A DNA stretch of 64,000 nt from Microlunatus antarcticus (GTDB taxonomy: Bacteria; Actinomycetota; Actinomycetes; Propionibacteriales; Propionibacteriaceae): the NCBI RefSeq assembly GCF_014193425.1, contig NZ_JACHZG010000001.1, positions 3,658,001 to 3,722,000 on the forward strand. Reading direction: 5' to 3'. Position numbers and translations under genes: made by a program. The first letter of the stretch is position 1, and every line of letters starts with the position of its first letter. The notes beneath the pieces are model-generated. The model ran no database searches. It saw nothing but the letters and a program-made list of their open reading frames with translations, and had not been told where the DNA came from. This document shows, piece after piece, positions 1 through 64,000 of the stretch.

Positions 1-1095
1 GACCTCGACGTCCGCGGCGTCCTCCTGCTCGATCGTCGCCTCGGCCTTGGTCAGGTCCTCCCCGTCGGCGACCGGGAAGTGGCAGGCCGTCACGTGGCTC
101 GCCGCGTCGGCGAACTTGGTCTCGAGCGCCGGGTCCTGCGCCACGCACAGCTCCTGCGCCTTCGGGCACCGGGTGTGGAAGTGGCAGCCCGACGGCGGGT
201 TGATCGGGGACGGGACGTCGCCGATGAGCACGATCCGCTCGCGCTTCGACGCCGCGTTCGGGTCGGCGACCGGGACGGCGGAGAGCAGCGCGTTGCTGTA
301 CGGGTGCCTCGGGTGGCCGTAGAGGTCGTCGACGTCGGCGAGCTCGGCGATCTTGCCGAGGTACATGACGGCGACGCGGTCGCTGACGTGCTGCACGACC
401 GAGAGGTCGTGGGCGATGAAGAGGTAGGTCAGGCCCAGCTCGGCCTGCAGGTCGGCCAGCAGGTTGATGATCTGCGCCTGGATCGACACGTCGAGGGCGG
501 AGACCGGCTCGTCGCAGACGATGAGCTTGGGCTGCAGGGCCAGGGCCCGGGCGACGCCGATGCGCTGCCGCTGGCCGCCGGAGAACTCGTTCGGGAAGCG
601 GTTGTAGTGCTCGGGGTTGAGGCCCACGAGCTCCATCAGCTCCTGCACGCGCTTCTTGCGGGCTGCGCCGTCGAGCGTGCCGTGGATGACGAACGGGTCG
701 GAGATGATCGAGCCGACGCGGCGGCGCGGGTTGAGGGAGCCGTACGGGTCCTGGAAGATCATCTGGACCTCGCGGCGCACCTCGCGCAGCTGGTTGCCCT
801 CGAGCTTGCTGATGTCGCGGCCGTTGAAGTTCACGGTGCCGTCGGTGATCGAGTAGAGCCGGGTGATGCAGCGGGCCAGGGTGGACTTGCCACAGCCCGT
901 CTCCCCCACCAGCCCCAGCGTCTCGCCCTTGCGCAGCTCGAAGCTGACGCCGTCGACCGCGTGCACGGCCTCCTTGCTGCCGCCGAAGAGCTTGTTCGAC
1001 GCGACCGGGAACTCCTTGACCACGTTCTCGACGCGGAGCAGGACGTCGGACGAGCCACCGGTGGTGCGGTCCGGCGCCGCCGCCACGGTGCTCAC
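1..1095 (-). CDS. Oligopeptide/dipeptide ABC transporter ATPase, DppF/OppF-like (3' end outside window)
   Basis: Cytoplasmic ATPase that would power peptide-type uptake together with the neighbouring ATPase. Reading leftward from the GTG at 1095, the frame stays open to the window edge (365 codons), so the stop codon is not in view. Visible motifs are Walker A GETGCGKST, the Q-loop region MIFQDPYGSLNPR, the signature FSGGQRQR, Walker B LIVCDEPVSALD and the H-loop IAHDL, followed by the Cys-containing C-terminal oligopeptide-ATPase region (SGCHFHTRCPKA). The GTG overlaps the stop of the upstream ATPase gene as GTGA, which implies translational coupling. Substrate cannot be told from sequence; dipeptide, oligopeptide or nickel/sugar variants share this architecture. 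Confidence 0.9.
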   Translation of the reverse strand, partial: MSTVAAAPDRTTGGSSDVLLRVENVVKEFPVASNKLFGGSKEAVHAVDGVSFELRKGETLGLVGETGCGKSTLARCITRLYSITDGTVNFNGRDISKLEGNQLREVRREVQMIFQDPYGSLNPRRRVGSIISDPFVIHGTLDGAARKKRVQELMELVGLNPEHYNRFPNEFSGGQRQRIGVARALALQPKLIVCDEPVSALDVSIQAQIINLLADLQAELGLTYLFIAHDLSVVQHVSDRVAVMYLGKIAELADVDDLYGHPRHPYSNALLSAVPVADPNAASKRERIVLIGDVPSPINPPSGCHFHTRCPKAQELCVAQDPALETKFADAASHVTACHFPVADGEDLTKAEATIEQEDAADVEV

Positions 1096-2159
1096 GCGGT
1101 CACCCCCGCGAGGTTCCGGGCGACGTCCTCGCTGATCTCGGTCTGCTCGGCGAGCACCGCCTGGACCCGCTCGCGCTCGGCCTGGCGCTCCGACTCGTCG
1201 GAGGAGAGCCAGCAGGCGGAGAGGTGGTCGGGCCGGCCGTGCACGCTCGCCAGCGGCGGCGTCTCGGTGCGGCACCGGTCGAAGGCGTACGGGCAGCGCG
1301 GGTTGAAGGGGCAGCCGGTCGGCAGCTGGATCAGGCTCGGCGGGGTGCCGTGGATCGGCAGCAGCCGCTTGTGCCGGTCGTCACCCGGGTGCGGGATCGA
1401 GGCCAGCAGGCCCTCGGTGTACGGGTGGTGGTTGTGGTAGAAGAGCTCGCGCCGCTCGGCCTTCTCCATCGCCGTGCCCGCATACATCACGACCACGTCG
1501 TCCGCGACGTCGGCGATCACGCCCATGTCGTGGGTGATCATGACGATCGCCGTGCCGAACTCGGCCTGCAGGCGGCCCATGACCTCGAGCACCTGGGCCT
1601 GCACGGTGACGTCGAGCGCCGTGGTGGGCTCGTCGGCGATGAGCAGGATCGGGTTGAGGGCCATCGCCATCGCGATCATCGCGCGCTGGCGCATGCCGCC
1701 GGAGAACTGGTGCGGGTACTCGTCGACGCGGGCCTCCGGCTTGGGGATGCCCACCAGCCGGAGGAGGTCGATGGCGCGATTCTTGGCCGCGGCCTTCGAC
1801 ACGTTCGTGTGCGCCTGGACCATCTCGACGATCTGCCAGCCGACCTTGTAGTACGGGTGGAGGCTCGACAGCGGGTCCTGGAAGATCATCCCGACCTTCG
1901 CCCCGCGCACCGCCCGCAGGTCGCGGTCGTTCATGGTCAGCAGGTCACGGCCCTCGAAGCGGGCCTCGCCGCTCACCCGGGCCCCGGCGGTGAGGCCCAT
2001 GATCGTCTGGGTCGACACGCTCTTGCCGGAGCCGGACTCGCCGACGATGCCGACCGTCTGCCCCTTGTCGACCGAGAACGTCAGACCGCGTACGGCCTTG
2101 ACCACCCCGTCCGCGGTGTTGAACGAGACGTGGAGGTCCTCCACCTCGAGCAGCGCCAT
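1092..2159 (-). CDS. Oligopeptide/dipeptide ABC transporter ATPase, DppD/OppD-like
   Basis: 355-aa cytoplasmic ABC ATPase, normal length for the DppD/OppD family, pairing with the following ATPase to drive substrate import. Walker A GESGSGKS lies at residues 40-47, the Q-loop region is MIFQDPLSSLHP, the ABC signature is FSGGMRQR, Walker B is LLIADEPTTALD and the H-loop is MITHD; the C-terminal oligopeptide-ATPase segment contains GCPFNPRCPYA. The binding-protein gene lies 141 bases upstream on the same strand with a strong hairpin in between, and the next ATPase gene overlaps by 4 bases. No permease gene lies between binding protein and ATPases, so DppB/DppC-like subunits must be downstream outside the window or elsewhere. 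Confidence 0.93.
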   Translation of the reverse strand: MALLEVEDLHVSFNTADGVVKAVRGLTFSVDKGQTVGIVGESGSGKSVSTQTIMGLTAGARVSGEARFEGRDLLTMNDRDLRAVRGAKVGMIFQDPLSSLHPYYKVGWQIVEMVQAHTNVSKAAAKNRAIDLLRLVGIPKPEARVDEYPHQFSGGMRQRAMIAMAMALNPILLIADEPTTALDVTVQAQVLEVMGRLQAEFGTAIVMITHDMGVIADVADDVVVMYAGTAMEKAERRELFYHNHHPYTEGLLASIPHPGDDRHKRLLPIHGTPPSLIQLPTGCPFNPRCPYAFDRCRTETPPLASVHGRPDHLSACWLSSDESERQAERERVQAVLAEQTEISEDVARNLAGVTA

Positions 2160-2241
2160 AGCTCCTTCTCCGTCCCGTCGGTCGATCTGTCCGTGCCGGT
2201 CGTGCTGGTCTTGCGGTCAGGCCCTGCGAACCTACTCACCG

Positions 2242-2277
2242 CACCGCTCCCGCCCGGGGACCCGGACGGGAGCGGTG
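2242..2277 (-). terminator. Intra-operon hairpin between binding-protein and ATPase genes
   Basis: A perfect 11-bp arm pair (2242-2252 with 2267-2277, core CACCGCTCCCG) is extended by an inner 4-bp CCGG/CCGG stem. It sits 24 bases after the stop of the binding-protein gene and has no clear U-run. Such a structure between a solute-binding gene and its transporter ATPases typically protects or terminates most transcripts so that binding protein is made in excess; that role is inference here. Confidence 0.6.
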
Positions 2278-2300
2278 GTCGATCTGGTGCTCGGTGAGGA

Positions 2301-4091
2301 CTAGCCGCCCTGCTTGCCCGACGACAGCCACACGTTGGCCGGGTCGAACTGCTGGAGCGCCGGCAGGTACACGGCGTTGTTGACCTGCGTCGCCTTGTAG
2401 TTCGCCGTGTTCGGGTTGGTGATCGGGAAGAACGCCGCGTCGGCCATGACCTGCTGGTCGGCCTGCGCCCACAGGGCCGCCGCCTCGTCCTGGGTCTTGG
2501 CCTCGGTGGCCTGCTTGATCAGCGCGTTGGTCTTGTCGTTGGCGTAGAAGCCGTAGTTACTGCCGATCGGCGGGAACGACGGCTCCCCGCTCCACAGCGG
2601 GGCGAAGAACGACAGGGCGGCGTTGCCGTACCAGTCAGCACCCCAGCCCGCGATCGCGATGTCCCACACGCCCCGCTTGGCCACCGACGGCTGCTGCAGG
2701 TACTTGGTGTAGAAGTCCGCGTTCGGCGCCGCGACGCCCTCCACCTTGAGGCCCAGCTCGGTCAGCTGCTGCTGCACGCTCTGGAACACCTTGGTCGAGC
2801 CCTGCGACGCGTTGCGGTAGAGGATCTTGACCGTGGCGCCCTCGTGACCGGAGGCCGTGATCATCTGCTTCGCCTTGGCCTGGTCGTACGGGTAGGGGTC
2901 GAAGCCCTGCTCGCCACCGACGATGTCGGCCGGGAGCACGTTGGTGAGCGTCGTGTTGAGGTTCGGCCCGCCGAGCACCTGGATCAGGTTGGCGCGGTTG
3001 ATACCGGTCGACAGGGCCTGGCGGAACGCCACGTCCTTGAGCGCACCGTTGTTGCTCGCGGACACCGTGTTGTAGACCAGGTACGGGTTCGACGAGGAGC
3101 CCGGACCGATGTTGAGGTTCGGGTCCTTGCGCGCCACCAGGCCGGGGACCTGCGTGGCCGGCGGGAAGGTGTCGAACGCCATGTCGGCCGAGTCGGTCGC
3201 CGTCTCCAGCTGCTGCTGGATGCTCTCCTGCGTCCCGGTCTCGGTGACCTTGACCTGGTCGACGTACGCCTTCCGGATCGGGTCGCTCGCCTCGGTCCAG
3301 GCGGGGTTCCGCTTGAGGTCGATCGTCTTGGTCGGCGTGTACTCGTCGATGTAGTACGGACCGTTCGAGATCAGGTTCTTGAGGTCGTTGCCGAACTCGG
3401 TGCCCGGCGTGGCGTCGAGCCACTCGACGGGCGCGGGGCTCAGGGCCGGCAGCGTCAGCATGTCCTGGAAGTACGACGCCGGGTGGGTCAGCTTGAAGAC
3501 GATCGTCTTGTCGTCGGGAGCCGTCACGCCGGGCAGGTCGGTCTTCTGGACGTACTCCTTCATGGCCGCCACGGTCGGCTTGACCTTGGCGAACCCCGAG
3601 CAGAAGTCGGCGTAGCCGACGATCAGGTCGTTGAAGTCCGGGATGCCGCCGAAGGGCTGCACCGGGTTGCAGGTGCGCTTGACACCGGTGATCTCGTCGG
3701 CCGCCACGACCGCACGCGCCGGGGTGGTGTTCCACTGCGCGCCGTCACGGAGCTTGACGGTGACCGTGAGGCCGTCCGCGCTCGTCGAGACCGGACCGTC
3801 GGCCAGGTCGGGCGCCGAGGTCGTGGTCTTGTCGGCCTCGGCCGGGTACGTGAACAGCTGCCGGTTCCACAGGCGCAGGATCGTGTAGCCGCCCGAGTAG
3901 TACGAGACGTTCGGGTCCATGTAGTCGACGTCACCGACGCCGAGCATGTTCAGGACGCCGCCCTTGACGGGCGTCCCGGCGTTGTTGGACGTGCCGGGCG
4001 TGGTTGCGCCGTTGCCGCCGCCGCACGCGCTGGCCAAGAGCGCCAGCGAGGTCACCGCAGCGCCCGCCAGCAAGCGAGTTCTTGCTCGCAT
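2301..4091 (-). CDS. ABC transporter substrate-binding lipoprotein, family 5 (peptide type)
   Basis: 596-aa extracytoplasmic solute-binding protein of the SBP_bac_5 family (oligopeptide, dipeptide, nickel). The N-terminus is a lipoprotein signal: basic MRARTR, a hydrophobic core, and lipobox ASAC with Cys23, followed by a Gly/Thr/Asn-rich tether and VKGGVLNMLG, the usual start of the mature fold. The ATG at 4091 is preceded by GAGGAGG with good spacing, which fixes the start. It is the first gene of a leftward operon with two ATPase genes. A 22-codon ORF with its own AGGAGG lies in its leader (4169-4237). The substrate is unknown; length and family are typical of peptide binders. Confidence 0.92.
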   Translation of the reverse strand: MRARTRLLAGAAVTSLALLASACGGGNGATTPGTSNNAGTPVKGGVLNMLGVGDVDYMDPNVSYYSGGYTILRLWNRQLFTYPAEADKTTTSAPDLADGPVSTSADGLTVTVKLRDGAQWNTTPARAVVAADEITGVKRTCNPVQPFGGIPDFNDLIVGYADFCSGFAKVKPTVAAMKEYVQKTDLPGVTAPDDKTIVFKLTHPASYFQDMLTLPALSPAPVEWLDATPGTEFGNDLKNLISNGPYYIDEYTPTKTIDLKRNPAWTEASDPIRKAYVDQVKVTETGTQESIQQQLETATDSADMAFDTFPPATQVPGLVARKDPNLNIGPGSSSNPYLVYNTVSASNNGALKDVAFRQALSTGINRANLIQVLGGPNLNTTLTNVLPADIVGGEQGFDPYPYDQAKAKQMITASGHEGATVKILYRNASQGSTKVFQSVQQQLTELGLKVEGVAAPNADFYTKYLQQPSVAKRGVWDIAIAGWGADWYGNAALSFFAPLWSGEPSFPPIGSNYGFYANDKTNALIKQATEAKTQDEAAALWAQADQQVMADAAFFPITNPNTANYKATQVNNAVYLPALQQFDPANVWLSSGKQGG

Positions 4092-4168
4092 CTACTTCCT
4101 CCTCAGGAAAATCTGCGTCGATCGACGCGATCAGCGCGAAGGCACGTCGAGACTCCCCGCGCACGAAC

Positions 4169-4237
4169 TCACCCTTTGTAGGCCAGCGGACAAGTCCTGC
4201 ACAAGCCAGCGACACACAGCGCGCCGATAAGCAACAT
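4169..4237 (-). CDS. Possible 22-aa leader peptide upstream of the binding-protein gene
   Basis: Reads MLLIGALCVAGLCRTCPLAYKG and stop. The ATG at 4237 has an AGGAGG eight bases upstream, a stronger ribosome site than most genes in this window. Three Cys codons fall within nine residues. The stop is 77 bases before the binding-protein start, so it could act as an attenuating or coupling upstream ORF; Cys-containing leader peptides are known in actinobacteria, but those have consecutive Cys codons. Could equally be a chance ORF in the 252-base leader between pepN and the transporter gene; I see no other gene in that stretch. Confidence 0.35.
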   Translation of the reverse strand: MLLIGALCVAGLCRTCPLAYKG

Positions 4238-4343
4238 GATTGTGACCTCCTGCGGTTGCTTTTCCCGGCTATCCGCTTGGCGTGGCGCACCTTCGCCGAA
4301 CTGCCGCCTGACCAGGCCAGATGCGCCCGAACCGGCGAGCGGA

Positions 4344-6842
4344 TTAGGTCCAGCGCCGAAGAGATTCGACGGCCCGGCGGAGCTTGTCGGTGCCGTCGGT
4401 CACAGCCCGCCGGACCTGCGCCGCCAGCTCGCCGGCGAGCGCCGTGTCCGCCGCGACCAGCGCGTCGGGCGTCGCCGCCGTCCGCGGGAAGGCCTGCGTC
4501 GCGACCTGGCCGAGCGCCCAGCCCTCCCGGAACGCGGCCGTCCCCCCGATCTCGGCGAAGTAGCGCGCGACGTACGGGGCCGTCAGCTCGCTCTGACCCG
4601 CGTCCCAGAAGCCCTCGCCGGTCGCGTAGAGCTCGTACGCGCCCAGCGACGAGGGAGCGACGAGCAGGCGCCACGCCGCCTCCTTGGCCGCCGGATCGGG
4701 TCGTCGGGCCCGCGCCCTGGCGGCGTGCACCCTCCCGGAGGCGGAGGGGTCCCGGGCCAGGGCGTCCTCGAGGAGGTCGTTCCCGGTCTGCAGCGCACTC
4801 CACCGCTCGACGACCGACCAGACGAGCTCGGCGTCCATGTCGACGCCCGCGGGCAGGTCGCGCCCGGCGTACCAGGCCCGCAGCCGGTCGGCGTCGGGCT
4901 CGGCACGGACCGCCTGACGGAAGGCGACCAGCTGCCGGTCCGTCCCCGGGCCGGCCGCGTCCACAACCGACCAGGCCACCCGACGGACCCGGGCCGCGCG
5001 GTCCGCGCGCTCGGCCACGGGGGCGTACGCGCCGGCGAGCTGGTCGAGCGCGAAGCCGAGCACCGAGAACACGACGATGTCCGCGGGCGCGGACGGCAGG
5101 GCCGCCTCGACGATCTCCAGCGCGTACGCGGGGTCGAGCGACGCGTCCCGGACGGCGTCGCGCACCGCGTTCCAGACGGGCACGGCGGCCGTGTCGTCGG
5201 CGAGCCCGGGCAGGGCGGTCAGCACGCGCCGCCAGCCGTCCGGCCCGAAGCGCAGCTTGGCCCAGGCGAGGTCGGTCGCGTCGGGCGTCACGAGCACGGC
5301 CGGGGCGGCGACCGGGACCACCACCGAGGGCTCCGCCCCGACGTCGACCGGGTCGAGCACGGTCAGCGCGCCGGTCTCGTCGACCAGGCCGACCTGGACC
5401 GTGTGCGGACGACGTTCCCTGAGCCCGTCGAAGGGCTCCCCCGCCGGCGCGGAGGCCACGACCCGGACCCCGGCGTCGTCGTGCTCGACGTCGAGGGTGT
5501 CCATCCCGGTCGTGCTGAGCCAGGCACCCGCCCACGCCGGGAGGTCATGCGCGCCGGCCCGGGTCCAGGCCTCGAGCAGGTCCGCGAACGTCGCGTTGCC
5601 GTACGCGTGCCGCCCGATGTAGTCGCGCAGGCCGTTCAGGAACACCTCGTCGCCGACGTGCGCGGCGAGCTGGCGGAGCACCGAGGCGCCCTTGGCGTAG
5701 GAGATGCCGTCGAAGTTCTGCAGCGCCGCGGCGGCGTCCGGCGCCGCGTTCCCGGCCACCGGGTGCGTCGACGGCGACTGGTCGGCGACCGAGCCCCAGT
5801 CCTTGCGGATGATCCCGAACTCGGGCCACAGCGCGTAGTCGGTCGCGTCGCTGACGCAGCGGTGCGCGAGGTACTCGGCGAAGGACTCGTTGAGCCAGAG
5901 GTCGTCCCACCAGCGCATGGTCACGAGGTCGCCGAACCACTGGTGGGCCATCTCGTGCGCGATCGTCCCCGCACGCCCGCCGCGCTCGGTGCGGGTGACG
6001 CGCCCGCGCGGCACGTACGCATCGCGGAACGTCACGCACCCCGGGTTCTCCATGGCGCCGGCGTTGAAGTCGGGGACGAAGGCCTGGTGGTACTCCCCGA
6101 AGGGGTAGCGGACGCCGAAGAGCTCGTGGAAGTAGTCGAAGGACGCGGCGGTGACGGCCAGCATGTCGGGCGCCTCCGCCTCGAGCTCGGCGCGCAGCGA
6201 CTCGCGGATGTGGAGGCCGAGCGGGATGCCGTCGTGCTCGCCCCGGACCGAGGCGTACGGCCCCGCCACCAGGGTCGTGAAGTAGGTCGAGAGCGGGTGG
6301 GGCGGAGCGATCCGCCAGCGGCCCGGCTCCTCCACGACCGCGGGGCCGTTGCCGAGGACGGTCCAGTCCTCCGGCGCGCTGATCACGAAGGTGTGGCGGG
6401 CCTTGAGGTCGGGCTGGTCGAAGCAGGCGAACCAGCGCGGCGCCGCGTCCAGGAACGACATCGCGTAGAGGTACGTGCGCCCGTCCGCCGGGTCGACGTG
6501 GCGGTGCAGGCCCTCCCCGTCGCTGGAGTAGGCCATCACCCCCTCGACCTCGAGCACGTTCTCGGTCTCCAGCCCGTGCAACGGGATCCGGGCGCGCCGC
6601 CAGGTCGTGGGGTCGACCGGCGTCCCGTTGAGGACCACCGACACCAGCTCCTCGCCGGCGAAGTCGACGAACGTCGAGTCCACGCTGCTGCCGAACCGGA
6701 TCACGGTGCGCGAGGTGAAGGTCGCCAGGGCCGGGTCGGTCAGGTCGAGCGTGACCTCGACGTCGTCCACCCGCACGACCGCGGCGCGGACCTCGGCCTC
6801 GACGCGGGTGAGGCTCGCGCGACCGTCGGCACCGGCGCTCAC
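4344..6842 (-). CDS. pepN: Aminopeptidase N, M1 family zinc metalloprotease
   Basis: 832-aa cytoplasmic zinc aminopeptidase that removes N-terminal residues from peptides. Visible hallmarks are the exopeptidase motif GAMEN, zinc motif HEMAH with the third ligand Glu in WLNESFAEY eighteen residues on, and a C-terminal ERAP1-like helical domain, all in the usual order and length. The GTG at 6842 is chosen because it overlaps the aceB stop as GTGA and gives the normal N-terminus; an in-frame extension to 6932 would run inside aceB. It is the third gene of ispF-aceB-pepN. A copy of the dispersed CCTGAGCCYGTCGAAG repeat lies inside the gene at 5413-5434, read through in frame as part of EPFDGLRERR in the C-terminal half, away from the active site. 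Confidence 0.95.
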   Translation of the reverse strand: MSAGADGRASLTRVEAEVRAAVVRVDDVEVTLDLTDPALATFTSRTVIRFGSSVDSTFVDFAGEELVSVVLNGTPVDPTTWRRARIPLHGLETENVLEVEGVMAYSSDGEGLHRHVDPADGRTYLYAMSFLDAAPRWFACFDQPDLKARHTFVISAPEDWTVLGNGPAVVEEPGRWRIAPPHPLSTYFTTLVAGPYASVRGEHDGIPLGLHIRESLRAELEAEAPDMLAVTAASFDYFHELFGVRYPFGEYHQAFVPDFNAGAMENPGCVTFRDAYVPRGRVTRTERGGRAGTIAHEMAHQWFGDLVTMRWWDDLWLNESFAEYLAHRCVSDATDYALWPEFGIIRKDWGSVADQSPSTHPVAGNAAPDAAAALQNFDGISYAKGASVLRQLAAHVGDEVFLNGLRDYIGRHAYGNATFADLLEAWTRAGAHDLPAWAGAWLSTTGMDTLDVEHDDAGVRVVASAPAGEPFDGLRERRPHTVQVGLVDETGALTVLDPVDVGAEPSVVVPVAAPAVLVTPDATDLAWAKLRFGPDGWRRVLTALPGLADDTAAVPVWNAVRDAVRDASLDPAYALEIVEAALPSAPADIVVFSVLGFALDQLAGAYAPVAERADRAARVRRVAWSVVDAAGPGTDRQLVAFRQAVRAEPDADRLRAWYAGRDLPAGVDMDAELVWSVVERWSALQTGNDLLEDALARDPSASGRVHAARARARRPDPAAKEAAWRLLVAPSSLGAYELYATGEGFWDAGQSELTAPYVARYFAEIGGTAAFREGWALGQVATQAFPRTAATPDALVAADTALAGELAAQVRRAVTDGTDKLRRAVESLRRWT
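5413..5434 (+). repeat. Dispersed repeat copy inside pepN
   Basis: Matches core CCTGAGCCCGTCGAAGG preceded by CGTTC. It is read on the minus strand within the C-terminal part of pepN without breaking the frame. Other copies: 7951-7971, 17266-17286, 17290-17307, 62112-62131, all in the same orientation. Confidence 0.75.
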
Positions 6843-8515
6843 GCGCGGCCCTGCTCGGCCAGACCCTGCTCGATCAAGCTCTGCTCGACCAAGAAGTGCC
6901 CGTAGGCGTAGCCGGTGAAGAACTGCGGCCACTCCTCGACCAGGCAGGTCTGCTCGAACACCTCCCGGGCGGCGTCCAGCCGTCCGCGGGCGGGCTCGTC
7001 GGCGTCCGCGGCCAGGGTGTCGACGACCTCGGCCAGGATCCGGCGGACGAGCTCCTCGGTGACGACGGTCCCGTCGGCGGTGCGCACGCGGTGGTGCAGC
7101 CAGTGCCAGACCTGCATCCGGGAGATCTCGACGGTGGCCGCGTCCTCCATCAGGTTGTCGATCGCGACCGCCCCGGCGCCCCCGACCCAGGCGGAGAGGT
7201 ACTCGAGGCTGATCCGGACGTTGGTCCGCAGCCCGTCGACCGTGACCTCGCCCCCCGTGGTCGAGACGTCAACGAGGTCCTTGCGGGTCACCGAGACGCC
7301 CGGACGCTGACGCTCGAGCTGGTTCGGCCGGTCGCCGAGGACGGCGACGAACGCGTCCAGGCAGGTCTGCACGAGCGCCGGGTGCGCGACCCAGGAACCG
7401 TCGAAGCCGAGTCCGGCCTCCCGGGACTTGTCCGCCGTCGTCTTCGCCAGCGCCGCCGTGGTCGCGTCGGGGTTGCTGCGGCTCGGGACGAAGGCCGCCA
7501 TGCCGCCGATCGCGTGCGCGCCGCGGGCGTGGCAGGTCTTCACGAGCAGGTCCGCGTACGCGGCCATGAACGGGCTGGTCATGGTGACCTGCGACCGGTC
7601 CGGCAGCACGTGGTCGGCGTCCTCGGCGAAGTTCTTGATCATCGAGAAGATGTAGTCCCAGCGCCCGGCGTTGAGCCCGGACGAGTGGTCGCGCAGCTCG
7701 TAGAGGATCTCCTCCATCTCGAAGGCCGCCGGGGTGGTCTCGATCAGGCAGGTGGCGCGGATGGTGCCGTACGGGATCCCCAGGAGCTCCTGTGCCGCGG
7801 TGAAGACGTCGTTCCACAGCCGCGCCTCGAGGTGGCTCTCCAGCTTGGGGAGGTAGAAGTACGGCCCCGCGCCCTTCGCGATCAGGGCGGCCGCGTTGTG
7901 GAAGAGGTAGAGGCCGAAGTCGACCAGCGAGCCGGGGACGGCCCGTTCCGTTCCCTGAGCCTGTCGAAGCGTCAGGTGCGCCTCGTCGAGGTGCCAGCCG
8001 CGGGGGCGGACCATGATCGTCGGGGTCTCGGCGCCGACCTCGTAGCGCTTGCCGCGCTCGTCGGTGAAGTCGACCTGGCCACGGATGGCGTCGTAGAGGT
8101 TCAGCTGGCCGTCGACGACGTTGAACCAGGTCGGCGCGGTGGCGTCCTCGAAGTCGGCCATCCAGGCCCGCGCGCCCGAGTTGAGGGCGTTGACCACCAT
8201 CTTGCGCGTGGTCGGGCCGGTCATCTCCGCACGCCGGTCCTCGAGCCCCGGCGCCGGCGGGGCGACGCGCCACGCGGGGTCGTCACGGACCGCCGCGGTG
8301 TCCTCGCGGAAGGCGAGGTGGTCGCCCGGGCGTCCGGCGGCGTAGCGATCCACGCGGGCCTGGAGCAGCTCGTCGCGACGGCTGCCGAAGCGTTCCGCGA
8401 GCGTGGCGACGAAGCCGAGGGCTTCCGGGGTCAGGATCTCCTCGAAGCGCGGCAGCAGCTCGCCGTGGACCTGCAGGGCGGGCGCGGGGTCGGTCCCGGT
8501 CTCGGAGCTCGTCAT
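6839..8515 (-). CDS. aceB: Malate synthase A
   Basis: 558-aa cytoplasmic enzyme condensing glyoxylate with acetyl-CoA to malate in the glyoxylate shunt. Family landmarks are GPTTRKMVVNALNSGA, WMADFEDATAPTW, and IGGMAAFVPS, all characteristic of malate synthase A. The ATG at 8515 follows a CAGACT box with six intervening bases, so the message may be leaderless even though ispF ends only 12 bases upstream. pepN follows with a GTGA overlap. The segment LRQAQGTERAVPGS (DNA 7930-7975) is the translation of a dispersed repeat placed between conserved blocks, and it makes the protein slightly longer than the usual 530-540 residues. No isocitrate lyase gene is in view. Confidence 0.95.
   Translation of the reverse strand: MTSSETGTDPAPALQVHGELLPRFEEILTPEALGFVATLAERFGSRRDELLQARVDRYAAGRPGDHLAFREDTAAVRDDPAWRVAPPAPGLEDRRAEMTGPTTRKMVVNALNSGARAWMADFEDATAPTWFNVVDGQLNLYDAIRGQVDFTDERGKRYEVGAETPTIMVRPRGWHLDEAHLTLRQAQGTERAVPGSLVDFGLYLFHNAAALIAKGAGPYFYLPKLESHLEARLWNDVFTAAQELLGIPYGTIRATCLIETTPAAFEMEEILYELRDHSSGLNAGRWDYIFSMIKNFAEDADHVLPDRSQVTMTSPFMAAYADLLVKTCHARGAHAIGGMAAFVPSRSNPDATTAALAKTTADKSREAGLGFDGSWVAHPALVQTCLDAFVAVLGDRPNQLERQRPGVSVTRKDLVDVSTTGGEVTVDGLRTNVRISLEYLSAWVGGAGAVAIDNLMEDAATVEISRMQVWHWLHHRVRTADGTVVTEELVRRILAEVVDTLAADADEPARGRLDAAREVFEQTCLVEEWPQFFTGYAYGHFLVEQSLIEQGLAEQGRA
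7951..7971 (+). repeat. Dispersed repeat copy inside aceB
   Basis: TTCCCTGAGCCTGTCGAAGC. Read on the minus strand in frame as the peptide LRQAQGTE, inserted between otherwise conserved malate synthase blocks. Confidence 0.8.
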
Positions 8516-8527
8516 GGCGTCAGTCTG

Positions 8528-9031
8528 TCAACCGCCCTCGGGCCGACCGACGACGGGACGCAGCAGCAGGCTGACCGACGCGCTGGCCGCCTCGCCCCGG
8601 CCCTCGGGCCCGAGCCCGTCCGCCGACCGGGCCTTGACCGAGACGCGGTCGATCGGCACCCCGAGCGCACCGGCGAGGTTCGTCCGCATCGCGTCGACGT
8701 GCGGCCGGAGCCGTACGGTCCCCAGCACGACGAAGCTGTCGAGCGAGCCGACCTCGAAGCCCCGCTCCCGGGTCCGGGCCGCGTACGCGACCACGAAGTC
8801 GAGGCTGCGCGCCTCCTCGGCGTCTGGGTCGTCCTCGGGGAAGTGCACTCCGAGGTCGCCGTCCGCCATGGCCCCGGCCAGGGCGTCGACGACCGCGTGG
8901 CTCAGCACGTCCCCGTCGGAGTGGGTGTCGAAGCCGGCCGGCGCGGGGACCTCGACGCCGCCGAGCACGAGCCGACGGCCCGTCACGAGGCGGTGGATGT
9001 CCCACCCGATGCCGATGCGGTGGTCGTCCAC
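8528..9031 (-). CDS. ispF: 2-C-methyl-D-erythritol 2,4-cyclodiphosphate synthase
   Basis: 167-aa homotrimeric zinc enzyme of the MEP isoprenoid pathway converting CDP-ME 2-phosphate to MEcPP with loss of CMP. The metal and substrate motifs GIGWDIH near the N-terminus, HSDGD, DLGVHFPEDDP and the C-terminal KARSADGLGPEGRGE are in the family order and the length is typical. The GTG at 9031 is six bases after TACGCT on the minus strand, consistent with a leaderless start. Usually ispD is adjacent; here it is not. A second MEP gene, ispH, lies 9 kb away (17348-18376). Confidence 0.95.
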   Translation of the reverse strand: MDDHRIGIGWDIHRLVTGRRLVLGGVEVPAPAGFDTHSDGDVLSHAVVDALAGAMADGDLGVHFPEDDPDAEEARSLDFVVAYAARTRERGFEVGSLDSFVVLGTVRLRPHVDAMRTNLAGALGVPIDRVSVKARSADGLGPEGRGEAASASVSLLLRPVVGRPEGG

Positions 9032-9037
9032 GGGGTC

Positions 9038-9051
9038 AGCGTAGGGAGGAT
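9038..9051. promoter_or_regulatory. Compact divergent promoter between ispF and the Eis-like gene
   Basis: Only 26 bases separate the two starts. Minus strand: TACGCT (9043-9038) six bases before the ispF GTG. Plus strand: GAGGAT (9046-9051) six bases before the GTG at 9058; the overlapping GGGAGGA could alternatively act as a ribosome site for that gene. The two -10 boxes nearly touch, so the two transcripts probably compete for RNA polymerase. Confidence 0.5.
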
Positions 9052-9057
9052 GGGCCG

Positions 9058-10245
9058 GTGAGCGAAGAGGTGCGTCGGCTGGGACCGGAGGACGCCACGG
9101 CGTCGCAACGCCTCGGGTGGGAGGCGTTCGGCGTGCCGTCGGGCGACCCCGAGCCGCCCGAGGCGGAGCAGCCGGGCTGGCGCGGGTGGGGCGTGTTCCG
9201 TGAGGGCCGGCTCGTCGCGCAGGCCGCGGACCGGGAGTACGACGCCTGGTTCGGCGGGCGGGTGCTGCCCCTCGCCGGGGTCGCCGACGTCACCGTCGCG
9301 GCCGAGGCCCGCGGCGCCGGAGTGCTCGGACCGCTGCTGAGGGCGATGCTCGAGGGCGCCCGCGACCGCGGTGCCGTCGTGTCGACCCTCTTCCCCACCG
9401 CGCCGCGGATCTACCGCCGCGCGGGCTACGAGACCGTCGCCACGATGCGCTGGGTCGACGTGCCCAGCTCCGCGCTCAGCGCGCTCCCGCCGGCCCCCGT
9501 GGTGGAGCTGCGACGGGCCGGGGCCGAGGACGTCGAGCGGCTCCGCGCGCTCTACGCCGGCTGGGCGTCCGGGCTGGACGGGCCGCTGACCCGGACGGGC
9601 GTCTCCTTCCCCGCGACCGACGCGGAGCTCGTGGGCGCCACCACCGGCACCACCCTCGCTTCGGACGCGGCCGGGAACCCCCTCGGCTACGCGTCGTGGG
9701 TGCGGGGCTCGGGGAAGGTCGGGGAGCCCGACCTCCTCGTGCGCGACCTGGTGGCCGTCCGGGGCGACGCGTACGCGGCTCTGCTCCGCATGCTCGGGAG
9801 CTTTGCCAGCGTCGCGGCGACGGTGCGGCTGCGGACCACCGGCGACGACCTGCTGCGGCTGATGATCCCGACCGCGGACTGGACCCCTCGGCACGAGAAC
9901 CTCTACATGCTCAAGGTCCTGGACGTCGAGGCGGCGTTCACCGGGGCTCGTTGCGCGCCGGGCCTCGCGCTGCGGTCCGGCTTCACCGTCACCGACGACG
10001 TCCTGGGCACGGTCGACGGCAGCTACGCCGTGGTCGCCGAGGGCGGGTCGGTCCGCTGCTTCCGCGCCCCCGCGGTCGACGACCGGACGCTCGACCCACG
10101 TGCCCTGGCGCTGCTGGTGACCGGCGCGGCGCCCTGCCGCGACCTGCGCACGCTCGGCCTGCTCACGGGCGGCGACCCCGGACAGGACGCGGACTGGGAC
10201 GCCCTCGTCGCCGGCCGCGTGCGCGGGGTCCTCGACTACTTCTGA
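9058..10245 (+). CDS. Eis-family GNAT N-acetyltransferase
   Basis: 395-aa protein matching the length and plan of the Eis (enhanced intracellular survival) family: an N-terminal GNAT domain (LPLAGVADVTVAAEARGAGVLGPLL contains the acetyl-CoA loop RGAG), a second degenerate GNAT-like region, and a C-terminal SCP2-like domain. FPTAPRIYRRAGYE holds the conserved Tyr region, and the chain ends in Phe (LDYF); in mycobacterial Eis the C-terminal carboxylate of the last Phe is the catalytic base. Known members acetylate aminoglycosides and protein lysines; the natural substrate here is unknown. GTG start chosen because the ATG seven bases upstream is out of frame and closes at once. Confidence 0.85.
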   Translation: MSEEVRRLGPEDATASQRLGWEAFGVPSGDPEPPEAEQPGWRGWGVFREGRLVAQAADREYDAWFGGRVLPLAGVADVTVAAEARGAGVLGPLLRAMLEGARDRGAVVSTLFPTAPRIYRRAGYETVATMRWVDVPSSALSALPPAPVVELRRAGAEDVERLRALYAGWASGLDGPLTRTGVSFPATDAELVGATTGTTLASDAAGNPLGYASWVRGSGKVGEPDLLVRDLVAVRGDAYAALLRMLGSFASVAATVRLRTTGDDLLRLMIPTADWTPRHENLYMLKVLDVEAAFTGARCAPGLALRSGFTVTDDVLGTVDGSYAVVAEGGSVRCFRAPAVDDRTLDPRALALLVTGAAPCRDLRTLGLLTGGDPGQDADWDALVAGRVRGVLDYF

Positions 10246-10249
10246 GCCC

Positions 10250-10552
10250 TCAGCGGACGACGTGGGTGACGTCGACGACGCGCCACTCGACGGTCGCGTG
10301 GTCGATCGCCGCGTGCACGGCTGACCCCGCCATCTCGCCGCTGATCCCTGCGGCGCCCGCCAGGGCGAGCTCCCTCGACTCGTACGCGACGATGTCGACG
10401 ACCGTCCCGTCCTCGGTCTCGGTGATCCGTCGCCACTCGAAGCCCGGCTGGCGCCTCAGGTACTCGTCGATGTCGGCGTTCGCCGCCACGAAGTCGGCGG
10501 TGGTCAGGCCGGGGGCCGGTCGGAGGACGGTGACTTCAAGCGCTTCGGTCAT
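10250..10552 (-). CDS. Small ABM-fold (dimeric alpha+beta barrel) protein
   Basis: 100 residues from the ATG at 10552, preceded by AGGTGG. The pattern LEVTVLRPAPGLTTADFVAANADIDEYLRRQPGFEWRR, then a beta-strand VVDIVAYESRELALAGA and a C-terminal strand VEWRVVDVTHVV is that of the antibiotic-biosynthesis-monooxygenase-like superfamily. Such proteins are small dimers with varied roles (haem or quinone monooxygenases, or non-catalytic). No catalytic residues can be assigned. Tail-to-tail with the Eis-like gene (4 bases between stops). The longer upstream in-frame extension (to 10864) is rejected because it runs antisense through the small Lys-rich gene. Confidence 0.7.
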   Translation of the reverse strand: MTEALEVTVLRPAPGLTTADFVAANADIDEYLRRQPGFEWRRITETEDGTVVDIVAYESRELALAGAAGISGEMAGSAVHAAIDHATVEWRVVDVTHVVR

Positions 10553-10582
10553 GGGCGGTCTTCCACCTCGGATGGCGACGAT

Positions 10583-10602
10583 GCGCGGGCAGACGCCCGC
10601 GC
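10583..10602. promoter_or_regulatory. Perfect GC hairpin in the divergent intergenic region
   Basis: GCGCGGGC-AGAC-GCCCGCGC, an 8-bp stem with 4-base loop, 30 bases upstream of the ABM-fold gene. On the minus strand it would lie in the leader of that gene. No matching regulator family recognised. Confidence 0.4.
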
Positions 10603-10703
10603 GATCCACGGTGCCACGAGCACGCGTCTCGTCGACGTTCCTGGGGTCTGAACCGCCGCAGCGGCGGCGACCGGGTAAAGGGCAGTGACGAAGGGAGGCC
10701 GAC

Positions 10704-10856
10704 GTGGCCGACAAGAAGGGCAAGGGCAGCGACACCGCCAAGAAGGCGAACGCGAAGGCGGCCGAGGAGGGCAAGAAGAACCCGCGGAAGTCCTCCGCCG
10801 CCCAGGCCGAGCTGGGCAAGAAGGGCGCCAAGGCGAAGAAGGGCAAGAAGAAGTAG
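10704..10856 (+). CDS. 50-aa Lys/Ala-rich basic protein
   Basis: Starts at GTG 10704, six bases after AAGGGAGG, a strong ribosome site, and ends in a run of lysines (GAKAKKGKKK). About 20 of 50 residues are Lys or Arg, with Ala and Gly making up most of the rest; no membrane segment and no Cys. The composition resembles disordered nucleic-acid-binding tails. The same strand has longer ORFs in other frames, but only this frame has the ribosome site and codon pattern (third positions nearly all G or C). Function unknown; a nucleoid- or ribosome-associated role is a guess from charge. Confidence 0.65.
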   Translation: MADKKGKGSDTAKKANAKAAEEGKKNPRKSSAAQAELGKKGAKAKKGKKK

Positions 10857-10879
10857 TCCCGCACCAGCCGTGCTGAGGG

Positions 10880-11320
10880 TCAGGGGCGCGGGGCGGCGAG
10901 CTCCAAGTTGATGCCGTCCGGGTCCTGCAGCGACAGGATCACGAGCCCGAACGGGGGCAGGTCGGTCACGTCCCCGTGCGGGATACCGGCCTCCGTCAGC
11001 CGCTCGGCGGCGGCGTGCAGCTCGTCGACCGACCCGACCCGCAGGCTGAGGTGGTCGAGCCCGACGCGGTCGGGGTCGAAGGTGTCCCCCGGCGACGCCA
11101 CCGGGCGCAGGCCGAGCGTCTGCCCGTGAAAGGTGAAGGAGCAGCCCCCGTACGTCCGCCACGGGTCCGTCCGGACGGTCGGGTCGTCGACCTGGTCGCT
11201 GAAGTCGCGACCGGGCGGCATCCCGAAGAGCCGGCTGTAGAACGCCTTGCTCCGGTGGATGTCGGTCACCGTCAGACGGACGTGCGAGTACCCCAGCGGG
11301 CTGACGATCGGGTCGGTCAC
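10880..11320 (-). CDS. VOC-family (glyoxalase/bleomycin-resistance fold) protein
   Basis: 146-aa protein with two beta-alpha-beta-beta-beta modules: YSHVRLTVTDIHRSKAFYSRLFG, then LDHLSLRVGSVDELHAAAERLTEAG and the closing DPDGINLELAAP. The metal-binding positions expected of VOC enzymes (His in HVRL, His in LDHLSL, Glu in NLEL) are present, so it may be an active metal-dependent lyase, isomerase or dioxygenase; the substrate is unknown. The GTG at 11320 overlaps the stop of the preceding Cys-rich gene as GTGA, placing it third in a ychF-Cys-rich-VOC operon. Confidence 0.85.
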   Translation of the reverse strand: MTDPIVSPLGYSHVRLTVTDIHRSKAFYSRLFGMPPGRDFSDQVDDPTVRTDPWRTYGGCSFTFHGQTLGLRPVASPGDTFDPDRVGLDHLSLRVGSVDELHAAAERLTEAGIPHGDVTDLPPFGLVILSLQDPDGINLELAAPRP

Positions 11321-11757
11321 GACCTGACGTCGGTCGAGACGTCGCTGCACCCGCAGTACGAGCCGTGCGCCGTGGGGAACCGGCAGGCCAGCGGGACTCC
11401 CGGACGCCACTTCGGCGAGCGGGCAGCGGGATGCTTGTAGCCGCCGTCGCTGGTCCTCGGCACGACCTTGACGAGGCAGATCGGGCACCACCCGGTCTCG
11501 GCGCTGAACGGCCACTCGGTCGCGAGGGTCTCGGTGGACGTGTCCTCGTCGATCGCGCGGATCCAGGCCGCATCCACCTCGGCGTCGGTCAGCGGGACGA
11601 GGGCGGGCGCGTCCGCCGGGTACTTCCGCAGCGTGCGGCAGCCGGCGAGGTGGAGCTCGCGCGCCGTGCTGGCGTTCGACTCCAGGTTCGCGACGACCGG
11701 CTGGCCGGTCACGCGGTAGACCTGGCCTCGGAACAGGGCCTCGGACTCCAGGGACAC
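11317..11757 (-). CDS. Hypothetical Cys-rich protein, probable zinc binder
   Basis: 146 residues from the GTG at 11757, which follows AGAGGAG with good spacing. I do not recognise a family. The C-terminal half carries WCPICLVK followed about 35 residues later by CRF and YCGC, a spacing suited to a treble-clef or zinc-ribbon-like site; the N-terminal half holds a single Cys (AGCRTLRKYP). No signal peptide or membrane segment. It begins 35 bases after ychF stops and overlaps the VOC gene by 4 bases, so it is probably co-transcribed with both. Confidence 0.75.
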   Translation of the reverse strand: MSLESEALFRGQVYRVTGQPVVANLESNASTARELHLAGCRTLRKYPADAPALVPLTDAEVDAAWIRAIDEDTSTETLATEWPFSAETGWCPICLVKVVPRTSDGGYKHPAARSPKWRPGVPLACRFPTAHGSYCGCSDVSTDVRS

Positions 11758-11792
11758 CTTGTACTCCTCTACGTGTCGTGGGTTCGGCAGGA

Positions 11793-12866
11793 TCAGTTGT
11801 TGAAGCGGAACTCGACGACGTCGCCGTCGACCATCACGTAGTCCTTGCCCTCGAGGCGGACCTGGCCCTTGGACCGGGCGTTGTTGACCGTCCCGGCGGC
11901 CACGAGGTCGTCGTACGAGACGATCTCGGCCTTGATGAAGCCCTTCTGGAAGTCCGTGTGGATCACGCCGGCGGCCTCGGGGGCGGTGGCGCCCTTCGCG
12001 ATCGTCCAGGCGCGCGACTCCTTGGGGCCCGCGGTCAGGTAGGTCTGCAGGCCGAGGGTGTCGAACGCGACGCGGGCGAGGTGGTCGAGGCCGGGCTCGT
12101 CCATGCCCATCTCGGCGAGGAGCTCGCGCGCCTCGTCCGGCTCCATCTCGACCAGCTCGGACTCGATCTTGGCGTCGAGGAAGATCGCCTCCGCCGGCGC
12201 GACGATCGCGCGCAGCCGGTCCAGCAGCGCGGCGTCGGCAAGCTCGTCGGAGTCGCAGTTGAAGACGTAGAGGAACGGCTTGGCCGTCAGCAGGAACAGC
12301 TCGCGCAGCGGCTCGCGGTCCAGCCCGGCGGCGAAGACCGTACGGCCGGAGTCGAGGACCTCCTGCGCCTCCTTGGCCGCGGCGATGACGGCCAGCTTGT
12401 CCTTGTTGGTGCGGGCCTCCTTCTCCAGCCGCGGCAGCGCCCGCTCGATGGTCTGGAGGTCGGCCAGGATCAGCTCGGTGTCGATGGTGGAGATGTCGTT
12501 GTCCGGCTCCACCTTGCCCTCGACGTGGGTGACGTCGGGGTCGACGAACACCCGCGTCACCTGGCAGATCGCGTCCGCCTCGCGGATGTGGGACAGGAAC
12601 GCGTTGCCCATCCCCTCGCCCTGGCTGGCGCCGCGGACGATGCCGGCGATGTCGACGAAGCTGACCGTGGCCGGGACCGTGCGCTCGGAGGAGAAGAGGT
12701 CGCTCAGCACCCCGAGGCGGGGGTCCGGGACCCCGACGACGCCGACGTTGGGCTCGATCGTCGCGAACGGGTAGTTCGCGGCGAGGACGTCGTTGCGGGT
12801 CAGCGCGTTGAAGAGGGTGGACTTGCCGGCGTTGGGCAGTCCGACGATGCCGATGGTGAGAGCCAC
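11793..12866 (-). CDS. ychF: Redox-regulated ATPase YchF (Obg-related)
   Basis: 357-aa ribosome-associated P-loop NTPase that hydrolyses ATP rather than GTP and affects translation and oxidative-stress responses. P-loop GLPNAGKST near residue 10, switch region [12 protein letters not shown]3 DIAG, a degenerate G4 region YVFNCDS instead of NKxD, and a C-terminal TGS domain ending in EFRFNN, all as in YchF. The GTG at 12866 gives the standard N-terminus and lies eight bases after TATGCT; an extension to 12974 is upstream of that promoter. Corresponds in position to Rv1112 next to ispH in mycobacteria. Confidence 0.95.
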
Positions 12867-12958
12867 GTCGGACGAGCATACGGTTCCGCGGGCGCCAGCG
12901 CCGCGTGGAAGCCGGCCGGGGGTCGAGGAACGCTCCCCTGGGACTAGGGTCCGAAGAC

Positions 12959-13417
12959 ATGGCCGACCGACCACCGCTGCCCCCGTTCGACGCCGAGACC
13001 GCCGCCGTGAAGGTCCAGGCCGCCGAGGACGCGTGGAACAGCCGCGACGCCGAGCGCGTCTCGCTGGCGTACACGGAGGACTCGCAGTGGCGCAACCGCG
13101 ACCAGTTCGTCTCCGGGCGGGCCGAGATCGTCGCGTTCCTCACGGCCAAGTGGGAGCGCGAGCACGACTACGCGCTGCGCAAGTCGCTGTGGGCGTACGC
13201 GGGGAACCGGATCGCGGTGCGCTTCGCCTACGAGTGCCGTGACGACGCCGGGCAGTGGTGGCGCAGCTACGGCAACGAGAACTGGGAGTTCGACGAGCAC
13301 GGGCTGATGCGCCGCCGCGAGGCGAGCATCAACGACCTGGCCATCGCGGAGGCCGACCGGCGGATCTTCGGCCCGCGTCCCGAGAGCGAGCGCGGGGTCG
13401 ACCTCCCCCTCCGCTGA
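12959..13417 (+). CDS. DUF1348 family (NTF2-like fold) protein
   Basis: 152-aa protein of the widely conserved DUF1348 family, recognisable from [30 protein letters not shown] and [27 protein letters not shown]. The fold is the SnoaL/NTF2-like cone; no enzymatic role is established for the family. ATG at 12959 lies eight bases after TAGGGT (12945-12950), which favours a near-leaderless message; the upstream in-frame ATG at 12905 is before that box. Divergent from ychF across 92 bases and convergent with the DoxX gene across a long hairpin. Confidence 0.9.
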
Positions 13418-13418
13418 C

Positions 13419-13490
13419 GACAGCCGCGCACCTTCCTCACAGCCGCCCAGGTTGCGGACTGGGCGGTTGTGTCGGAGGTGCGCGGCTGTC
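13419..13490. terminator. Long bidirectional hairpin between convergent genes
   Basis: Outer arms of 15 perfect base pairs (13419-13433 with 13476-13490), a 4x4 internal loop, then an inner stem of 13 pairs with one G-U (13438-13450 with 13459-13471) and an 8-base apical loop. It begins two bases after the DUF1348 stop and ends 29 bases before the DoxX stop, so it can terminate both genes. Confidence 0.8.
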
Positions 13491-13519
13491 GGTAGGTCAG
13501 CGGCCTCAGGACGGCTGGG

Positions 13520-14116
13520 TCAGGCGACCCCGGCCTCGCGCGCCTCGCGGATGCGACGGCGGCGCTTGGCCCCGAAGATCGCGCGGTCGAGGGAGATCCG
13601 GCCGGCGCCCGAGATGGCGAGGACGAGGGCGACGATCCCGGTGAGCCCGGCGAACTCGTACCCGCCGTCGGAGACGAAGAAGCCGTTGGGCAGGTGGACG
13701 AACCAGATGGCGACCGCCATGGCCGCCGCGTAGCAGATGCCGATGATCACCGTGAGCAGCCCGAAGACCATGGCGAGACCGCCGGCCAGCTCGAGGATGA
13801 TGATCACGATGCCGGCCACCTGCGGCAGCGGCACGCCCATCTGGGTGAAACCGGACTGCGTCGCGGTGAAGCTGCCGCCGCCCTGCAGGAAGAGCTTCTG
13901 GTAGCCGTGGGCGAGCATGATCGCCGCGAGGCCGAGCCGCAGGATCAGCAGGCCGAGGTCGGCGCGGACGTGACTGCGGGGCCGGACGGGCTTGACGTCG
14001 CGGTCGAGGTCGGAGCGGTCGTCGTCGCGGTTGTTCGTGCTGAGCGAGCCGGTCGAGCCCGAGGGGCTCGTCGAGTACCCGTCAGGCCGGGTCGGCGGGG
14101 TGTAGGAGCTGGACAC
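13520..14116 (-). CDS. DoxX-family membrane protein
   Basis: 198-aa integral membrane protein. The first ~60 residues are polar, Ser/Thr/Asp-rich and probably disordered; then come four hydrophobic segments (LGLLILRLGLAAIMLAHGY, VAGIVIIILELAGGLAMV, LTVIIGICYAAAMAVAIWF, FAGLTGIVALVLAISG), the DoxX arrangement, with HGYQKL after the first. DoxX proteins are linked to thiol and oxidative-stress balance and often partner other redox proteins; no partner is adjacent here. Start GTG 14116 has GGAGG about eight bases upstream. Ends in a basic tail. Confidence 0.85.
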   Translation of the reverse strand: MSSSYTPPTRPDGYSTSPSGSTGSLSTNNRDDDRSDLDRDVKPVRPRSHVRADLGLLILRLGLAAIMLAHGYQKLFLQGGGSFTATQSGFTQMGVPLPQVAGIVIIILELAGGLAMVFGLLTVIIGICYAAAMAVAIWFVHLPNGFFVSDGGYEFAGLTGIVALVLAISGAGRISLDRAIFGAKRRRRIREAREAGVA

Positions 14117-14217
14117 CGTCGGTCCTCCGAGGGTCGTGGCCCGGGTGCGGGCCGTGAACGACCACCGTAGGGGCGCGCGGACGCCCGACGAGGGACGCTC
14201 GCCGGGGCCGGGGCGCC

Positions 14218-15507
14218 CTACTCCGACCAGAACGCGGTGAGCGCCCGCGCGAGGTCGTGCGGGTCGCGCGAGCCGGTGAGCTCGCGGGCGGAGTGCATCG
14301 ACAGCGTGGGGATGCCGACGTCGACGACCGCGAGGCCGAGCCGGGTCGCGGTGAGCGGGCCGATCGTCGAGCCGCAGGGCATGGCGTTGTTCGAGACGAA
14401 GGTCTGCACCCCGACCCCCGCCGTCCGGCACGCGGCGCGCCAGCGGGCCATGCCGACGCCCTCGCTGGCGTAGCGCTGGTTGGCGTTGATCTTGAGCAGC
14501 GGTCCACCGTTGAGCAGCGGCCGGTTGGCCGGGTCGTGCCGCTCGGGGTAGTTCGGATGCACGGCGTGGCCCGCGTCGGACGACACGCAGAACGAGCGCG
14601 CCCAGGCGCGGTGCTGCTCGTCGGTCCCGGCCCCGAGCGCCGCGCCGGTCCGGACGAGGACGTCGGCGAGCAGCGGCCCGGAGGCCCCCGTACGGCTCTC
14701 GCTGCCGAGCTCCTCGTGGTCGAAGGCGGCCAGGACCGCGATCTCGTCGCTCTCCCCCGCCGCGAGCAGGGCGGTCAGGCTCGCGTGCACGGACGCGAGG
14801 TTGTCGAGCCGGGCGGAGGCGAAGAACTCCCCCGCCGGGCCGAACACGCTCGGCGTCGCCGTGTCGAAGGCGAAGAGGTCGAACGCCTCGACGTCGGCCG
14901 CGCGCGCCCCGACGAGCGCGGCGACGTGGTCGAGGACCCCCGGCCCGGCCGTCCCGACGCCCCAGACCGGTGCGGTGTGGTGCTGCCGGTCGAGCTTGAG
15001 CCCGTTCTCCCCGATCCCGCGGTCGAGGTGGATGGCCAGCTGCGGGATGCGGACGACGGGACCGGTCCGCATCAGCGGCGTGCTCCCGTCGCGCAGCACC
15101 AGCCGGCCGGCCAGGCCGAGCTCGCGGTCGAGCCAGGAGTTGAGCAGCGGGCCGCCGTAGATCTCCCAGCCGAGCTGGTGCCAGCCGTACGCGGACAGGT
15201 CCGGAGAGGGCTTGAGCCGGAACGTCGGGGAGTCGGTGTGCGAGCCGACGACCCGGAACGGCGTCAGCGGTCCGGCGCCGGCGGGCACGCGCCAGGCCAC
15301 GAGCGCCCCGTCGCGGACCAGGTAGTGCCCGCCCGGGCTCGCGTCCCAGGCCTCGGCCTCGTCCTGCTGCGTCCACCCGGCCGCCGCCAGCCGGCGGGCC
15401 CCCTCCGCCGCCGCGTGGTACGAGGTCGGCGAGGCCTGGACGAAGGCGGCCAGGTCGGCCACGTGGACGGCGGCTGGAGCGGTGGCGGGGTCTCGGGGCT
15501 CGGGCAC
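14218..15507 (-). CDS. M18-family aminopeptidase (aspartyl aminopeptidase type)
   Basis: 429-aa cytosolic dizinc aminopeptidase of family M18 that removes acidic or other N-terminal residues. Metal and catalytic motifs are visible in order: GSHTDSPTFRLKP (His and Asp ligands), AAFDHEELGSES (catalytic Glu and ligand), and near the C-terminus LSMHSARELTGSRDPHD (last His ligand). I choose the GTG at 15507 over the ATG at 15543 because TACCGT (15519-15514) sits exactly six bases before it, so transcription would begin at the GTG. The gene is probably monocistronic and divergent from rmuC. Confidence 0.93.
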   Translation of the reverse strand: MPEPRDPATAPAAVHVADLAAFVQASPTSYHAAAEGARRLAAAGWTQQDEAEAWDASPGGHYLVRDGALVAWRVPAGAGPLTPFRVVGSHTDSPTFRLKPSPDLSAYGWHQLGWEIYGGPLLNSWLDRELGLAGRLVLRDGSTPLMRTGPVVRIPQLAIHLDRGIGENGLKLDRQHHTAPVWGVGTAGPGVLDHVAALVGARAADVEAFDLFAFDTATPSVFGPAGEFFASARLDNLASVHASLTALLAAGESDEIAVLAAFDHEELGSESRTGASGPLLADVLVRTGAALGAGTDEQHRAWARSFCVSSDAGHAVHPNYPERHDPANRPLLNGGPLLKINANQRYASEGVGMARWRAACRTAGVGVQTFVSNNAMPCGSTIGPLTATRLGLAVVDVGIPTLSMHSARELTGSRDPHDLARALTAFWSE

Positions 15508-15612
15508 GCGCCCACGGTAGACGGGCGTCCGCCGACGTGACACCGGTCGCTCCCGGGCACCCGACGGAGTGGCGTGGGCGTTGTGTCAGTGGGCCCCTGC
15601 ATGCTCGTGGCC

Positions 15613-17250
15613 ATGGACGGGATCTCGCTCTTGCTGCTGGTCGTGGCGCTGCTCGTGGGCGTCGTGGCCGGGGTGCTGGTCGGCCGCCGTCTGGCCGGTG
15701 CCGACCGCGACACGACCGACGCCCGGGCCGCGGCGGCGCTGGCCGCCGCACGTGCCGAGGTGTCCGAGGCCCAGGCCGGGGCGGCCCACGCCCGGACCGA
15801 GGCCGCGACCGCGCGTACGGAGGCGGCCCACGCCCGCGCCGAGCTGGGCCAGGCCCGCGCCGACGTGGCCGAGGCCAAGGCCGGCGTCGCCGAGGCTCGC
15901 GCCGGGGTCTCCGACGCACGCAGCGAGGCGTCGGCCGCCCAGGCCGAGGCGGCGATGGTCGCCGCGGAGATGGCGGGCGCGGTGGCCCAGCGCGACGCGG
16001 CCGTGGCCCGCGCGAAGGAGGTCGCGGCCGACCGCGAGGCGCTGCTCAACCACTTCAAGGTCGTCAGCAACGAGACGCTGGCGCGCCAGGGCGCGACGGC
16101 GGACGTGGCCCACGAGGGCCGGCTCAAGGCCACGGCCGAGCTGATGGCCCCCGTGCGCGAGCAGCTCGGCCTGCTCAGCAGTCGGCTGATCGAGGTGGAG
16201 AAGGAGCGGGTCGAGATGTCGGTCGACCTGCGCGCGCAGGTCCAGACCGTGCGGCAGACCGGCGAGACCCTGCGCCGCGAGACCTCCGCGCTGGTGACCG
16301 CGCTGCGCAAGCCGCAGATCCGCGGTTCGTGGGGCGAGACGCAGCTCAAGCGGGTGGCCGAGATCGCCGGCATGCTCGACCGCTGCGACTTCGAGCTGCA
16401 GCACACGATGACGACCGACGACAAGACGTTCCGGCCCGACATGCGGGTCAACCTGGCTGAGGGCAAGCACGTCTTCGTCGACTCGAAGGTGCCGCTGTCG
16501 GCGTTCCTCGAGGCGGCCGAGGCCGAGTCGGCGGAGGACGACGCGCGTCGTACGGAGGCCCTGGTCCGCTACGGGCGTCACGTCCGGACCCACGTCGACC
16601 AGCTGTCGACCAAGCAGTACTGGAAGGGCGGCGAGACGCCCGAGTTCGTCGTGCTGTTCCTGCCCAGCGAGGCCTTCTTCGCCGCGGCGCTCGAGCAGGT
16701 CCCCGACCTCTACGACTACGCGGCGAAGCGGAACGTGGTGCTGGCCACGCCGACCACGCTGATCGGGCTGCTCCGGGCGGTCGCGTACGGGTGGCGCCAG
16801 GCCGCGCTCGCCGAGAGCGCCGCTGAGGTGTTCCGGCTGGGCCGCGAGCTGCACGAACGGCTCGGCGTCATGGGCAGCCGCCTCGACAAGCTGGGCCGTG
16901 CGCTGCAGGGCTCGGTGAAGGCCTACAACGAGACGGTCGCGACGGTCGAGAGCCGGGTGCTGGTCCAGGCTCGCCGGTTCTCGGACCTCAAGGTCACCGA
17001 GGCCGAGCTCACCGGGCTCACCCAGCTCGAGGCGACGACCCGGCAGATCCAGGCCCCGGAGCTCGTCGAGGACGCGACCCAGGTCGAGCCGCTCATCGGC
17101 CGGACGAGCAAGCGGCGGAGCCGCGCGGCCTCGGCGCTCACCGCGAACGTTCCGGAGGCCGAGGAGCTCGTCCGCCCCGAGCCCGACCTGTGGGAGCTGG
17201 TGGGCGACGACGCCGCCGTCGAGGACGAGCGCAAGGCGCGCTCGTCCTGA
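15613..17250 (+). CDS. rmuC: DNA recombination protein RmuC
   Basis: 545-aa membrane-tethered RmuC. It has an N-terminal hydrophobic helix (ISLLLLVVALLVGVVAGVLVG), a 100-residue Ala/Glu/Arg-rich coiled coil (residues ~40-140), and the conserved RmuC core with RGSWGETQLKRVAEIAGM, VDSKVPLSAF and FLPSEAFFAAAL, a nuclease-like fold. In E. coli it limits inversion rearrangements; the biochemical activity is uncertain. Start could be the ATG at 15613 or the in-frame ATG at 15601; the former puts the membrane helix right at the N-terminus. Convergent with ispH. Confidence 0.9.
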   Translation: MDGISLLLLVVALLVGVVAGVLVGRRLAGADRDTTDARAAAALAAARAEVSEAQAGAAHARTEAATARTEAAHARAELGQARADVAEAKAGVAEARAGVSDARSEASAAQAEAAMVAAEMAGAVAQRDAAVARAKEVAADREALLNHFKVVSNETLARQGATADVAHEGRLKATAELMAPVREQLGLLSSRLIEVEKERVEMSVDLRAQVQTVRQTGETLRRETSALVTALRKPQIRGSWGETQLKRVAEIAGMLDRCDFELQHTMTTDDKTFRPDMRVNLAEGKHVFVDSKVPLSAFLEAAEAESAEDDARRTEALVRYGRHVRTHVDQLSTKQYWKGGETPEFVVLFLPSEAFFAAALEQVPDLYDYAAKRNVVLATPTTLIGLLRAVAYGWRQAALAESAAEVFRLGRELHERLGVMGSRLDKLGRALQGSVKAYNETVATVESRVLVQARRFSDLKVTEAELTGLTQLEATTRQIQAPELVEDATQVEPLIGRTSKRRSRAASALTANVPEAEELVRPEPDLWELVGDDAAVEDERKARSS

Positions 17251-17265
17251 CGAGCCCTAGGAACG

Positions 17266-17286
17266 CTCCCTGAGCCTGTCGAAGCG
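17266..17286 (+). repeat. Dispersed repeat copy (intergenic, first of a pair)
   Basis: CTCCCTGAGCCTGTCGAAGC, same orientation as the copies in pepN and aceB. Confidence 0.75.
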
Positions 17287-17289
17287 GTG

Positions 17290-17307
17290 TCCTGAGCCCG
17301 TCGAAGG
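17290..17307 (+). repeat. Dispersed repeat copy (intergenic, second of a pair)
   Basis: TCCTGAGCCCGTCGAAGG, 3 bases after the first copy and in direct orientation. Confidence 0.75.
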
Positions 17308-17347
17308 AGGCCTCGAAGAGGTCAGCGTTCCTGAACCACCCCGAGGG

Positions 17348-18376
17348 TCAGTCGCCCTGGACCTTGCGCTTGAGGCCGCGGCGCAGCTCGGGCGGGAGCG
17401 CGAAGGTCAGCGACTCCTCGGTGAGCCGCTCCTCGCGGGCCGCCGGGTAGCCCTGCTCGACGAGCAGCTCCAGGACGCCCTGGACGAGGTCGTCGGGAAC
17501 GGACGCGCCGCTGGTGACGCCGACCGAGGACACGCCGTCGAACCAGGCGAGGTCGACCTCGGAGGCGTTGTCGACGCGGTAGGAGGTCTTCGCGCCCGCC
17601 TCGAGCGCGACCTCGACGAGGCGGACCGAGTTCGACGAGTTGGCCGAGCCGACGACGATCACGAGGTCGGAGTGGGCCGCGATCTGCTTGACCGCCGCCT
17701 GACGGTTGGTCGTGGCGTAGCAGATGTCGTCGCTGGGCGGGTCCTGCAGGAGCGGGAACTTCTCCTTCAGCCGCGCGACCGTCTCGAGCGTCTCGTCCAC
17801 GCTCAACGTGGTCTGGCTCAGCCAGGCGAGCTTGCTCGGGTCGCGCACCTCGAGGGCGTCGACCTCGCCGGGCGACTGGACGAGGGTGATGCGGTCAGGT
17901 GCCTCGCCCGTCGTGCCCTCGACCTCCTCGTGACCGGCGTGGCCGATGAGGAGGATCTCGCGGTCCTCGCGGGCGAAGCGGAGCGCCTCGTGGTGCACCT
18001 TGGTGACGAGCGGGCAGGTCGCGTCGATGGCCTGCAGGCCACGCTCGACCGCCTCGGCCTTGACCGCGGGCGACACCCCGTGGGCGCTGAACACGACGGT
18101 GGAACCGGGCGGGACCTCGTCGAGCTCCTCGACGAAGATCGCGCCGCGAGCGGCCAGGTTCTCGACGACGTGCCGGTTGTGGACGATCTGCTTGCGGACG
18201 TAGACCGGGGCCCCGTACGCCTCGAGCGCCTTCTCGACGGTGACGACGGCGCGGTCGACTCCGGCGCAGTAGCCCCGCGGTGCGGCGACGACGACCTGCT
18301 TCGCCCCGGCCGGCGCAGGCGCGGCGGGCGGCAGGTCGAGGGTCGCGCTCGGGTTCGCTCCGGGGGTCTCAACCAT
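17348..18376 (-). CDS. ispH: 4-hydroxy-3-methylbut-2-enyl diphosphate reductase
   Basis: 342-aa iron-sulfur enzyme for the last MEP-pathway step, making IPP and DMAPP from HMBPP. The three cysteines that hold the 4Fe-4S cluster are present in [19 protein letters not shown] and [11 protein letters not shown], as are the active-site FSAHGVSP and the SANSSNS segment. The first ~25 residues are a Pro/Ala-rich extension common in actinobacterial IspH. ATG 18376 lies six bases after TAGACT (18388-18383), so the message may be leaderless. Divergent from xseA, the same arrangement as Rv1110 and Rv1108c in M. tuberculosis. Confidence 0.97.
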
Positions 18377-18382
18377 GCTCCG

Positions 18383-18467
18383 AGTCTACTGAGCGGGCCG
18401 CAGCCGCTCAGCCCGTCGCCGGACCACGCGTCGGGGACCGGGTTTCGTCGGTGCGTCTCGTTAGGCT
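18383..18467. promoter_or_regulatory. Divergent leaderless-type promoters of ispH and xseA
   Basis: Minus strand TAGACT (18388-18383) then six bases to the ispH ATG. Plus strand TAGGCT (18462-18467) then six bases to the xseA GTG. Both fit the actinobacterial -10 consensus TANNNT with the transcript starting at the initiation codon. Confidence 0.65.
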
Positions 18468-18473
18468 GCGCGC

Positions 18474-19700
18474 GTGGCCCTGGAGTCGTCCCCCGAGAAC
18501 CCGCAGCCCCTGCGGCGCGTGGCGCACCTGGTCAAGGGCTGGATCGAGCGGCTCGGCCCGGTCTGGGTGGAGGCCCAGCTCATCGAGGTGAGCCGGCGGA
18601 GCGGTCGGACGATCTTCCTGACCCTGCGCGACAAGCTGGCGGAGGTCTCGGTGTCGGTCTCGGTCTCCCCGACGACCTTCGACGCCGCCGGGCCGCTGAC
18701 GGAGGGCTCGACGGTGGTCGCCCGGCTCAAGCCGTCCTACTACGAGGCCTCCGGACGCTTCTCCTTCTACTGCGACGCCCTGACCCCGGTCGGCGAGGGC
18801 CGGCTCCTCGCCCGGCTCGAGCAGACCAAGCGGCTGCTCCAGGCCGAGGGCCTGTTCGACGCGGCGCGCAAGAAGCGGCTGCCGTTCCTCCCCCGCGCGA
18901 TCGGGCTCATCACCGGCGCCGACAGCGCCGCGGAACGTGACGTGGTCGAGAACGCACGGCGCCGCTGGCCCGGCGTCCGGATCGAGGTCCGGCACACCCT
19001 GGTGCAGGGCCCGCAGGCGGCCGAGCAGGTCATGGCCGCGCTCGACCGGCTCGACGACCTGCCCGAGGTCGAGGTGATCGTCATCGCCCGCGGCGGTGGA
19101 TCGCTGGAAGACCTCCTCGCCTTCTCCGACGAGGGGCTCGTCCGCGCGGTCGCGAAGGCGCGGACGCCCGTCGTCAGCGCCATCGGCCACGAGAGCGACA
19201 ACCCGATCCTCGACCTGGTCGCCGACGTGCGCGCCTCGACGCCGACCGACGCGGCCAAGCGCGTGGTCCCCGACGTCGCCGAGGAACGCACCCGCATCAC
19301 GCAGGTCTCCGCCCGGCTGGACCACCTCGTCGACGCCCTGATCGCCCGGCAGCAGGAGTCGCTGCGCGCGCTGCGGTCCCGTCCGGTGCTGGTCGACCCG
19401 ACGGCCACGTTCACGGTGAACGAGGACCAGCTGACCAGCGCCCGGGCCCGTGCGCTGCGGGCTGTCAGCGTGCTGGTCGAGCGGGAGTCCGTCGCCGTCG
19501 CCCACCACCTCGCCCGCGTCCGCGCCATGTCGCCCAAGGCCACGCTCGAGCGCGGCTACGCCATCGTCGTCGGGCCCGAGGGCCACGCGCTGACGTCGGT
19601 GGACGACACCGACCCGGGCGACGACCTGCTGGCGTACCTCGCCGACGGCCAGCTGGCCGTCGAGGTGCGCGACGTCCGACCCGGAAGGAGTGCCGCATGA
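18474..19700 (+). CDS. xseA: Exodeoxyribonuclease VII large subunit
   Basis: 408-aa catalytic subunit of ExoVII, a bidirectional single-strand DNA exonuclease in repair. It starts with an OB-fold ([31 protein letters not shown]), then the conserved nuclease core with [40 protein letters not shown] and [27 protein letters not shown], then the coiled-coil that carries small subunits. The GTG at 18474 is immediately downstream of a TAGGCT box. Its stop overlaps the xseB ATG (ATGA). Confidence 0.96.
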
Positions 19701-19933
19701 GCCCAGGAGGTCAGGCCACGGAGCCCGAGCTCTCGTACGAGCAGGCCCGCGACGAGCTCGTCAACGTGGTGCAACGCCTCGAGTCGGGCGGGGTGCCGCT
19801 CGACGAGTCGCTCAAGCTGTGGGAGCGCGGCGAGGAGCTCGCCGCGATCTGCCAGCGCTGGCTGGACGGAGCGCGGGCCCGGGTCGACGCCGCACGTCGG
19901 GCGCGGACGGACGCGCCAGCCCCGCAGGACTAG
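19697..19933 (+). CDS. xseB: Exodeoxyribonuclease VII small subunit
   Basis: 78-aa helical subunit that binds the XseA coiled coil. [45 protein letters not shown] is the family pattern and the length is normal. Translationally coupled to xseA by ATGA. Its TAG stop overlaps the stop of the convergent DUF4245 gene: the four bases CTAG (19930-19933) carry stop codons for both strands. Confidence 0.95.
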
Positions 19934-20484
19934 CCGGAGCTGGAGAGGATCCCCGCGTAGGTGTCGAGCGCCTCGTAGGGCAGGTCGCCGCTGACGATCG
20001 TGGTGACCTCGGGCGTCGTCTCGACCAGCGAGCGCGTACGCCCGTCCGGGCTGACCCGGCGCTCCCACGTATCGTCGCCGACGACGCTCTGGCCGTCGGC
20101 CACGCCCTTGCGGGTCTCGTCGGCGATGAAGGTCTGCGGCTGCAGGTCGCCCTGGCTGAGGCCGATGAAGACGTCGTCGCTGGTGAGGAAGCCGAGCTTC
20201 CACAGGTTGCGCGCGGACGGCTCGCCGTTGAGGTAGGTGTCCCCCGCCTTCACCCAGATCGCCTGGGTGGACCGCCACCCCGGCGGGAGGTTCACCGGCG
20301 CGAGCACGGGGTACGGCGACTGGGACCGGGCCAGGGCGACGGCCGGGCGCCAGTCCACCTCCTTGACGGGGTGGTCGCCGACGTCGCGGGTGAAGAAGGC
20401 CGTGATGAGCAGCAGCGGCACGATGATGACGAGGAGCGACCGGATGAGGTCGCCCATCGTCTGGGGCTTCTTGGGACGTGCCAC
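19930..20484 (-). CDS. DUF4245 family membrane-anchored protein
   Basis: 184-aa protein with a short cytoplasmic basic start ([15 protein letters not shown]), one membrane helix ([15 protein letters not shown]) and a ~145-residue outer domain with [15 protein letters not shown] and [10 protein letters not shown], the DUF4245 hallmarks. Function unknown. GTG 20484 is preferred to the upstream ATG at 20550, which lies inside the terminator hairpins of the neighbouring giant gene. The position beside xseAB matches Rv1100 in mycobacteria. Confidence 0.88.
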
Positions 20485-20514
20485 GTGACCATGCTCCCGT
20501 ACGAGACCAAGTGA

Positions 20515-20592
20515 CCCGGTGACCGAGCCCTCCGCAGGGAGCTCGGTCACCGGGCCGGTCCCGGTCGGACGAGGCGGTTCGTCCGACCGGGA
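20515..20592. terminator. Twin hairpins downstream of the Ig-repeat gene
   Basis: First hairpin: 14 perfect base pairs (20515-20528 with 20541-20554). Second hairpin: 14 perfect base pairs (20559-20572 with 20579-20592) with a 6-base loop. They follow the stop of the giant gene by 13 bases on the minus strand and overlap the 5' side of the DUF4245 leader, so they would insulate DUF4245 from read-through. Confidence 0.8.
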
Positions 20593-20604
20593 GGTTCTAG
20601 CGGC

Positions 20605-23600
20605 TCAGCCCCGGCGGCGACGCCGCGAGACCACCACGGTGGCGGACCCGGCTCCGAGCAGCAGCAGCGCGGCCAGCCCGATCAGCAGGGACGGTCCACC
20701 GGTGTTGGCGAGCCCGTTGCCGTTGCCGTTCCCGTTGTTGCCATTGCCGTTGTTGCCGTTCCCGTTGTTGCCGTTCCCGCCGTTGTTGCCGTTGCCGTTG
20801 CCGTTCCCGTCGCCCGAGCCCACGTCGACCGTGAAGTCGACCGGGTCGGACACCTGGTCCGGCTGGTCCGGCGTGCTCTGCGTGGCGGTGACGGTGTGGT
20901 CACCGTCGGGCAGCGTGACCGTGATGCAGAACTCGCCGTCCTGGTCGACCGTGGCCTGACCCAGCACCGTCCCGTCCTCGTCGCGGAGGACGACCGTCGA
21001 ACCGGCCTGACCCGTCCCGCAGATGTCGGTCGGCGTGTCCACCGTCTCGCCGCCCACCGGAGTCGTGATCACTGGCGGTGCCGGCGCGACGACGAAGGCT
21101 CGGACGTTGGACAGGTCGAGCGACGGGTCGGGGTCACCAGGGGCCTCGTCGGAGAAGAACTGCTGGGCCTGCACGCGGTACGTGCCGTAGTCCAGCGCCT
21201 CCGCCGGCGGGACGTCGAACGTCCAGTTGCCGTTCACGTCCACCACCGCGGTCCCGATCAGGTCACCGGCCGCGACCGCGCGGTCGGTCGTCGGCCCGTC
21301 CTCGACCGCCGTCACCCGGATGTTCGCCCCGGGGACGCCCGTACCGCTGATGGTCGGCGTCGGGTCGACCACCTCCAGCTCCGTTGGCTGCACGATCACC
21401 GGGGGCGCGACGATCACGAAGTCGACCTCGTCGGTCTGCTCCGACTCGTTGCCCGCGACGTCGGTGGCCAGCGCGCGGAGCATGTGCGTTCCACCGCTCA
21501 ACGGGGTCGTCGGGGTGTACGCCCACATCTCTCCGTCGTCGACCGCCACGTCGTCGGCGAGCTCGTCCCCGTCGAGGAACAGGGTCACCGTCGACCCCAC
21601 GGTCGCCGTCCCCGTGAACGTCGGGGTGGTGTCGCGGAACCGCTGCCTGTCCGTCGGGACCGTGATCGTCACCGTCGGCGCGGTGGCGTCGACGACGAAG
21701 TTCCGGGTCGGGGTGACCTGCGAGACGTTGCCCGCCGCGTCGGTCTGCGTGGCGGTCGCCGTGTGCGGCCCGTCGACCAGCTCAGCCGTCGGCGTGAACG
21801 TCCACGTCCCGTTCGTCCCGACCTTGGCCGAGCCGCGGAACGTGCCGTCGATCGTGACGGCGACGGTCGCCCCGGGCTCACCCGTACCCGAGACGGGCGG
21901 CGTGCGGTCGGACGTGGTCGACCCCTGGGCCGGCGCGACGATGACCGGCGCGGCAGCGGAGGTGTCCACGGTGAAGTTCACCGGGGCGCTGGGCGTCGAG
22001 ACGTTGCCGAGCGTGTCGGTCTGGGTCGCCGTGACCGTGAACGTCCCGTCCCCGAGGGCCGGGCCGGTCACGGTCCACTTGCCGTTCGGACCGACGACCG
22101 CGGTGAACGGGGGCAGCCCGGCGATGGTGACCGTCACGGTCGCACCCGGCTCGCCCTGGCCCGTGATCGTCGGCGTGGCCGTGTTGACCGTGCCGCCGTC
22201 CGTGGGAGCCGTGATGACCGGAGCTCCGACCGTCGTGTCGACGGTGAAGGTCGTCGGGTTCGACTGCGCCGACGGCTGCCCGTCGACGTCGACCTGGATG
22301 GCGGTGGCGGTGTGCGGACCGTCCTTCAGCGCGACGGTCAGCGGCAGCGACCAGGTCCCACCCGGCGCCACGAGCACGGCTCCGACCTCCTTGTCGTCGA
22401 TCGTGAGGGTCAGCGTGTCGCCCGCCTCTCCGGTCCCCGACACGACCGGGGTGCTGTCCCCGGTCGTCGTGCCGTTCGCCGGCAGCAGGATCACCGGCGC
22501 GGACGGAGCGGTCGAGTCCACCGTGAAGTCGCGCGGCGTGCTCGGGCCGGACGCGTTGCCGGCCGGGTCGGTCTGGACCGCGGTGGCCGTGTGGTCGCCG
22601 TCCTCCAGGCCCGGCAGGACCACGGTCCAGCCGCCACCCGGAGCGACGGTGACGGGACCGTAAGTGGCTCCGTCCTCGTCGGTCACGACGACCGTCGCGC
22701 CCGGGACACCGGTGCCGGCCACGGTCACGCTCGGACCGGTGACGGTGGCGCCCTGCGTCGGAGCGGTGATCACCGGCGCGGCCGGAGCGGCCGTGTCGAC
22801 GGTGAACGTGACGTCGTCGGCGCCGGAGGCGTTGCCGGCGGCGTCGGTCTGCACGGCCGCGACGGTGTACGTGCCGTCGGCGAGCCCGTTGGACGGGATG
22901 AAGGTCCAGCCCCCGCCCGCAGCAACCGTCGCCGTGCCGAACGGGGCACCGCCGATCGTGAGCGTGATCGTGGCCCCCTCCTCACCGGTGCCCGCGATCG
23001 TCGGCGTCGGGTCGTTGACCACCTGGTTCTGGGTGGGCGCCGTGATCACCGGGGCGACCGGGATCGTGCCGTCCACCCGGAAGGTGTTGGTGTTCGAGGC
23101 GGGCGAGATCGTGCCGGCGGCGTTGGTCGCCACGGCGAACACCGTGTGGTTGCCGTCGACGAGCTCGGGCGAGACGAGGGAGAACGCGCCGTTGGGCGCC
23201 GCCGTCGTCGTACCGACCGAGACCCCGTCCACGAACAGCCGGACGCTGTTCCCGCCCTGCGTGGTGCCCGCCAGGGTCGGCGTGCGGTCGGCGACGACCG
23301 ACCCGTTGGCCGGCTGGGTCACGACCGGAGCCGGTACCGGCGCCACGGCGGTGTTCACCGTGAAGGTCACCGGGGTGCTCGGCGCCGAGACGTTCCCGGA
23401 CACGTCGGTCTGGACGGCACTCACCGTGTGGGGACCGTCCGACAGCGGGAAGACCGGGGTGTAGGTCCAGCTCCCGTTGCCGGCAACCGTCGCCGAGCCG
23501 GCGACCAGGCCGTCCAGGCTGACCGTGACGGTCGCGCCCGGCTCACCGGTCCCCGTGATGACCGGCCTCGAGTCAGCTGTGGTCGACCCCTGGACCGGCG

Positions 23601-26600
23601 AGCTGATGACCGGCGGAGCGGCGGCGGTGTCCACCGTGAAGGTCGTGCTGGCGGCGTCGAAGACGTTGCCCGCAGCGTCGGTCTGTGTCGCCCTCGCGGT
23701 GTGCGGGCCGTTGCCGAGGCCGGGAGCCGGGATCTCGACGCTCCAACCGCGGTTCCCGGCCACGGTGGTCGTGACCGGGGCGCCGCCGTCGACGCGAACC
23801 GTCACGGTCGCGCCCGCTTCGCCGGTGCCGGAGACCGTCGGGGTCGGGTCATTCGTCGTGCTGCCGTTCGCGGGAGCGATGATCACCGGAGCGGCCGGAG
23901 CACCGGTGTCCACGGTGAAGGTCGTCGGGTTGGACTGGGCCGAGGCCTGTCCGTCCACGTCGACCTGCACCGCGGTCGCCGTGTGCGGCCCGTCGTCCAG
24001 CGCGTCCACCAGCGGCAACGACCAGGTCCCGTTCGGGGCGACGAGCACCGTCCCGACCTCGTCGTCGTCGATCGTGACGGTCAGCGTGGCGGCAGCCTCA
24101 CCGGTGCCCGAGACCACCGGGGTGTCGTCGCCGGTCGTCGAACCGTTCGCGGGCAGCAGGATCACCGGAGCCAGCGGAGCCGACGGGTCGACCGTGAAGT
24201 CACGCGGCGCGCTCGCGCCGGAGACGTTCCCGGCCGGGTCGGTCTGGATCGCGGTCACCGTGTGGGCACCGTCCTCGAGGCCCGGCAGCTGCACCGACCA
24301 GATTCGGTTCTGACCGACCCTCACCGGGCCGTACGTCGTCCCGTCCTCGTCGGTCACCAGCACGTCGGCGCCGGGCTCACCGGTGCCCGAGACCGTGACG
24401 TCCGGCCCGGTGACGGTGGCGCCCTGGGTGGGCGCAGTGATCACCGGTGCGGCCGGAACGGTCGTGTCGATCGTGAAGCCGACCGAGTCCGCAGCAGAGG
24501 TGTTGCCGGCCGGGTCGGTCTGGAAGGCGTCGACCGTGTGCGGGCCGTCGGGGATCGGGGTGGTCGGGGTGAAGGTCCACGTGTTGGCCGGTCCTGCGAT
24601 CAGCACCGTGCCCAGGACGGCCCCGTCGAGGCTCACGGTGACGGTGTCGCCCACCTCCCCGGTGCCGGTGATGGTCGGCGTGGAGTCGGCCACGGTCTGG
24701 CCCTCGGTCGGGGCCGTGACGACAGGCGTCACCGGGGTCCCCGTGTCGACGGTGAAGGTGTTCGTGGCGGACGGGAGCGAGACGTTCCCGGCTTCGTCGG
24801 TCGCCACCGCGTAGACGGTGTGGGGGCCGTCGCCGAGGACCGGCGAGGTGACGGACCAGCCGCCGCCGGCGCCCGCGGTGGTGATGCCCACTGGGGCGTC
24901 GTCGACGAAGACCTGCACGGACGCGTTGCCCTCGGCCGTGCCGACCAGGGCTGGAGTCGTGTCGGAGGTGCTCGAGCCGTTGGCCGGCTGGATGACCACC
25001 GGAGCTGCCGGCGCGGTCACGTCGACCACGAACCGGACCTGGGCGCTCAACGGCGAGACGTTGCCGGCGACATCGGCGGAGGTGGCGGTGACCGTGCGGT
25101 TGCCCGAGGTCAGCGGCGTCGTCAGCGGCAGCGTAAAGACGCCGTCGGGCCCGGCCGTGGTGGTGCCGACCGAGCCGCCGTCGATCAGGACCGTGACCTC
25201 GCTGAGCCGCTCGGCGGTGCCGCGGATCGTGGGCGTCGGGTTGGTGTGCTGGCCCTCCGTCGGAGCGGTGACGACCGGCGCGAGCGGGGCCCGGCTGTCG
25301 ACGACGAAGTTGCGGTCCGCGGTGGGCGCAGAGGTGTTCCCGGCCACGTCGGTCGCGGTTGCCGCGGCGTAGTGCGGCCCCTGAGCCAGAGCGGTCGGTA
25401 CGTCGATGGTCCAGCCACCGCCGACGGCGGCCGCCGGCGCGGTGCCGATCGACTGACCGTCGACGAAGACCGTGACGAGAGCTCCCGGCTCTGCGGTCCC
25501 GGCGATCGTCGGGGTGTCGTCGTCCACCCGGGCGCCTTCGAACGGGGTGTTGATGACCGTCCCCGTCGGTGCGGTGGCGTCGACCGTGAAGGTGACGTCG
25601 TCGGCCACGGAGACGTTGCCGGCCGGGTCGGTCTGCGTGGCCGAGACCGTGTGCTCCTCCTCGCTCAGCGGGGTCGACGGCGTGAAGGTCCAGCTGCCGT
25701 TGTCGCCGACCGGAGCGGTGCCCAACGGTTCGCCGTCGATCGAGACGTTGACCGTGGCACCCGGCTCACCCGTACCGAGGATCGTCGGCGTGGTGCTGCT
25801 GGTGACGTCGCCCTCGCCGGGATCGGTGATCACGGGGGCGTCCGGGACGCCGGTGTCGACCCGGAACGTGGTGTCGTCGGCCGGCGACACGTTGCCACCC
25901 AGGTCGGTCTGGGTCGCGGAGGCGGTGTGCAACCGGGGCGTGAGCGCGGTCGGCGCTTCCAGGGTCCAGTTCCCGATCCCGTCGACCAGCGCGGTCCCGA
26001 CGACGGTTCCGTCGATGCTGACCGTGACGGTGAAGCCGGCGTCGCCGGTACCGGCGATGGTCGGCGTGGTGTCCTTCGTCGAGCTGCCGTCGACCGGTGT
26101 CGTGATCACGGGTGCGTCCGGAGCAACGGTGTCGACGGTGAAGAGGGACGACGCCGGGCCGGAGACGTTGCCGGCCGGGTCGGTCTGGACGGCCACCGCG
26201 GTGTGCGGGCCCCCGCCCAGCGCGTCGGTCACGGGGACGGTCCAGGTACCGGCGGCGCTCACGACCGCCGTGCCGATCGGGGTGTCGTCGATCGTGACCG
26301 CCACCGTGGCCCCGATCTCTCCGGTGCCGGAGACGTCGGGCGTGGTGTCACCCGTGGTCGAGTTGTTCGCCGGGGTGAGGATCGCCGGCGGAGCAGGGGC
26401 GGCGGTGTCGATGGTGAAGGTGACCGCGTTCGACTGCGAGGAGGGGTTGCCCCCGCCGTCGGTCTGGACGGCGGACACCGTGTAGGTGCCGTCCGGCAGG
26501 ACCGGGGTGGTGACCGTCCACGTGCCGCCCGTGACCGGGACGGGGCCGAAGGTCTGGCCGCCGGTCGTGGTGACGGTGACGGCCGAGCCCGTCTCGCCGG

Positions 26601-29031
26601 TACCGGAGATCTCGACCGTGCTGACCTTGGTGACCGACCCGTTCGTGGGCTGCTGGATCACCGGCGCGGCGGGCGCGGACGAGTCGACGGAGAAGGTGCG
26701 GGTGTTCGACACCGGGGAGGCGTTGCCGGCCGGGTCGGTCTGCACCGCCGAGACCGCGTACGGGCCGTCGGCGAGGTTGGGCAGCACGACCGAGAAGGTG
26801 CCGCTGGGCGTCACCGTGACCGGACCGTACGTCTTCCCGGTCTGGTCGGTGACCACCACGCGTGCACCCGCTTCACCGGTGCCGGAGACGGTCACGTCCG
26901 GGCCCGTGAGGGTCGCGCCTTCCGCCGGGCCGGTGATCACCGGTGCCTGCGGGGCAGCGGTGTCGACCGTGAACCTGTTCACGTCGGGGGGCGAGACGTT
27001 GCCCGCCGTGTCGGTCTGGATCGCGCTCACGGCGTGCAGGCCCTCGGCGAGCGGCGTCGTGACCGGGATGGTCCAGCTGCCGGCGTTCGTCACCGTCACC
27101 GTGCCCAGCAGGGCGCCGTCGATGCTCACCTGCACCCGAGCCGTGGGCTCACCGGTGCCGCTGATCGTGGGCGTGGGGTCGGTGGTGCTGGACCCGTCCG
27201 CCGGCGCGACGATCACGGGAGCGTCGGGCGCGTCGGTGTCGACCGTGAAGGTGTTGGTGTTCGACCGGACAGAGGTGTTGCCTGCCGCGTCGGTCGCCGT
27301 GGCGTAGACGGTGTGCTCGTCGTCGTCGAGGGCTGCAGGGGCCACCTTGCTGAACGCGCCCGAGCTGCTGGCGGTGACCGTGCCGATCGAGTCGCCGTCG
27401 ACGAAGATCTCGACCTCGGCGCCGGGCACCGCGGTGCCGGTGATCGTCGGCGTCGGGTCGGTGGTGATGCTGCCGTCGGCCGGGCTGACGACGACGGGCG
27501 CGGCGGGAGCCGTGCTGTCGATCGTGAACGCGTTGGTGTTCGAGCGCACCGAGGTGTTGCCCGCGGCGTCGGTCGCCTGGACGTACGCGGCGTGCGGGCC
27601 GTCAGGGATCGAGGTGTTCGGCGTGAAGCTGAAGGCGCCGCCGGCGGTCGCGGTGGTCGTGCCGATCGAGGTGCCGTCGACGAGGACCCGGACGGTCGAC
27701 CCGCCCTCGGCCGTCCCGGTGAAGGTCGGGGTGTCGTCGCGGGTCAGCAGCCCGTCAGCCGGGTCGACGAGCACGGGAGCGGCGGGCGCCACGGAGTCGA
27801 CCGTGAAGGTGTTCACGTTCGAGCGGTCCGAGGTCGTGCCGAGCAAGGTCTGTGTGATCGAGACCGTGTGACTTCCCTCCGCGAGCGCGGCGGGCTGCGT
27901 GAAGCTCCAGCTGCCGTCGTTGTCGACGGTCCCGGCGTTCACGGCCGTCCCGCTGTCGACGCTGAGGTTGACGGTGGCGCCAGGGGTGCCGGTGCCGCGG
28001 TAGGTCGGGGTGCTGTCGTTCGTCACGGCACCGTCGCCCGGAGCGGTGACGGCGGGCGTGGCGGGCTTCGGGGCCGGGCAATCGATCCCGCCGGCCGGCG
28101 CCTTGGCCTCGGCGCGCAGCGGGAGCAGGTTGAGCGTCGCCGTCGCCACGGCCGGGATCCGGATCTCGATGCTGACGACCGACACCGCGGCGCTCGCGCT
28201 CTGACCGTTCGCGTTCGTCGCGGCGGTGGGGGTGTTGGCGCGCACCGTGACCGAGGCGAGGCCGACGCTGAAGGGGATCGAGGCGCCGGGTTCGATCGTC
28301 GTGGTGCGGCCGCCGGTCGTCACCTTGATGGTCGCCGGGTCGTAGGTTATGGCGGACCCGCCGGCGCTGCCGCTGGCCGTCGCACGGAGCGTCGAGTCGC
28401 CGGCCACGGCGACGGTGAGGCCTCCGTTCAGGACGGAGACGCCGGTGATGTTGCCGGTGGCGGTGCTCTGCACGCCCCGGTTGAGCCCGTTGCCGCCGGT
28501 GGAGACCAGACGCGTCTGCCCGCGGGTGGAGGACACGCCCGTGTCCAGGAGGTTGAGGAGGTCGACCGAGACACCGGCCGTCCGGACCTGGGCGTCCGCG
28601 AGGACCCCGTCGGTCACGCAGCTGTTGTCACCCGACCAGTGGGCCTCGTTCACCGTGGAGATCGCCCCCACGCTGGCCACCGCGGAGTTCACGCCGACGA
28701 GGGTCCCGGTCTCGGGACCGCGGTCCGGCGGCGCGGTCACCCGGTTGGACGCGACCCCAAGGCCGAGCCCGGCGACGGCGGCCGCGATGTTGCTCGACCG
28801 GGAGTCCGAGCGCGGGTTGAGGCCCGAGCCGCTGTCGACCTGGCTCACGGCCAGCCGCGCGTCCGCCAGGTTCAGCCCACCGAGGACGTTGACCCCGAGG
28901 CCGAGCACGTCGCCGCCGGCGGAGCCCGACCACGCCGCGGTGGGCGGTGCGGCTGATGCCGTCAGCGGTGCGGCGGACAGCAGTCCGACCATCATGGCGA
29001 CAGCGAGGAGGGGGGCGAGCAGCCGACGCAT
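20605..29031 (-). CDS. Giant secreted cell-wall-anchored protein with 26 Ig-like repeats (LANTG sortase signal)
   Basis: 2,808 residues. A signal peptide (MRRLLAPLLAVAMMVGLLSA, cleavage near ASA-A) is followed by a ~290-residue domain I do not recognise, then 26 consecutive bacterial Ig-like domains of ~92 residues (PF17936/PF19077 type: start TVDTxAPAAPVI, end DGPHTVTAxQTDAAGNxS) covering roughly DNA 28075-20820. A Gly/Asn-rich spacer, LANTGG, a hydrophobic helix and RRRRRG form a class E sortase signal. The ATG at 29031 is chosen because the signal peptide starts there; an extension to 29109 adds 26 polar residues. Repeats 12-17 and 18-23 are copies of one six-domain block. Expected to be a long surface stalk or adhesin; the ligand is unknown. 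No sortase gene is in the window. Confidence 0.9.
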   Translation of the reverse strand: MRRLLAPLLAVAMMVGLLSAAPLTASAAPPTAAWSGSAGGDVLGLGVNVLGGLNLADARLAVSQVDSGSGLNPRSDSRSSNIAAAVAGLGLGVASNRVTAPPDRGPETGTLVGVNSAVASVGAISTVNEAHWSGDNSCVTDGVLADAQVRTAGVSVDLLNLLDTGVSSTRGQTRLVSTGGNGLNRGVQSTATGNITGVSVLNGGLTVAVAGDSTLRATASGSAGGSAITYDPATIKVTTGGRTTTIEPGASIPFSVGLASVTVRANTPTAATNANGQSASAAVSVVSIEIRIPAVATATLNLLPLRAEAKAPAGGIDCPAPKPATPAVTAPGDGAVTNDSTPTYRGTGTPGATVNLSVDSGTAVNAGTVDNDGSWSFTQPAALAEGSHTVSITQTLLGTTSDRSNVNTFTVDSVAPAAPVLVDPADGLLTRDDTPTFTGTAEGGSTVRVLVDGTSIGTTTATAGGAFSFTPNTSIPDGPHAAYVQATDAAGNTSVRSNTNAFTIDSTAPAAPVVVSPADGSITTDPTPTITGTAVPGAEVEIFVDGDSIGTVTASSSGAFSKVAPAALDDDEHTVYATATDAAGNTSVRSNTNTFTVDTDAPDAPVIVAPADGSSTTDPTPTISGTGEPTARVQVSIDGALLGTVTVTNAGSWTIPVTTPLAEGLHAVSAIQTDTAGNVSPPDVNRFTVDTAAPQAPVITGPAEGATLTGPDVTVSGTGEAGARVVVTDQTGKTYGPVTVTPSGTFSVVLPNLADGPYAVSAVQTDPAGNASPVSNTRTFSVDSSAPAAPVIQQPTNGSVTKVSTVEISGTGETGSAVTVTTTGGQTFGPVPVTGGTWTVTTPVLPDGTYTVSAVQTDGGGNPSSQSNAVTFTIDTAAPAPPAILTPANNSTTGDTTPDVSGTGEIGATVAVTIDDTPIGTAVVSAAGTWTVPVTDALGGGPHTAVAVQTDPAGNVSGPASSLFTVDTVAPDAPVITTPVDGSSTKDTTPTIAGTGDAGFTVTVSIDGTVVGTALVDGIGNWTLEAPTALTPRLHTASATQTDLGGNVSPADDTTFRVDTGVPDAPVITDPGEGDVTSSTTPTILGTGEPGATVNVSIDGEPLGTAPVGDNGSWTFTPSTPLSEEEHTVSATQTDPAGNVSVADDVTFTVDATAPTGTVINTPFEGARVDDDTPTIAGTAEPGALVTVFVDGQSIGTAPAAAVGGGWTIDVPTALAQGPHYAAATATDVAGNTSAPTADRNFVVDSRAPLAPVVTAPTEGQHTNPTPTIRGTAERLSEVTVLIDGGSVGTTTAGPDGVFTLPLTTPLTSGNRTVTATSADVAGNVSPLSAQVRFVVDVTAPAAPVVIQPANGSSTSDTTPALVGTAEGNASVQVFVDDAPVGITTAGAGGGWSVTSPVLGDGPHTVYAVATDEAGNVSLPSATNTFTVDTGTPVTPVVTAPTEGQTVADSTPTITGTGEVGDTVTVSLDGAVLGTVLIAGPANTWTFTPTTPIPDGPHTVDAFQTDPAGNTSAADSVGFTIDTTVPAAPVITAPTQGATVTGPDVTVSGTGEPGADVLVTDEDGTTYGPVRVGQNRIWSVQLPGLEDGAHTVTAIQTDPAGNVSGASAPRDFTVDPSAPLAPVILLPANGSTTGDDTPVVSGTGEAAATLTVTIDDDEVGTVLVAPNGTWSLPLVDALDDGPHTATAVQVDVDGQASAQSNPTTFTVDTGAPAAPVIIAPANGSTTNDPTPTVSGTGEAGATVTVRVDGGAPVTTTVAGNRGWSVEIPAPGLGNGPHTARATQTDAAGNVFDAASTTFTVDTAAAPPVISSPVQGSTTADSRPVITGTGEPGATVTVSLDGLVAGSATVAGNGSWTYTPVFPLSDGPHTVSAVQTDVSGNVSAPSTPVTFTVNTAVAPVPAPVVTQPANGSVVADRTPTLAGTTQGGNSVRLFVDGVSVGTTTAAPNGAFSLVSPELVDGNHTVFAVATNAAGTISPASNTNTFRVDGTIPVAPVITAPTQNQVVNDPTPTIAGTGEEGATITLTIGGAPFGTATVAAGGGWTFIPSNGLADGTYTVAAVQTDAAGNASGADDVTFTVDTAAPAAPVITAPTQGATVTGPSVTVAGTGVPGATVVVTDEDGATYGPVTVAPGGGWTVVLPGLEDGDHTATAVQTDPAGNASGPSTPRDFTVDSTAPSAPVILLPANGTTTGDSTPVVSGTGEAGDTLTLTIDDKEVGAVLVAPGGTWSLPLTVALKDGPHTATAIQVDVDGQPSAQSNPTTFTVDTTVGAPVITAPTDGGTVNTATPTITGQGEPGATVTVTIAGLPPFTAVVGPNGKWTVTGPALGDGTFTVTATQTDTLGNVSTPSAPVNFTVDTSAAAPVIVAPAQGSTTSDRTPPVSGTGEPGATVAVTIDGTFRGSAKVGTNGTWTFTPTAELVDGPHTATATQTDAAGNVSQVTPTRNFVVDATAPTVTITVPTDRQRFRDTTPTFTGTATVGSTVTLFLDGDELADDVAVDDGEMWAYTPTTPLSGGTHMLRALATDVAGNESEQTDEVDFVIVAPPVIVQPTELEVVDPTPTISGTGVPGANIRVTAVEDGPTTDRAVAAGDLIGTAVVDVNGNWTFDVPPAEALDYGTYRVQAQQFFSDEAPGDPDPSLDLSNVRAFVVAPAPPVITTPVGGETVDTPTDICGTGQAGSTVVLRDEDGTVLGQATVDQDGEFCITVTLPDGDHTVTATQSTPDQPDQVSDPVDFTVDVGSGDGNGNGNGNNGGNGNNGNGNNGNGNNGNGNGNGLANTGGPSLLIGLAALLLLGAGSATVVVSRRRRRG
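20713..20813 (-). repeat. GGN-AAC simple repeat coding a Gly/Asn spacer
   Basis: About 100 bases of near-perfect hexamer and nonamer units (GGCAAC, GGCAACAAC) coding alternating Gly and Asn just before the LANTG anchor. Probably length-variable by slippage and serves as the flexible spacer through the wall. Confidence 0.8.
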
Positions 29032-29058
29032 CTGGATGCCTTCGATCGTGAGCGACCC

Positions 29059-29094
29059 GGCGTCTGCGGACGCCGAGGGATCTCCCCCGAGAGA
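29059..29094 (-). promoter_or_regulatory. Two small hairpins in the leader of the Ig-repeat gene
   Basis: GGCGTC-TGCG-GACGCC (29059-29074, perfect) and TCTC-6-GAGA (29081-29094) lie 28-63 bases upstream of the ATG on the minus strand. The 267-base gap 29032-29298 is the least GC-rich part of the window and must hold promoters for both divergent genes; I cannot match it to a known riboswitch. Confidence 0.35.
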
Positions 29095-29298
29095 GCCGAA
29101 CGATGGCATCGGGGACCGGCCTGCGGCCGATCAGTTGAGGCATCTACCAAATTCTTCTGCGTGTCGACAGAAGGAGCGAGAAGCAATTCTTCTGGCACCG
29201 CGAGAAAACATCGTTGTCACCGCAGAAACCTAAGAATCACCTTCAGGAAACTGCCTGTCACCCGCTCGGACGACAATCCGCTCAGGCAGGATGTGGGG

Positions 29299-29976
29299 GT
29301 GCAGGACCTCGCCACCCTCGCCCGTTCGAGCACCCCACGGGGCGAGGTCGTGCTCCGTCAGAGGGGCTCCGTCGAGGAGCTCGTGGTCAACGGGACGTTC
29401 GCCATGGACAGCACCGAGACGAGCAGCGAGCGCGAGCTCGGGCGGCTCGCCCGGGGTGCCGGACGCGTGCTCGTGGGCGGTCTCGGGCTCGGCTACACCG
29501 TCGCCGCCGTGCTCGACGAGGCCGACCGGGGCGCGTACGCGGTGGCGGTGGACGTCGTCGAGCTCGAGGCGGACCTGGTCGCCTGGGCGCACGAGGGCCG
29601 GACGCCCACCCTGGCCCGCGCAGCCACCGACCCCCGCGTACGCCTGTTCAGCGGTGACGTCGCGACCGTCCTGGCCGGGCGGCGGAAGGACCTGCCCGGA
29701 CCGTGGGACGCGATCCTGCTGGACGTCGACAACGGGCCCGACTTCCTCATCCACGCGGCCAACGACGCGCTCTACGCCGAGCCCGGGCTGCGGGACGCGT
29801 ACGCCCGCGTCGCCCCCGGCGGTGTCCTCGCGATCTGGTGCCAGGCCCCCTCGCCTCCCCTGCTCGCCGCGCTGGCGCGCATCGACCCCTCGGCGCGGGA
29901 GAGACGGCACGAGGTGCAGCGCGAGGGACGGACCTTCACCTACGCCGTCGAGACCGTCCGCCGCCCACGCGCCTGA
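29299..29976 (+). CDS. Spermidine-synthase-like SAM-dependent methyltransferase-fold protein
   Basis: 225-aa Rossmann-fold protein of the spermine/spermidine synthase superfamily. It shows [17 protein letters not shown] (nucleotide loop), [16 protein letters not shown] (acidic end of strand 2), and [21 protein letters not shown] where spermidine synthases have the catalytic Asp. It is shorter than true SpeE and lacks the N-terminal beta-domain, so polyamine synthesis is doubtful; many actinobacteria carry such orphan homologues. Start GTG 29299 lies six bases after CAGGAT; the longer frame from 29161 runs through the AT-rich promoter region. Confidence 0.8.
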
Positions 29977-30008
29977 CGAGGTCGGGGTCGTGGGCCACAA
30001 TGTCCGCC

Positions 30009-31418
30009 ATGGCCAGCGACGACGCCCAGACCCCGTTCCGGACCGAGCACGACACGATGGGCGAGGTCCAGGTGCCGCGGGACGCCCTGTGGAAGGCGCA
30101 GACCCAGCGGGCCGTCGAGAACTTCCCGATCTCGGGCACCCCCATCGAGCCGGCGCTGGTCGCCGCCCTCGGGATGATCAAGGGCGCTGCGGCACAGACG
30201 AACGCACGGCTCGGACGCATGCCCCAGGAACGCGCCGACGCCATCGCCGCGGCGGCCGCGCAGGTCGCGTCGGGCACGCACGACGCCGAGTTCCCGATCG
30301 ACGTGTTCCAGACCGGGTCGGGCACCTCGAGCAACATGAACGCCAACGAGGTCATCGCCTCGCTCTCGAGCACGGCGCTGGGCGCGGACGTCCACCCCAA
30401 CGACGACGTGAACATGTCGCAGTCCAGCAACGACGTGTTCCCGAGCGCGATCCACATCGCCACGACGCAGGGCCTCGTGCAGACGCTCGTCCCGGCGCTG
30501 GCCCACCTGGCTGCGTCGCTCGAGGCCAAGTCGGCCGAGTTCGCCGAGGTGGTCAAGAGCGGGCGCACGCACCTGATGGACGCGACCCCGGTGACGCTCG
30601 GGCAGGAGTTCGGCGGCTACGCCGCGCAGGTCCGCTACGGCATCGAGCGGGTCGAGGCCGCGGTCCCCCGCGTCGCCGAGCTGCCCCTGGGCGGCACGGC
30701 CGTCGGGACCGGGATCAACATGCCTCCCGGGTTCGCCACCGCCGTGATCGGGATCGTCGCCGAGCAGACCGGCCTGCCCTTCACGGAGGCCCGCAACCAC
30801 TTCGAGGCCCAGGGCGCGCGCGACGCGCTCGTCGAGGCGTCCGGGGTGCTGCGCACCATCGCGGTCAGCCTGAACAAGATCGCCAACGACATCCGCTGGA
30901 TGGGGTCGGGCCCGCGCGCCGGCCTCGGCGAGATCGCCCTGCCGGACCTGCAGCCGGGCAGCTCGATCATGCCGGGCAAGGTCAACCCGGTGCTCTGCGA
31001 GGCGATGACCCAGGTCAGCGCCCAGGTGATCGGGAACGACGCGGCCGTCGCGTTCTCCGGCGCGGCGGGGGCCTTCGAGCTGAACGTCATGCTCCCCGTG
31101 ATGGCCCGGAACGTCCTCGAGTCGATCCGGCTGCTGGCCAACATCAGCCGCGTCTTCGCCGACCGCTGCGTCGACGGCATCACCGCCAACGTCGAGCACT
31201 GCCGCTTCCTGGCCGAGTCGAGCCCCTCGATCGTGACCCCGCTCAACCGCTACATCGGGTACGAGAACGCTGCCGCGGTGGCCAAGCAGGCCCTGAAGGA
31301 GGGCCGCACGATCCGCGAGGTCGTGATCGACCGCGGCTTCGTCACCGACGGCAAGCTCACCGAGGAGCAGCTCGACGCGGCCCTCGACGTCCTGTCGATG
31401 ACGAGGTCTCCCGCCTGA
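30009..31418 (+). CDS. fumC: Fumarate hydratase, class II
   Basis: 469-aa oxygen-stable TCA-cycle enzyme interconverting fumarate and malate. Signature [17 protein letters not shown] is intact, as are the active-site segments [27 protein letters not shown] and [18 protein letters not shown] prefer ATG 30009 because CACAAT (29996-30001) is seven bases before it; ATG 30000 would add three residues. Same neighbourhood role as Rv1098c in mycobacteria, although the glpX gene usually next to it is absent. Confidence 0.96.
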
Positions 31419-31463
31419 CGCGCAGCGTCAGAGTGCTTGACCCAGCCCCCGCCGACGGACGCG

Positions 31464-31533
31464 CCTCCGCCTGGACGACCGAGAGAGCACGACAACGCTT
31501 TTCCGTCGTGCGAACGAGGGAGGAAGGCGGAGG
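31464..31533. terminator. Nested hairpins after fumC
   Basis: Outer arms CCTCCGCC (31464-31471) and GGCGGAGG (31526-31533); inner arms GCACGAC (31487-31493) and GTCGTGC (31505-31511). Located between the convergent fumC and lysozyme-like genes. Confidence 0.6.
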
Positions 31534-31572
31534 GTCAGAGCGTCCGGAGCGCCGGAGCGAAGCGGAGGCAAT

Positions 31573-32316
31573 TTAGTAGTTGCCGGCACTCTCCCAGTGC
31601 GACTTGGCGTCGCACGGGCTGCCGTAGCGGCTCTTCATGTACTGCGCGCCCCAGACGATCTGGGTCGCGGGGTTGTCGCGCCAGTCGGGCGCAACGCTCG
31701 CCATCTTCGAGCCGGGGAGCGACTGCGGGAGACCGTACGCCCCCGAGCTCGCGTTCTGCGCGTGGACGTCCCAGTTGCTCTCGCGCTCGATGATCCAGCT
31801 GAAGCAGGCGTACTGGTCCTCGCCGTAGCTGAACTTGTTCATCAGGATCTGCCGGGCGATCTCGCGGACGTCGGTGGTGCCCGGGGTGTAGCCCTCGTTC
31901 GCGATCGCGGCGTCGCGAGCCTTCTTCTCCGCCGCCTCGGCCGCGGCCTCGGCCGCCTCGGCCTTCGCCTTCGCTGCCTTGATCTCGGCCTTGATCTCGC
32001 TCGACCGCTCGTCGATCGCCCGACCCTGGGTCCCGAGACCGACGGCCCGCTGGTACGCCGCCTGGGCCGTGGTGGCCGCGATGCGGGCGCGGTCGGCCTC
32101 GCGGGTGTCGCGCTCCGCGGTCGCCGCACGTTCCGCGTCGGCGACCGGGTCCGCGGGCACGAACTGGACCGGCACGAACTCACCGGTCGCGGCAGCGGCG
32201 ACCGGAGGGGCGGCCACGGTGGGCGTCGTCGAGGCCCCGAGCGCGGTCACGCCGGCCACCACCGCGAACGTCGCCGCTCCGAGCCCGGCGAGGCCGTGAC
32301 GGACGAGACGACGCAT
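31573..32316 (-). CDS. Secreted lysozyme-fold (transglycosylase-like) protein, copy 1
   Basis: 247 residues: signal peptide (RRLVRHGLAGLGAATFAVVAGVTALGA), an Ala/Glu/Lys-rich helical or coiled region (~65-135), then a C-terminal lysozyme-like module with CFSWIIERESNWDVHAQNASSGAYGLPQSLPGSKMAS and QIVWGAQYMKSRYGSPCDAKSHWESAGNY. The Glu in IIERES is the likely catalytic acid. Two Cys could form a disulfide. Such proteins are wall-cleaving or aggregation-promoting factors. Downstream half of a tandem duplication with the next gene; the two catalytic modules are nearly identical. Confidence 0.88.
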   Translation of the reverse strand: MRRLVRHGLAGLGAATFAVVAGVTALGASTTPTVAAPPVAAAATGEFVPVQFVPADPVADAERAATAERDTREADRARIAATTAQAAYQRAVGLGTQGRAIDERSSEIKAEIKAAKAKAEAAEAAAEAAEKKARDAAIANEGYTPGTTDVREIARQILMNKFSYGEDQYACFSWIIERESNWDVHAQNASSGAYGLPQSLPGSKMASVAPDWRDNPATQIVWGAQYMKSRYGSPCDAKSHWESAGNY

Positions 32317-32412
32317 CCTTCAACGATGCCACAGCGGCCAGAACGTGGGGCCGCTTGCGGAGGCTTGAGGCTGGGAGCGTGAGGGACCGAACGTCTCGCG
32401 CGGCCGTGACCC

Positions 32413-33129
32413 TCAGTAGTTGCCGGCACTCTCCCAGTGCGACTTGGCGCCGCAGGGGCTGCCGTAGCGGCTCTTCATGTACTGCGCGCCCCAGATGATC
32501 TGGGTCGCCGGGTTGTCGCGCCAGTCGGAGGCCACGCTGGCCATCTTCGACCCGGGCAGCGACTGCGGGAGCCCGTACGCCCCGGAGCTCGCGTTCTCCG
32601 CGTGGACGTTCCAGCCGCTCTCGTGCTTGATGATCCAGTCGAAGCAGGAGAACTGGTCGGAGCCGTAGCCGAACTTGTTGTCGAGGATCTGCCGGGCCAT
32701 CTCGCGCGGGTCGGTGACGCCGACCTCGTACCCCTGCGCCTTGATGGCGGCCCGCCGCTTCTTCTCCGCGGCCGCGGCCTTCGCCTTGGCCTCGGCGGCG
32801 GCCTTGGCTTTCGCCTTCTTGATCGCCTTCGACGACTGGTCGATGGCGGTGCTCTGGGTGTCGAGGTTGGTCTCCCGCTGCTCCGCGGCGGCGACCACCG
32901 CGGTCGCGATGCGGGTGCGCTCGGCGTCGCGGTTCTCGCGCTCGGCGGCGGCGCCGCGCTGCGCGTCGACCGCCGGGTCCTGGGGCGCGACCACCGACTG
33001 CGGGACCGTCGTGACGGCCGGGGCCGCCAGCGTCGTCGTCGCCGGCCCGGCCAGCGCGGTCACCCCGGCGACCACCGCGAACGTGGCGGCCCCTGCTCCA
33101 GCGAGACCATGACGGACGAGACGACGCAC
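32413..33129 (-). CDS. Secreted lysozyme-fold (transglycosylase-like) protein, copy 2
   Basis: 238 residues with the same plan as its neighbour: signal peptide VRRLVRHGLAGAGAATFAVVAGVTAL, Lys/Ala-rich coil, and catalytic module CFDWIIKHESGWNVHAENASSGAYGLPQ ending SHWESAGNY. Catalytic Glu is in IIKHES. The linker is more basic (KAKAKAAAEAKAKAAAAEKK) than in copy 1. Start GTG 33129 is chosen by alignment to copy 1, which starts ATG at the same point, and by a shared upstream element (CTGTGGCATNGTT) ending six bases before both starts. The frame could extend to 33198 but that would lie upstream of the shared element. Confidence 0.88.
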   Translation of the reverse strand: MRRLVRHGLAGAGAATFAVVAGVTALAGPATTTLAAPAVTTVPQSVVAPQDPAVDAQRGAAAERENRDAERTRIATAVVAAAEQRETNLDTQSTAIDQSSKAIKKAKAKAAAEAKAKAAAAEKKRRAAIKAQGYEVGVTDPREMARQILDNKFGYGSDQFSCFDWIIKHESGWNVHAENASSGAYGLPQSLPGSKMASVASDWRDNPATQIIWGAQYMKSRYGSPCGAKSHWESAGNY

Positions 33130-33252
33130 CGGGGAACCATGCCACAGCGCCGTTATCAAAACGAAATCTTCACCGCGCGAGGGTGACGGCACGGTCACGG
33201 GCGGGAGCGCCGCACGTCCCGCCCGGCGAGGGCCGGGCGGGCGCGGCGACGC

Positions 33253-34584
33253 TCAGATGCCGATGTCCTCCAGCATGTCCGTGACGAGGGCCGCGATGGG
33301 CGACCGCTCGGAACGGTGCAGCGTGACGTGGGCGAAGAGCGGGTGGCCCTTCAGCTTCTCGACGACCGCGGCGACGCCGTCGTGGCGACCGACGCGGAGG
33401 TTGTCGCGCTGGGCGACGTCGTGGGTGAGCACGACGCGGGAGTCCTGCCCGATGCGGCTGAGCACGGTGAGCAGGACGTTGCGCTCGAGCGACTGGGCCT
33501 CGTCGACGATCACGAACGCGTCGTGCAGCGACCGTCCGCGGATGTGGGTCAGCGGCAGGACCTCGAGGAGGCCCCGTTCCATGACCTCCTCGATGACGAC
33601 CTTCGAGGTCACCGAGCCGAGGGTGTCGAACACCGCCTGCGCCCAGGGCGCCATCTTCTCGCCCTCGGAGCCCGGCAGGTAGCCGAGCTCCTGGCCGCCC
33701 ACCGCGTACAGGGGACGGAACACGACGACCTTGGAGTGCTGGCGCCGTTCGAGCACGGCCTCCAGGCCGGCGCACAGCGCGAGGGCCGACTTGCCCGTCC
33801 CGGCCCGGCCGCCGAGGGAGACGATGCCGACCGACGGGTCCAGCAGGAGGTCGAGCGCCACGCGCTGCTCGGCGGACCGGCCGTGAACCCCGAAGGCGTC
33901 GCGGTCCTTGATCAGGCGGAGCTCCTTGCTCGGCGTGACCCGGGCGAGCGCCGTCGAGCTGGCGCCGAGCAGCACGACGCCGGTGTGGCAGGGCAGGTCC
34001 CGACCGGCCTCGAGGTCGAGCGTCCCGCTCTCGTACAGGGTGTCGAGCTCGGCGCTGGTCGCGTCCAGCTCGACCATGCCGGTCCAGCCCGAGCTGACCG
34101 CGAGCTCGGCACGGTACTCCTCGGCCCGCAGCCCGACCGACGCCGCCTTGACCCGCATCGGCAGGTCCTTGGACACGAGGGTGACGTCGCGTCCCTCGAC
34201 GGAGTAGTTCAGCGCCACGGCGAGGATCCGCGAGTCGTTGTCGCCCAGCCGGAACCCCTCGGGCAGCGCCCGCGGGTCGGTGTGGTTGAGCTCGACGTGG
34301 AGCGTGCCGCCCTCGTCGTTCGCGGGGACGGGGGCGTCGAGGCGCCCGTGGCGGACCCGCAGGTCGTCGAGGTGACGCAGGGCCGTCCGGGCGAAGAAGC
34401 CGAGCTCGGGGTGGTCGCGCTTCCCCTCGAGCTCGGTGACCACCACCAGCGGGAGCACGACGTCGTGCTCGGCGAAGCGGCGCAGGGCGTGCGGGTCGCT
34501 CAGCAGGACGGAGGTGTCGATGACGTACGTGAGGCGGCCGTCGGGCTCCGCCGCGGCAGGGGCGGGAGCAGAAGCGAGAGACAC
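33253..34584 (-). CDS. PIN-PhoH fusion protein (PhoH2), RNA helicase/ribonuclease
   Basis: 443 residues. An N-terminal PIN nuclease domain ([18 protein letters not shown] with the first catalytic Asp, [29 protein letters not shown]) is joined to a C-terminal PhoH ATPase with Walker [13 protein letters not shown] and Walker [12 protein letters not shown], then LTHDVAQRD. Mycobacterial PhoH2 unwinds and cleaves RNA and is part of a toxin-antitoxin-like unit; no small antitoxin ORF is visible upstream here. GTG 34584 has AAGGGA about eight bases upstream; the in-frame extension to 34788 lies in the leader. The 257-base gap to 34841 holds a short hairpin GGACCG-CGTA-CGGTCC (34661-34676) and nothing else I can assign. 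Confidence 0.92.
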
Positions 34585-34841
34585 AGGTCTTCCCTTCGAG
34601 GGGGCCGCACGCCATCCGCGCCCGGCCCCACAGGTCACGTGGTCGGCCGGGACCGATGGCGGACCGCGTACGGTCCGAGGTTCGTGCCCGTCAGCAGACG
34701 GAGCATGCATCGCCTCCCAGGCGGTCCGCTTCCCCACGGCCCGCACCTCGGACGCTACGTCGCTCAGGGAGCGCTCAGGACCCGCCACGCCGGTCCTTCA
34801 TCCGATCGACCTCCCCCCGTAACCCGGACGGCGGCGGAAGG

Positions 34842-35723
34842 ATGGCGGGCGTGTTCGAGGGGTTCACCGAGGAGCTGGTCGACGGCGACGGGGTGCCGGT
34901 CCTCGTCCGCCACCGCCTGCTGCCGGGCCGTCCGGTCGTGCTGCTCGTGCACGGCCACCCGCGTACCTCGGCGACCTGGCACCGCGTCGCCCCGCTCCTG
35001 GTCGAGGCGGGGCTGTCGGTGGTCTGCGCCGACCTCCCCGGCTACGGCCGCTCGGGCAAGCCGACGCCGACCGCCGACCACGCCCCGCACGCGAAGACCG
35101 CGCACGCACGCCGGCTGCGCGCGGCGATGCACGGCCTCGGCGTCGACCGCTTCGCCGTCGTCGGTCACGACCGGGGCAGCTACGTCGCGTTCCGGCTGGC
35201 CCTCGACCACCCCGACACCGTCACCCGGGTCGCGCTCCTGGACTGCATCCCGGTCGTCGAGCACCTGGAACGCTGCGACGCCCGCTTCGCCACCGCGTGG
35301 TGGCACTGGTTCTTCTTCGCTCAGCCGGACGAGCCGGAGCGGGTGATCAACGCCGACCCGCTCGCCTGGTACGCGTTCGACGAGGCCCGGATGGGCGCCG
35401 CGAACGCGGCTGAGTGCCGGGCGGCGGTGCAGGACCCGGCCGTCGTGCGCGGGATGCTCGAGGACTACCGCGCCGGGCTGACCGTCGACGCCGACGAGGA
35501 ACGGGCCGCCCGGTCCGCCGGGCTCCGCGTCACGCAGCCGCTCCTCGTGCTGTGGTCGCTGCGCGACGACCTCGAGGACCTGCACGGCGACCCGCGGCTG
35601 ATCTGGCGGGCCTGGGCCGACGACGTGTCCGGTCACGGCCTCGACGCCGGCCACCACGTCGCCGAGGAGGCGCCCGGGGAGCTGGCGGCCGCGCTGGCCG
35701 GGTTCCTCCCGGCAGGAGGCTGA
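34842..35723 (+). CDS. Alpha/beta hydrolase of the haloacetate dehalogenase type, active-site variant
   Basis: 293-aa cytoplasmic hydrolase. The nucleophile elbow is GHDRGS, with Asp rather than Ser, as in haloalkane and fluoroacetate dehalogenases; the cap has WHWFFFAQPDEPERVI, matching the His-Trp halide/fluoride-binding pair of fluoroacetate dehalogenases, EDYRAGLTVD is shared, and the catalytic His is in DAGHHVAEEAP. The second Arg of the DRGxR motif, which holds the substrate carboxylate in fluoroacetate dehalogenase, is Tyr here (DRGSY), so the substrate probably differs. ATG 34842 follows GGAAGG. Substrate assignment is uncertain; family assignment is good. Confidence 0.83.
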   Translation: MAGVFEGFTEELVDGDGVPVLVRHRLLPGRPVVLLVHGHPRTSATWHRVAPLLVEAGLSVVCADLPGYGRSGKPTPTADHAPHAKTAHARRLRAAMHGLGVDRFAVVGHDRGSYVAFRLALDHPDTVTRVALLDCIPVVEHLERCDARFATAWWHWFFFAQPDEPERVINADPLAWYAFDEARMGAANAAECRAAVQDPAVVRGMLEDYRAGLTVDADEERAARSAGLRVTQPLLVLWSLRDDLEDLHGDPRLIWRAWADDVSGHGLDAGHHVAEEAPGELAAALAGFLPAGG

Positions 35724-35790
35724 CGAGGTCTGCTCAATTCGTGCACCGAGATCGAGGGGCGCCTCGCTGTCCGAGCGTGCGACCGATGCC

Positions 35791-36672
35791 TCAGCGCCAC
35801 CTCGGGCTACGGATTGAGCAGATGGCCTCCTCGACCAGCTTCACGACCACGTCTGGATGGTCCTCGAGCATCCGCCAGGTGACGCGCAGCACCATCCAGC
35901 CCTCGAGGACGAGGTCGTTCTGGCGCCATCGGTCGCTCTCGAACAGCTCCGGGTCGGTCTGGTGGAGGCGGCCGTCGATCTCGATCACCAGCCTCAGCGC
36001 CGGGAAGCCGACGTCGAGGAAGTAGTGGTGCCCACGGAGGTGGACGGGCAGGTTGGCCTTCCAGCCGGTGATGCCCGCACCCCTCAGCAGGCGATGGCAG
36101 AGTCGCTCGGCGGCTGACCACGGCTCGTCACGCGAGTCGAGCAGGACCGCACGTCGGTCCACGTTGCCCGCCCGGGAGGGGCAGAGCCGGAGCGCCTCGT
36201 GCAGACCCGGCAGCGTGCCCGCGCGGGTCAGCAGGAGCCGGTCGATCGCGTCTCCGCCGAGCTCCGTGGACAGGTCCAGAGCCGTGAGGTCCGGGCACGT
36301 CGCGCGGAGCCCCTGCCGCTCGAGCAGCAGCTCGGGGGGAACACGGCGCTTCGAGAAGGTGAACCCCGGCTGCGGGTCCCGCGCCCACGGCAGGGCGCAC
36401 TCCACCGACGCCCCGGGAAGCTGCGGCCAGAACGTGACCTGCGCAGCCGTGCGCCCGACCAGCACCGCGTCCGGCGCCCACCTCGCGAGGGCGGCGAGGC
36501 GCGCCGCCCGTTCGCCGCTGGTCGCCGCGGTCGCGTAGACGCCGGGCAGCACGGCGACGAGCTCGCCGTCCCGCACCAGCCGCGCCATCGCGCCGGCCAG
36601 CTCCGGACGGTCCCGTCGCGCCACCACCCCGTCGCGCTGGACCAGGGCACGGACCTCGTCGGAGAGCCTCAT
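35791..36672 (-). CDS. DUF559 / Vsr-like endonuclease-fold protein with AbiEi-like N-terminus
   Basis: 293 residues. The N-terminal part (LVRDGELVAVLPGVYATAATSGERAARLAAL) resembles the winged-helix of AbiEi-type transcriptional regulators or antitoxins; the C-terminal part (FLDVGFPALRLVIEIDGRLHQTD, FESDRWRQNDLVLEGWMVLRVTW) is the DUF559 PD-(D/E)XK fold related to very-short-patch repair nucleases, with the Asp and Glu-x-Asp residues in place. This two-part protein is common in actinobacteria, usually without an adjacent toxin, as here. ATG 36672 has GGAGG upstream. Could be a nuclease, a regulator, or a remnant of a defence module. Confidence 0.78.
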   Translation of the reverse strand: MRLSDEVRALVQRDGVVARRDRPELAGAMARLVRDGELVAVLPGVYATAATSGERAARLAALARWAPDAVLVGRTAAQVTFWPQLPGASVECALPWARDPQPGFTFSKRRVPPELLLERQGLRATCPDLTALDLSTELGGDAIDRLLLTRAGTLPGLHEALRLCPSRAGNVDRRAVLLDSRDEPWSAAERLCHRLLRGAGITGWKANLPVHLRGHHYFLDVGFPALRLVIEIDGRLHQTDPELFESDRWRQNDLVLEGWMVLRVTWRMLEDHPDVVVKLVEEAICSIRSPRWR

Positions 36673-36733
36673 GCCTCCAGGACGTCACAACGGTGTTGTC
36701 AGCCCTGTTGTCCCGGACGCCCCCGGCGTCGTC

Positions 36734-37543
36734 CTACTGCCCGAAGCGACGCTCGCGCTGCCCGTACGCCCGGAGCGCGCGGATGAAGTCGACCTTGCGG
36801 AAGTCGGGCCACAGGGCCTCGCAGAAGTAGAACTCGCTGTGCGCGGACTGCCACATGAGGAAGCCGGAGAGCCGCTGCTCCCCCGAGGTCCGGATGATCA
36901 GGTCGGGGTCGGGCTGGCCGCGCGTGTAGAGGTGCTCAGCGATGTGCTCGATGTCGAGGTTCTTCGCCAGGTCCTCGATCGGGGTGCCCAGCCGGGCCTC
37001 CTCGGCCAGGAGCGACCGGACCGCGTCGCGCAGCTCGTGCCGCCCGCCGTACGAGACGGCGATGTTCACCATCATCCCGTCGATCTGCGAGGTGTCGACG
37101 TCGACGGTGCGCAGGTGGTCGGCGGTCTCGGGCGGCAGCAGGTCGAGCGCGCCCACCGGGTGGACGTGCCAGCGTCCCGTCCCGGCGAGCTCGTCGACGA
37201 GGCCCTCGATCACCTCGAGCAGAGGGCCGATCTCCTCGGCGCTCGCCCGGCTGTAGTTGTCGGTCGACAGGACCCACAGGGTGACGACCGGGATGCCGAT
37301 CTCGTCGCACCACTCCACGAAGTCGCGCAGCCGCCGCGCCCCGGCCTGGTAGCCCGCGCTCAGCGGCTTGCCGGGGGCGTTGGTCCGTGCCCAGCGTCGG
37401 TTGCCGTCGGCGAGCACGGCGACGTGGCGGGGCAGCCGATCGGGGTCGAGCTCGGCGATCAGCCGGTGCTCGTAGGTCGCGTAGAGCAGCCCCGAGGGAT
37501 GGAGGCGGTCGAGGTACTCCCGCCACCGGTCTGCGGAGGGCAT
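36734..37543 (-). CDS. cis-Prenyltransferase (isoprenyl diphosphate synthase, Z-type)
   Basis: 269-aa undecaprenyl-pyrophosphate-synthase-fold enzyme that adds IPP units in cis. HVAVLADGNRRWA carries the catalytic Asp, then VSYGGRHELRDAVR, and RTSGEQRLSGFLMWQSAHSEFYF near the C-terminus. Actinobacteria have two such enzymes; adjacency to hemolysin III and a YyaL protein matches Rv1086, the short-chain Z,E-farnesyl diphosphate synthase, rather than the decaprenyl enzyme. That assignment rests on synteny. ATG 37543 follows TACGCT with seven bases between; an upstream frame to 37807 runs antisense into the hemolysin III gene. Confidence 0.9.
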   Translation of the reverse strand: MPSADRWREYLDRLHPSGLLYATYEHRLIAELDPDRLPRHVAVLADGNRRWARTNAPGKPLSAGYQAGARRLRDFVEWCDEIGIPVVTLWVLSTDNYSRASAEEIGPLLEVIEGLVDELAGTGRWHVHPVGALDLLPPETADHLRTVDVDTSQIDGMMVNIAVSYGGRHELRDAVRSLLAEEARLGTPIEDLAKNLDIEHIAEHLYTRGQPDPDLIIRTSGEQRLSGFLMWQSAHSEFYFCEALWPDFRKVDFIRALRAYGQRERRFGQ

Positions 37544-37613
37544 GCTCCGCAGCGTATAGCCGGGCCTGGCTAACCTGGCTCGGATCGCAGCAGCACGACT
37601 CAGGAGGCCGGCG

Positions 37614-38291
37614 GTGCCCAGCGTTCTCGACGAGGTCCAGGCGGACGTCGCCCGTGAGGTCAAGCCCCGCCTGCGGGGCTGGTTGCACGCGGCGATGGCG
37701 CCGCTGGCGCTCGCCGCCGGCATCGTGCTCGTCGTGCTCGCCCCCACCGAGCGGGGCGTCGTCGGCGGGGCCGTGTTCCTGGCGGCGTCGGTGCTGCTCT
37801 TCGGCACCAGCGGGCTCTACCACCGCTTCTACTGGGGTCCTCGCGCCGAAGCCGTCCTGCGCCGGCTCGACCACGCGAACATCTACGTCTTCATCGCCGC
37901 GACGTACACCCCGCTGGCGCTGCTGCTCCTGAGCGGCGGCTCGCGCGTGGCGCTGCTGGTGATGGTCTGGACCGCCGCGCTCGGCGGGCTGCTCTTCCGC
38001 ACGCTCTGGCTGTCCGCACCCCGCTGGCTCTACACCGCCATGTACCTGCTGATGGGCTGCTCGGCGCTCGGCTGGATCGGCGCCTTCTACTCCACGGGCG
38101 GCCCGGCCGTGGTGGCGCTGATCCTCGCCGGCGGCGTCTTCTACATCGGCGGCGCGGTGGTCTACGGGCGCAAGCGGCCCGACCCGTCACCGCGCTGGTT
38201 CGGCTTCCACGAGATCTTCCACGCCTGCACGGTCGGCGGCTTCGTCTGCCACTACACCGCGATCTCGCTGGTCACCTACGCCGCCAGCTGA
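37614..38291 (+). CDS. Hemolysin III / PAQR-family membrane protein
   Basis: 225-aa seven-helix membrane protein. [13 protein letters not shown] and [18 protein letters not shown] carry the family Ser/His/Asp residues that coordinate zinc in PAQR proteins, and the final helix has [17 protein letters not shown] with the matching histidines. Family members act as ceramidase-like hydrolases or receptors; haemolytic activity is not implied. GTG 37614 has CAGGAGG upstream. Divergent from the prenyltransferase, and its 3' end overlaps the YyaL gene by 16 bases tail-to-tail. Positional match to Rv1085c. Confidence 0.93.
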
Positions 38292-40297
38292 GCGCGCAGC
38301 CCGTCGAGGTCGGTGACCGGGAGGCGGCACACGAACCCCCGGCAGACGTACGCGGTCGCCCGCCCGTCGCGCACCGTCCGGTCCTCGAGCAGGGCGAAGC
38401 CCGCGGCCGACGTGCCGTCGCCGACCACCACGACCGACCCCGCCGGCGCCTCGGACCAGGCGAGCCGGACGAGGGCGTCGCGCTCCTGACCCGCCGGTCC
38501 GACCACGGCCACCTCGACCGGCGCCGCCGCCGGCGACGCCTCGCTCGCCGCCTCGGCCCACAGCCAGCCGGCGAAGCGCGGCGCCTTCGCGACCAGGGCC
38601 CCGACCGTCGCGGCCCCCTCGGCGGCGCGGCGCGCGTACGCGTCCTCCCCCGTGAGCCGGGCGATCAGCCCAAGCGCCCGCAGGGTCGCGCTGAGCCCGG
38701 ACGGGGTGGCGTTGTCGGTCACGTCCTGCGGGCGCGTGTAGAGCTCCTCCGCGTCGGCGGCCGTGTCGAACCAGCCGCCCCGGCCGTCCGCGAACTGCTC
38801 CTCCACGACGCCCAGCAGCGTGCGGGCGCGCTCCACCCAGACCGCGTCGCCGGTCGCGCCGGCCAGCCGGACGAAGGCTGCGGCCACCGCGCTGTAGTCC
38901 TCGAGGATGCCGGCCGCGGTACCGGCCCGGCCGCCCCGGGAGGTCCGCAGCAGCCGCTGCTCGTCGGCGCGCCAGTGGAGCTGCCACAGCAGGTCGGCCG
39001 CGGTCCGCGCGGCCACGAGCCACTCGGACCGGCCCAGGACCAGGGCCGCCTCGACGAGGGAGTCGACCAGCCAGCCGTTCCAGGCGGCGACGACCTTGTC
39101 GTCCAGGCCGGGGCGCGACCGCTGCTCCCGCGCCGCGGCGAGTCGGGCCCGGACGTCCGCGAGCCGTGCGGGAACGTCCTCCCCCACGCCCGGGCGCTGC
39201 AGCGTCGAGGCACCGTGCTCGAAGGTCCCGGCCGTGGTCACGGTGAAGACCCGCGCCGCCCACGCCCCGTCCTCGGGCCCGAGCACCTCGCTCAGGTGCT
39301 CCGGTGTCCAGGCGTAGAAGGCGCCCTCGTGCAGGTGCCCGGTGGCGTCGAGCGAGTCGGCGTCGAGGCTCGCGGCGAACGCGCCCTGCGGCGTCCGGAG
39401 CTCGGCCAGCAGCCACGCGACCGTCTCCTCGACCACCCGGCGGGCCAGCGGGTCACCCGTACGCCGCCACAGGTGCGTGTAGACCCCGAGCAGCAGGGCG
39501 TTGTCGTAGAGCATCTTCTCGAAGTGCGGCACCACCCAGTGCGCGTCGACGCTGTAGCGCGCGAAACCGCCCACGAGCTGGTCGTAGATCCCACCGCGCG
39601 CCATCGCCGTGCACGTGCGCCCGGCCATCTCCAGCGCCTGCTCGCTGCCGTCGCGCAGCAGCGCCTCCAGCACCATCGACGGCGGGAACTTGGGCGCCCG
39701 GCCGAAGCCCCCGTACGTGGGGTCGAAGTCGCGCGCCAGCGTCGTCCGGGCGGCCTCGAGGTCGGCCGGGGTGACCGTTCCGGGCGCGGCGACCAGCCGC
39801 TGCTCGGCGAGCTGGGCCGCGATGCCGGCCGCGCTCGAGACGACCTCCTCCCGCCGGTCGGTCCAGGCCGCCGACACGGCGTCGAGCACCTGGCTGAACG
39901 CGGGCATCCCCTGGCGGGCCGTGGGCGGGAAGTAGGTGCCGGCGTAGAACGGCCGCCGGTCCGGGGTCAGGAACACGGTCATGGGCCACCCGCCCTGCCC
40001 CGTCAGCGCCTGCGTCGCCGCCATGTAGACGGTGTCGACGTCGGGACGTTCCTCGCGGTCGACCTTGACGTTGACGAAACGTTCGTTCATCCGGGCGGCC
40101 GTCGCCTCGTCCTCGAACGACTCGTGCGCCATGACGTGGCACCAGTGGCACGCGGCGTAGCCGACGCTGAGGAGGACCGGCCGACCGGTCCGCTCCGCCT
40201 CGGCGAACGCCTCGTCGCCCCACTCCCGCCAGTCGACGGGGTTGTCGGCGTGCTGCAGCAGGTAGGGGCTGGTGGCGTTCGACAGTCGGTTCGGCAC
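38276..40297 (-). CDS. YyaL/DUF255 thioredoxin-domain protein
   Basis: 673-aa cytoplasmic protein: N-terminal DUF255 thioredoxin-like domain with ACHWCHVM (CxxC-type motif) and the diagnostic opening [21 protein letters not shown], followed by an (alpha/alpha)6-barrel like that of N-acylglucosamine 2-epimerase or cellulase folds. Family function is unsettled. The GTG at 40297 gives the standard N-terminus and lies six bases after GATGAT on the minus strand; the upstream frame to 40435 belongs to the tail of the next giant gene in another frame. Positional match to Rv1084. Confidence 0.9.
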
Positions 40298-40361
40298 GTC
40301 CCGATCATCCCCGTCGGCACCTGACGACGGCGGCGCGCCGTCGCGGTTCGACCGAGCAGGG

Positions 40362-43300
40362 TCAGCGACGGACGCGGGGCCACCGCCTCCCCGGACGGGG
40401 ACGGGCCACGCCCGCAGCGCCGGCGCGCCCCGCACGCAGCAGAGCGGCCCCGCCGACCAGCAGGCCGGTGGTGAGCACCAGCAGCCCGAGGCCCACCTCG
40501 GCCCCCGTGGCGGCCAGGCCCGGGCCGTCCGAGCCGTCCGTGCCGTCCGACGGGTCGGGGTCGGAGGTCCCGCCGTCCCCAGCGCCGGTGCCCGGGGCGG
40601 CGGCGACCACCGCCGAGGCCACGCTGGTGTCGTCGGCCGCCGTGGCGTCCGCGGTCGCCGTGGAGACCGAGGCCGTGTTGCTCAGGGTGCCCGTGGCGTC
40701 GACGTCCAGGGTGCCGACCACGGTCACGGTGGTGGTGGTACCGGGGTCCAGCCGGTCCCAGGCGCACCGGACGCGCTGCCCCGTGACGGTGCACGGCTCG
40801 CCGCTGGCGGTGGAGGCCCGGACGCCCGTCACGGCGTCCGGCACGTCGTCGACCAGCTCCACCGCACGGGCGCTCGACGGCCCAGCGGCGTCGACGACCA
40901 GCTCCCAGGTCACCTGCTGCCCGGCCACGGCGACGCCCACGAGCCGCTTGGCGAGCGACACGTCGGTCGCGGCGACCAGCTCCGACGCGACGTCGGCCGC
41001 GTTGTCCGCGACCACGGGGTCGGGCGTCTGCGCGCGGGTGGTCACGACGGTGCTCAGCGTGCCGAGGGCGTCCACGGCGACCCTCCCGGTGACGGTGACC
41101 TCGGCGGTCGCGCCCACCGCGAGGTCCGCCCAGGTACAGCTCACGACGCCGCCGGTGCCGACCCGCGGCAGGAGGTCGCAGTCACCCCCGGGGCCGGGCG
41201 CGGCCACGGCGCCCAGAAGGGACACCGGCAGCACGTCCTCGACGACGACGGCACGCGCGGCCGAGGGCCCGCGGTTCAGGCTCCGCAGGGTCAGGGTGAC
41301 GGGCTGCCCCGGCACCGGGACCGCGGGCGACAGCACGCCGCTCGCGAGCAGGTCGGCGCGGCGCCCGATCTCGGCCACGCTCACGCTCGTGTCGTCGTCG
41401 TGGTCGGGGTCGGCCGTGGCGGTGCTCACCGAGGCCGCGTTGGTCAGCTCGCCCGTCGCCGTGGCGTCCAGCCGGCCGGTCAGCGTCACGGTCCGGGGTG
41501 CGCCCGGGTCGACCCGGTCCCACCGGCAGGACAGGCGCTGCCCCACGACCGTGCAGGCCGTCGGGTCGGCCGTCGTGGCGTCGAGGTCCGACACCGTCGC
41601 CGGGACGTCGTCGACCACGACCACGGACCGCGCGCTCGAGGGCCCGGCGTCGTCGACCACGATCGCCCAGGTCACGCGGCCCCCGGGGTCGGCCGGGCCG
41701 ACGAGGCGCTTGGTCACCGACGCACCCGCCGACGGCACGAGCGTCCCGGAGACCGTGGCCTCGTCGTCGTCCGGGCCCGGGTCGGTCGCGGCCGACCCGG
41801 TGCTGGCGGTGTTCTCCAGGCTCCCGAGCGCTTCCGGGGCCACGCTCGCCGTCACGACGACGGTGGCGGCGGCGCCCACGGCGAGCTGGGGCCAGGTGCA
41901 GCGCAGCTCTCCCGCGCTGCCGGCACGCGGCGTCGTCACGCACCGCCCGTCCCCGGACGGCACCGCCGTGACGTCCTTCAGCACCCCGGGCAGGACGTCG
42001 TCGACGTGCACGCCCGTCGCGGTCGACGGACCGCGGTTACGGCTGGTCAGCGTGAACGCGACCTGCTCCCCCGGCACCGGCGCCGCCGGCGTCATGGTCT
42101 TCGTCAGCCCGAGGTCGGCGACCGCCAGCACGCCTGCCCCGGCCGAGCCCGCGTCGTTCCCGGCCTCCGGGTCGGGCGTCGCCGCGGACACGGACGCGCG
42201 GTTGACCAGCGGGCCGGTCGCACCGGCCGCGAGGGTGCCCGACACCGTCACGGTCAGCGGGCTGCCCGGGTCGACGCGGTCGCGGCGACAGGTGACCTGC
42301 TGCCCGACGACCTCGCAGGGCAGCCCGTCGGCCGCGACCGCCCGGACGGCGGAGACGGGGGCGGGCACGTCGTCGACGAGGACGACCGTCCGGGCGCTGG
42401 ACGGCCCGAGGTCGTCGACCACGACCTCCCAGCTCACGTCCGAGCCCGCCGTGGCCGTACCGACGACACGCTTGCTCACCGCGAGGTCGGCCGACGGCCG
42501 CAGCGCGCCCGACACGGTGGCGCGGTTGTCGGCCGTCTCGGGGTCGGGCGTGGGCGAGCCCGTGCTGGCCGTGCTCGCGAGCGTGCCGAGCGCCTCGGGG
42601 CGGACGCGGGCCGTGACGACGACGCTCACCGACTCCCCGACCCCGACCTCGTCCCACGTGCAGAGGAGCACACCGGCGTTCGGTCCGAGCTCGGCGTCGT
42701 CGGGCTGCGGTGCGATGGTGCAGCGCCCACCCGGGCCCGGGTCCGTCGCGGGCTGCAGCAGCGCGTACGGCAGCAGCTCCTCGATCCGGACCTGCTGGGC
42801 CACGGACGGACCCCGGTTGGTGCTCGTCAGGGTCCGGCGCACCTGGGTCCCCGGGACCGGCTCGGTCGGTTCCTGCCTCGCCACGACGCCCAGGTCGGCC
42901 TCCGGGACGACCGGCGTCGACACGCGGGCACGGTCGTCGGAGCGGTCGGGGTCGTCGGTGGCCGAGGCGACCTCGGCCGTGTTCACCAGGTCGTCACCCA
43001 CGTAGTCGGCCGGCAGGGTGGCGACGACCGTGACCACGTCCTGCACCAGGCCGAGGTCGCCGAGGGCGCAGCTCACGTCGCGACCCTCGACCTCGCAGGC
43101 GGTCCCGTCCGACCGGGTCGCCGACACGACGTCGAGCGGGGCGGGCACGGCGTCGGTCACCCGGACGTCGCGAGCGGTCGACGGACCCGCGCTGCCGACC
43201 AGCAGGTGGTAGGTCGCCCGGTTCCCCGGCACCAGCGCACCTGGCGTGGCGGTCTTGTCCACCCGCAGCGCGGCCTGCTGCACCACCTCGACGTCCACCG

Positions 43301-46300
43301 ACGACCGGTCGTCGGACGCGTCGGGGTCCGGGGTCGACCCGGTCACGGCCGCCTCGGTGCGCACCGTACGGGCGGGAGCGTTTGCCGGGAACAGCACGAC
43401 GACGCGCGCGGTCGCGTCCTCCCCGCGCTCGAGCGGCCCGACGGGGCAGGTCAACGTCCGCCCGTCGAGCACGCAGCCACCGGCGTCCAGGACCTCGGTG
43501 CCCGCGGGCAGCTCGTCGGTCAGGACGACGTCCGCCGCGCGTGAGGGGCCCGCGTTCACCGCGGCGAGGGTGTAGGTCGTGGCCTGGCCCGCGACCACCG
43601 TGCGCGGCTCGGCCGCCGCGGTCACCCCGAGGTCGGCCACCTGACGGACGTCGCTCGTGACGCTGTCCTGGTCGTTGGCCGCGACGCGGTCGTCGGTGGT
43701 GGAGGTCACCTCGGCCGTGCTCGTGACCGGTCCGGTGGCACTCTCGGGGACCAGCACCGACACCTGGACCCGGGCGGTGGTGCCGGCCGGGACGGTACCG
43801 AGGTCGCACGTCACGACCTGGCCCGCGACCGTGCACGCACCCGGCCCCTGCACGCCCTCGACCTCGAGGCCGGCGGGCAGCTCCTGGCGCAGCTGGACGC
43901 CCGCCGCGGTCGAGGGACCGTGGTTCTCCACGTCGACCCGGTACGTCGCGGCGGCGCCGGCCACGAGCGAGGCGGGGTCGACGCCCGCGGTGACGTCGAG
44001 GTCGGCCGTGCCGGAGACCGCGGTCGCGGCGGAGGCGGTGTTGTCCCCCGGCTCGGGGTCGGACGCGCTCGACGACACGAGGGCCTGCAGCGTCAGCGAG
44101 GCCTGGTCGGGAGCGTCCCCGCGAACCGTCGCGGAGATCTCGACGGCCGCGTCCTCGTCGGGGTCGAGGGCGCCGAGGTCGCAGACCAGGCTGGTCTGGG
44201 TCAGGGTGCAGCCGCTCGGCACGGTGACGTCCACCGCCTCGGGCGGGAGGGCGACCCTGACCAGCGAGTCCGAGGCCCTCGAGGGGCCGGCGGCCCGGAC
44301 GGCGAGCGTCCAGGTGGACCGGTCGCCGGCGGTGACGCGGGCGGGACCCGTGACCCCCAGCGTCAGGTCGGAGACGGCGGTGACGGCGCTGCTCGTCGAC
44401 GCCGTGTCGTTGGACGCGGTCGGGTCGGGGGTCGACGCGGTGACGCTCGGGCTGTCGACGAGGACCGTCGCGGTGGCCGCCCGGTCCAGCAGCGCCCGGA
44501 ACCGGACGACGCGCGTGCTGTCCGGCCCGAGCTTGTCGAGGTCGCAGCGCAGCCGTGCACCGTCGACCGTGCAGCGGACGTCCTCGGGGGCGTCCACCTG
44601 CAGGTCGCCCAGACCCTCGGGCAACGTGTCGGTCAGCTCGAGGTCCTCGGCGGTCGACGGGCCGTCGTTGCCGATGGTCAGGTCCCAGGTGCCCCGGGTC
44701 CCGGCGACGAGGGTCGACGGACCGGAGGTGGTGACCGACACGTCCGCGGAACGTTGGGTGCCGAGCTCGGTCCGCGCCTCGAGGTCGTCGCTGTCGGGGT
44801 CGTCGGTGTCGCTCCGCAGCCGGGCGACGTTGACCACCGTGCCGAGCCCGTCGACGTCCGGGACCGCCAAGGTGACGCGGGTCTCGACCGTGGCGCCGGC
44901 GGGCACGGTCCCGAGGTCGCACGTGACGTCCTGGCCGGCCCGTTCGCACGTCGCGCCGCCCGCGGTGCCGAGGAACTTGAACCGGTCCGGGATCACCTCG
45001 GTGAGCACCACCCCCCGGGCGTCGGAGGGCCCGTCGTTGCGGGTGGTCAGGGTGAACGTCAGCTCGTCACCGACGCGGGCCGGCACCGGGTCGGCCGTCG
45101 CCGTGAGCGACAGGTCGGCGAGCGTGGCGACGGGCACCTTGAGGCGGTCGCTGTCGTTACCCCGGTCGGGGTCCTCGGTCTCGCTCTGGACACGGACGAG
45201 GTTGACGAAGCCGCCGTCGGCCCCGGCGGCGACGGTCCCGGAGAGCAGCACCGACACCGAGGCGCCGGGCGCCAGGTCGCCGACGGCGCAGGAGAAGAGC
45301 CCGTCGTCGGCAGCGCAGCCCCCGACCTCGGACGTCGCGGCGGGGTCGAGCAACCGTTCGTCGAGCTCGTCGACGAGGGAGACGTACGTGGCCACGGAGG
45401 GTCCGCGGTTGGTGACGGTCAGGCGGTAGCGCACCGGCTGACCCGCCACGACGGGACCGCTCAGGAGCTCCTGGGACGCCTGGAGGTCGGCCTGCGGCGG
45501 TGCGGGCGCGACCAGGACGTTCGCGCTGTTGTTCGCCGTGTCGGGGTCGAAGGTGGTCGTCTGGACCGAGGCGGTGGACCGCAACGGGTCGACGCCGGTC
45601 CAGGCCGGGTCGAGGCGCGCGCTGACGCTGACCTTGAACGGCTCCCCGGCGTCCGTCGTGCCGAGGGCGCAGGACAGGTCGGCGCCCGAGACGTCGCACG
45701 TCCCCCGGCTGCTGCCGACGTCGCCCACCACGGTGAAGCCGGGCGGGAGGGTGGCGGCGAGCGTGGTGGCCCGCGCCCGCGACGGTCCTGCGTTCGCCAT
45801 CTGGAACAGGAACGTCACGACGTCGCCGGGACGGGCGCTCGTCGGGTCGATCGAGGCGACGAGGGACACGTCGGCCGCGCGGCGCTGCGCCGTGGTGACC
45901 GAGGACGTGTTGTTCGTCGGGTCGGGGTCGGAGGTGCTGCTGGTGACCGTTGCGGTGCCGGGGAGCGAGGTGGCGTCGGAGTCGGGGTCGGTCGTCGCCC
46001 GCCCCACGAACGTGTCCCCGACACCGGCGGGGACGTCGGGCAGGGTGCAGGTGAGCGTCCGGCCGGCCTGCACGCAGGTGGGGCCGGCGGGGTCGGCGCC
46101 ACTGGCGTCGTAGGTGGCGCCCTCGGGCAGCGTGGCGGTCACGACGACCCCCGTCGCCGTGGACGGGCCGGCGTTGGAGACACCGAGACGCCACGTCAGG
46201 TCCTGGCCGCCGCTGACCGCGTCCGGACCCGTCAGGGTCAGCGCGAGGTCGGCCAGGGTGGCGACGGCGGTGCTCACCGTGTTCGTCCGGTAGGTGTACG

Positions 46301-47768
46301 CCTTGGCCAGGGTCTTGGCCGTGTACGCCACGCTCGAGGTGACGTCGAGGTTCGTCCCGGCGGCGGCGGGCTGGACGACCGCCCGGAACCGCACGGTGCT
46401 CGTGCCGTTCGAGGCGAGCGTGCCGCCCTCTCGGGCACTCGCGCCGGTGCCGAGCCGGAAACGCACGGCACTGGCCGAGACCTCGGCCCGGTCGTCCCCG
46501 GCCACGTCGGTCTGCGCACCGGCGCCGGGACCGTCGGTGACGGCGAGGCTGCCCGGGACGTACGTCGTCCCCGCCGGCAGCGGCACGTCGAGCACCGTCC
46601 CGGTCGCCGGGTCCTGGCCGGTGTTGGACAGGGCGACCGTGTACTCCAGCGTGTCGCCGACCTGCGCGGGGTCGTGCGAGGAGAGGTCGACCACGGACGT
46701 CGTCCCGCGCACGTTCGGCGCGTAGAGGTCGACCTGCGTGGTGAGGGCCGCGGGGAAGTAGACGTCGCCGTTCGTGCCGAAGACCAGGTCCGCCGAGCGG
46801 GCGCCGTTGGGCAGGACGTTCGGCGCGTCGACGACCTTCGCGTCGAGGGCCATGTTGTTGACGTTCGCCGGCGTCCGGTCCGTGAGGTTGGCACCGCCGG
46901 TGGTGACCCGGCTGTCGAAGAAGTTCGACGACGGGCTCTGGGCGTCGGCGACCCGGGTGCCGTTCACCGTGAGGTAGTCCCCGGTGAGCTGCTGGTCGCC
47001 CTCGTAGACGACCGAGCCGATGCGGGCGTTGACCGTGCCCGCGGCCGGGGTCAGGAATCCCGAGATGGACGCGCTGATGGTGTCGGTTTTCCCGACCGCG
47101 GCGTAGCCGCCGAAGACGGTGAGGTCGCGCAACGGCAGCGCAGGGTTGCTGTAGGCGACCACGACGGACCACCCGGCGTACTGGTCGGCGCTGTTGACGG
47201 AGCTCGTGATGTCGGCGGCGGTGTAGGGCCCGCCGCCGGCACGCTGCACGAGACCGGTGATGTCGGCGTACGCCGAGTAGTTGCTGGCCTGCACGTCCAG
47301 GCCCCGCGACGCGGTGACGGAGGAGTAGGTCGAGGCACCCGGGGCCTTGAGCTTGATCGTGGAGTTGGCGGCCGCCGTCCCCGCCGCGGTCGAGGCCGTC
47401 GCGCCCCAGAAGAGACCGGCGTAGAGCACGGTCGACCCGTCCGGGACCCGGACCGTCGCCGCCGAGGAGGACTTGGTCGCCGGGTCGCCGTCGGTGTCGA
47501 CGAGCCGCATCGTGAAGTTGTTGTTGCCGGAGTCGACGGTGCCGGCGAGCGCGCCCGGGCAGTCGCGGGACACCTTGTCGCACGTCAGCAGCGCGTTGCC
47601 GGTGATCGCGATCTCGCCGTTCGTCTGCGTGCTGAAGTACGGCGTGAACGCCCGGACCACGGCCGCGTCGGCGGCGGGCGTCGGGACGACCAGCACCGCA
47701 CCGACGAGGGCGAGGGCAGCGGCGACCAGGAGGGCGACGGCACGGCCGGCCCGGAGCCCGTGCGACAC
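40362..47768 (-). CDS. Giant secreted cell-wall-anchored protein with 16 DUF11-type repeats (LAATG sortase signal)
   Basis: 2,468 residues. Signal peptide [19 protein letters not shown], cleavage near ADA-A; a ~340-residue N-terminal beta-rich domain (begins [17 protein letters not shown]) of the sort often found before DUF11 repeats; then 16 DUF11-like domains of ~120-130 residues, each with NxGPS and ending DPDxxNN; then a Gly/Asp/Ser linker, LAATG, a hydrophobic helix and an Arg-rich tail. Fifteen of the repeats carry one close Cys pair. Repeats 11-16 are three copies of a two-domain unit. The GTG at 47768 is the first usable in-frame start after the promoter at 47872-47900, though it lacks a clear ribosome site, so the start is uncertain. 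Likely a surface stalk or adhesin. Confidence 0.88.
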
Positions 47769-47871
47769 GGGACGGCGGGTGTGCGGGCGTGCGGGAGCGA
47801 CGGTGGAGATGAGGAACCTCGGATTCGGGGGGATCCGGGACGAGGCCGCGTCGGGGGTGCGCGACGCCGAA

Positions 47872-47900
47872 AACCTAACAGACACTCAGAAAGCTGTCAG
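47872..47900 (-). promoter_or_regulatory. Sigma-70-type promoter of the DUF11 giant gene
   Basis: On the minus strand CTGACA (47900-47895), 17 bases, TAGGTT (47877-47872), the best -35/-10 pair seen in the window. The expected transcript start near 47865 leaves a ~97-base leader before the GTG at 47768 and rules out the frame's own first start at 47885. Confidence 0.7.
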
Positions 47901-47935
47901 GGTGTTCTTCTACTCGGGCACGCCCGAAACGCCGG

Positions 47936-48676
47936 TCAGCCGAACAGGGCCCCGACGGCCGAGCCGATGGCGAAGGTCGCGACGAGAGCCACCGCACCCC
48001 CGACCACCAGCCGGAGGATCGGGCGCAGGCGGGGCGTGTCGTTGACCCGGGAGCTGAGCCAGCCGGTCAGGGCGAGCGCGAGCAGCACCGCGGCGAAGGT
48101 GAGCGGCACCCGGAGCGACGCGGGCAGCAGGACGATCGCGAGGAACGGGACCAGCCCGCCCACGAGGAACGAGACGGCCGACGCGAACGCGGCGTGACCG
48201 GCACTGACCACGTCGTCCTCGCTGAGGTTGAGCTCGGCGGCGAGGTGCGCGCCGAGCGCGTCGTGCTCCGTCAGCTCGACCGCGACCTGGCGGGCCGTCG
48301 CGGACGTGAGCCCGCGGGCCTCGTAGAGCCCGGCCAGCTCCTCGAGCTCGGCCTCGGGCTCGGTCGCGAGCTCGAGCCGCTCCTTGGCGATCAGCGTGTT
48401 CTGCGCGTCGCGCTGGCTGCTCACCGAGACGTACTCACCGAGCGCCATCGACAGGGCGCCGCCGACCAGCGCGGCGAGGCCGGCGGTCTCCAGCGCGCGG
48501 GTGCCCCCGCTCGCGCCGGCGACGCCGATGACGACGGCCGCGACCGAGACGATGCCGTCGTTGGCGCCGAGCACACCGGCGCGCAGCCAGTTCAGCTGCT
48601 GGGCGAGCCCGCCGGCGTGCGGCTCGTCCGGGTGGGCGCCCGGCTCGAGGTCGGTCTGCGGCTGGTCGTGCGACAT
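47936..48676 (-). CDS. VIT1/CCC1-family metal (Fe2+/Mn2+) transporter
   Basis: 246-aa membrane protein. LRAGVLGANDGIVSVAAVVIGVAGA is the hallmark first helix, GALSMALGEYVSVSSQRD the second, then a soluble Glu-rich segment (LATEPEAELEELAGLYEARGL ... ELTEHDALGAHLAAEL) that binds metal in plant VIT1, and three more helices. Members move iron or manganese out of the cytosol. The ATG at 48676, two bases after the kinase stop and with GGAG five bases upstream, is preferred to GTG 48682. Last gene of the DUF2231-regulator-kinase-VIT operon, which ties the two-component pair to metal handling. Confidence 0.9.
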   Translation of the reverse strand: MSHDQPQTDLEPGAHPDEPHAGGLAQQLNWLRAGVLGANDGIVSVAAVVIGVAGASGGTRALETAGLAALVGGALSMALGEYVSVSSQRDAQNTLIAKERLELATEPEAELEELAGLYEARGLTSATARQVAVELTEHDALGAHLAAELNLSEDDVVSAGHAAFASAVSFLVGGLVPFLAIVLLPASLRVPLTFAAVLLALALTGWLSSRVNDTPRLRPILRLVVGGAVALVATFAIGSAVGALFG

Positions 48677-48678
48677 GG

Positions 48679-49995
48679 TCACTCCGGGTTGGGGTCGGTC
48701 GAGCGGGAGGTACGGCCGCCGGGTGCGGCGGGAACGGTCAGGCGCAGGAGCGCGCCGACCCGGGGCGTCGGTCGGTTCTCCGCGGTCACCGTCCCGCCGT
48801 GACGGGTGGCGATCTCGCTGACCAGGGCCAGGCCGAGACCGAAGTGTCGTCGACCTCCGGTCTCGGCGGTGGGGCGCCGGTCGCTGGAGAAGCGGTCGAA
48901 CATCCGCGGGAGCGTCTCCGCCGGGATGCCGGGGCCGTCGTCGACGACCTCGACGACGACCGAGCGGCCCGTCCGCGCGAGGCGGACGTCGACCGCACCG
49001 GCGGCGTGGTCGACCGCGTTGTCGACGAGCGCGGCGACGGCGCGCGCCAGCGCGGTCTCGGCCCCGTGCACCGTCATCGGGCCGGCGGTGCCGACCTCGA
49101 CGTGGAGCGTCACGCCGGCCTCCTGCGCCGCGGCCTGGGCCGACGCCACGACGGAGCGCGCCACCGCGGCGAGGTCGACGGGCGTCTGCGGCACCGGCGT
49201 ACGGTCGTCCGCCTCGGTCAGCAGGTCCTCGAGGACCGCCACGAGGGCCGCGGTGTCGGCGACGATGCCGGAGGCGTCACGTTCCACGAGCTGGTCGCGC
49301 TGCTCCGCCGGCGTCGTGGTGTCCCGCACCCGCCGCGCCAGCAGCTGGCTGCGCGTGCTCAGCAGGGTCAGCGGTGTCCGCAGCTCGTGGCCGGCGTCGG
49401 CGACGAACCGGCGCTGCTGCTCGAGCGCCCGGGCCATCGGCCGGACGGCCCGACGGGCCAGGAACGCGGCCGCCAGGGCGGAGAGGACGAGTCCCGCGCC
49501 ACCGGCCAGGCCCAGCGCACCCACGATGCGCTCGCGCTCCTGGTGCTGCTCGAACGTGCTGGCCATGACCTGCACGGTGTCGTCGCCGCGCTGCACGGTC
49601 AGGATCTCGAAGCCGCCGGTGGCCAGGTGCAGGGTGCGCCGGTCCTGGGCGTGCGTCGTGGCGACGGTCCGCATCACGTCGAGGTCGGGCAGCCCGGGCG
49701 GCACGTCGGTGGAGGTCCGGAGCCCGCGGGAGTCGAGCACCGCGTACTGGATGCCGCCGCGGGGCTCGTTGAGGTCGTGGTCGTGGTCGTGGTCTGGGTC
49801 ACGGCCCATCCCCGCGGTGGCGACGGCGTCGCTGAGCGTGCTTGTCAGCTGCGCGTCCTGGCTGCGGACGACCAGCCCGTAGAGGACGGCGCCGACCACG
49901 ACGAGGCAGGCCATCAGCAGCCCGGCCGTCTGGAGCCCGATCCGCCTGGCCGTACGCCGCAGGTCGGCGTCCGACCCGAGCGCGCGGCGGCTCAC
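48679..49995 (-). CDS. Membrane sensor histidine kinase with a His-Asp-rich sensor loop
   Basis: 438 residues. Helix 1 (~22-43), an extracytoplasmic loop (~44-155) containing DPDHDHDHD at 66-74, helix 2 (GALGLAGGAGLVLSALAAAFL), HAMP-like linker, HisKA with phospho-acceptor in FVADAGHELRTPL, and HATPase with DNAVDHA (N box), DDGPGIP (G1) and FGLGLALV (G2). The alternating His/Asp run is unusual for a sensor loop and suggests binding of a divalent metal. GTG 49995 overlaps the regulator stop (GTGA), so the pair is co-translated; the frame's upstream extension to 50190 lies inside the regulator gene. Confidence 0.93.
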   Translation of the reverse strand: MSRRALGSDADLRRTARRIGLQTAGLLMACLVVVGAVLYGLVVRSQDAQLTSTLSDAVATAGMGRDPDHDHDHDLNEPRGGIQYAVLDSRGLRTSTDVPPGLPDLDVMRTVATTHAQDRRTLHLATGGFEILTVQRGDDTVQVMASTFEQHQERERIVGALGLAGGAGLVLSALAAAFLARRAVRPMARALEQQRRFVADAGHELRTPLTLLSTRSQLLARRVRDTTTPAEQRDQLVERDASGIVADTAALVAVLEDLLTEADDRTPVPQTPVDLAAVARSVVASAQAAAQEAGVTLHVEVGTAGPMTVHGAETALARAVAALVDNAVDHAAGAVDVRLARTGRSVVVEVVDDGPGIPAETLPRMFDRFSSDRRPTAETGGRRHFGLGLALVSEIATRHGGTVTAENRPTPRVGALLRLTVPAAPGGRTSRSTDPNPE

Positions 49996-50708
49996 GCGGT
50001 TTCCGTGCCGAGCTGGTAGCCGAGCCCGCGGACCGTGCGGACCGTGTCGCGGCCGAGCTTGCGCCGCAGGTAGTGCACGTACGTGTCGACGACGCCGTCG
50101 TCCTCCGCGTCCGGGAACACCTCGGCCATGAGCTCGTCCCGGCTGAAGACCCGGCTGGGCCGACGCGCCAGGACCGCGAGGAGCGCGCACTCCCGCTCCG
50201 AGACGTAACGGGCCTCGCCGGCGGCGTCCACCACGGTCCGGGCGGAGACCACCAGCCGCCCGCCCGGCACGGTAAGGGTGTCGGCCACGTCGCCGTGGCG
50301 GCGCAGCAGCGCCCGGATCCGCGCGAGCAGCTCGTCGATGTCGAACGGCTTGGACAGGTAGTCCTCCGCCCCCGCGTCCAGCCCGTCGACCCGGTCCCGG
50401 GCCAGACCCAGCGCCGACAGCACCAGCACCGGGACCGCGACCCCGCGGGCGCGCAGCCGACCGAGCAGGTCCAGCCCCTCGATCGCCGGCAGGCCCCGGT
50501 CGAGGACCATCACGTCGTACGAGCGGGTCAGGCCCAGGTGCAGCCCGGCCTGCCCGTCACGGGCGAGGTCGACGACGTAGCCCGCGGAGCCGAGGATCTC
50601 CTCGAGCATGGCGGCCAGCGACCGGTCGTCCTCGACGAGCAGCAGCCGCCGCGCGTCCGGCGCCCCGGCCGGCTCGCGTCCGGTCACCGCCTCGTCGTCC
50701 ACCCGCAC
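49992..50708 (-). CDS. OmpR-family response regulator
   Basis: 238 residues: receiver domain with LLLVEDD, phospho-acceptor Asp70 in VMVLDRGLP, Thr/Ser switch LVLSALG and Lys in LSKPFD, then a winged-helix DNA-binding domain (ERECALLAVLARRPSRVFSRDELM ... VDTYVHYLRRKLG ... VRTVRGLGYQL). Partner of the overlapping kinase gene. GTG 50708 is the longest start; GTG 50702 is also possible. It follows the DUF2231 gene by 13 bases. Likely to bind the repeated elements at 51234-51300. Confidence 0.95.
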   Translation of the reverse strand: MRVDDEAVTGREPAGAPDARRLLLVEDDRSLAAMLEEILGSAGYVVDLARDGQAGLHLGLTRSYDVMVLDRGLPAIEGLDLLGRLRARGVAVPVLVLSALGLARDRVDGLDAGAEDYLSKPFDIDELLARIRALLRRHGDVADTLTVPGGRLVVSARTVVDAAGEARYVSERECALLAVLARRPSRVFSRDELMAEVFPDAEDDGVVDTYVHYLRRKLGRDTVRTVRGLGYQLGTETA

Positions 50709-50721
50709 AGGATGCCCTGGG

Positions 50722-51183
50722 TCACGCGTTCGGCGACCAGGCTGCCGCGGCGCCGCTGTGCCCGATCAGGACCACCTCGACCAGCGCCCCGACGGCGGCG
50801 GCCGTCGCGACCACCGCACCGGCGACGGCCAGCCAGCGCGGGAGGGACCACATCCGGGGCCGCGTCGCCGCGAGCTGCGGCCACAGGACCAGGAGCGCGC
50901 CCACCAGCAGCGCGATCACCCAGGGGAGGAGTCCGTCGGCGAGGTGGGAGTGCTTCTCGATCAGGTCCGAGTGGGGCAGCGTGTGCTCGAGGGACTCCCC
51001 CGACGACGTCGTGATCGGGACGAGGACCACCGCCAGGGCGGCGGCTGCGGCCGGTCCCCACGACGCCCACCGGCGGAACCGGGGCCAGAACGTCGCGAGC
51101 AGCACGGCGAACGCGGCGGTCGGCACCACCACGACGGTGGCGTGCACGATCAGCGGGTGGAGGGGGAGGCCGAAGACGGTCAC
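50722..51183 (-). CDS. DUF2231-type four-helix membrane protein
   Basis: 153 residues with LPLHPLIVHATVVVVPTAAFAV at the N-terminus, the DUF2231 pattern, and four hydrophobic segments. His residues cluster in the first helix (HPLIVHA) and in the loop HTLPHSDLIEKHSHLADG, compatible with haem or metal binding; homologues are often found beside redox membrane proteins. GTG 51183 has AAGGAG upstream. First gene of the leftward operon, sharing the control region 51184-51350 with the flavin electron-transfer operon. Confidence 0.78.
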   Translation of the reverse strand: MTVFGLPLHPLIVHATVVVVPTAAFAVLLATFWPRFRRWASWGPAAAAALAVVLVPITTSSGESLEHTLPHSDLIEKHSHLADGLLPWVIALLVGALLVLWPQLAATRPRMWSLPRWLAVAGAVVATAAAVGALVEVVLIGHSGAAAAWSPNA

Positions 51184-51233
51184 GGTTGGAGCTCCTTCTT
51201 GATGGGCTCCGCACAGGATCGGCACAGTTGATC

Positions 51234-51300
51234 AGAGGTTTCTTAGAGGACCGTCTGACTTCTCCGGAGGTCCCCGCGGACTCACCTGCGGCTAAGAAAC
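51234..51300. promoter_or_regulatory. Candidate response-regulator binding sites between the divergent operons
   Basis: GTTTCTTAG (51238-51246) and its exact inverse CTAAGAAAC (51292-51300) face each other across 45 bases. AGAGG occurs twice in direct orientation with 11-base spacing (51234-51238 and 51245-51249), the tandem half-site spacing used by OmpR-type regulators. The region is much less GC-rich than its surroundings. Confidence 0.5.
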
Positions 51301-51350
51301 GCCTGGTGCAGTTCTCCTCGTCAGGATGTCGACGAGAGGTAGGCAGCACC

Positions 51351-51647
51351 ATGCAGGACGACCGGAGAGGCCCCAGTGGATCGCGCTGGGAACCGGTGGT
51401 ACCGACGACCGTGCGCACGGCACCGCCGGCGACCGCACGGACGGGCGGCCCCGAGCCGCGTCGTCGCTCCCGTCGGCCGTTGGTCGCGGTGCTCCTCGCC
51501 GTGCTCGGCGCCGGGGCCGTGACGACCGGTGCGGCGTACGCGCAGGGTGGCGCCCCCGCAGCGCCGGCCCCGACCGGGTCGACCTCGCAGGTCTCCGGGC
51601 CCGAGGGCGGGCCGCACGGGCACGACCACCACGGACCGCGGCCATGA
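51351..51647 (+). CDS. Small secreted or membrane protein with His-rich tail
   Basis: 98 residues: a basic Arg/Pro-rich N-terminus, one hydrophobic helix (LVAVLLAVLGAGAVTTGAAYA) that is probably a signal anchor, and an outer tail ending GPHGHDHHGPRP. No family recognised. The histidine tail mirrors the His-Asp loop of the nearby kinase and suggests extracytoplasmic metal binding. ATG 51351; its stop overlaps the next ATG (ATGA), so it is coupled to the flavocytochrome gene. Confidence 0.75.
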   Translation: MQDDRRGPSGSRWEPVVPTTVRTAPPATARTGGPEPRRRSRRPLVAVLLAVLGAGAVTTGAAYAQGGAPAAPAPTGSTSQVSGPEGGPHGHDHHGPRP

Positions 51648-53056
51648 CCGCTCTCCTCAGCCGCTCCGCCGCCGACGAGGGGGTTCCCACGCGGGTCCGC
51701 CTCGACGCCGACGCCGCGCTGGACCGGGCGGTCCGCACCACCGGAGGTCTCCTGCTGTGGGCAGGCCTGCTGCTCGTCACCTACTGGTGGGTCGCGGACG
51801 GTGGCGTCACCGACCTCACCACCGGGTGGGCGACCGGGCTGACCTCGGTCGGGCGCCTCACCGGGCTGTGGTCGGCCGACCTGCTGCTGGTCCAGGTGCT
51901 GCTCATGTCCCGGCTGCCGCCCCTCGAGAACGCCTTCGGTCGTGACCGGCTCAACCGCATCCACCGCGTGGTCGGGTTCCTGTCCTTCGACCTGATGTGC
52001 GCGCACGTCCTCACGATCATCGGTGGCTACGCGGGCGCCTCCTGGTCACAGGTCCCGGCCACGACCTGGGAGCTCGTCACCACGTACGCGGGGGTGCTGC
52101 TCTCGGTCGCCGGCACGGTCTGCCTCGTGATGGTCGTCGTGACCAGCGTGAAGAAGGCCCGCCGCCGTCTGCGCTACGAGTCCTGGCACCTGCTGCACCT
52201 CTACGCCTACCTCGGCGTCGGGCTCGCGCTGCCGCACCAGCTGTGGACGGGGCAGGAGTTCCTGCTCTCGACCGGCCGGACCCTCTACTGGTGGGGCCTG
52301 TGGATCGCGGCGGCCGGAGCCGTCCTCGTCTGGCGAGTGCTGCTCCCGCTCGTCAGGAGCCTGCGGCACGGGCTCCGGGTCACCTCGGTCGTGCAGGAGT
52401 CCTCCGACGTGGTGTCGGTCTACCTGACCGGCCGCCACCTGGACCGCCTTCCGCAGCGCGCCGGGCAGTTCCTCAACGTGCGCTTTCTCGACGGGCCCGG
52501 CTGGACCCGCTCCAACCCGTTCTCGCTCTCCGCCGCGCCCGACGGCCGCAGCCTGCGGATCACCGCGAAGGCGCTCGGTGACGGGAGCGGCCGGCTGTCG
52601 CGGCTGCGCCCCGGCACCCGGGTCCTGTTCGAGGGCCCGTACGGGCGGCTCAGCAGCCGGGCCCGGACCCGGCACCGCCTGCTGCTCGTCGGGGCGGGCG
52701 TCGGGATCACCCCGATCCGATCGCTGGCCGAGGGCCTGGACTACGCCCCCGGCGACGCGGTGCTGCTGCAGCGCTGCACGGACGAACCGCTGTTCGTGTC
52801 CGAGCTCGACGTGCTGGCCCGGGAGCGGGGTCTCCAGACGCTCGCCCTGCCCGGGCGTCGCACCAGCGCACGGTCCGTCTTCGGGCCCCTCGCCGGGCCC
52901 GACGAGCTCGCGGCCCTGCGCCAGTGGGTCCCCGACGTCGCCGAGCGCAACGTCTTCCTCTGCGGACCGACCGCCTGGACCGACGGGGTCGAACGACTCC
53001 TCGCCGAGGCAGGCGTCCCCGCCGACCATGTCCACACCGAGAGCTTTGGATGGTGA
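51644..53056 (+). CDS. Ferric-reductase-like flavocytochrome (haem membrane domain plus FAD/NAD(P)H module)
   Basis: 470 residues. The N-terminal half has six hydrophobic helices with paired histidines placed for two b haems: H107 and H121 (HX13H) and H185/H198, with H182 nearby. The C-terminal half is a ferredoxin-NADP reductase module: FAD motif RSNPFSLS, GPYGRLSS, NAD(P) loop GAGVGITPIRSL, and NVFLCGPTAWTDGV. It would pass electrons from cytosolic NAD(P)H through FAD and two haems to the outer face. The neighbouring FMN-binding protein and ApbE supply a covalent flavin acceptor. Close relatives include ferric reductases and NADPH-oxidase-like proteins. Confidence 0.92.
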   Translation: MTALLSRSAADEGVPTRVRLDADAALDRAVRTTGGLLLWAGLLLVTYWWVADGGVTDLTTGWATGLTSVGRLTGLWSADLLLVQVLLMSRLPPLENAFGRDRLNRIHRVVGFLSFDLMCAHVLTIIGGYAGASWSQVPATTWELVTTYAGVLLSVAGTVCLVMVVVTSVKKARRRLRYESWHLLHLYAYLGVGLALPHQLWTGQEFLLSTGRTLYWWGLWIAAAGAVLVWRVLLPLVRSLRHGLRVTSVVQESSDVVSVYLTGRHLDRLPQRAGQFLNVRFLDGPGWTRSNPFSLSAAPDGRSLRITAKALGDGSGRLSRLRPGTRVLFEGPYGRLSSRARTRHRLLLVGAGVGITPIRSLAEGLDYAPGDAVLLQRCTDEPLFVSELDVLARERGLQTLALPGRRTSARSVFGPLAGPDELAALRQWVPDVAERNVFLCGPTAWTDGVERLLAEAGVPADHVHTESFGW

Positions 53057-53060
53057 TCTT

Positions 53061-53570
53061 GTGCGTCGCATCGTGATCTGGCTCGCCTCGACCGTGACGG
53101 TCGTCGTGCTCCTGTTCGGCTACCACACCTCGACCAACTCGGCCGCGACCGCGGCGAGCCCCTCCTCGTCCGGCGCCCCCGCCGCGCCGTCGACCACGAC
53201 GACGCCCCAGGCGTCCGACCCGCCCACCCCCTCGTCGTCGTCTTCGTCTTCGTCCGCGCCGTCCTCATCCTCGCCGTCCTCGTCGTCGTCGGGCACGAAG
53301 AGCTACACCGGGGACGTGACCCAGACACGCTGGGGTCCCGTCCAGGTCAAGATCACCGTGACCGACGGCACGATCACGAAGGTCACGGTGGTGCAGTCCC
53401 CGAGCGGCAACGGTCGCGACCTCGAGATCAACAGCCGGGCCCTGCCGGTGCTGACCCAGGAGACGATCGACGCGCAGAGCGCGAAGATCGACATGGTCAG
53501 CGGCGCCACCGTCACCAGCGACGGCTACGTGGGGTCACTGCAGTCCGCCCTCGACCAGGCCGGGATCTGA
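53061..53570 (+). CDS. Membrane-anchored FMN-binding domain protein (ApbE substrate)
   Basis: 169 residues: N-terminal membrane helix (RIVIWLASTVTVVVLLFG), a ~55-residue Ser/Thr/Pro linker with long Ser runs, then an FMN-binding domain (PF04205 type) with DMVSGATVTS. D144-MVSGAT150 matches the ApbE flavinylation motif DxxSGAT, so FMN should be joined by phosphoester to Thr150 outside the membrane. GTG 53061 lies four bases after the flavocytochrome stop, and apbE follows two bases after its own stop. Likely terminal or relay acceptor for electrons from the flavocytochrome. Confidence 0.9.
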   Translation: MRRIVIWLASTVTVVVLLFGYHTSTNSAATAASPSSSGAPAAPSTTTTPQASDPPTPSSSSSSSSAPSSSSPSSSSSGTKSYTGDVTQTRWGPVQVKITVTDGTITKVTVVQSPSGNGRDLEINSRALPVLTQETIDAQSAKIDMVSGATVTSDGYVGSLQSALDQAGI

Positions 53571-53572
53571 AG

Positions 53573-54358
53573 GTGACCACCGCTCCCTCGGTCGCCGCGC
53601 CCGACGTCCACCGCTACGTCGAGCACGTGATGGGGATGCCGATCAGCCTCGCGCTGCGCGGACGCCACGCGGCCACACCGGCGGGGCGGTCGGCCTGGAC
53701 CGCCGTCATGGCCGAGCTCGCCGAGGTGGACCGGGTCTTCAGCACCTACCGGTCGGACTCGTTGATCAGCCGCCTCGCCCGGGGAGAGCTCGACCTCGGT
53801 CAGTGCCCGCCCGAGGTCGCCGAGGTCCTCGAGCTCGGCGCCCGGGCGGCCGCGGAGTCGGGCGGCGCCTTCTCCGTCCGGCTCCCGGCAGCAGGAGGCT
53901 CACGCCGGCTCGACCCGAGCGGGGTGGTCAAGGGCTGGGCGGCGGAACGGGCCGCCCGGCACCTCGCGCGCCTCGCCGAGACCGACTTCTGTCTCTCCGC
54001 CGGGGGTGACATCACCTGCCGCGCCTCGTCGGCGTCCGAGCCGTGGCGGATCGGGATCGAGGACCCGCACGACCCGGGCCGCGTCCTCGCGGTGGTCCCG
54101 CTGCGGACCGGGGCGGTGGCCACCTCCGGCACCGCACACCGCGGCGCCCACCTCGTGGACGCCCGGACGGGGCTGCCGCCGCGAGACGTCGCGTCGGTCA
54201 CGGTGATCGGACCGTCGTTGACCTGGGCCGACATCGACGCGACGGCCGCGTACGCGCAGGGCGACGGCGCGGCCGCGTGGCTGCGCACCCGACCGATCGA
54301 CAGCGCCCTCGTCGTCGCTCCCGACGGGGCGGTCACGACGGTCGTCCCGACGCGGTGA
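53573..54358 (+). CDS. apbE: FAD:protein FMN transferase (ApbE family)
   Basis: 261 residues. Shows MGMPISLAL near the N-terminus, FSTYRSDSLISRLARGE, the conserved LDPSGVVKGWAAERAA (usual DxGGxxKG), LSAGGDITCRA and TSGTAHRGAHLVDARTGLPP with the final ADIDATAAYA, all in the ApbE order. No lipobox or signal peptide, so this actinobacterial form may act from the cytosol or be exported unconventionally. It is slightly shorter than typical ApbE (~300 aa). GTG 53573 starts two bases after the FMN-binding gene stops; the obvious substrate is the upstream SGAT protein. Confidence 0.92.
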   Translation: MTTAPSVAAPDVHRYVEHVMGMPISLALRGRHAATPAGRSAWTAVMAELAEVDRVFSTYRSDSLISRLARGELDLGQCPPEVAEVLELGARAAAESGGAFSVRLPAAGGSRRLDPSGVVKGWAAERAARHLARLAETDFCLSAGGDITCRASSASEPWRIGIEDPHDPGRVLAVVPLRTGAVATSGTAHRGAHLVDARTGLPPRDVASVTVIGPSLTWADIDATAAYAQGDGAAAWLRTRPIDSALVVAPDGAVTTVVPTR

Positions 54359-54385
54359 CGTCGACCCGACGAGGTCAGGTCTGCG

Positions 54386-54589
54386 TCAGACCTTCGGCGC
54401 CGCGTCCTTCGACGCCTCGGGGTCGGTGACGCCGGGCTGGGGCTGCGACCGGGTGACGTCGATGCGCCGGAACTGCTTGCGCAGGCTGAAGAACAGCAGC
54501 ACCATCACGGCGGCCAGACCGATCGTGATGAGCAGCGGGATCCAGCCCGGCTTCACGATGTTGGGGTCGAGGTCGAGCAGCGTGAGCAC
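54386..54589 (-). CDS. 67-aa single-helix membrane protein
   Basis: Begins VLTLLDLDPNIVKPGWIPLLITIGLAAVMVLLFFSLRKQFRRIDV: one membrane helix with a basic cytoplasmic stop-transfer, then a polar tail. The short DPNxVKPGW...LRKQFRRI pattern is widely kept in actinobacteria beside mca, and it corresponds to Rv1083. GTG 54589 is chosen because GGAGAAGG lies seven bases before it; the longer frame to 54706 adds 39 residues unlike the family. Convergent with apbE. Confidence 0.75.
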   Translation of the reverse strand: MLTLLDLDPNIVKPGWIPLLITIGLAAVMVLLFFSLRKQFRRIDVTRSQPQPGVTDPEASKDAAPKV

Positions 54590-54704
54590 GAGGGCACCTT
54601 CTCCGGGGACGACTACACCTCGAGCGTACGCGGGGGTGATGGGAACCTTCTGTCCTCGCTCCGCTCGGACGCGATCGCGCTCCTCGTCCGACGCGTTCGT
54701 CGTC

Positions 54705-54738
54705 ACAGGTGAAGACGAAGAAGCGTGTCTTCACCTGT
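54705..54738 (-). terminator. Hairpin after mca
   Basis: Perfect 12-bp arms ACAGGTGAAGAC (54705-54716) and GTCTTCACCTGT (54727-54738) with a 10-base loop, directly after the mca stop on the minus strand. No long U-run follows, as usual for actinobacterial terminators. Confidence 0.75.
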
Positions 54739-54744
54739 TCCTCC

Positions 54745-55665
54745 TCACCGCGTCGGCGCGCGATCGGCGACGCCGGTGAACAGGTCGTCCTCGGGCAGGT
54801 GGGTCTCCACCGTCGTCCGGGCGAGCTCGAAGTCCTCGGTCGGCCACACCTCGAGCTGCAGGTCCATCGGGATCTGGAACCAGGAGCCCTCCGGGTCGAT
54901 CTGCGTCGCGTGCGCGAGCAGGGCGCGGTCGCGGACCTCGAAGTAGTCCCCGCACGGCACCCGCGTGGTGACCCGGTCCTGCATCGCCGGGTCCGGCGGC
55001 CACCGGCGCAGGCGCTCCGCGTACGGGGACTCCAGCCCGCGCGCGGTCATGGCGGCGTCGAGCGCCTCCGTCTTGGCGAGGTGGAAGGCGAAGGAGTAGT
55101 AGAGCTTCGGCGTCTGCCAGACCGGGCCGAGCTCGGGGTGCCAGTCCGGGTCGGCGGCGTGGTCGTAGGCGGCCACGCTGATCCGGTGGCACATGACGTG
55201 GTCGGGGTGCGGGTAGCCGCCGCGCTCGTCGTACGTCGTCATGACGTGCGGGCGGAGACGGCGGATGACCTGCACCAGCGGGATCGACGCCTCGTCGACG
55301 TCGAGGGTGGCGAAGCTGCCCGGCGGCAGCGGCGGCAGCGGGTCGCCCTCGGGGAGCCCGGAGTCGACGAAGCCGAGCCAGACCTGCTCGATGCCGAGGA
55401 TGTGGCGGGCCGCGTCCATCTCCTGGCGCCGGATCTCGGCGATGTTCGCGAGCACGTCGGGGCGGTCCATGTTCGGGTTGAGGATCGAGCCGCGCTCCCC
55501 GCCGGTGCAGGTCGCGACCATCACCTCCACGCCCTCCGCCACGTAGCGCGCCGTCGTGGCCGCGCCCTTGCTGGACTCGTCGTCGGGGTGGGCGTGCACG
55601 TGGAGCAGCCGCAGCCGCTCACCACGGGCGTCGACACGCAGGGGGGCCTCGTTCACATCCGGCAT
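54745..55665 (-). CDS. mca: Mycothiol S-conjugate amidase
   Basis: 306-aa zinc amidase that cleaves mycothiol adducts to a mercapturic acid and GlcN-Ins, the actinobacterial detoxification route. LLHVHAHPDDESSKGAATTARYV carries the zinc His/Asp-Asp motif, GGERGSILNP and TYDERGGYPHPDHVMCH supply the other ligands and active-site residues; length is typical of Mca rather than of the shorter MshB. ATG 55665 is used; GTG 55656, seven bases after GACGAT, is an alternative leaderless start. Shows that this organism makes mycothiol. Confidence 0.94.
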   Translation of the reverse strand: MPDVNEAPLRVDARGERLRLLHVHAHPDDESSKGAATTARYVAEGVEVMVATCTGGERGSILNPNMDRPDVLANIAEIRRQEMDAARHILGIEQVWLGFVDSGLPEGDPLPPLPPGSFATLDVDEASIPLVQVIRRLRPHVMTTYDERGGYPHPDHVMCHRISVAAYDHAADPDWHPELGPVWQTPKLYYSFAFHLAKTEALDAAMTARGLESPYAERLRRWPPDPAMQDRVTTRVPCGDYFEVRDRALLAHATQIDPEGSWFQIPMDLQLEVWPTEDFELARTTVETHLPEDDLFTGVADRAPTR

Positions 55666-55729
55666 CGTCCCACGCACGCCGAAGCCGTCTCGGCCCGCGA
55701 GCCCTTCGGGGACCGAGGATGATGGGGGC

Positions 55730-56146
55730 GTGACCGAGCCGACGACCGTGGACGCCGCGGCCGCGGAACGTCTCGCCCGCCGCTATCCCCCGCCGCTGGT
55801 CAAGCGCCGGACGAAGATCCTCATCACGGCCGTGGCCACGCTCGTGGCCCTCGGCTGGCTCGTGTGGGCCGCGCTGCTGCACGCCGAGCCGGCCGTCGCC
55901 GGGCAGGTCGCCAGCTATCAGGTCGTGTCCGACACCGCGATCGACGTCGTCATCACCGTCCAGCGCTCCGACCCGTCGCGGCCCGCCACGTGCCGGCTGC
56001 TCGCCCAGTCCACCGACTTCCAGCCGGTGGCCGAGCGGGACGTCCCCATCGAGGCGGGCACGGTCAAGGTCGTCGACACCCGGGTCACCCTCACGACGCT
56101 GCGCCGCGCGACCTCGGCGACCGTCCGGAGCTGCACCTCCCGGTGA
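55730..56146 (+). CDS. DUF4307 family membrane protein
   Basis: 138 residues: cytoplasmic start with RRYPPPLVKRRTKI, one membrane helix (LITAVATLVALGWLVWAALL) and an outer domain with VISYQV-like strand VASYQVVSDTAIDVVITVQRSDPSRPATCRLLAQ, the DUF4307 pattern. Two Cys (in TCRLLAQ and the last residues SCTSR) may form a disulfide. Function unknown; corresponds to Rv1081c. GTG 55730 is six bases after GATGAT (55718-55723). Followed by greA on the same strand after 65 bases. Confidence 0.87.
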   Translation: MTEPTTVDAAAAERLARRYPPPLVKRRTKILITAVATLVALGWLVWAALLHAEPAVAGQVASYQVVSDTAIDVVITVQRSDPSRPATCRLLAQSTDFQPVAERDVPIEAGTVKVVDTRVTLTTLRRATSATVRSCTSR

Positions 56147-56199
56147 GGTGACCGTGAGGGGCGGCGCGTGAGGGGGTGGGGGCCGGGCCCGCACGTTGC

Positions 56200-56205
56200 T
56201 ATCGT
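56200..56205 (+). promoter_or_regulatory. Leaderless-type -10 box of greA
   Basis: TATCGT, then six bases, then the greA ATG at 56212. Confidence 0.6.
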
Positions 56206-56211
56206 GACCGG

Positions 56212-56718
56212 ATGTCCGAGGCCACCACACAGACCATCTGGCTGACGCAGGATGCCTACGACAAGCTGCAGCACGAGCTCGAGCAGCTGTCAGGTCCCGG
56301 CCGCGCCGACGTCACCGCCAAGATCGCCGCCGCACGCGACGAGGGTGACCTCCGCGAGAACGGCGGCTACCACGCGGCCCGCGAGGAGCAGGGCAAGCAG
56401 GAGGCCCGGATCCGCCAGCTGAAGGACATGCTGCGGCGCGCCGAGGTCGGCGAGGCCACGGCCGTCGCCGACGAGGTCGCCCCGGGCACCCGGGTGACGA
56501 TCGCCTTCGACGGGGACGAGAGCGACACCGACACGTTCCTGCTCGGCTCGCGCGAGGTGCTCGGCGCCGACGACCTCGACACCAACGTCTACAGCCCCCA
56601 GTCCCCGCTCGGCTCCGCGATCCTCGGGAAGAAGAAGGGCGACCTCGCGACGTACGAGGCCCCCAACGGCAGCAAGATCAACGTCACCGTGGTGAAGGTC
56701 GAGCCCTACGGCGGCTAG
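56212..56718 (+). CDS. greA: Transcription elongation factor GreA
   Basis: 168 residues: N-terminal coiled-coil hairpin whose acidic tip (EGDLRENGGYHAAREEQGK) enters the RNA polymerase secondary channel to stimulate RNA cleavage and rescue arrested complexes, and a C-terminal FKBP-like domain (YSPQSPLGSAILGKKKGDLATYEAPNG). ATG 56212 gives the normal N-terminus and lies six bases after TATCGT. Corresponds to Rv1080c at the end of the conserved block. Confidence 0.96.
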   Translation: MSEATTQTIWLTQDAYDKLQHELEQLSGPGRADVTAKIAAARDEGDLRENGGYHAAREEQGKQEARIRQLKDMLRRAEVGEATAVADEVAPGTRVTIAFDGDESDTDTFLLGSREVLGADDLDTNVYSPQSPLGSAILGKKKGDLATYEAPNGSKINVTVVKVEPYGG

Positions 56719-56731
56719 CCGCACCCGGTCC

Positions 56732-56800
56732 TCCCGGAAAGTGGTCACTCCGGGCCTCCAAAACCCGGCTGGAGACTGCCGGAATGACCACTTGCCGGGA
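56732..56800. terminator. Long bidirectional hairpin between greA and the DUF2089 gene
   Basis: Outer arms 56732-56753 and 56779-56800 pair at 20 of 22 positions; an inner CTCCA/TGGAG stem closes the loop. It sits 14 bases after the greA stop and 12 before the convergent stop. Its design resembles the hairpin at 13419-13490. Confidence 0.8.
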
Positions 56801-56811
56801 GAAGGCGGGGC

Positions 56812-57222
56812 TCAGAGGTTCGCGAGGAGCTCCTGGGCGGCGTCGGGGGTGAGGGCGCCGGAGGCGACCTCGGAGAGGATCTGCTCGCGGGTCAGCACGG
56901 TCGGGGCCTCCTCGACGCCGGCGAGGCCGAGCTTGCGCAGCAGGTCGTTGAACCGGGCCCGCGCCGTCGGGTACGAGACGCCGAGGTGCTTCTCGACCTC
57001 GCGCAGGTTGCCGCGCGAGGCGAGGAACACCCGGAGCAGCTCGCTCTCGCGGTCGTCCAGCGCGCAGTAGTCGCAGGGCGCGAAGAGGCCGGCCAGCTCG
57101 GTGCCGCAGGTCCCGCAGCCGAGCCGCGTCACCGCCAGCTGGTCGCCGCACACGGGGCAGGCGCTGGGCGCGCGGTGCCGGTGCGGGTCGGTCGCCCGGA
57201 CGCGCTCCCCCACGCCGGTCAC
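56812..57222 (-). CDS. DUF2089 family zinc-ribbon/HTH protein
   Basis: 136 residues: zinc-ribbon with CPVCGDQLAVTRLGCGTCGTEL followed by FAPCDYCALDDRESELLRVFLASRGNLREVEKHLGVSYPTARARFNDLLRKLGL, a helix-turn-helix segment. DUF2089 proteins are presumed regulators. The GTG at 57222 overlaps the stop of the DUF4097 gene as GTGA, so the pair is translationally coupled; DUF2089 with DUF4097 is a recurrent pair in Gram-positive bacteria. C-terminal tail LTREQILSEVASGALTPDAAQELLANL resembles a SHOCT-like oligomerisation motif. Confidence 0.87.
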   Translation of the reverse strand: MTGVGERVRATDPHRHRAPSACPVCGDQLAVTRLGCGTCGTELAGLFAPCDYCALDDRESELLRVFLASRGNLREVEKHLGVSYPTARARFNDLLRKLGLAGVEEAPTVLTREQILSEVASGALTPDAAQELLANL

Positions 57223-58202
57223 GCGCCGCTCGTCGAGGACGCGGCGTCGGAACCGACCCGGACCTGGGCGTGCCCCATGACGACCTCGACGTCGAGCCGG
57301 GCGTTCCCGTTGCCCATGACGACCTCGTCGCCCGCCCCGCTGTGGCCGCCGGCCCAGCTCACCCGCCCCAGCTGGGCGTCGCTCTTGACCGTGACGTTCG
57401 AGTCGTCGCCGAGCGTGATCGACAGCGAGCCCGACTCCGCCCGGACGCGGTGCCGACCCTGCGTGATCGTGCCCTTGATGGTGGCCGACCCGGCCTGGAC
57501 CAGCACGTCGTTCACCTCGGTGACGTCGAGCAGCTTGGCGCCGCCGGCCGTCACCCGGATCTTGCCGAGGTGCGGCACGCGCTCCGTGCTCAGCTGACCA
57601 GCGGTCACCTCGACGTCCACCGTGAGCGCCGGGTTGACCCGGATCAGCAGCTCCTTGCCGAGGCCGAGCGCGCGGACGTCCTCGAGGCTGCGCGGCACGC
57701 CCCGCAGGATGCTGAAGCCGTCGAGGCTCGGGCCGATCTCGCCGTCGCTCGAGACCTCCAGCGTGGTCCCGTTGCGGCGCAGCACGTGGGGCCCGTCGGC
57801 CGACAGCGTGGCGACCGAGGTCTCGCCGACGATGCGGACGCGTCGCCCGACCGCGCGGACGGAGACACGCTCCACCCCGTTGGCGGCCTTGCCGCGCGGC
57901 TCGGAGGCCACGGGCGGGTCGGCGGGCGTCCCGCCGGCCGGCTCGACCGGCTGCCCGACGCTCTCCCGCGCGAACGTCGCGTGCTGCGGCCGGTCGGTCG
58001 CCGCCGCCCACGGGTCGCTCTCGGCGTCGTCGTGGGTGGTGGTCGTCCGGTCCACGGGCTCGGCCGCGACGCCGACGGGCTCCGAGCGGTCCTCCACGGG
58101 CGCGGCCTTCAGGGCGTCGATCCGACGGGCGGCCTCGGAGGCGTCGATGCGCCCCGCTGCCAGGTCGCCGAGGATCGCGGTCATCAACGGGTCAGGGCTC
58201 AT
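57219..58202 (-). CDS. DUF4097 beta-helix-like protein
   Basis: 327 residues. N-terminal ~30 residues ([26 protein letters not shown]) form a short SHOCT-like helical motif, a ~90-residue polar linker follows, then a C-terminal repetitive beta domain ([23 protein letters not shown] ... [29 protein letters not shown] ... [23 protein letters not shown]) typical of DUF4097 adhesin-like folds. No signal peptide or membrane helix, so cytoplasmic. ATG 58202 has TACATT seven bases upstream on the minus strand and a palindromic element beyond it; the frame's extension to 58331 crosses those elements. Confidence 0.83.
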
Positions 58203-58209
58203 GACCACA

Positions 58210-58253
58210 AATGTAAAGCGGACCTTTCCAGAGTGGAAGATCTTCGCTCCACT
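58210..58253. promoter_or_regulatory. DUF4097 promoter with palindromic operator candidates
   Basis: Minus-strand -10 TACATT (58215-58210). Just upstream are TTCCA-GAG-TGGAA (58226-58238), GAAGATCTTC (58236-58245, perfect palindrome) and AGTGGA-N10-TCCACT (58232-58253). The DUF2089 protein or the divergent MarR protein are candidates to bind here. Confidence 0.5.
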
Positions 58254-58330
58254 ATCAGGGCGGGGCCGGGGTCGGGACAGTTCCTGTGCGCCTGCGGAGC
58301 CGACACTTGCTTGGGCCACACACCTACTCA

Positions 58331-58336
58331 TATGCT
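58331..58336 (+). promoter_or_regulatory. Leaderless-type -10 box of the marR gene
   Basis: TATGCT, six bases, then ATG 58343. Confidence 0.6.
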
Positions 58337-58342
58337 TGTCCC

Positions 58343-58801
58343 ATGCAATCGACTTCGGACGCGACGCTGGCCGCGGCGTCCGCCACCCAGGTCGTCGACT
58401 CCCTCCTGAGCACGACGATGACCATCGGCCGGCTGATGCGGCAGCGCCTCGCGGGCGACCAGCTCGAGCCGGCCACGTACTGGGTCCTCAAGAACCTCGC
58501 GGCCGGCGCCCTCCGCGTCACCGCGCTCGCGTCGAGCACCCAGCTGGACACCTCCACCGTGTCGCGCCACGTCACCCAGCTCGAGCAGTCCGGCCTCGTC
58601 GAGCGGACCCAGGACCCCGACGACGGGCGTGCCCAGCGCGTCGGGCTCACCGAGGAGGGTCGTACGCAGCTCGCGGCCTCCACGGCCCGGCGCCGCGAGG
58701 TGCTCACCGACAGCCTCGACGACTGGGACACCGCCGACCTCGCCGACCTCGAACGTCTCCTCGGCCGCTTCGTCGCCAGCGTCGAGTCCCGGACCCGCTG
58801 A
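58343..58801 (+). CDS. MarR-family transcriptional regulator
   Basis: 152-aa winged-helix dimer. [63 protein letters not shown] is the MarR recognition helix and wing. It lies 59 bases upstream of a DHA2 drug exporter on the same strand, the usual regulator-pump pairing, so it probably represses both genes and is released by a pump substrate. ATG 58343 fits a leaderless start. Confidence 0.93.
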
Positions 58802-58860
58802 CGCGCCCGGCCTCACCAGTACCCGCCGTCACCACCAGAACCAGCAGACAGAGAACGCCC

Positions 58861-60531
58861 ATGAGCTCGTACGAACCCCGCCGCGCCCTCGCGGACGCCC
58901 CGACCGGCACGCCGTCCAGCACGACAGCCGCCACCGCCGACCCGACCCCGAGCGGTGACTACCTCAGCCACCGCCAGATCCTCGTGGTCATCGGCGGCCT
59001 GATGGCGGGCATGTTCCTGGCGGCCCTCGACCAGAGCATCGTCGGCGTCGCGCTGCCCAAGATCACCTCCGAGCTCGGCGGGCTGGACAAGCTGTCCTGG
59101 GTCGTCACCGCCTACCTCCTCACCTCGACCGCGGCCACGCCGCTGTGGGGCAAGATCTCCGACCTGCGCGGTCGCCGGCCGATCTTCCAGGCCGCGATCG
59201 TCGTGTTCCTGGTCGGCTCGGTGATCTGCGGCTTCGCGCTGCCGCTCTCCACCGCGCTCGGCCTGCCCGGCATCGACGTGATGATCTTCGGCCGTGCGGT
59301 GCAGGGCCTCGGCGGCGGCGGGCTGATGTCCCTCGCGCTCGCCGTCATCGGCGACGTGATCCCGCCCCGCGAGCGCGGCCGCTACCAGGGCCTCTTCGGC
59401 GCCGTCTTCGGCGTCTCCTCGGTCGCGGGCCCCCTGCTCGGCGGGCTCTTCACCGACCACCTGGGCTGGGAGTGGATCTTCTTCATCAACCTGCCGATCG
59501 GTGCGGCCGCGCTGGTGGTCACGTCCTTCGCGCTCAAGCTGCACCACGTCAAGCGGGAGGCCACCGTCGACTACCTCGGCGCGGCCACCATCGTCGGCGC
59601 GGTCACGAGCCTGGTGCTCTACCTGAGCTGGGCGGGTCCCGACCTCGGGTGGACCTCGGCCACCGGGCTCGGCCTCCTCGCCGCCGTCGTCGTGCTGGCC
59701 GTGCTCTTCGTGCTCGTCGAGCGTCGCGCCGCGGAGCCGATCATCCCGCTGGAGCTCTTCCGCTCCTGGACCTTCGTCTCCAACGTCGGCTTCGCGATGA
59801 TCATGGGCGTCGCGATGTTCGGCGGGCTGATCTACCTGCCGATCTACCTGCAGGCGGTCAAGGGCATGAGCGCGACCGAGTCGGGTCTGGCCATGCTGCC
59901 GCTGGTCGTCGGGATCTTCGCGACCTCGATCTCGGGCGGGCAGATCATGAGCCGGACCGGGCGCTACAAGTGGATGCCGGTCACCGGGGCGGTCGTCGTG
60001 GGCGCGGCGTTCGTCGGGCTGTCCCGGATCGCCGTGGACACCGGCTACCCGTACGTCGCCGTGCTGATGTTCGTCTTCGGCGCCGGGCTCGGGCTGACCA
60101 TGCAGGTCGTCGTGACCGCGGTCCAGAACAGCGTCGACCGCCGGCACATGGGGGTCGCCACCGCCGCGGTGACCTTCTTCCGCTCGATGGGCGGCGCGGT
60201 CGGGACGGCTCTCTTCGGCGCCATCCTCAACCTGCGGCTGGCCCACCACCTGGCGGCGGTCATCCCGGCCGGTGCCGGCGCCGAGGCCGGCGCCGCCACG
60301 AGCTCGATCAGCGACGTCAGCGCCATCCAGGCGCTGCCCGAGCCGGTCCGCACCTGGGTCCTGACCGCCTTCACCCAGGCGATGGACGACCTGTTCCTCG
60401 TCGCGGTGCCCTTCCTCGGGGTCGCGCTGGTCATCGCGCTGCTGATGCGCGAGAAGCCGCTGGGCGGTCGGGAGACGCCGGACCCGGCGACCCTCGAGGC
60501 CAGCGACGAGCTGGTCGGCTCCGTCCACTGA
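58861..60531 (+). CDS. MFS drug exporter, DHA2 (EmrB/QacA) family
   Basis: 556 residues, 14 predicted membrane helices. Family motifs are visible: [13 protein letters not shown] in helix 1 (DHA2 motif D1), [13 protein letters not shown] (MFS motif A), [22 protein letters not shown] (motif B) and [25 protein letters not shown] (motif C of antiporters). Expected to export toxic compounds in exchange for protons. The first ~35 residues are a polar cytoplasmic extension. Probably in an operon with the marR gene. Substrate unknown. Confidence 0.93.
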
Positions 60532-60756
60532 GACCGGCTCGACACACTTCGCACGGCCGCCGTACGAGAGCGCAACGGTCTCGTCTCGGACTTCACCCGG
60601 ATTAGGAAAAGGGTCGGGGCCGGTGGCACATTGGAGGGGCGGGTGAGGTGGGGCACCTTAGCGGTGCTCGATGCGTTGTGCCTCGTGGGACCACGTCCGC
60701 CTGCCCCCGCTGGCGCCACCGAGTCCATCCGGACGCACCTGAGGAGACGACACCCG

Positions 60757-62004
60757 ATGCCGACCCGACGACACCTGGCCGCTGGTGGCCTGGTCTCCGC
60801 AGTCATCCTGCTCGCCGTGAGCGCGGGGTGCGGCACCGTGCCCGACGCCTCCGGCACGACCGGCCAGAGCCCGGCCCCGGGCAGCACCACCCAGCCGGCG
60901 ACCTCGCCCTCCCCCTCGGCGACCCCGACGACCCCCGCGGTCAAGCTGACCGCGAACGTCGACGACGGCGAGGACGGCGTGAAGGTCTCGACCGTGGTCA
61001 GCGCCAAGGCCAGCCTCGGCAAGCTGTCGAAGGTCGAGCTCGCGTACAAGTACACCGACACCAAGGGGAAGGCCCAGAAGGGCACCCTCAAGGGCTCGAT
61101 GAACAAGGCGAAGACGAGCTGGACCGCCGCCGACCGCCTCGAGCCCGCCGGCACGTACGACCTCACGATGACCGGCAAGAACACCGCCGGGCAGAGCACC
61201 TCGGAGAAGACGAGCTTCAAGACCCAGTCGCTCGCGCTGAGCAAGCAGGTCTTCCCCGAGATCTACCCCCTCGACGGCAGCAAGGTCGGCGTGGGCATGC
61301 CGGCCATCGTGCGCTTCGACACCCCGGTCTCCGACAAGAAGTCGATCGAGAAGAACCTGCACGTCACCACGACGCCCAAGCAGACCGGCAGCTGGCACTG
61401 GTACGGCAACCAGGAGGTGCACTGGCGTCCGAAGTCGTACTGGAAGCCGGGCACCAAGGTCGTCGTCGACGCCGACATCAACGGGGTCAGCGCCGGCAAC
61501 GGCACCTACGGGCAGAAGTCGTCCAAGACCGACTTCACCGTCGGGCGCAAGTTCGTGATCAAGGTCAACCTCAAGTCCGACTACGCCACGGTCTACAAGA
61601 ACGACAAGAAGGTCCGCAGCATCCCCGTGACCGGCGGCAAGCCGGGCTGGACGACCCGCAGCGGCACCAAGCTGATCATGGCCAAGGAGTACAACAAGGT
61701 CATGACCAACGAGCAGATCGGGGCCGAGGAGGACTACAGCCTCACGGCGGCGTACGCCATGCGGCTCACGAACTCCGGCGAGTTCCTGCACTCGGCGCCC
61801 TGGAGCACGGCCAGCCAGGGTCGCGCGAACGTCAGCCACGGCTGCGTGGGCATGAGCATCGCCAACTCGCGCTACCTGATCGAGAACACGCTCATCGGCG
61901 ACCCGGTCGTCACCACGGGCTCGAGCAAGGGCATCGAGGCCGGTAACGGCTACTCCGACTGGAACGCCTCGTTCAACGAGTACAAGAAGGGCTCGGCCCT
62001 CTGA
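60757..62004 (+). CDS. L,D-transpeptidase lipoprotein (YkuD domain)
   Basis: 415 residues. Lipoprotein signal with VSAGC lipobox near residue 24, a Thr/Pro/Ser-rich tether, an Ig-like domain (~60-140), a second domain (KQVFPEIYPLDGSKVGVGMPAIVRFDTPVSDK ... WHWYGNQEVHWRPKSYWKPGT) and the YkuD catalytic domain ending in HSAPWSTASQGRANVSHGCVGMS with catalytic Cys in SHGC. It forms 3-3 cross-links in peptidoglycan, as in mycobacterial LdtMt2 which has the same Ig-Ig-YkuD plan. ATG 60757 follows GAGGAGA. The 225-base leader (60532-60756) holds no gene; it may carry the promoter near GGATTAGGAAAAG. Confidence 0.94.
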   Translation: MPTRRHLAAGGLVSAVILLAVSAGCGTVPDASGTTGQSPAPGSTTQPATSPSPSATPTTPAVKLTANVDDGEDGVKVSTVVSAKASLGKLSKVELAYKYTDTKGKAQKGTLKGSMNKAKTSWTAADRLEPAGTYDLTMTGKNTAGQSTSEKTSFKTQSLALSKQVFPEIYPLDGSKVGVGMPAIVRFDTPVSDKKSIEKNLHVTTTPKQTGSWHWYGNQEVHWRPKSYWKPGTKVVVDADINGVSAGNGTYGQKSSKTDFTVGRKFVIKVNLKSDYATVYKNDKKVRSIPVTGGKPGWTTRSGTKLIMAKEYNKVMTNEQIGAEEDYSLTAAYAMRLTNSGEFLHSAPWSTASQGRANVSHGCVGMSIANSRYLIENTLIGDPVVTTGSSKGIEAGNGYSDWNASFNEYKKGSAL

Positions 62005-62016
62005 GGCTGAACCTCT

Positions 62017-62067
62017 GAACGCCACGAAGGGCGGGTCCGGCTCACGCCGGGCCCGCCCTTCGCGTTC
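62017..62067 (+). terminator. Terminator after the L,D-transpeptidase gene
   Basis: Arms 62017-62041 and 62046-62067 pair almost throughout (GAACGC...CGAAGGGCGGG...CCGGC with its inverse) around a TCAC loop. Begins 12 bases after the stop. Confidence 0.85.
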
Positions 62068-62111
62068 ATCGGTGCGGGTACGCCCTGCAGTCCCCCTGAA
62101 CCCGGGCTACG

Positions 62112-62131
62112 CCCCCTGAGCCTGTCGAGCG
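62112..62131 (+). repeat. Dispersed repeat copy, partly degenerate
   Basis: CCCCCTGAGCCTGTCGAGCG, followed at once by a half copy (GCCCCCTGAGC). Same orientation as the other copies; lies between a terminator and the AI-2E-family gene. Confidence 0.65.
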
Positions 62132-62148
62132 CGCCCCCTGAGCCGCCG

Positions 62149-63387
62149 TCAGCGGGACACGACCGACGTCTCCGGGTTGGGCAGCTCGTCGGAGAGGTGC
62201 TGGACGAACGTCTTGACGAAGGCCAGCATCGGCACCGCGAAGAGGGCACCGATGATGCCGCCGAGGATGATGCCGATGGCGATCGCGAGCAGCACGGCGA
62301 GCGGGTGGATCTTGACCGCCCGGCCCATGAGGAAGGGCTGCAGGATGTGGCTCTCGAGCTCCATCACGAGGACGATCGCGCCGAGCATGAACAGGGCCTG
62401 GACCCAGCCCAGCGCGACGAGGGCCACGAGCACGGCGACGAAGCCGGACACGAAGGCCCCGACGATCGGGACGAAGGCGCCGAGGAAGACCAGGGCGGCC
62501 AGCGCCGGCGCCGCCGGCACCCCGATGATCAGCGCGGCGATCAGCACGCCCACGCCGTCGGCCAGCGCGACGAGGATGGTCGCCCGGACGTAGGACGAGA
62601 GCGACTGCCAGCCGTTGAGGGCGGCGCGGTCCACGCGGGCCCGCGACTTCCGCGGGAAGAACCGCAGCAGGAACGCGAAGATCTCGCGGCCGTTGTGGAG
62701 GAAGTAGAACAGCGAGAACAGCGCCAGGGCGAAGCCCGCGAGGAAGTGCCCGACGGACGACCCGATCTCGGCCGCGTACGTGGTGATCGTGTCCTGGCTC
62801 GTCTTCACCCAGTCCGTGATGCGGGTGACCCACTCGTTCGGGTTGAAGTACGTGGCGCTGACGTGCAGCGGCCCGTTCTGGAGCCAGTTGGCGAGCTGGT
62901 TGAAGCCCGTGGTGACGTTCGTGCCCAGGGTCGACGACTGAGAGACGATCGAGCTGACGATCAGGAACAGCACGCCCGCGATGACCACGAGACCGCCGAG
63001 CACGGTGATCGCGGTCGCGAGGCCGCGGTTGACGCCCCAGGTGTGGAGGCGCTTCGTCACCGGCAGGAGCAGCGCGGTGAGCAGCACGGCGACCAGCAGC
63101 GGGATGGTGACCTCGGAGAGGAACGCCAGCACGTACGCGATCCCCGCGACCATGATCGCGACGACGATGACCCGCCAGCCCCAGGCCGCGGCCACGTGCA
63201 GGCCGTCCGGCACCGCCTCGTTGAAGCGCGAGTTCACGTCCTCGACGTGGACGGAGACCTCCGGGATCTCCGCGACGTCGGTGTCGGCCCCGTCGCCCCG
63301 GGTACCGGTCCTGGTCGGGAGCAGCGCCGGTGGGATCGCGCCGCCTCCGCCACCGATCCTGCGGCGGAGCTGGTCCATGAACGTCAC
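62149..63387 (-). CDS. AI-2E family (UPF0118) transporter
   Basis: 412 residues with a ~65-residue polar N-terminus and eight hydrophobic segments. The family's C-terminal block FLGAFVPIVGAFVSGFVAVLVAL and LVMELESHILQPFLMGRAVKIHPLAVLLAI (E..HILQP motif) is clear. Members export autoinducer-2 or act as Na+/H+ antiporters; which applies cannot be told. GTG 63387 has GAGGAG nine bases upstream; ATG 63378 is an alternative. Divergent from the MFS gene at the window end. Confidence 0.9.
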   Translation of the reverse strand: MTFMDQLRRRIGGGGGAIPPALLPTRTGTRGDGADTDVAEIPEVSVHVEDVNSRFNEAVPDGLHVAAAWGWRVIVVAIMVAGIAYVLAFLSEVTIPLLVAVLLTALLLPVTKRLHTWGVNRGLATAITVLGGLVVIAGVLFLIVSSIVSQSSTLGTNVTTGFNQLANWLQNGPLHVSATYFNPNEWVTRITDWVKTSQDTITTYAAEIGSSVGHFLAGFALALFSLFYFLHNGREIFAFLLRFFPRKSRARVDRAALNGWQSLSSYVRATILVALADGVGVLIAALIIGVPAAPALAALVFLGAFVPIVGAFVSGFVAVLVALVALGWVQALFMLGAIVLVMELESHILQPFLMGRAVKIHPLAVLLAIAIGIILGGIIGALFAVPMLAFVKTFVQHLSDELPNPETSVVSR

Positions 63388-63482
63388 GCTTCTGCTCTCC
63401 TCGTGCTCGGTGAGGGGCCCGAGACGGCTCAACGTTAGTGGTCGGACCGCGTTCTCCCGGCCGATGCGGGCACACTGTCCCG

Positions 63483-64000
63483 GTGCCACCCGCCCGACCC
63501 GCCTTCCTGCGGCGGCGACAGCACCCCGGCGAGGCGCGGCTGCCCCGTGAGGTCTACGTCCTGGGCCTGATCGCCTTCTGCGTCGCCGTGGGCTTCGGCG
63601 TCCTGGTCCCGGTGCTCCCCGTCTTCGCGCGGAGCTTCGGGGTGAACAACTTCGAGGTGGGAGCGGTCGTCTCCGCCTTCGCCCTGATGCGGCTGGCGTG
63701 CAGCCCGTTCTGCGGTCGCCTGATCGGGATCTTCGGCGAGCGCGTCGTCCTGGCGGTCGGCATCTACGTCGTCGCCGTCAGCAGCGGGCTGGCGGGGATC
63801 TCGACGAGCTACGAGCAGCTGCTCGTGCTGCGCGGGCTCGGCGGGATCGGCTCGGCCATGTTCACGGTGTCGGCCACCACGCTCCTGCTGACCAGCGTCG
63901 GACCGGGCGTCCGGGGCCGCGCGACGGGCTTCTTCCAGGCCGGCTTCCTGCTCGGCGGCATGGCGGGCCCGGCCATCGGCGGCGTCCTCGCGGCCATCAG
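63483..64000 (+). CDS. MFS transporter, DHA1-like (5' part only)
   Basis: 172 codons to the window edge, open throughout. EVYVLGLIAFCVAVGFGVLVPVLPVFARSFGV is helix 1, then SPFCGRLIGIFGERVVL (MFS motif A region), LLVLRGLGGIGSAMFTVSATTLLL (motif B) and GFFQAGFLLGGMAGPAIGGVLAA (motif C, antiporter type). GTG 63483 lies six bases after CACACT (63471-63476), a leaderless-type start. Likely a multidrug or small-molecule exporter; the rest of the gene is outside the window. Confidence 0.85.
   Translation, partial: MPPARPAFLRRRQHPGEARLPREVYVLGLIAFCVAVGFGVLVPVLPVFARSFGVNNFEVGAVVSAFALMRLACSPFCGRLIGIFGERVVLAVGIYVVAVSSGLAGISTSYEQLLVLRGLGGIGSAMFTVSATTLLLTSVGPGVRGRATGFFQAGFLLGGMAGPAIGGVLAAI

Follow-up and report, generated by a model that had tools for sequence, protein, structure and literature searches.

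Two divergent operons of Microlunatus antarcticus probably encode a two-component-controlled, flavinylated electron relay joined to DUF2231 and VIT genes

The divergent operons at positions 47936 to 54358 of the window, a 64,000-nucleotide stretch of Microlunatus antarcticus contig NZ_JACHZG010000001.1 (assembly GCF_014193425.1), raise the question of whether an electron-transfer cassette and a two-component system that share one control region work together, and to what end. The eight genes proposed in a sequence-only reading were all recovered, at the same positions and in the same families, from open reading frames and profile matches (Table 1). Every reading frame was intact, neighbouring genes of both operons overlapped or almost touched, and the kinase gene started with a GTG that overlapped the stop of the regulator gene. 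The locus is real and functionally linked, and it is a regulatory variation on a known relay system: the operons probably specify an MsrQ-like transmembrane electron relay that is flavinylated and under two-component control, in a joint regulon with DUF2231 and VIT. Sequence comparisons show conservation of the gene families, the haem and flavin residues, the candidate operators and their co-localisation. From the sequence-only reading, the relay, the joint control and the co-conservation of the operons were retained, whereas the metal-sensing kinase and the degree of novelty were not.

Table 1. Features of the locus, in window positions.
Feature	Position	Strand	Profile match or detail
VIT/CCC1-family metal transporter, 248 aa	47936..48682	-	PF01988, 6.1e-60
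Sensor histidine kinase, 438 aa, two TM segments, short extracytosolic sensor	48679..49995	-	HisKA + HATPase_c
OmpR/PhoB-type response regulator, 238 aa	49992..50708	-	Response_reg + Trans_reg_C
DUF2231 four-TM membrane protein, 153 aa	50722..51183	-	PF09990
Divergent control region, 167 bp	51184..51350	.	Gap between operons
CACAG-N6-CACAG direct repeat, 11-bp period, PhoP-like candidate operator	51212..51227	+	
CTAAGAA candidate operator toward DUF2231 operon	51240..51246	-	56 bases from its start codon
CTAAGAA candidate operator toward cassette operon	51292..51298	+	52 bases from small gene's ATG
Small single-TM protein, 98 aa	51351..51647	+	N-terminal SGSRWEP, His/Asp/Gly-rich tail
MsrQ/NOX-like flavocytochrome with FAD/NAD(P)H module, 470 aa	51644..53056	+	
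Membrane-tethered FMN_bind protein, 169 aa, Ser/Pro-rich linker	53061..53570	+	PF04205, 3.8e-13
DMVSGAT flavinylation motif	53490..53510	+	Inside FMN_bind protein
ApbE flavin transferase, 261 aa	53573..54358	+	PF02424, 8.8e-39

In the flavocytochrome, PF01794 spanned residues 73-194, and the bis-histidine pairs were conserved among the homologues (His107 in 63/64; His121, His185 and His198 in 64/64 each; 97, 111, 175 and 188 in alignment numbering), consistent with the two haem sites of MsrQ-like proteins. An FNR-type FAD/NAD(P)H module was placed at about residues 244-469 by NCBIfam and PDB similarity only, corresponding to the C-terminal NAD-binding domain that is common, though not obligatory, in MsrQ-like clusters; this part matched NADH oxidoreductase-type NCBIfam models and, in the PDB, a flavohaemoglobin reductase module, and Pfam gave no NAD-binding domain in the flavocytochrome (PF00175 absent at 0.01). 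The proposed DxxSGAT-type motif was found exactly, as DMVSGAT, in the 53061-53570 product, its S, G, A and T being conserved in 62-63/63 FMN_bind homologues; the presence of both the motif and ApbE predicts covalent flavinylation, with FMN on the SGAT threonine. The membrane tether of this protein was assigned by eye, as was the TM segment of the small protein, whose tail reads HGHDHHG and which had no Pfam family above its cut-off. Family and conserved-residue evidence thus backs the putative NAD(P)H-FAD-haem-haem-FMN relay.

The core of this relay (flavocytochrome, FMN_bind, ApbE and sometimes VIT) is already described, and the regulatory wiring is the new part. According to the main text of Meheust 2021 (PMC8238504), MsrQ-like clusters are mainly actinobacterial and combine a PF01794 flavocytochrome, often with an NAD-binding domain, with FMN_bind, ApbE and sometimes VIT1, as in the window; 1797 clusters were reported there, 153 of them with VIT1. 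The combination of all eight genes had been taken as undescribed. The cassette, even with VIT1, was therefore not new after 2021, whereas 'DUF2231' and 'two-component system' do not occur in the main text of that paper.

As to where the electrons go, the best PDB sequence matches of the flavocytochrome were to Streptococcus pneumoniae NOX (8qt6 group, 6e-9, residues 74-360), with a further match to NOX2 over a short stretch only. These matches favour a NADPH-oxidase-like or oxygen, quinone or thiol stress system, in which electrons would pass to O2 or oxidised envelope components and VIT would guard against the ensuing metal stress, as do a three-FMN Streptomyces protein reported to have dioxygen as its acceptor (PMC12052999) and the CACAG sites of the genome that stand before HtrA-type protease and alkaline phosphatase genes. 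SpNOX (8qt6) and the window flavocytochrome both combine a transmembrane ferric-reductase-type core with a FAD/NADPH module; unlike SpNOX, however, the window protein shares its operon with an outer protein bearing the flavinylation motif and with ApbE, which would make direct O2 reduction by haem unlikely as the main role, and we consider such a system doubtful.

The VIT protein matched PF01988 with 203 bits (cut-off 28.1), and its sole PDB sequence match at E 0.1 was VIT1 (6iu3, 1.4e-19), presumably EgVIT1; it thus shares a family with the VIT1/CCC1 transporters, but is distant from them. The NCBIfam equivalog model of the iron exporter MbfA matched its C-terminal part only, with 37.1 bits against a cut-off of 450. 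VIT-family proteins move Fe2+ away from the cytosol, as VIT1 does in eukaryotes, and MbfA has likewise been reported to take iron out of it, so that the window protein would more likely handle metal by export than by import. This direction, and the weak similarity to MbfA, count against an assimilatory ferric reductase in which the FMN protein would reduce external Fe(III) and VIT would import the iron. The 153 MsrQ-like clusters with VIT1 were read in that way (Meheust 2021, PMC8238504), and in Bifidobacterium breve iron limitation is reported to switch on the iron-uptake cluster sifABCDE, which includes the FMN-binding SifE, and ferrous iron chelators to impair an apbE mutant; we nevertheless regard this reading as unlikely for the window.

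The regulator combines a receiver with a winged-helix domain and adjoins a HisKA/HATPase_c kinase, and in the regulator tree its clade (47 rows) split from six outgroup rows with support of 99/98. Its control of both operons, as had been proposed, is supported by the paired, outward-facing CYAAGAA predicted operators. This motif, which was noticed in these promoters before being counted, had a background frequency of 0.074 per kb. Upstream of cassettes it reached 2.1 per kb where the clade was present (14/20 loci, 12 same-strand, eight of the 14 being supplied by one Kribbella-like genus) and 0.19 per kb where it was absent (4/77), and upstream of DUF2231 genes with the clade it reached 4.1 per kb (14/19), the window and L031 gaps entering both sets. 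Rows from one genome or genus are not independent in these or in the co-occurrence counts. In a second set, the named DUF2231 loci minus four genomes already seen, CYAAGAA lay within 150 bp of DUF2231 in 6/13 vs 1/63 (P = 5e-5); a looser first count over all 80 named DUF2231 loci gave 8/15 vs 6/65. Double sites of the form CYAAGRA-N4-CYAAGAA in 146 relatives preceded a cassette or DUF2231 gene in 11/18 cases, all 11 from the Kribbella-like genus, the whole scan being barely above its reversed control (18 vs 13); for two of the DUF2231 genes concerned, the regulator gene is some 20 kb and 578 kb away. OmpR/PhoB-type regulators typically recognise direct repeats with a period of about 11 bp; in the window, unlike the relatives, each CYAAGAA copy is one half-site whose second half is degenerate.

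Other candidates were set aside. The exact 8-mers TTTCTTAG and CTAAGAAA were found at few loci and were dropped as a general operator, the degenerate CYAAGAA proving useful; a 9-bp inverted repeat in the gap was rejected as evidence in itself, since one occurs in 94/2000 shuffles of the gap, and therefore only the comparative operator counts carry weight. CutR was rejected as the regulator because its TAWATAAA site differs. The CACAG-N6-CACAG repeat, present as an exact copy in the gap and found upstream of 29/97 cassettes, shares its 11-bp period with the Mycobacterium tuberculosis PhoP operator, reported as direct 7-bp TCACAGC repeats with a 4-bp spacer (PMC4832192), but PhoP is a different regulator, and the window regulator's clade is tied to CYAAGAA instead. 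We do not claim the repeat as this regulator's own site, because it also stands before clade-free cassettes and has 11 exact copies in the genome (vs two in a reversed control). A DUF3500 gene, besides the protease and phosphatase genes, is preceded by one of these sites.

Both operons are kept together in relatives, as the sequence-only reading required. A regulator of the clade lay within 9 kb of 20/97 cassette loci, in shuffled gene orders, and the seven main genes, leaving aside that for the small protein, stood together in 5/97, in four orders (that of the window, shared with L031, and those of L034, L074 and L099); in the culture-collection strain Microlunatus flavus CGMCC 4.6856 (L031/L170) all eight genes were identical in kind and order. 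The clade also stands with a flavocytochrome, outside the eight-gene order, in Cellulomonas (L219) and Rugosimonospora (L228). DUF2231 was near the cassette in 10/20 loci with the clade vs 3/77 without, and VIT in 6/20 vs 2/77, the two families having 79 and 66 matches in 57 relatives. In an even sample of the phylum, the clade occurred in only 5/396 besides the own genome, and in 0/5 was a full flavocytochrome beside its regulator. Regulators of other clades lay near 22/97 cassettes. No other gene is linked to the regulator as tightly as DUF2231, which stood beside the clade regulator in 9/14 cassette-free loci, and was missing nearby from the other 5/14 and from 10/20 with a cassette. Regulator, kinase and DUF2231 stand without a cassette in several genomes (L091, L093-L098 and L100), and around many cassettes there is either a different regulator or none, as expected if the operons were adjacent by chance or shared horizontal transfer and the regulator served DUF2231 alone, but this is improbable given that the co-location recurs in rearranged orders, that the operator precedes the cassette far more often at clade loci than at others, and that the cassette label is scattered across the regulator tree.

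DUF2231 itself matched PF09990 with 34.4 bits (cut-off 26.4). His9, His14 and His78 were invariant in its alignment, the last in 50/50 rows and outside the search pattern. Its AlphaFold2 model (pLDDT 93.6) gave no Foldseek match below E 0.001, the best TM-scores being to generic four-helix bundles; no PDB sequence matched at E 1, and within the literature covered the family appeared in a single paper, on a cysteine database. Elsewhere its neighbours include regulators, ApbE, FMN_bind, VIT, short ferric-reductase cytochromes and NarI, and at L084 a natural DUF2231-cytochrome b5 fusion accompanies flavocytochrome, ApbE and VIT. Because of the invariant His78, these neighbours and the fusion, we tentatively suggest, as a possibility, that DUF2231 is a redox- or metal-binding four-helix bundle with three outer-face His that exchanges electrons or metal with the relay and VIT, as the primary output of the two-component system.

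The kinase had been thought to sense extracellular metal. Its HDHDHDHD run is present, yet not conserved among 29 aligned kinases, whose sensor region had no invariant His or Cys; the commonest sensor His, adjoining the second TM segment, occurred in 16/29. The kinase also scored well below the cut-off of the TIGR01386 heavy-metal sensor kinase subfamily (110.2 vs 292.55 bits). As the His run is not conserved, metal sensing is unsupported and was dropped.

In the two-component-controlled relay that we favour, NAD(P)H would reduce the FAD in the flavocytochrome's cytosolic module; two b haems would then bring the electrons across the membrane to the FMN that ApbE attaches covalently to the tethered FMN_bind protein, and from there they would reach an extracytosolic acceptor. 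The kinase and regulator may govern both operons through the outward-facing CYAAGAA sites, and by this shared control relay, DUF2231 and VIT would form one regulon; DUF2231 would act as a membrane partner whose outer face bears a His site, and VIT would export Fe2+ or Mn2+ from the cytosol. The electron direction, the binding of the regulator to the operators and the roles of DUF2231 and VIT are what we infer here. Iron redox balance is our best guess for the signal or acceptor, though a cautious one.

Actinobacteria often carry MsrQ-like flavinylation clusters; for some, Meheust 2021 (PMC8238504) could offer no more than a suggested function, and no description of their regulation was found among the titles and abstract beginnings consulted. 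Because this relay of a soil-type actinobacterium appears to be wired by matching DNA sites to a two-component system, VIT and DUF2231, its trigger and target are now testable: a regulator whose operator can be read offers a way in, as sequence allows its regulon to be predicted and an operator reporter allows the inducing condition to be screened. The locus also links the uncharacterised membrane family DUF2231 with electron transfer outside the cytosol and with the transport of metal.

All eight genes that the sequence-only reading had named in two divergent operons were open and correctly placed, and family searches returned VIT1, HisKA/HATPase_c, Response_reg/Trans_reg_C, DUF2231, Ferric_reduct, FMN_bind and ApbE, with no family above its cut-off for the small gene. 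Pfam made no call for the C-terminal half of the flavocytochrome, which resembled NADH oxidoreductase models and flavohaemoglobin-type reductases in the PDB. Neighbouring genes of an operon overlap or lie only a few bases apart, the exception being the 13 bases that separate DUF2231 from the regulator. The candidate haem ligands His107, 121, 185 and 198 were kept in 63-64 of 64 aligned flavocytochrome homologues, and the letters of SGAT (DMVSGAT in the window) each in 62-63 of 63 aligned FMN_bind proteins; that the four His would hold two haems and the SGAT a covalent FMN is a prediction that follows from the family literature.

Features located in and around the window, in its own genome and in a related locus
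Feature	Position	Strand	Remark
Divergent gap between the operons	51184-51350		
Surface-type protein, 2507 aa	40362-47885	-	adjoins VIT; 11 DUF11-type repeat stretches
Mycothiol conjugate amidase Mca	54745-55677	-	461 bits, over cut-off; downstream of ApbE, opposite strand
Second VIT match, own genome	G000:C1:1655361-1655979		beyond the window, which is G000:C1:3658001-3722000; split into two overlapping pieces that lie in different reading frames
DUF2231 fused to a cytochrome b5 domain	L084:3449-4240	-	locus also has VIT, ApbE and flavocytochrome

The cassette of flavocytochrome, FMN_bind and ApbE had been described before, whether VIT is present or not: Meheust et al. 2021 (PMC8238504) report 1797 MsrQ-like flavinylation clusters across 1468 genomes, conserved widely among Actinobacteria. 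Of these clusters 1437 have an NAD-binding domain and 153 have VIT1, and iron reduction and uptake were suggested for some. Neither DUF2231 nor the term 'two-component system' occurs in the main text of that paper.

A flavocytochrome search of 146 relatives matched 87 genomes at 1e-10, many to the reductase half only, and loci were fetched for most, not all, of the full-length matches; an added phylum sample of 396 genomes gave 17 matching at 1e-45, own genome included. Within 9 kb of the 97 loci with a strong flavocytochrome (>370 bits in our own profile; some genomes contribute more than one locus), we counted FMN_bind at 81, ApbE at 78, close relatives of the window's OmpR-type regulator (the regulator clade) at 20, other regulators at 22, DUF2231 at 13 and VIT at 8. 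DUF2231 stood beside the cassette in 10 of 20 clade loci versus 3 of 77 others, and VIT in 6 of 20 versus 2 of 77. A search of 57 relatives gave at least 79 DUF2231 matches (a lower bound, the Pfam model having missed at least the copy in locus L059) and 66 VIT matches, so that chance co-location in 18 kb would be about half a percent for each. The divergent order of the eight families proposed from the sequence was found again in Microlunatus flavus (L031 = L170), but only there, whereas the seven main genes, without that for the small protein, were together in five loci in four orders (the window and L031; L034; L074; L099). Six of the seven were together in Cellulomonas sp. URHE0023 (L219), where no ApbE was detected, and the Kribbella-like loci (L052-L062) had the order ApbE-regulator-kinase-flavocytochrome-FMN_bind, frequently joined by another FMN_bind gene and sometimes by DUF2231. 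We read this gene set, kept in shuffled order, as a trace of selection for joint function.

Regulators of at least 60 percent identity were found in 27 genomes among the 146 relatives, own genome included, the next best dropping to 50 percent or less; clade counts used profile scores (>280 bits for neighbourhoods, >250 bits for the tree) that also cover some regulators of 46-47 percent identity (L064, L065). In the tree, 47 clade rows split from 6 outgroup rows at 99/98, with inner forks often weak and outgroup branches long. The clade was rare in the phylum sample (5/396 besides own genome), and none of those five regulators adjoins a full flavocytochrome; two loci from outside the order, L219 and L228, found via DUF2231, carry both. 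Of the clade rows, 34 had been obtained by routes other than DUF2231; 20 of these were near a cassette and 19 near DUF2231, the 19 including 9 of the 14 that lack a cassette. Regulator, kinase and DUF2231 look like the tighter unit.

A candidate operator, CYAAGAA, accompanies the clade. In the window each operon has one outward-facing motif of this type, with the start codons 56 and 52 bases away, and several relatives have a second copy at an 11-bp period. Against an overall background of 0.074 per kb, the motif reached 2.1 per kb upstream of cassettes with the clade (14/20 loci, 12 on the same strand) versus 0.19 per kb without it (4/77), and 4.1 per kb upstream of DUF2231 with the clade (14/19); the upstream stretches were 650 bp for the five loci with the small gene, 330 bp for the others and 230 bp for DUF2231. 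Because the motif was first noticed by reading the promoters of this set, a second set of DUF2231 loci from named genomes was counted, omitting four genomes already seen: on the same strand and within 150 bp, 6 of 13 loci with the clade were positive, three of these six being close Rhodococcus relatives, versus 1 of 63 without it. An earlier, looser count over all 80 DUF2231 loci, which accepted both strands up to 250 bp, gave 8/15 versus 6/65. Scanning the 146 genomes for double sites yielded 18 matches versus 13 in the reversed control; 11 of the 18, all from the Kribbella-like genus, lay directly before flavocytochrome or DUF2231 genes. Two double-site DUF2231 genes are about 20 kb and 578 kb away from the regulator gene.

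Of the 97 cassette upstream regions, 29 contain an exact CACAG-N6-CACAG repeat; the first survey had located 26 exact copies ahead of cassettes versus 3 in the remaining 1.19 Mb. In 18 of the 29 a start codon lies 21-23 bases beyond the repeat, a spacing that would fit leaderless transcription from a promoter whose -35 region the site covers; the window's own copy is spaced differently. The repeat has the same spacing as the M. tuberculosis PhoP site (PMC4832192). Since it also turns up without the window's clade, a different OmpR-type regulator probably recognises it. In loci L071-L073, L075 and L151 a different regulator-kinase pair faces away from the cassette across a gap that contains CACAG repeats (one mismatch in L151); the cassette therefore seems to have acquired regulators more than once. 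In the own genome, exact repeats also precede genes for a trypsin/PDZ (HtrA-type) protease (ATG 22 bases further on), an alkaline phosphatase and a DUF3500 protein (L101, L102, L109).

DUF2231 was modelled by AlphaFold2 as a confident helical bundle (pLDDT 93.6), with no clear relative in the PDB by sequence or structure comparison. Three His were invariant in 50 aligned relatives, two belonging to the search pattern and the third (His78) not; by our reading of the positive-inside rule, with charged loops counted, they would lie at the outer face. Within four genes of DUF2231, in the 67 loci with a gene call among the best 80 of 445 relatives, there were any regulator in 27, kinase in 22, ApbE in 15, FMN_bind in 9, VIT in 8 and flavocytochrome in 7; a nitrate reductase gamma recurred in 6 (L173, L181, L183, L191 and L229 from Cryobacterium, L185 from Aeromicrobium) and a short ferric-reductase cytochrome in 5, one of each Pfam-checked. 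These neighbours and the cytochrome b5 fusion are evidence, short of proof, that DUF2231 acts in redox or metal chemistry. In one subgroup (L206, L210, L212, L225, L238, L239) DUF2231 is accompanied by a secreted-repeat protein (PF03640) and by a small protein that looks anti-sigma-like in our reading, the L238 member of which had no Pfam match; all of these loci but L212 have a sigma-70-type gene, that of L239 having been checked.

The aligned kinases do not share the HDHDHDHD run of the window's kinase, the loop being mostly acidic within the genus and short elsewhere, and in 29 aligned sensors no column had Cys in more than one or His in more than 16, the latter being the His beside the second TM. 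The small protein carries SGSRWEP and, by eye, a TM in all five same-genus loci including the window, with a His-bearing tail clear in four and not in L033. The window VIT is a normal VIT1 relative by family and PDB sequence searches; since eukaryotic VIT1 moves iron away from the cytosol and MbfA is an iron exporter, export would be more likely than import. The second VIT copy of the own genome is perhaps broken or misassembled.

The locus is a known type of system in a new regulatory form. In the best-supported reading, electrons would pass from NAD(P)H through FAD and two haems in turn to FMN, and the two-component system would control this relay within a regulon that also includes DUF2231 and VIT; as to acceptor and signal, the foremost candidates are iron redox balance and envelope redox stress.
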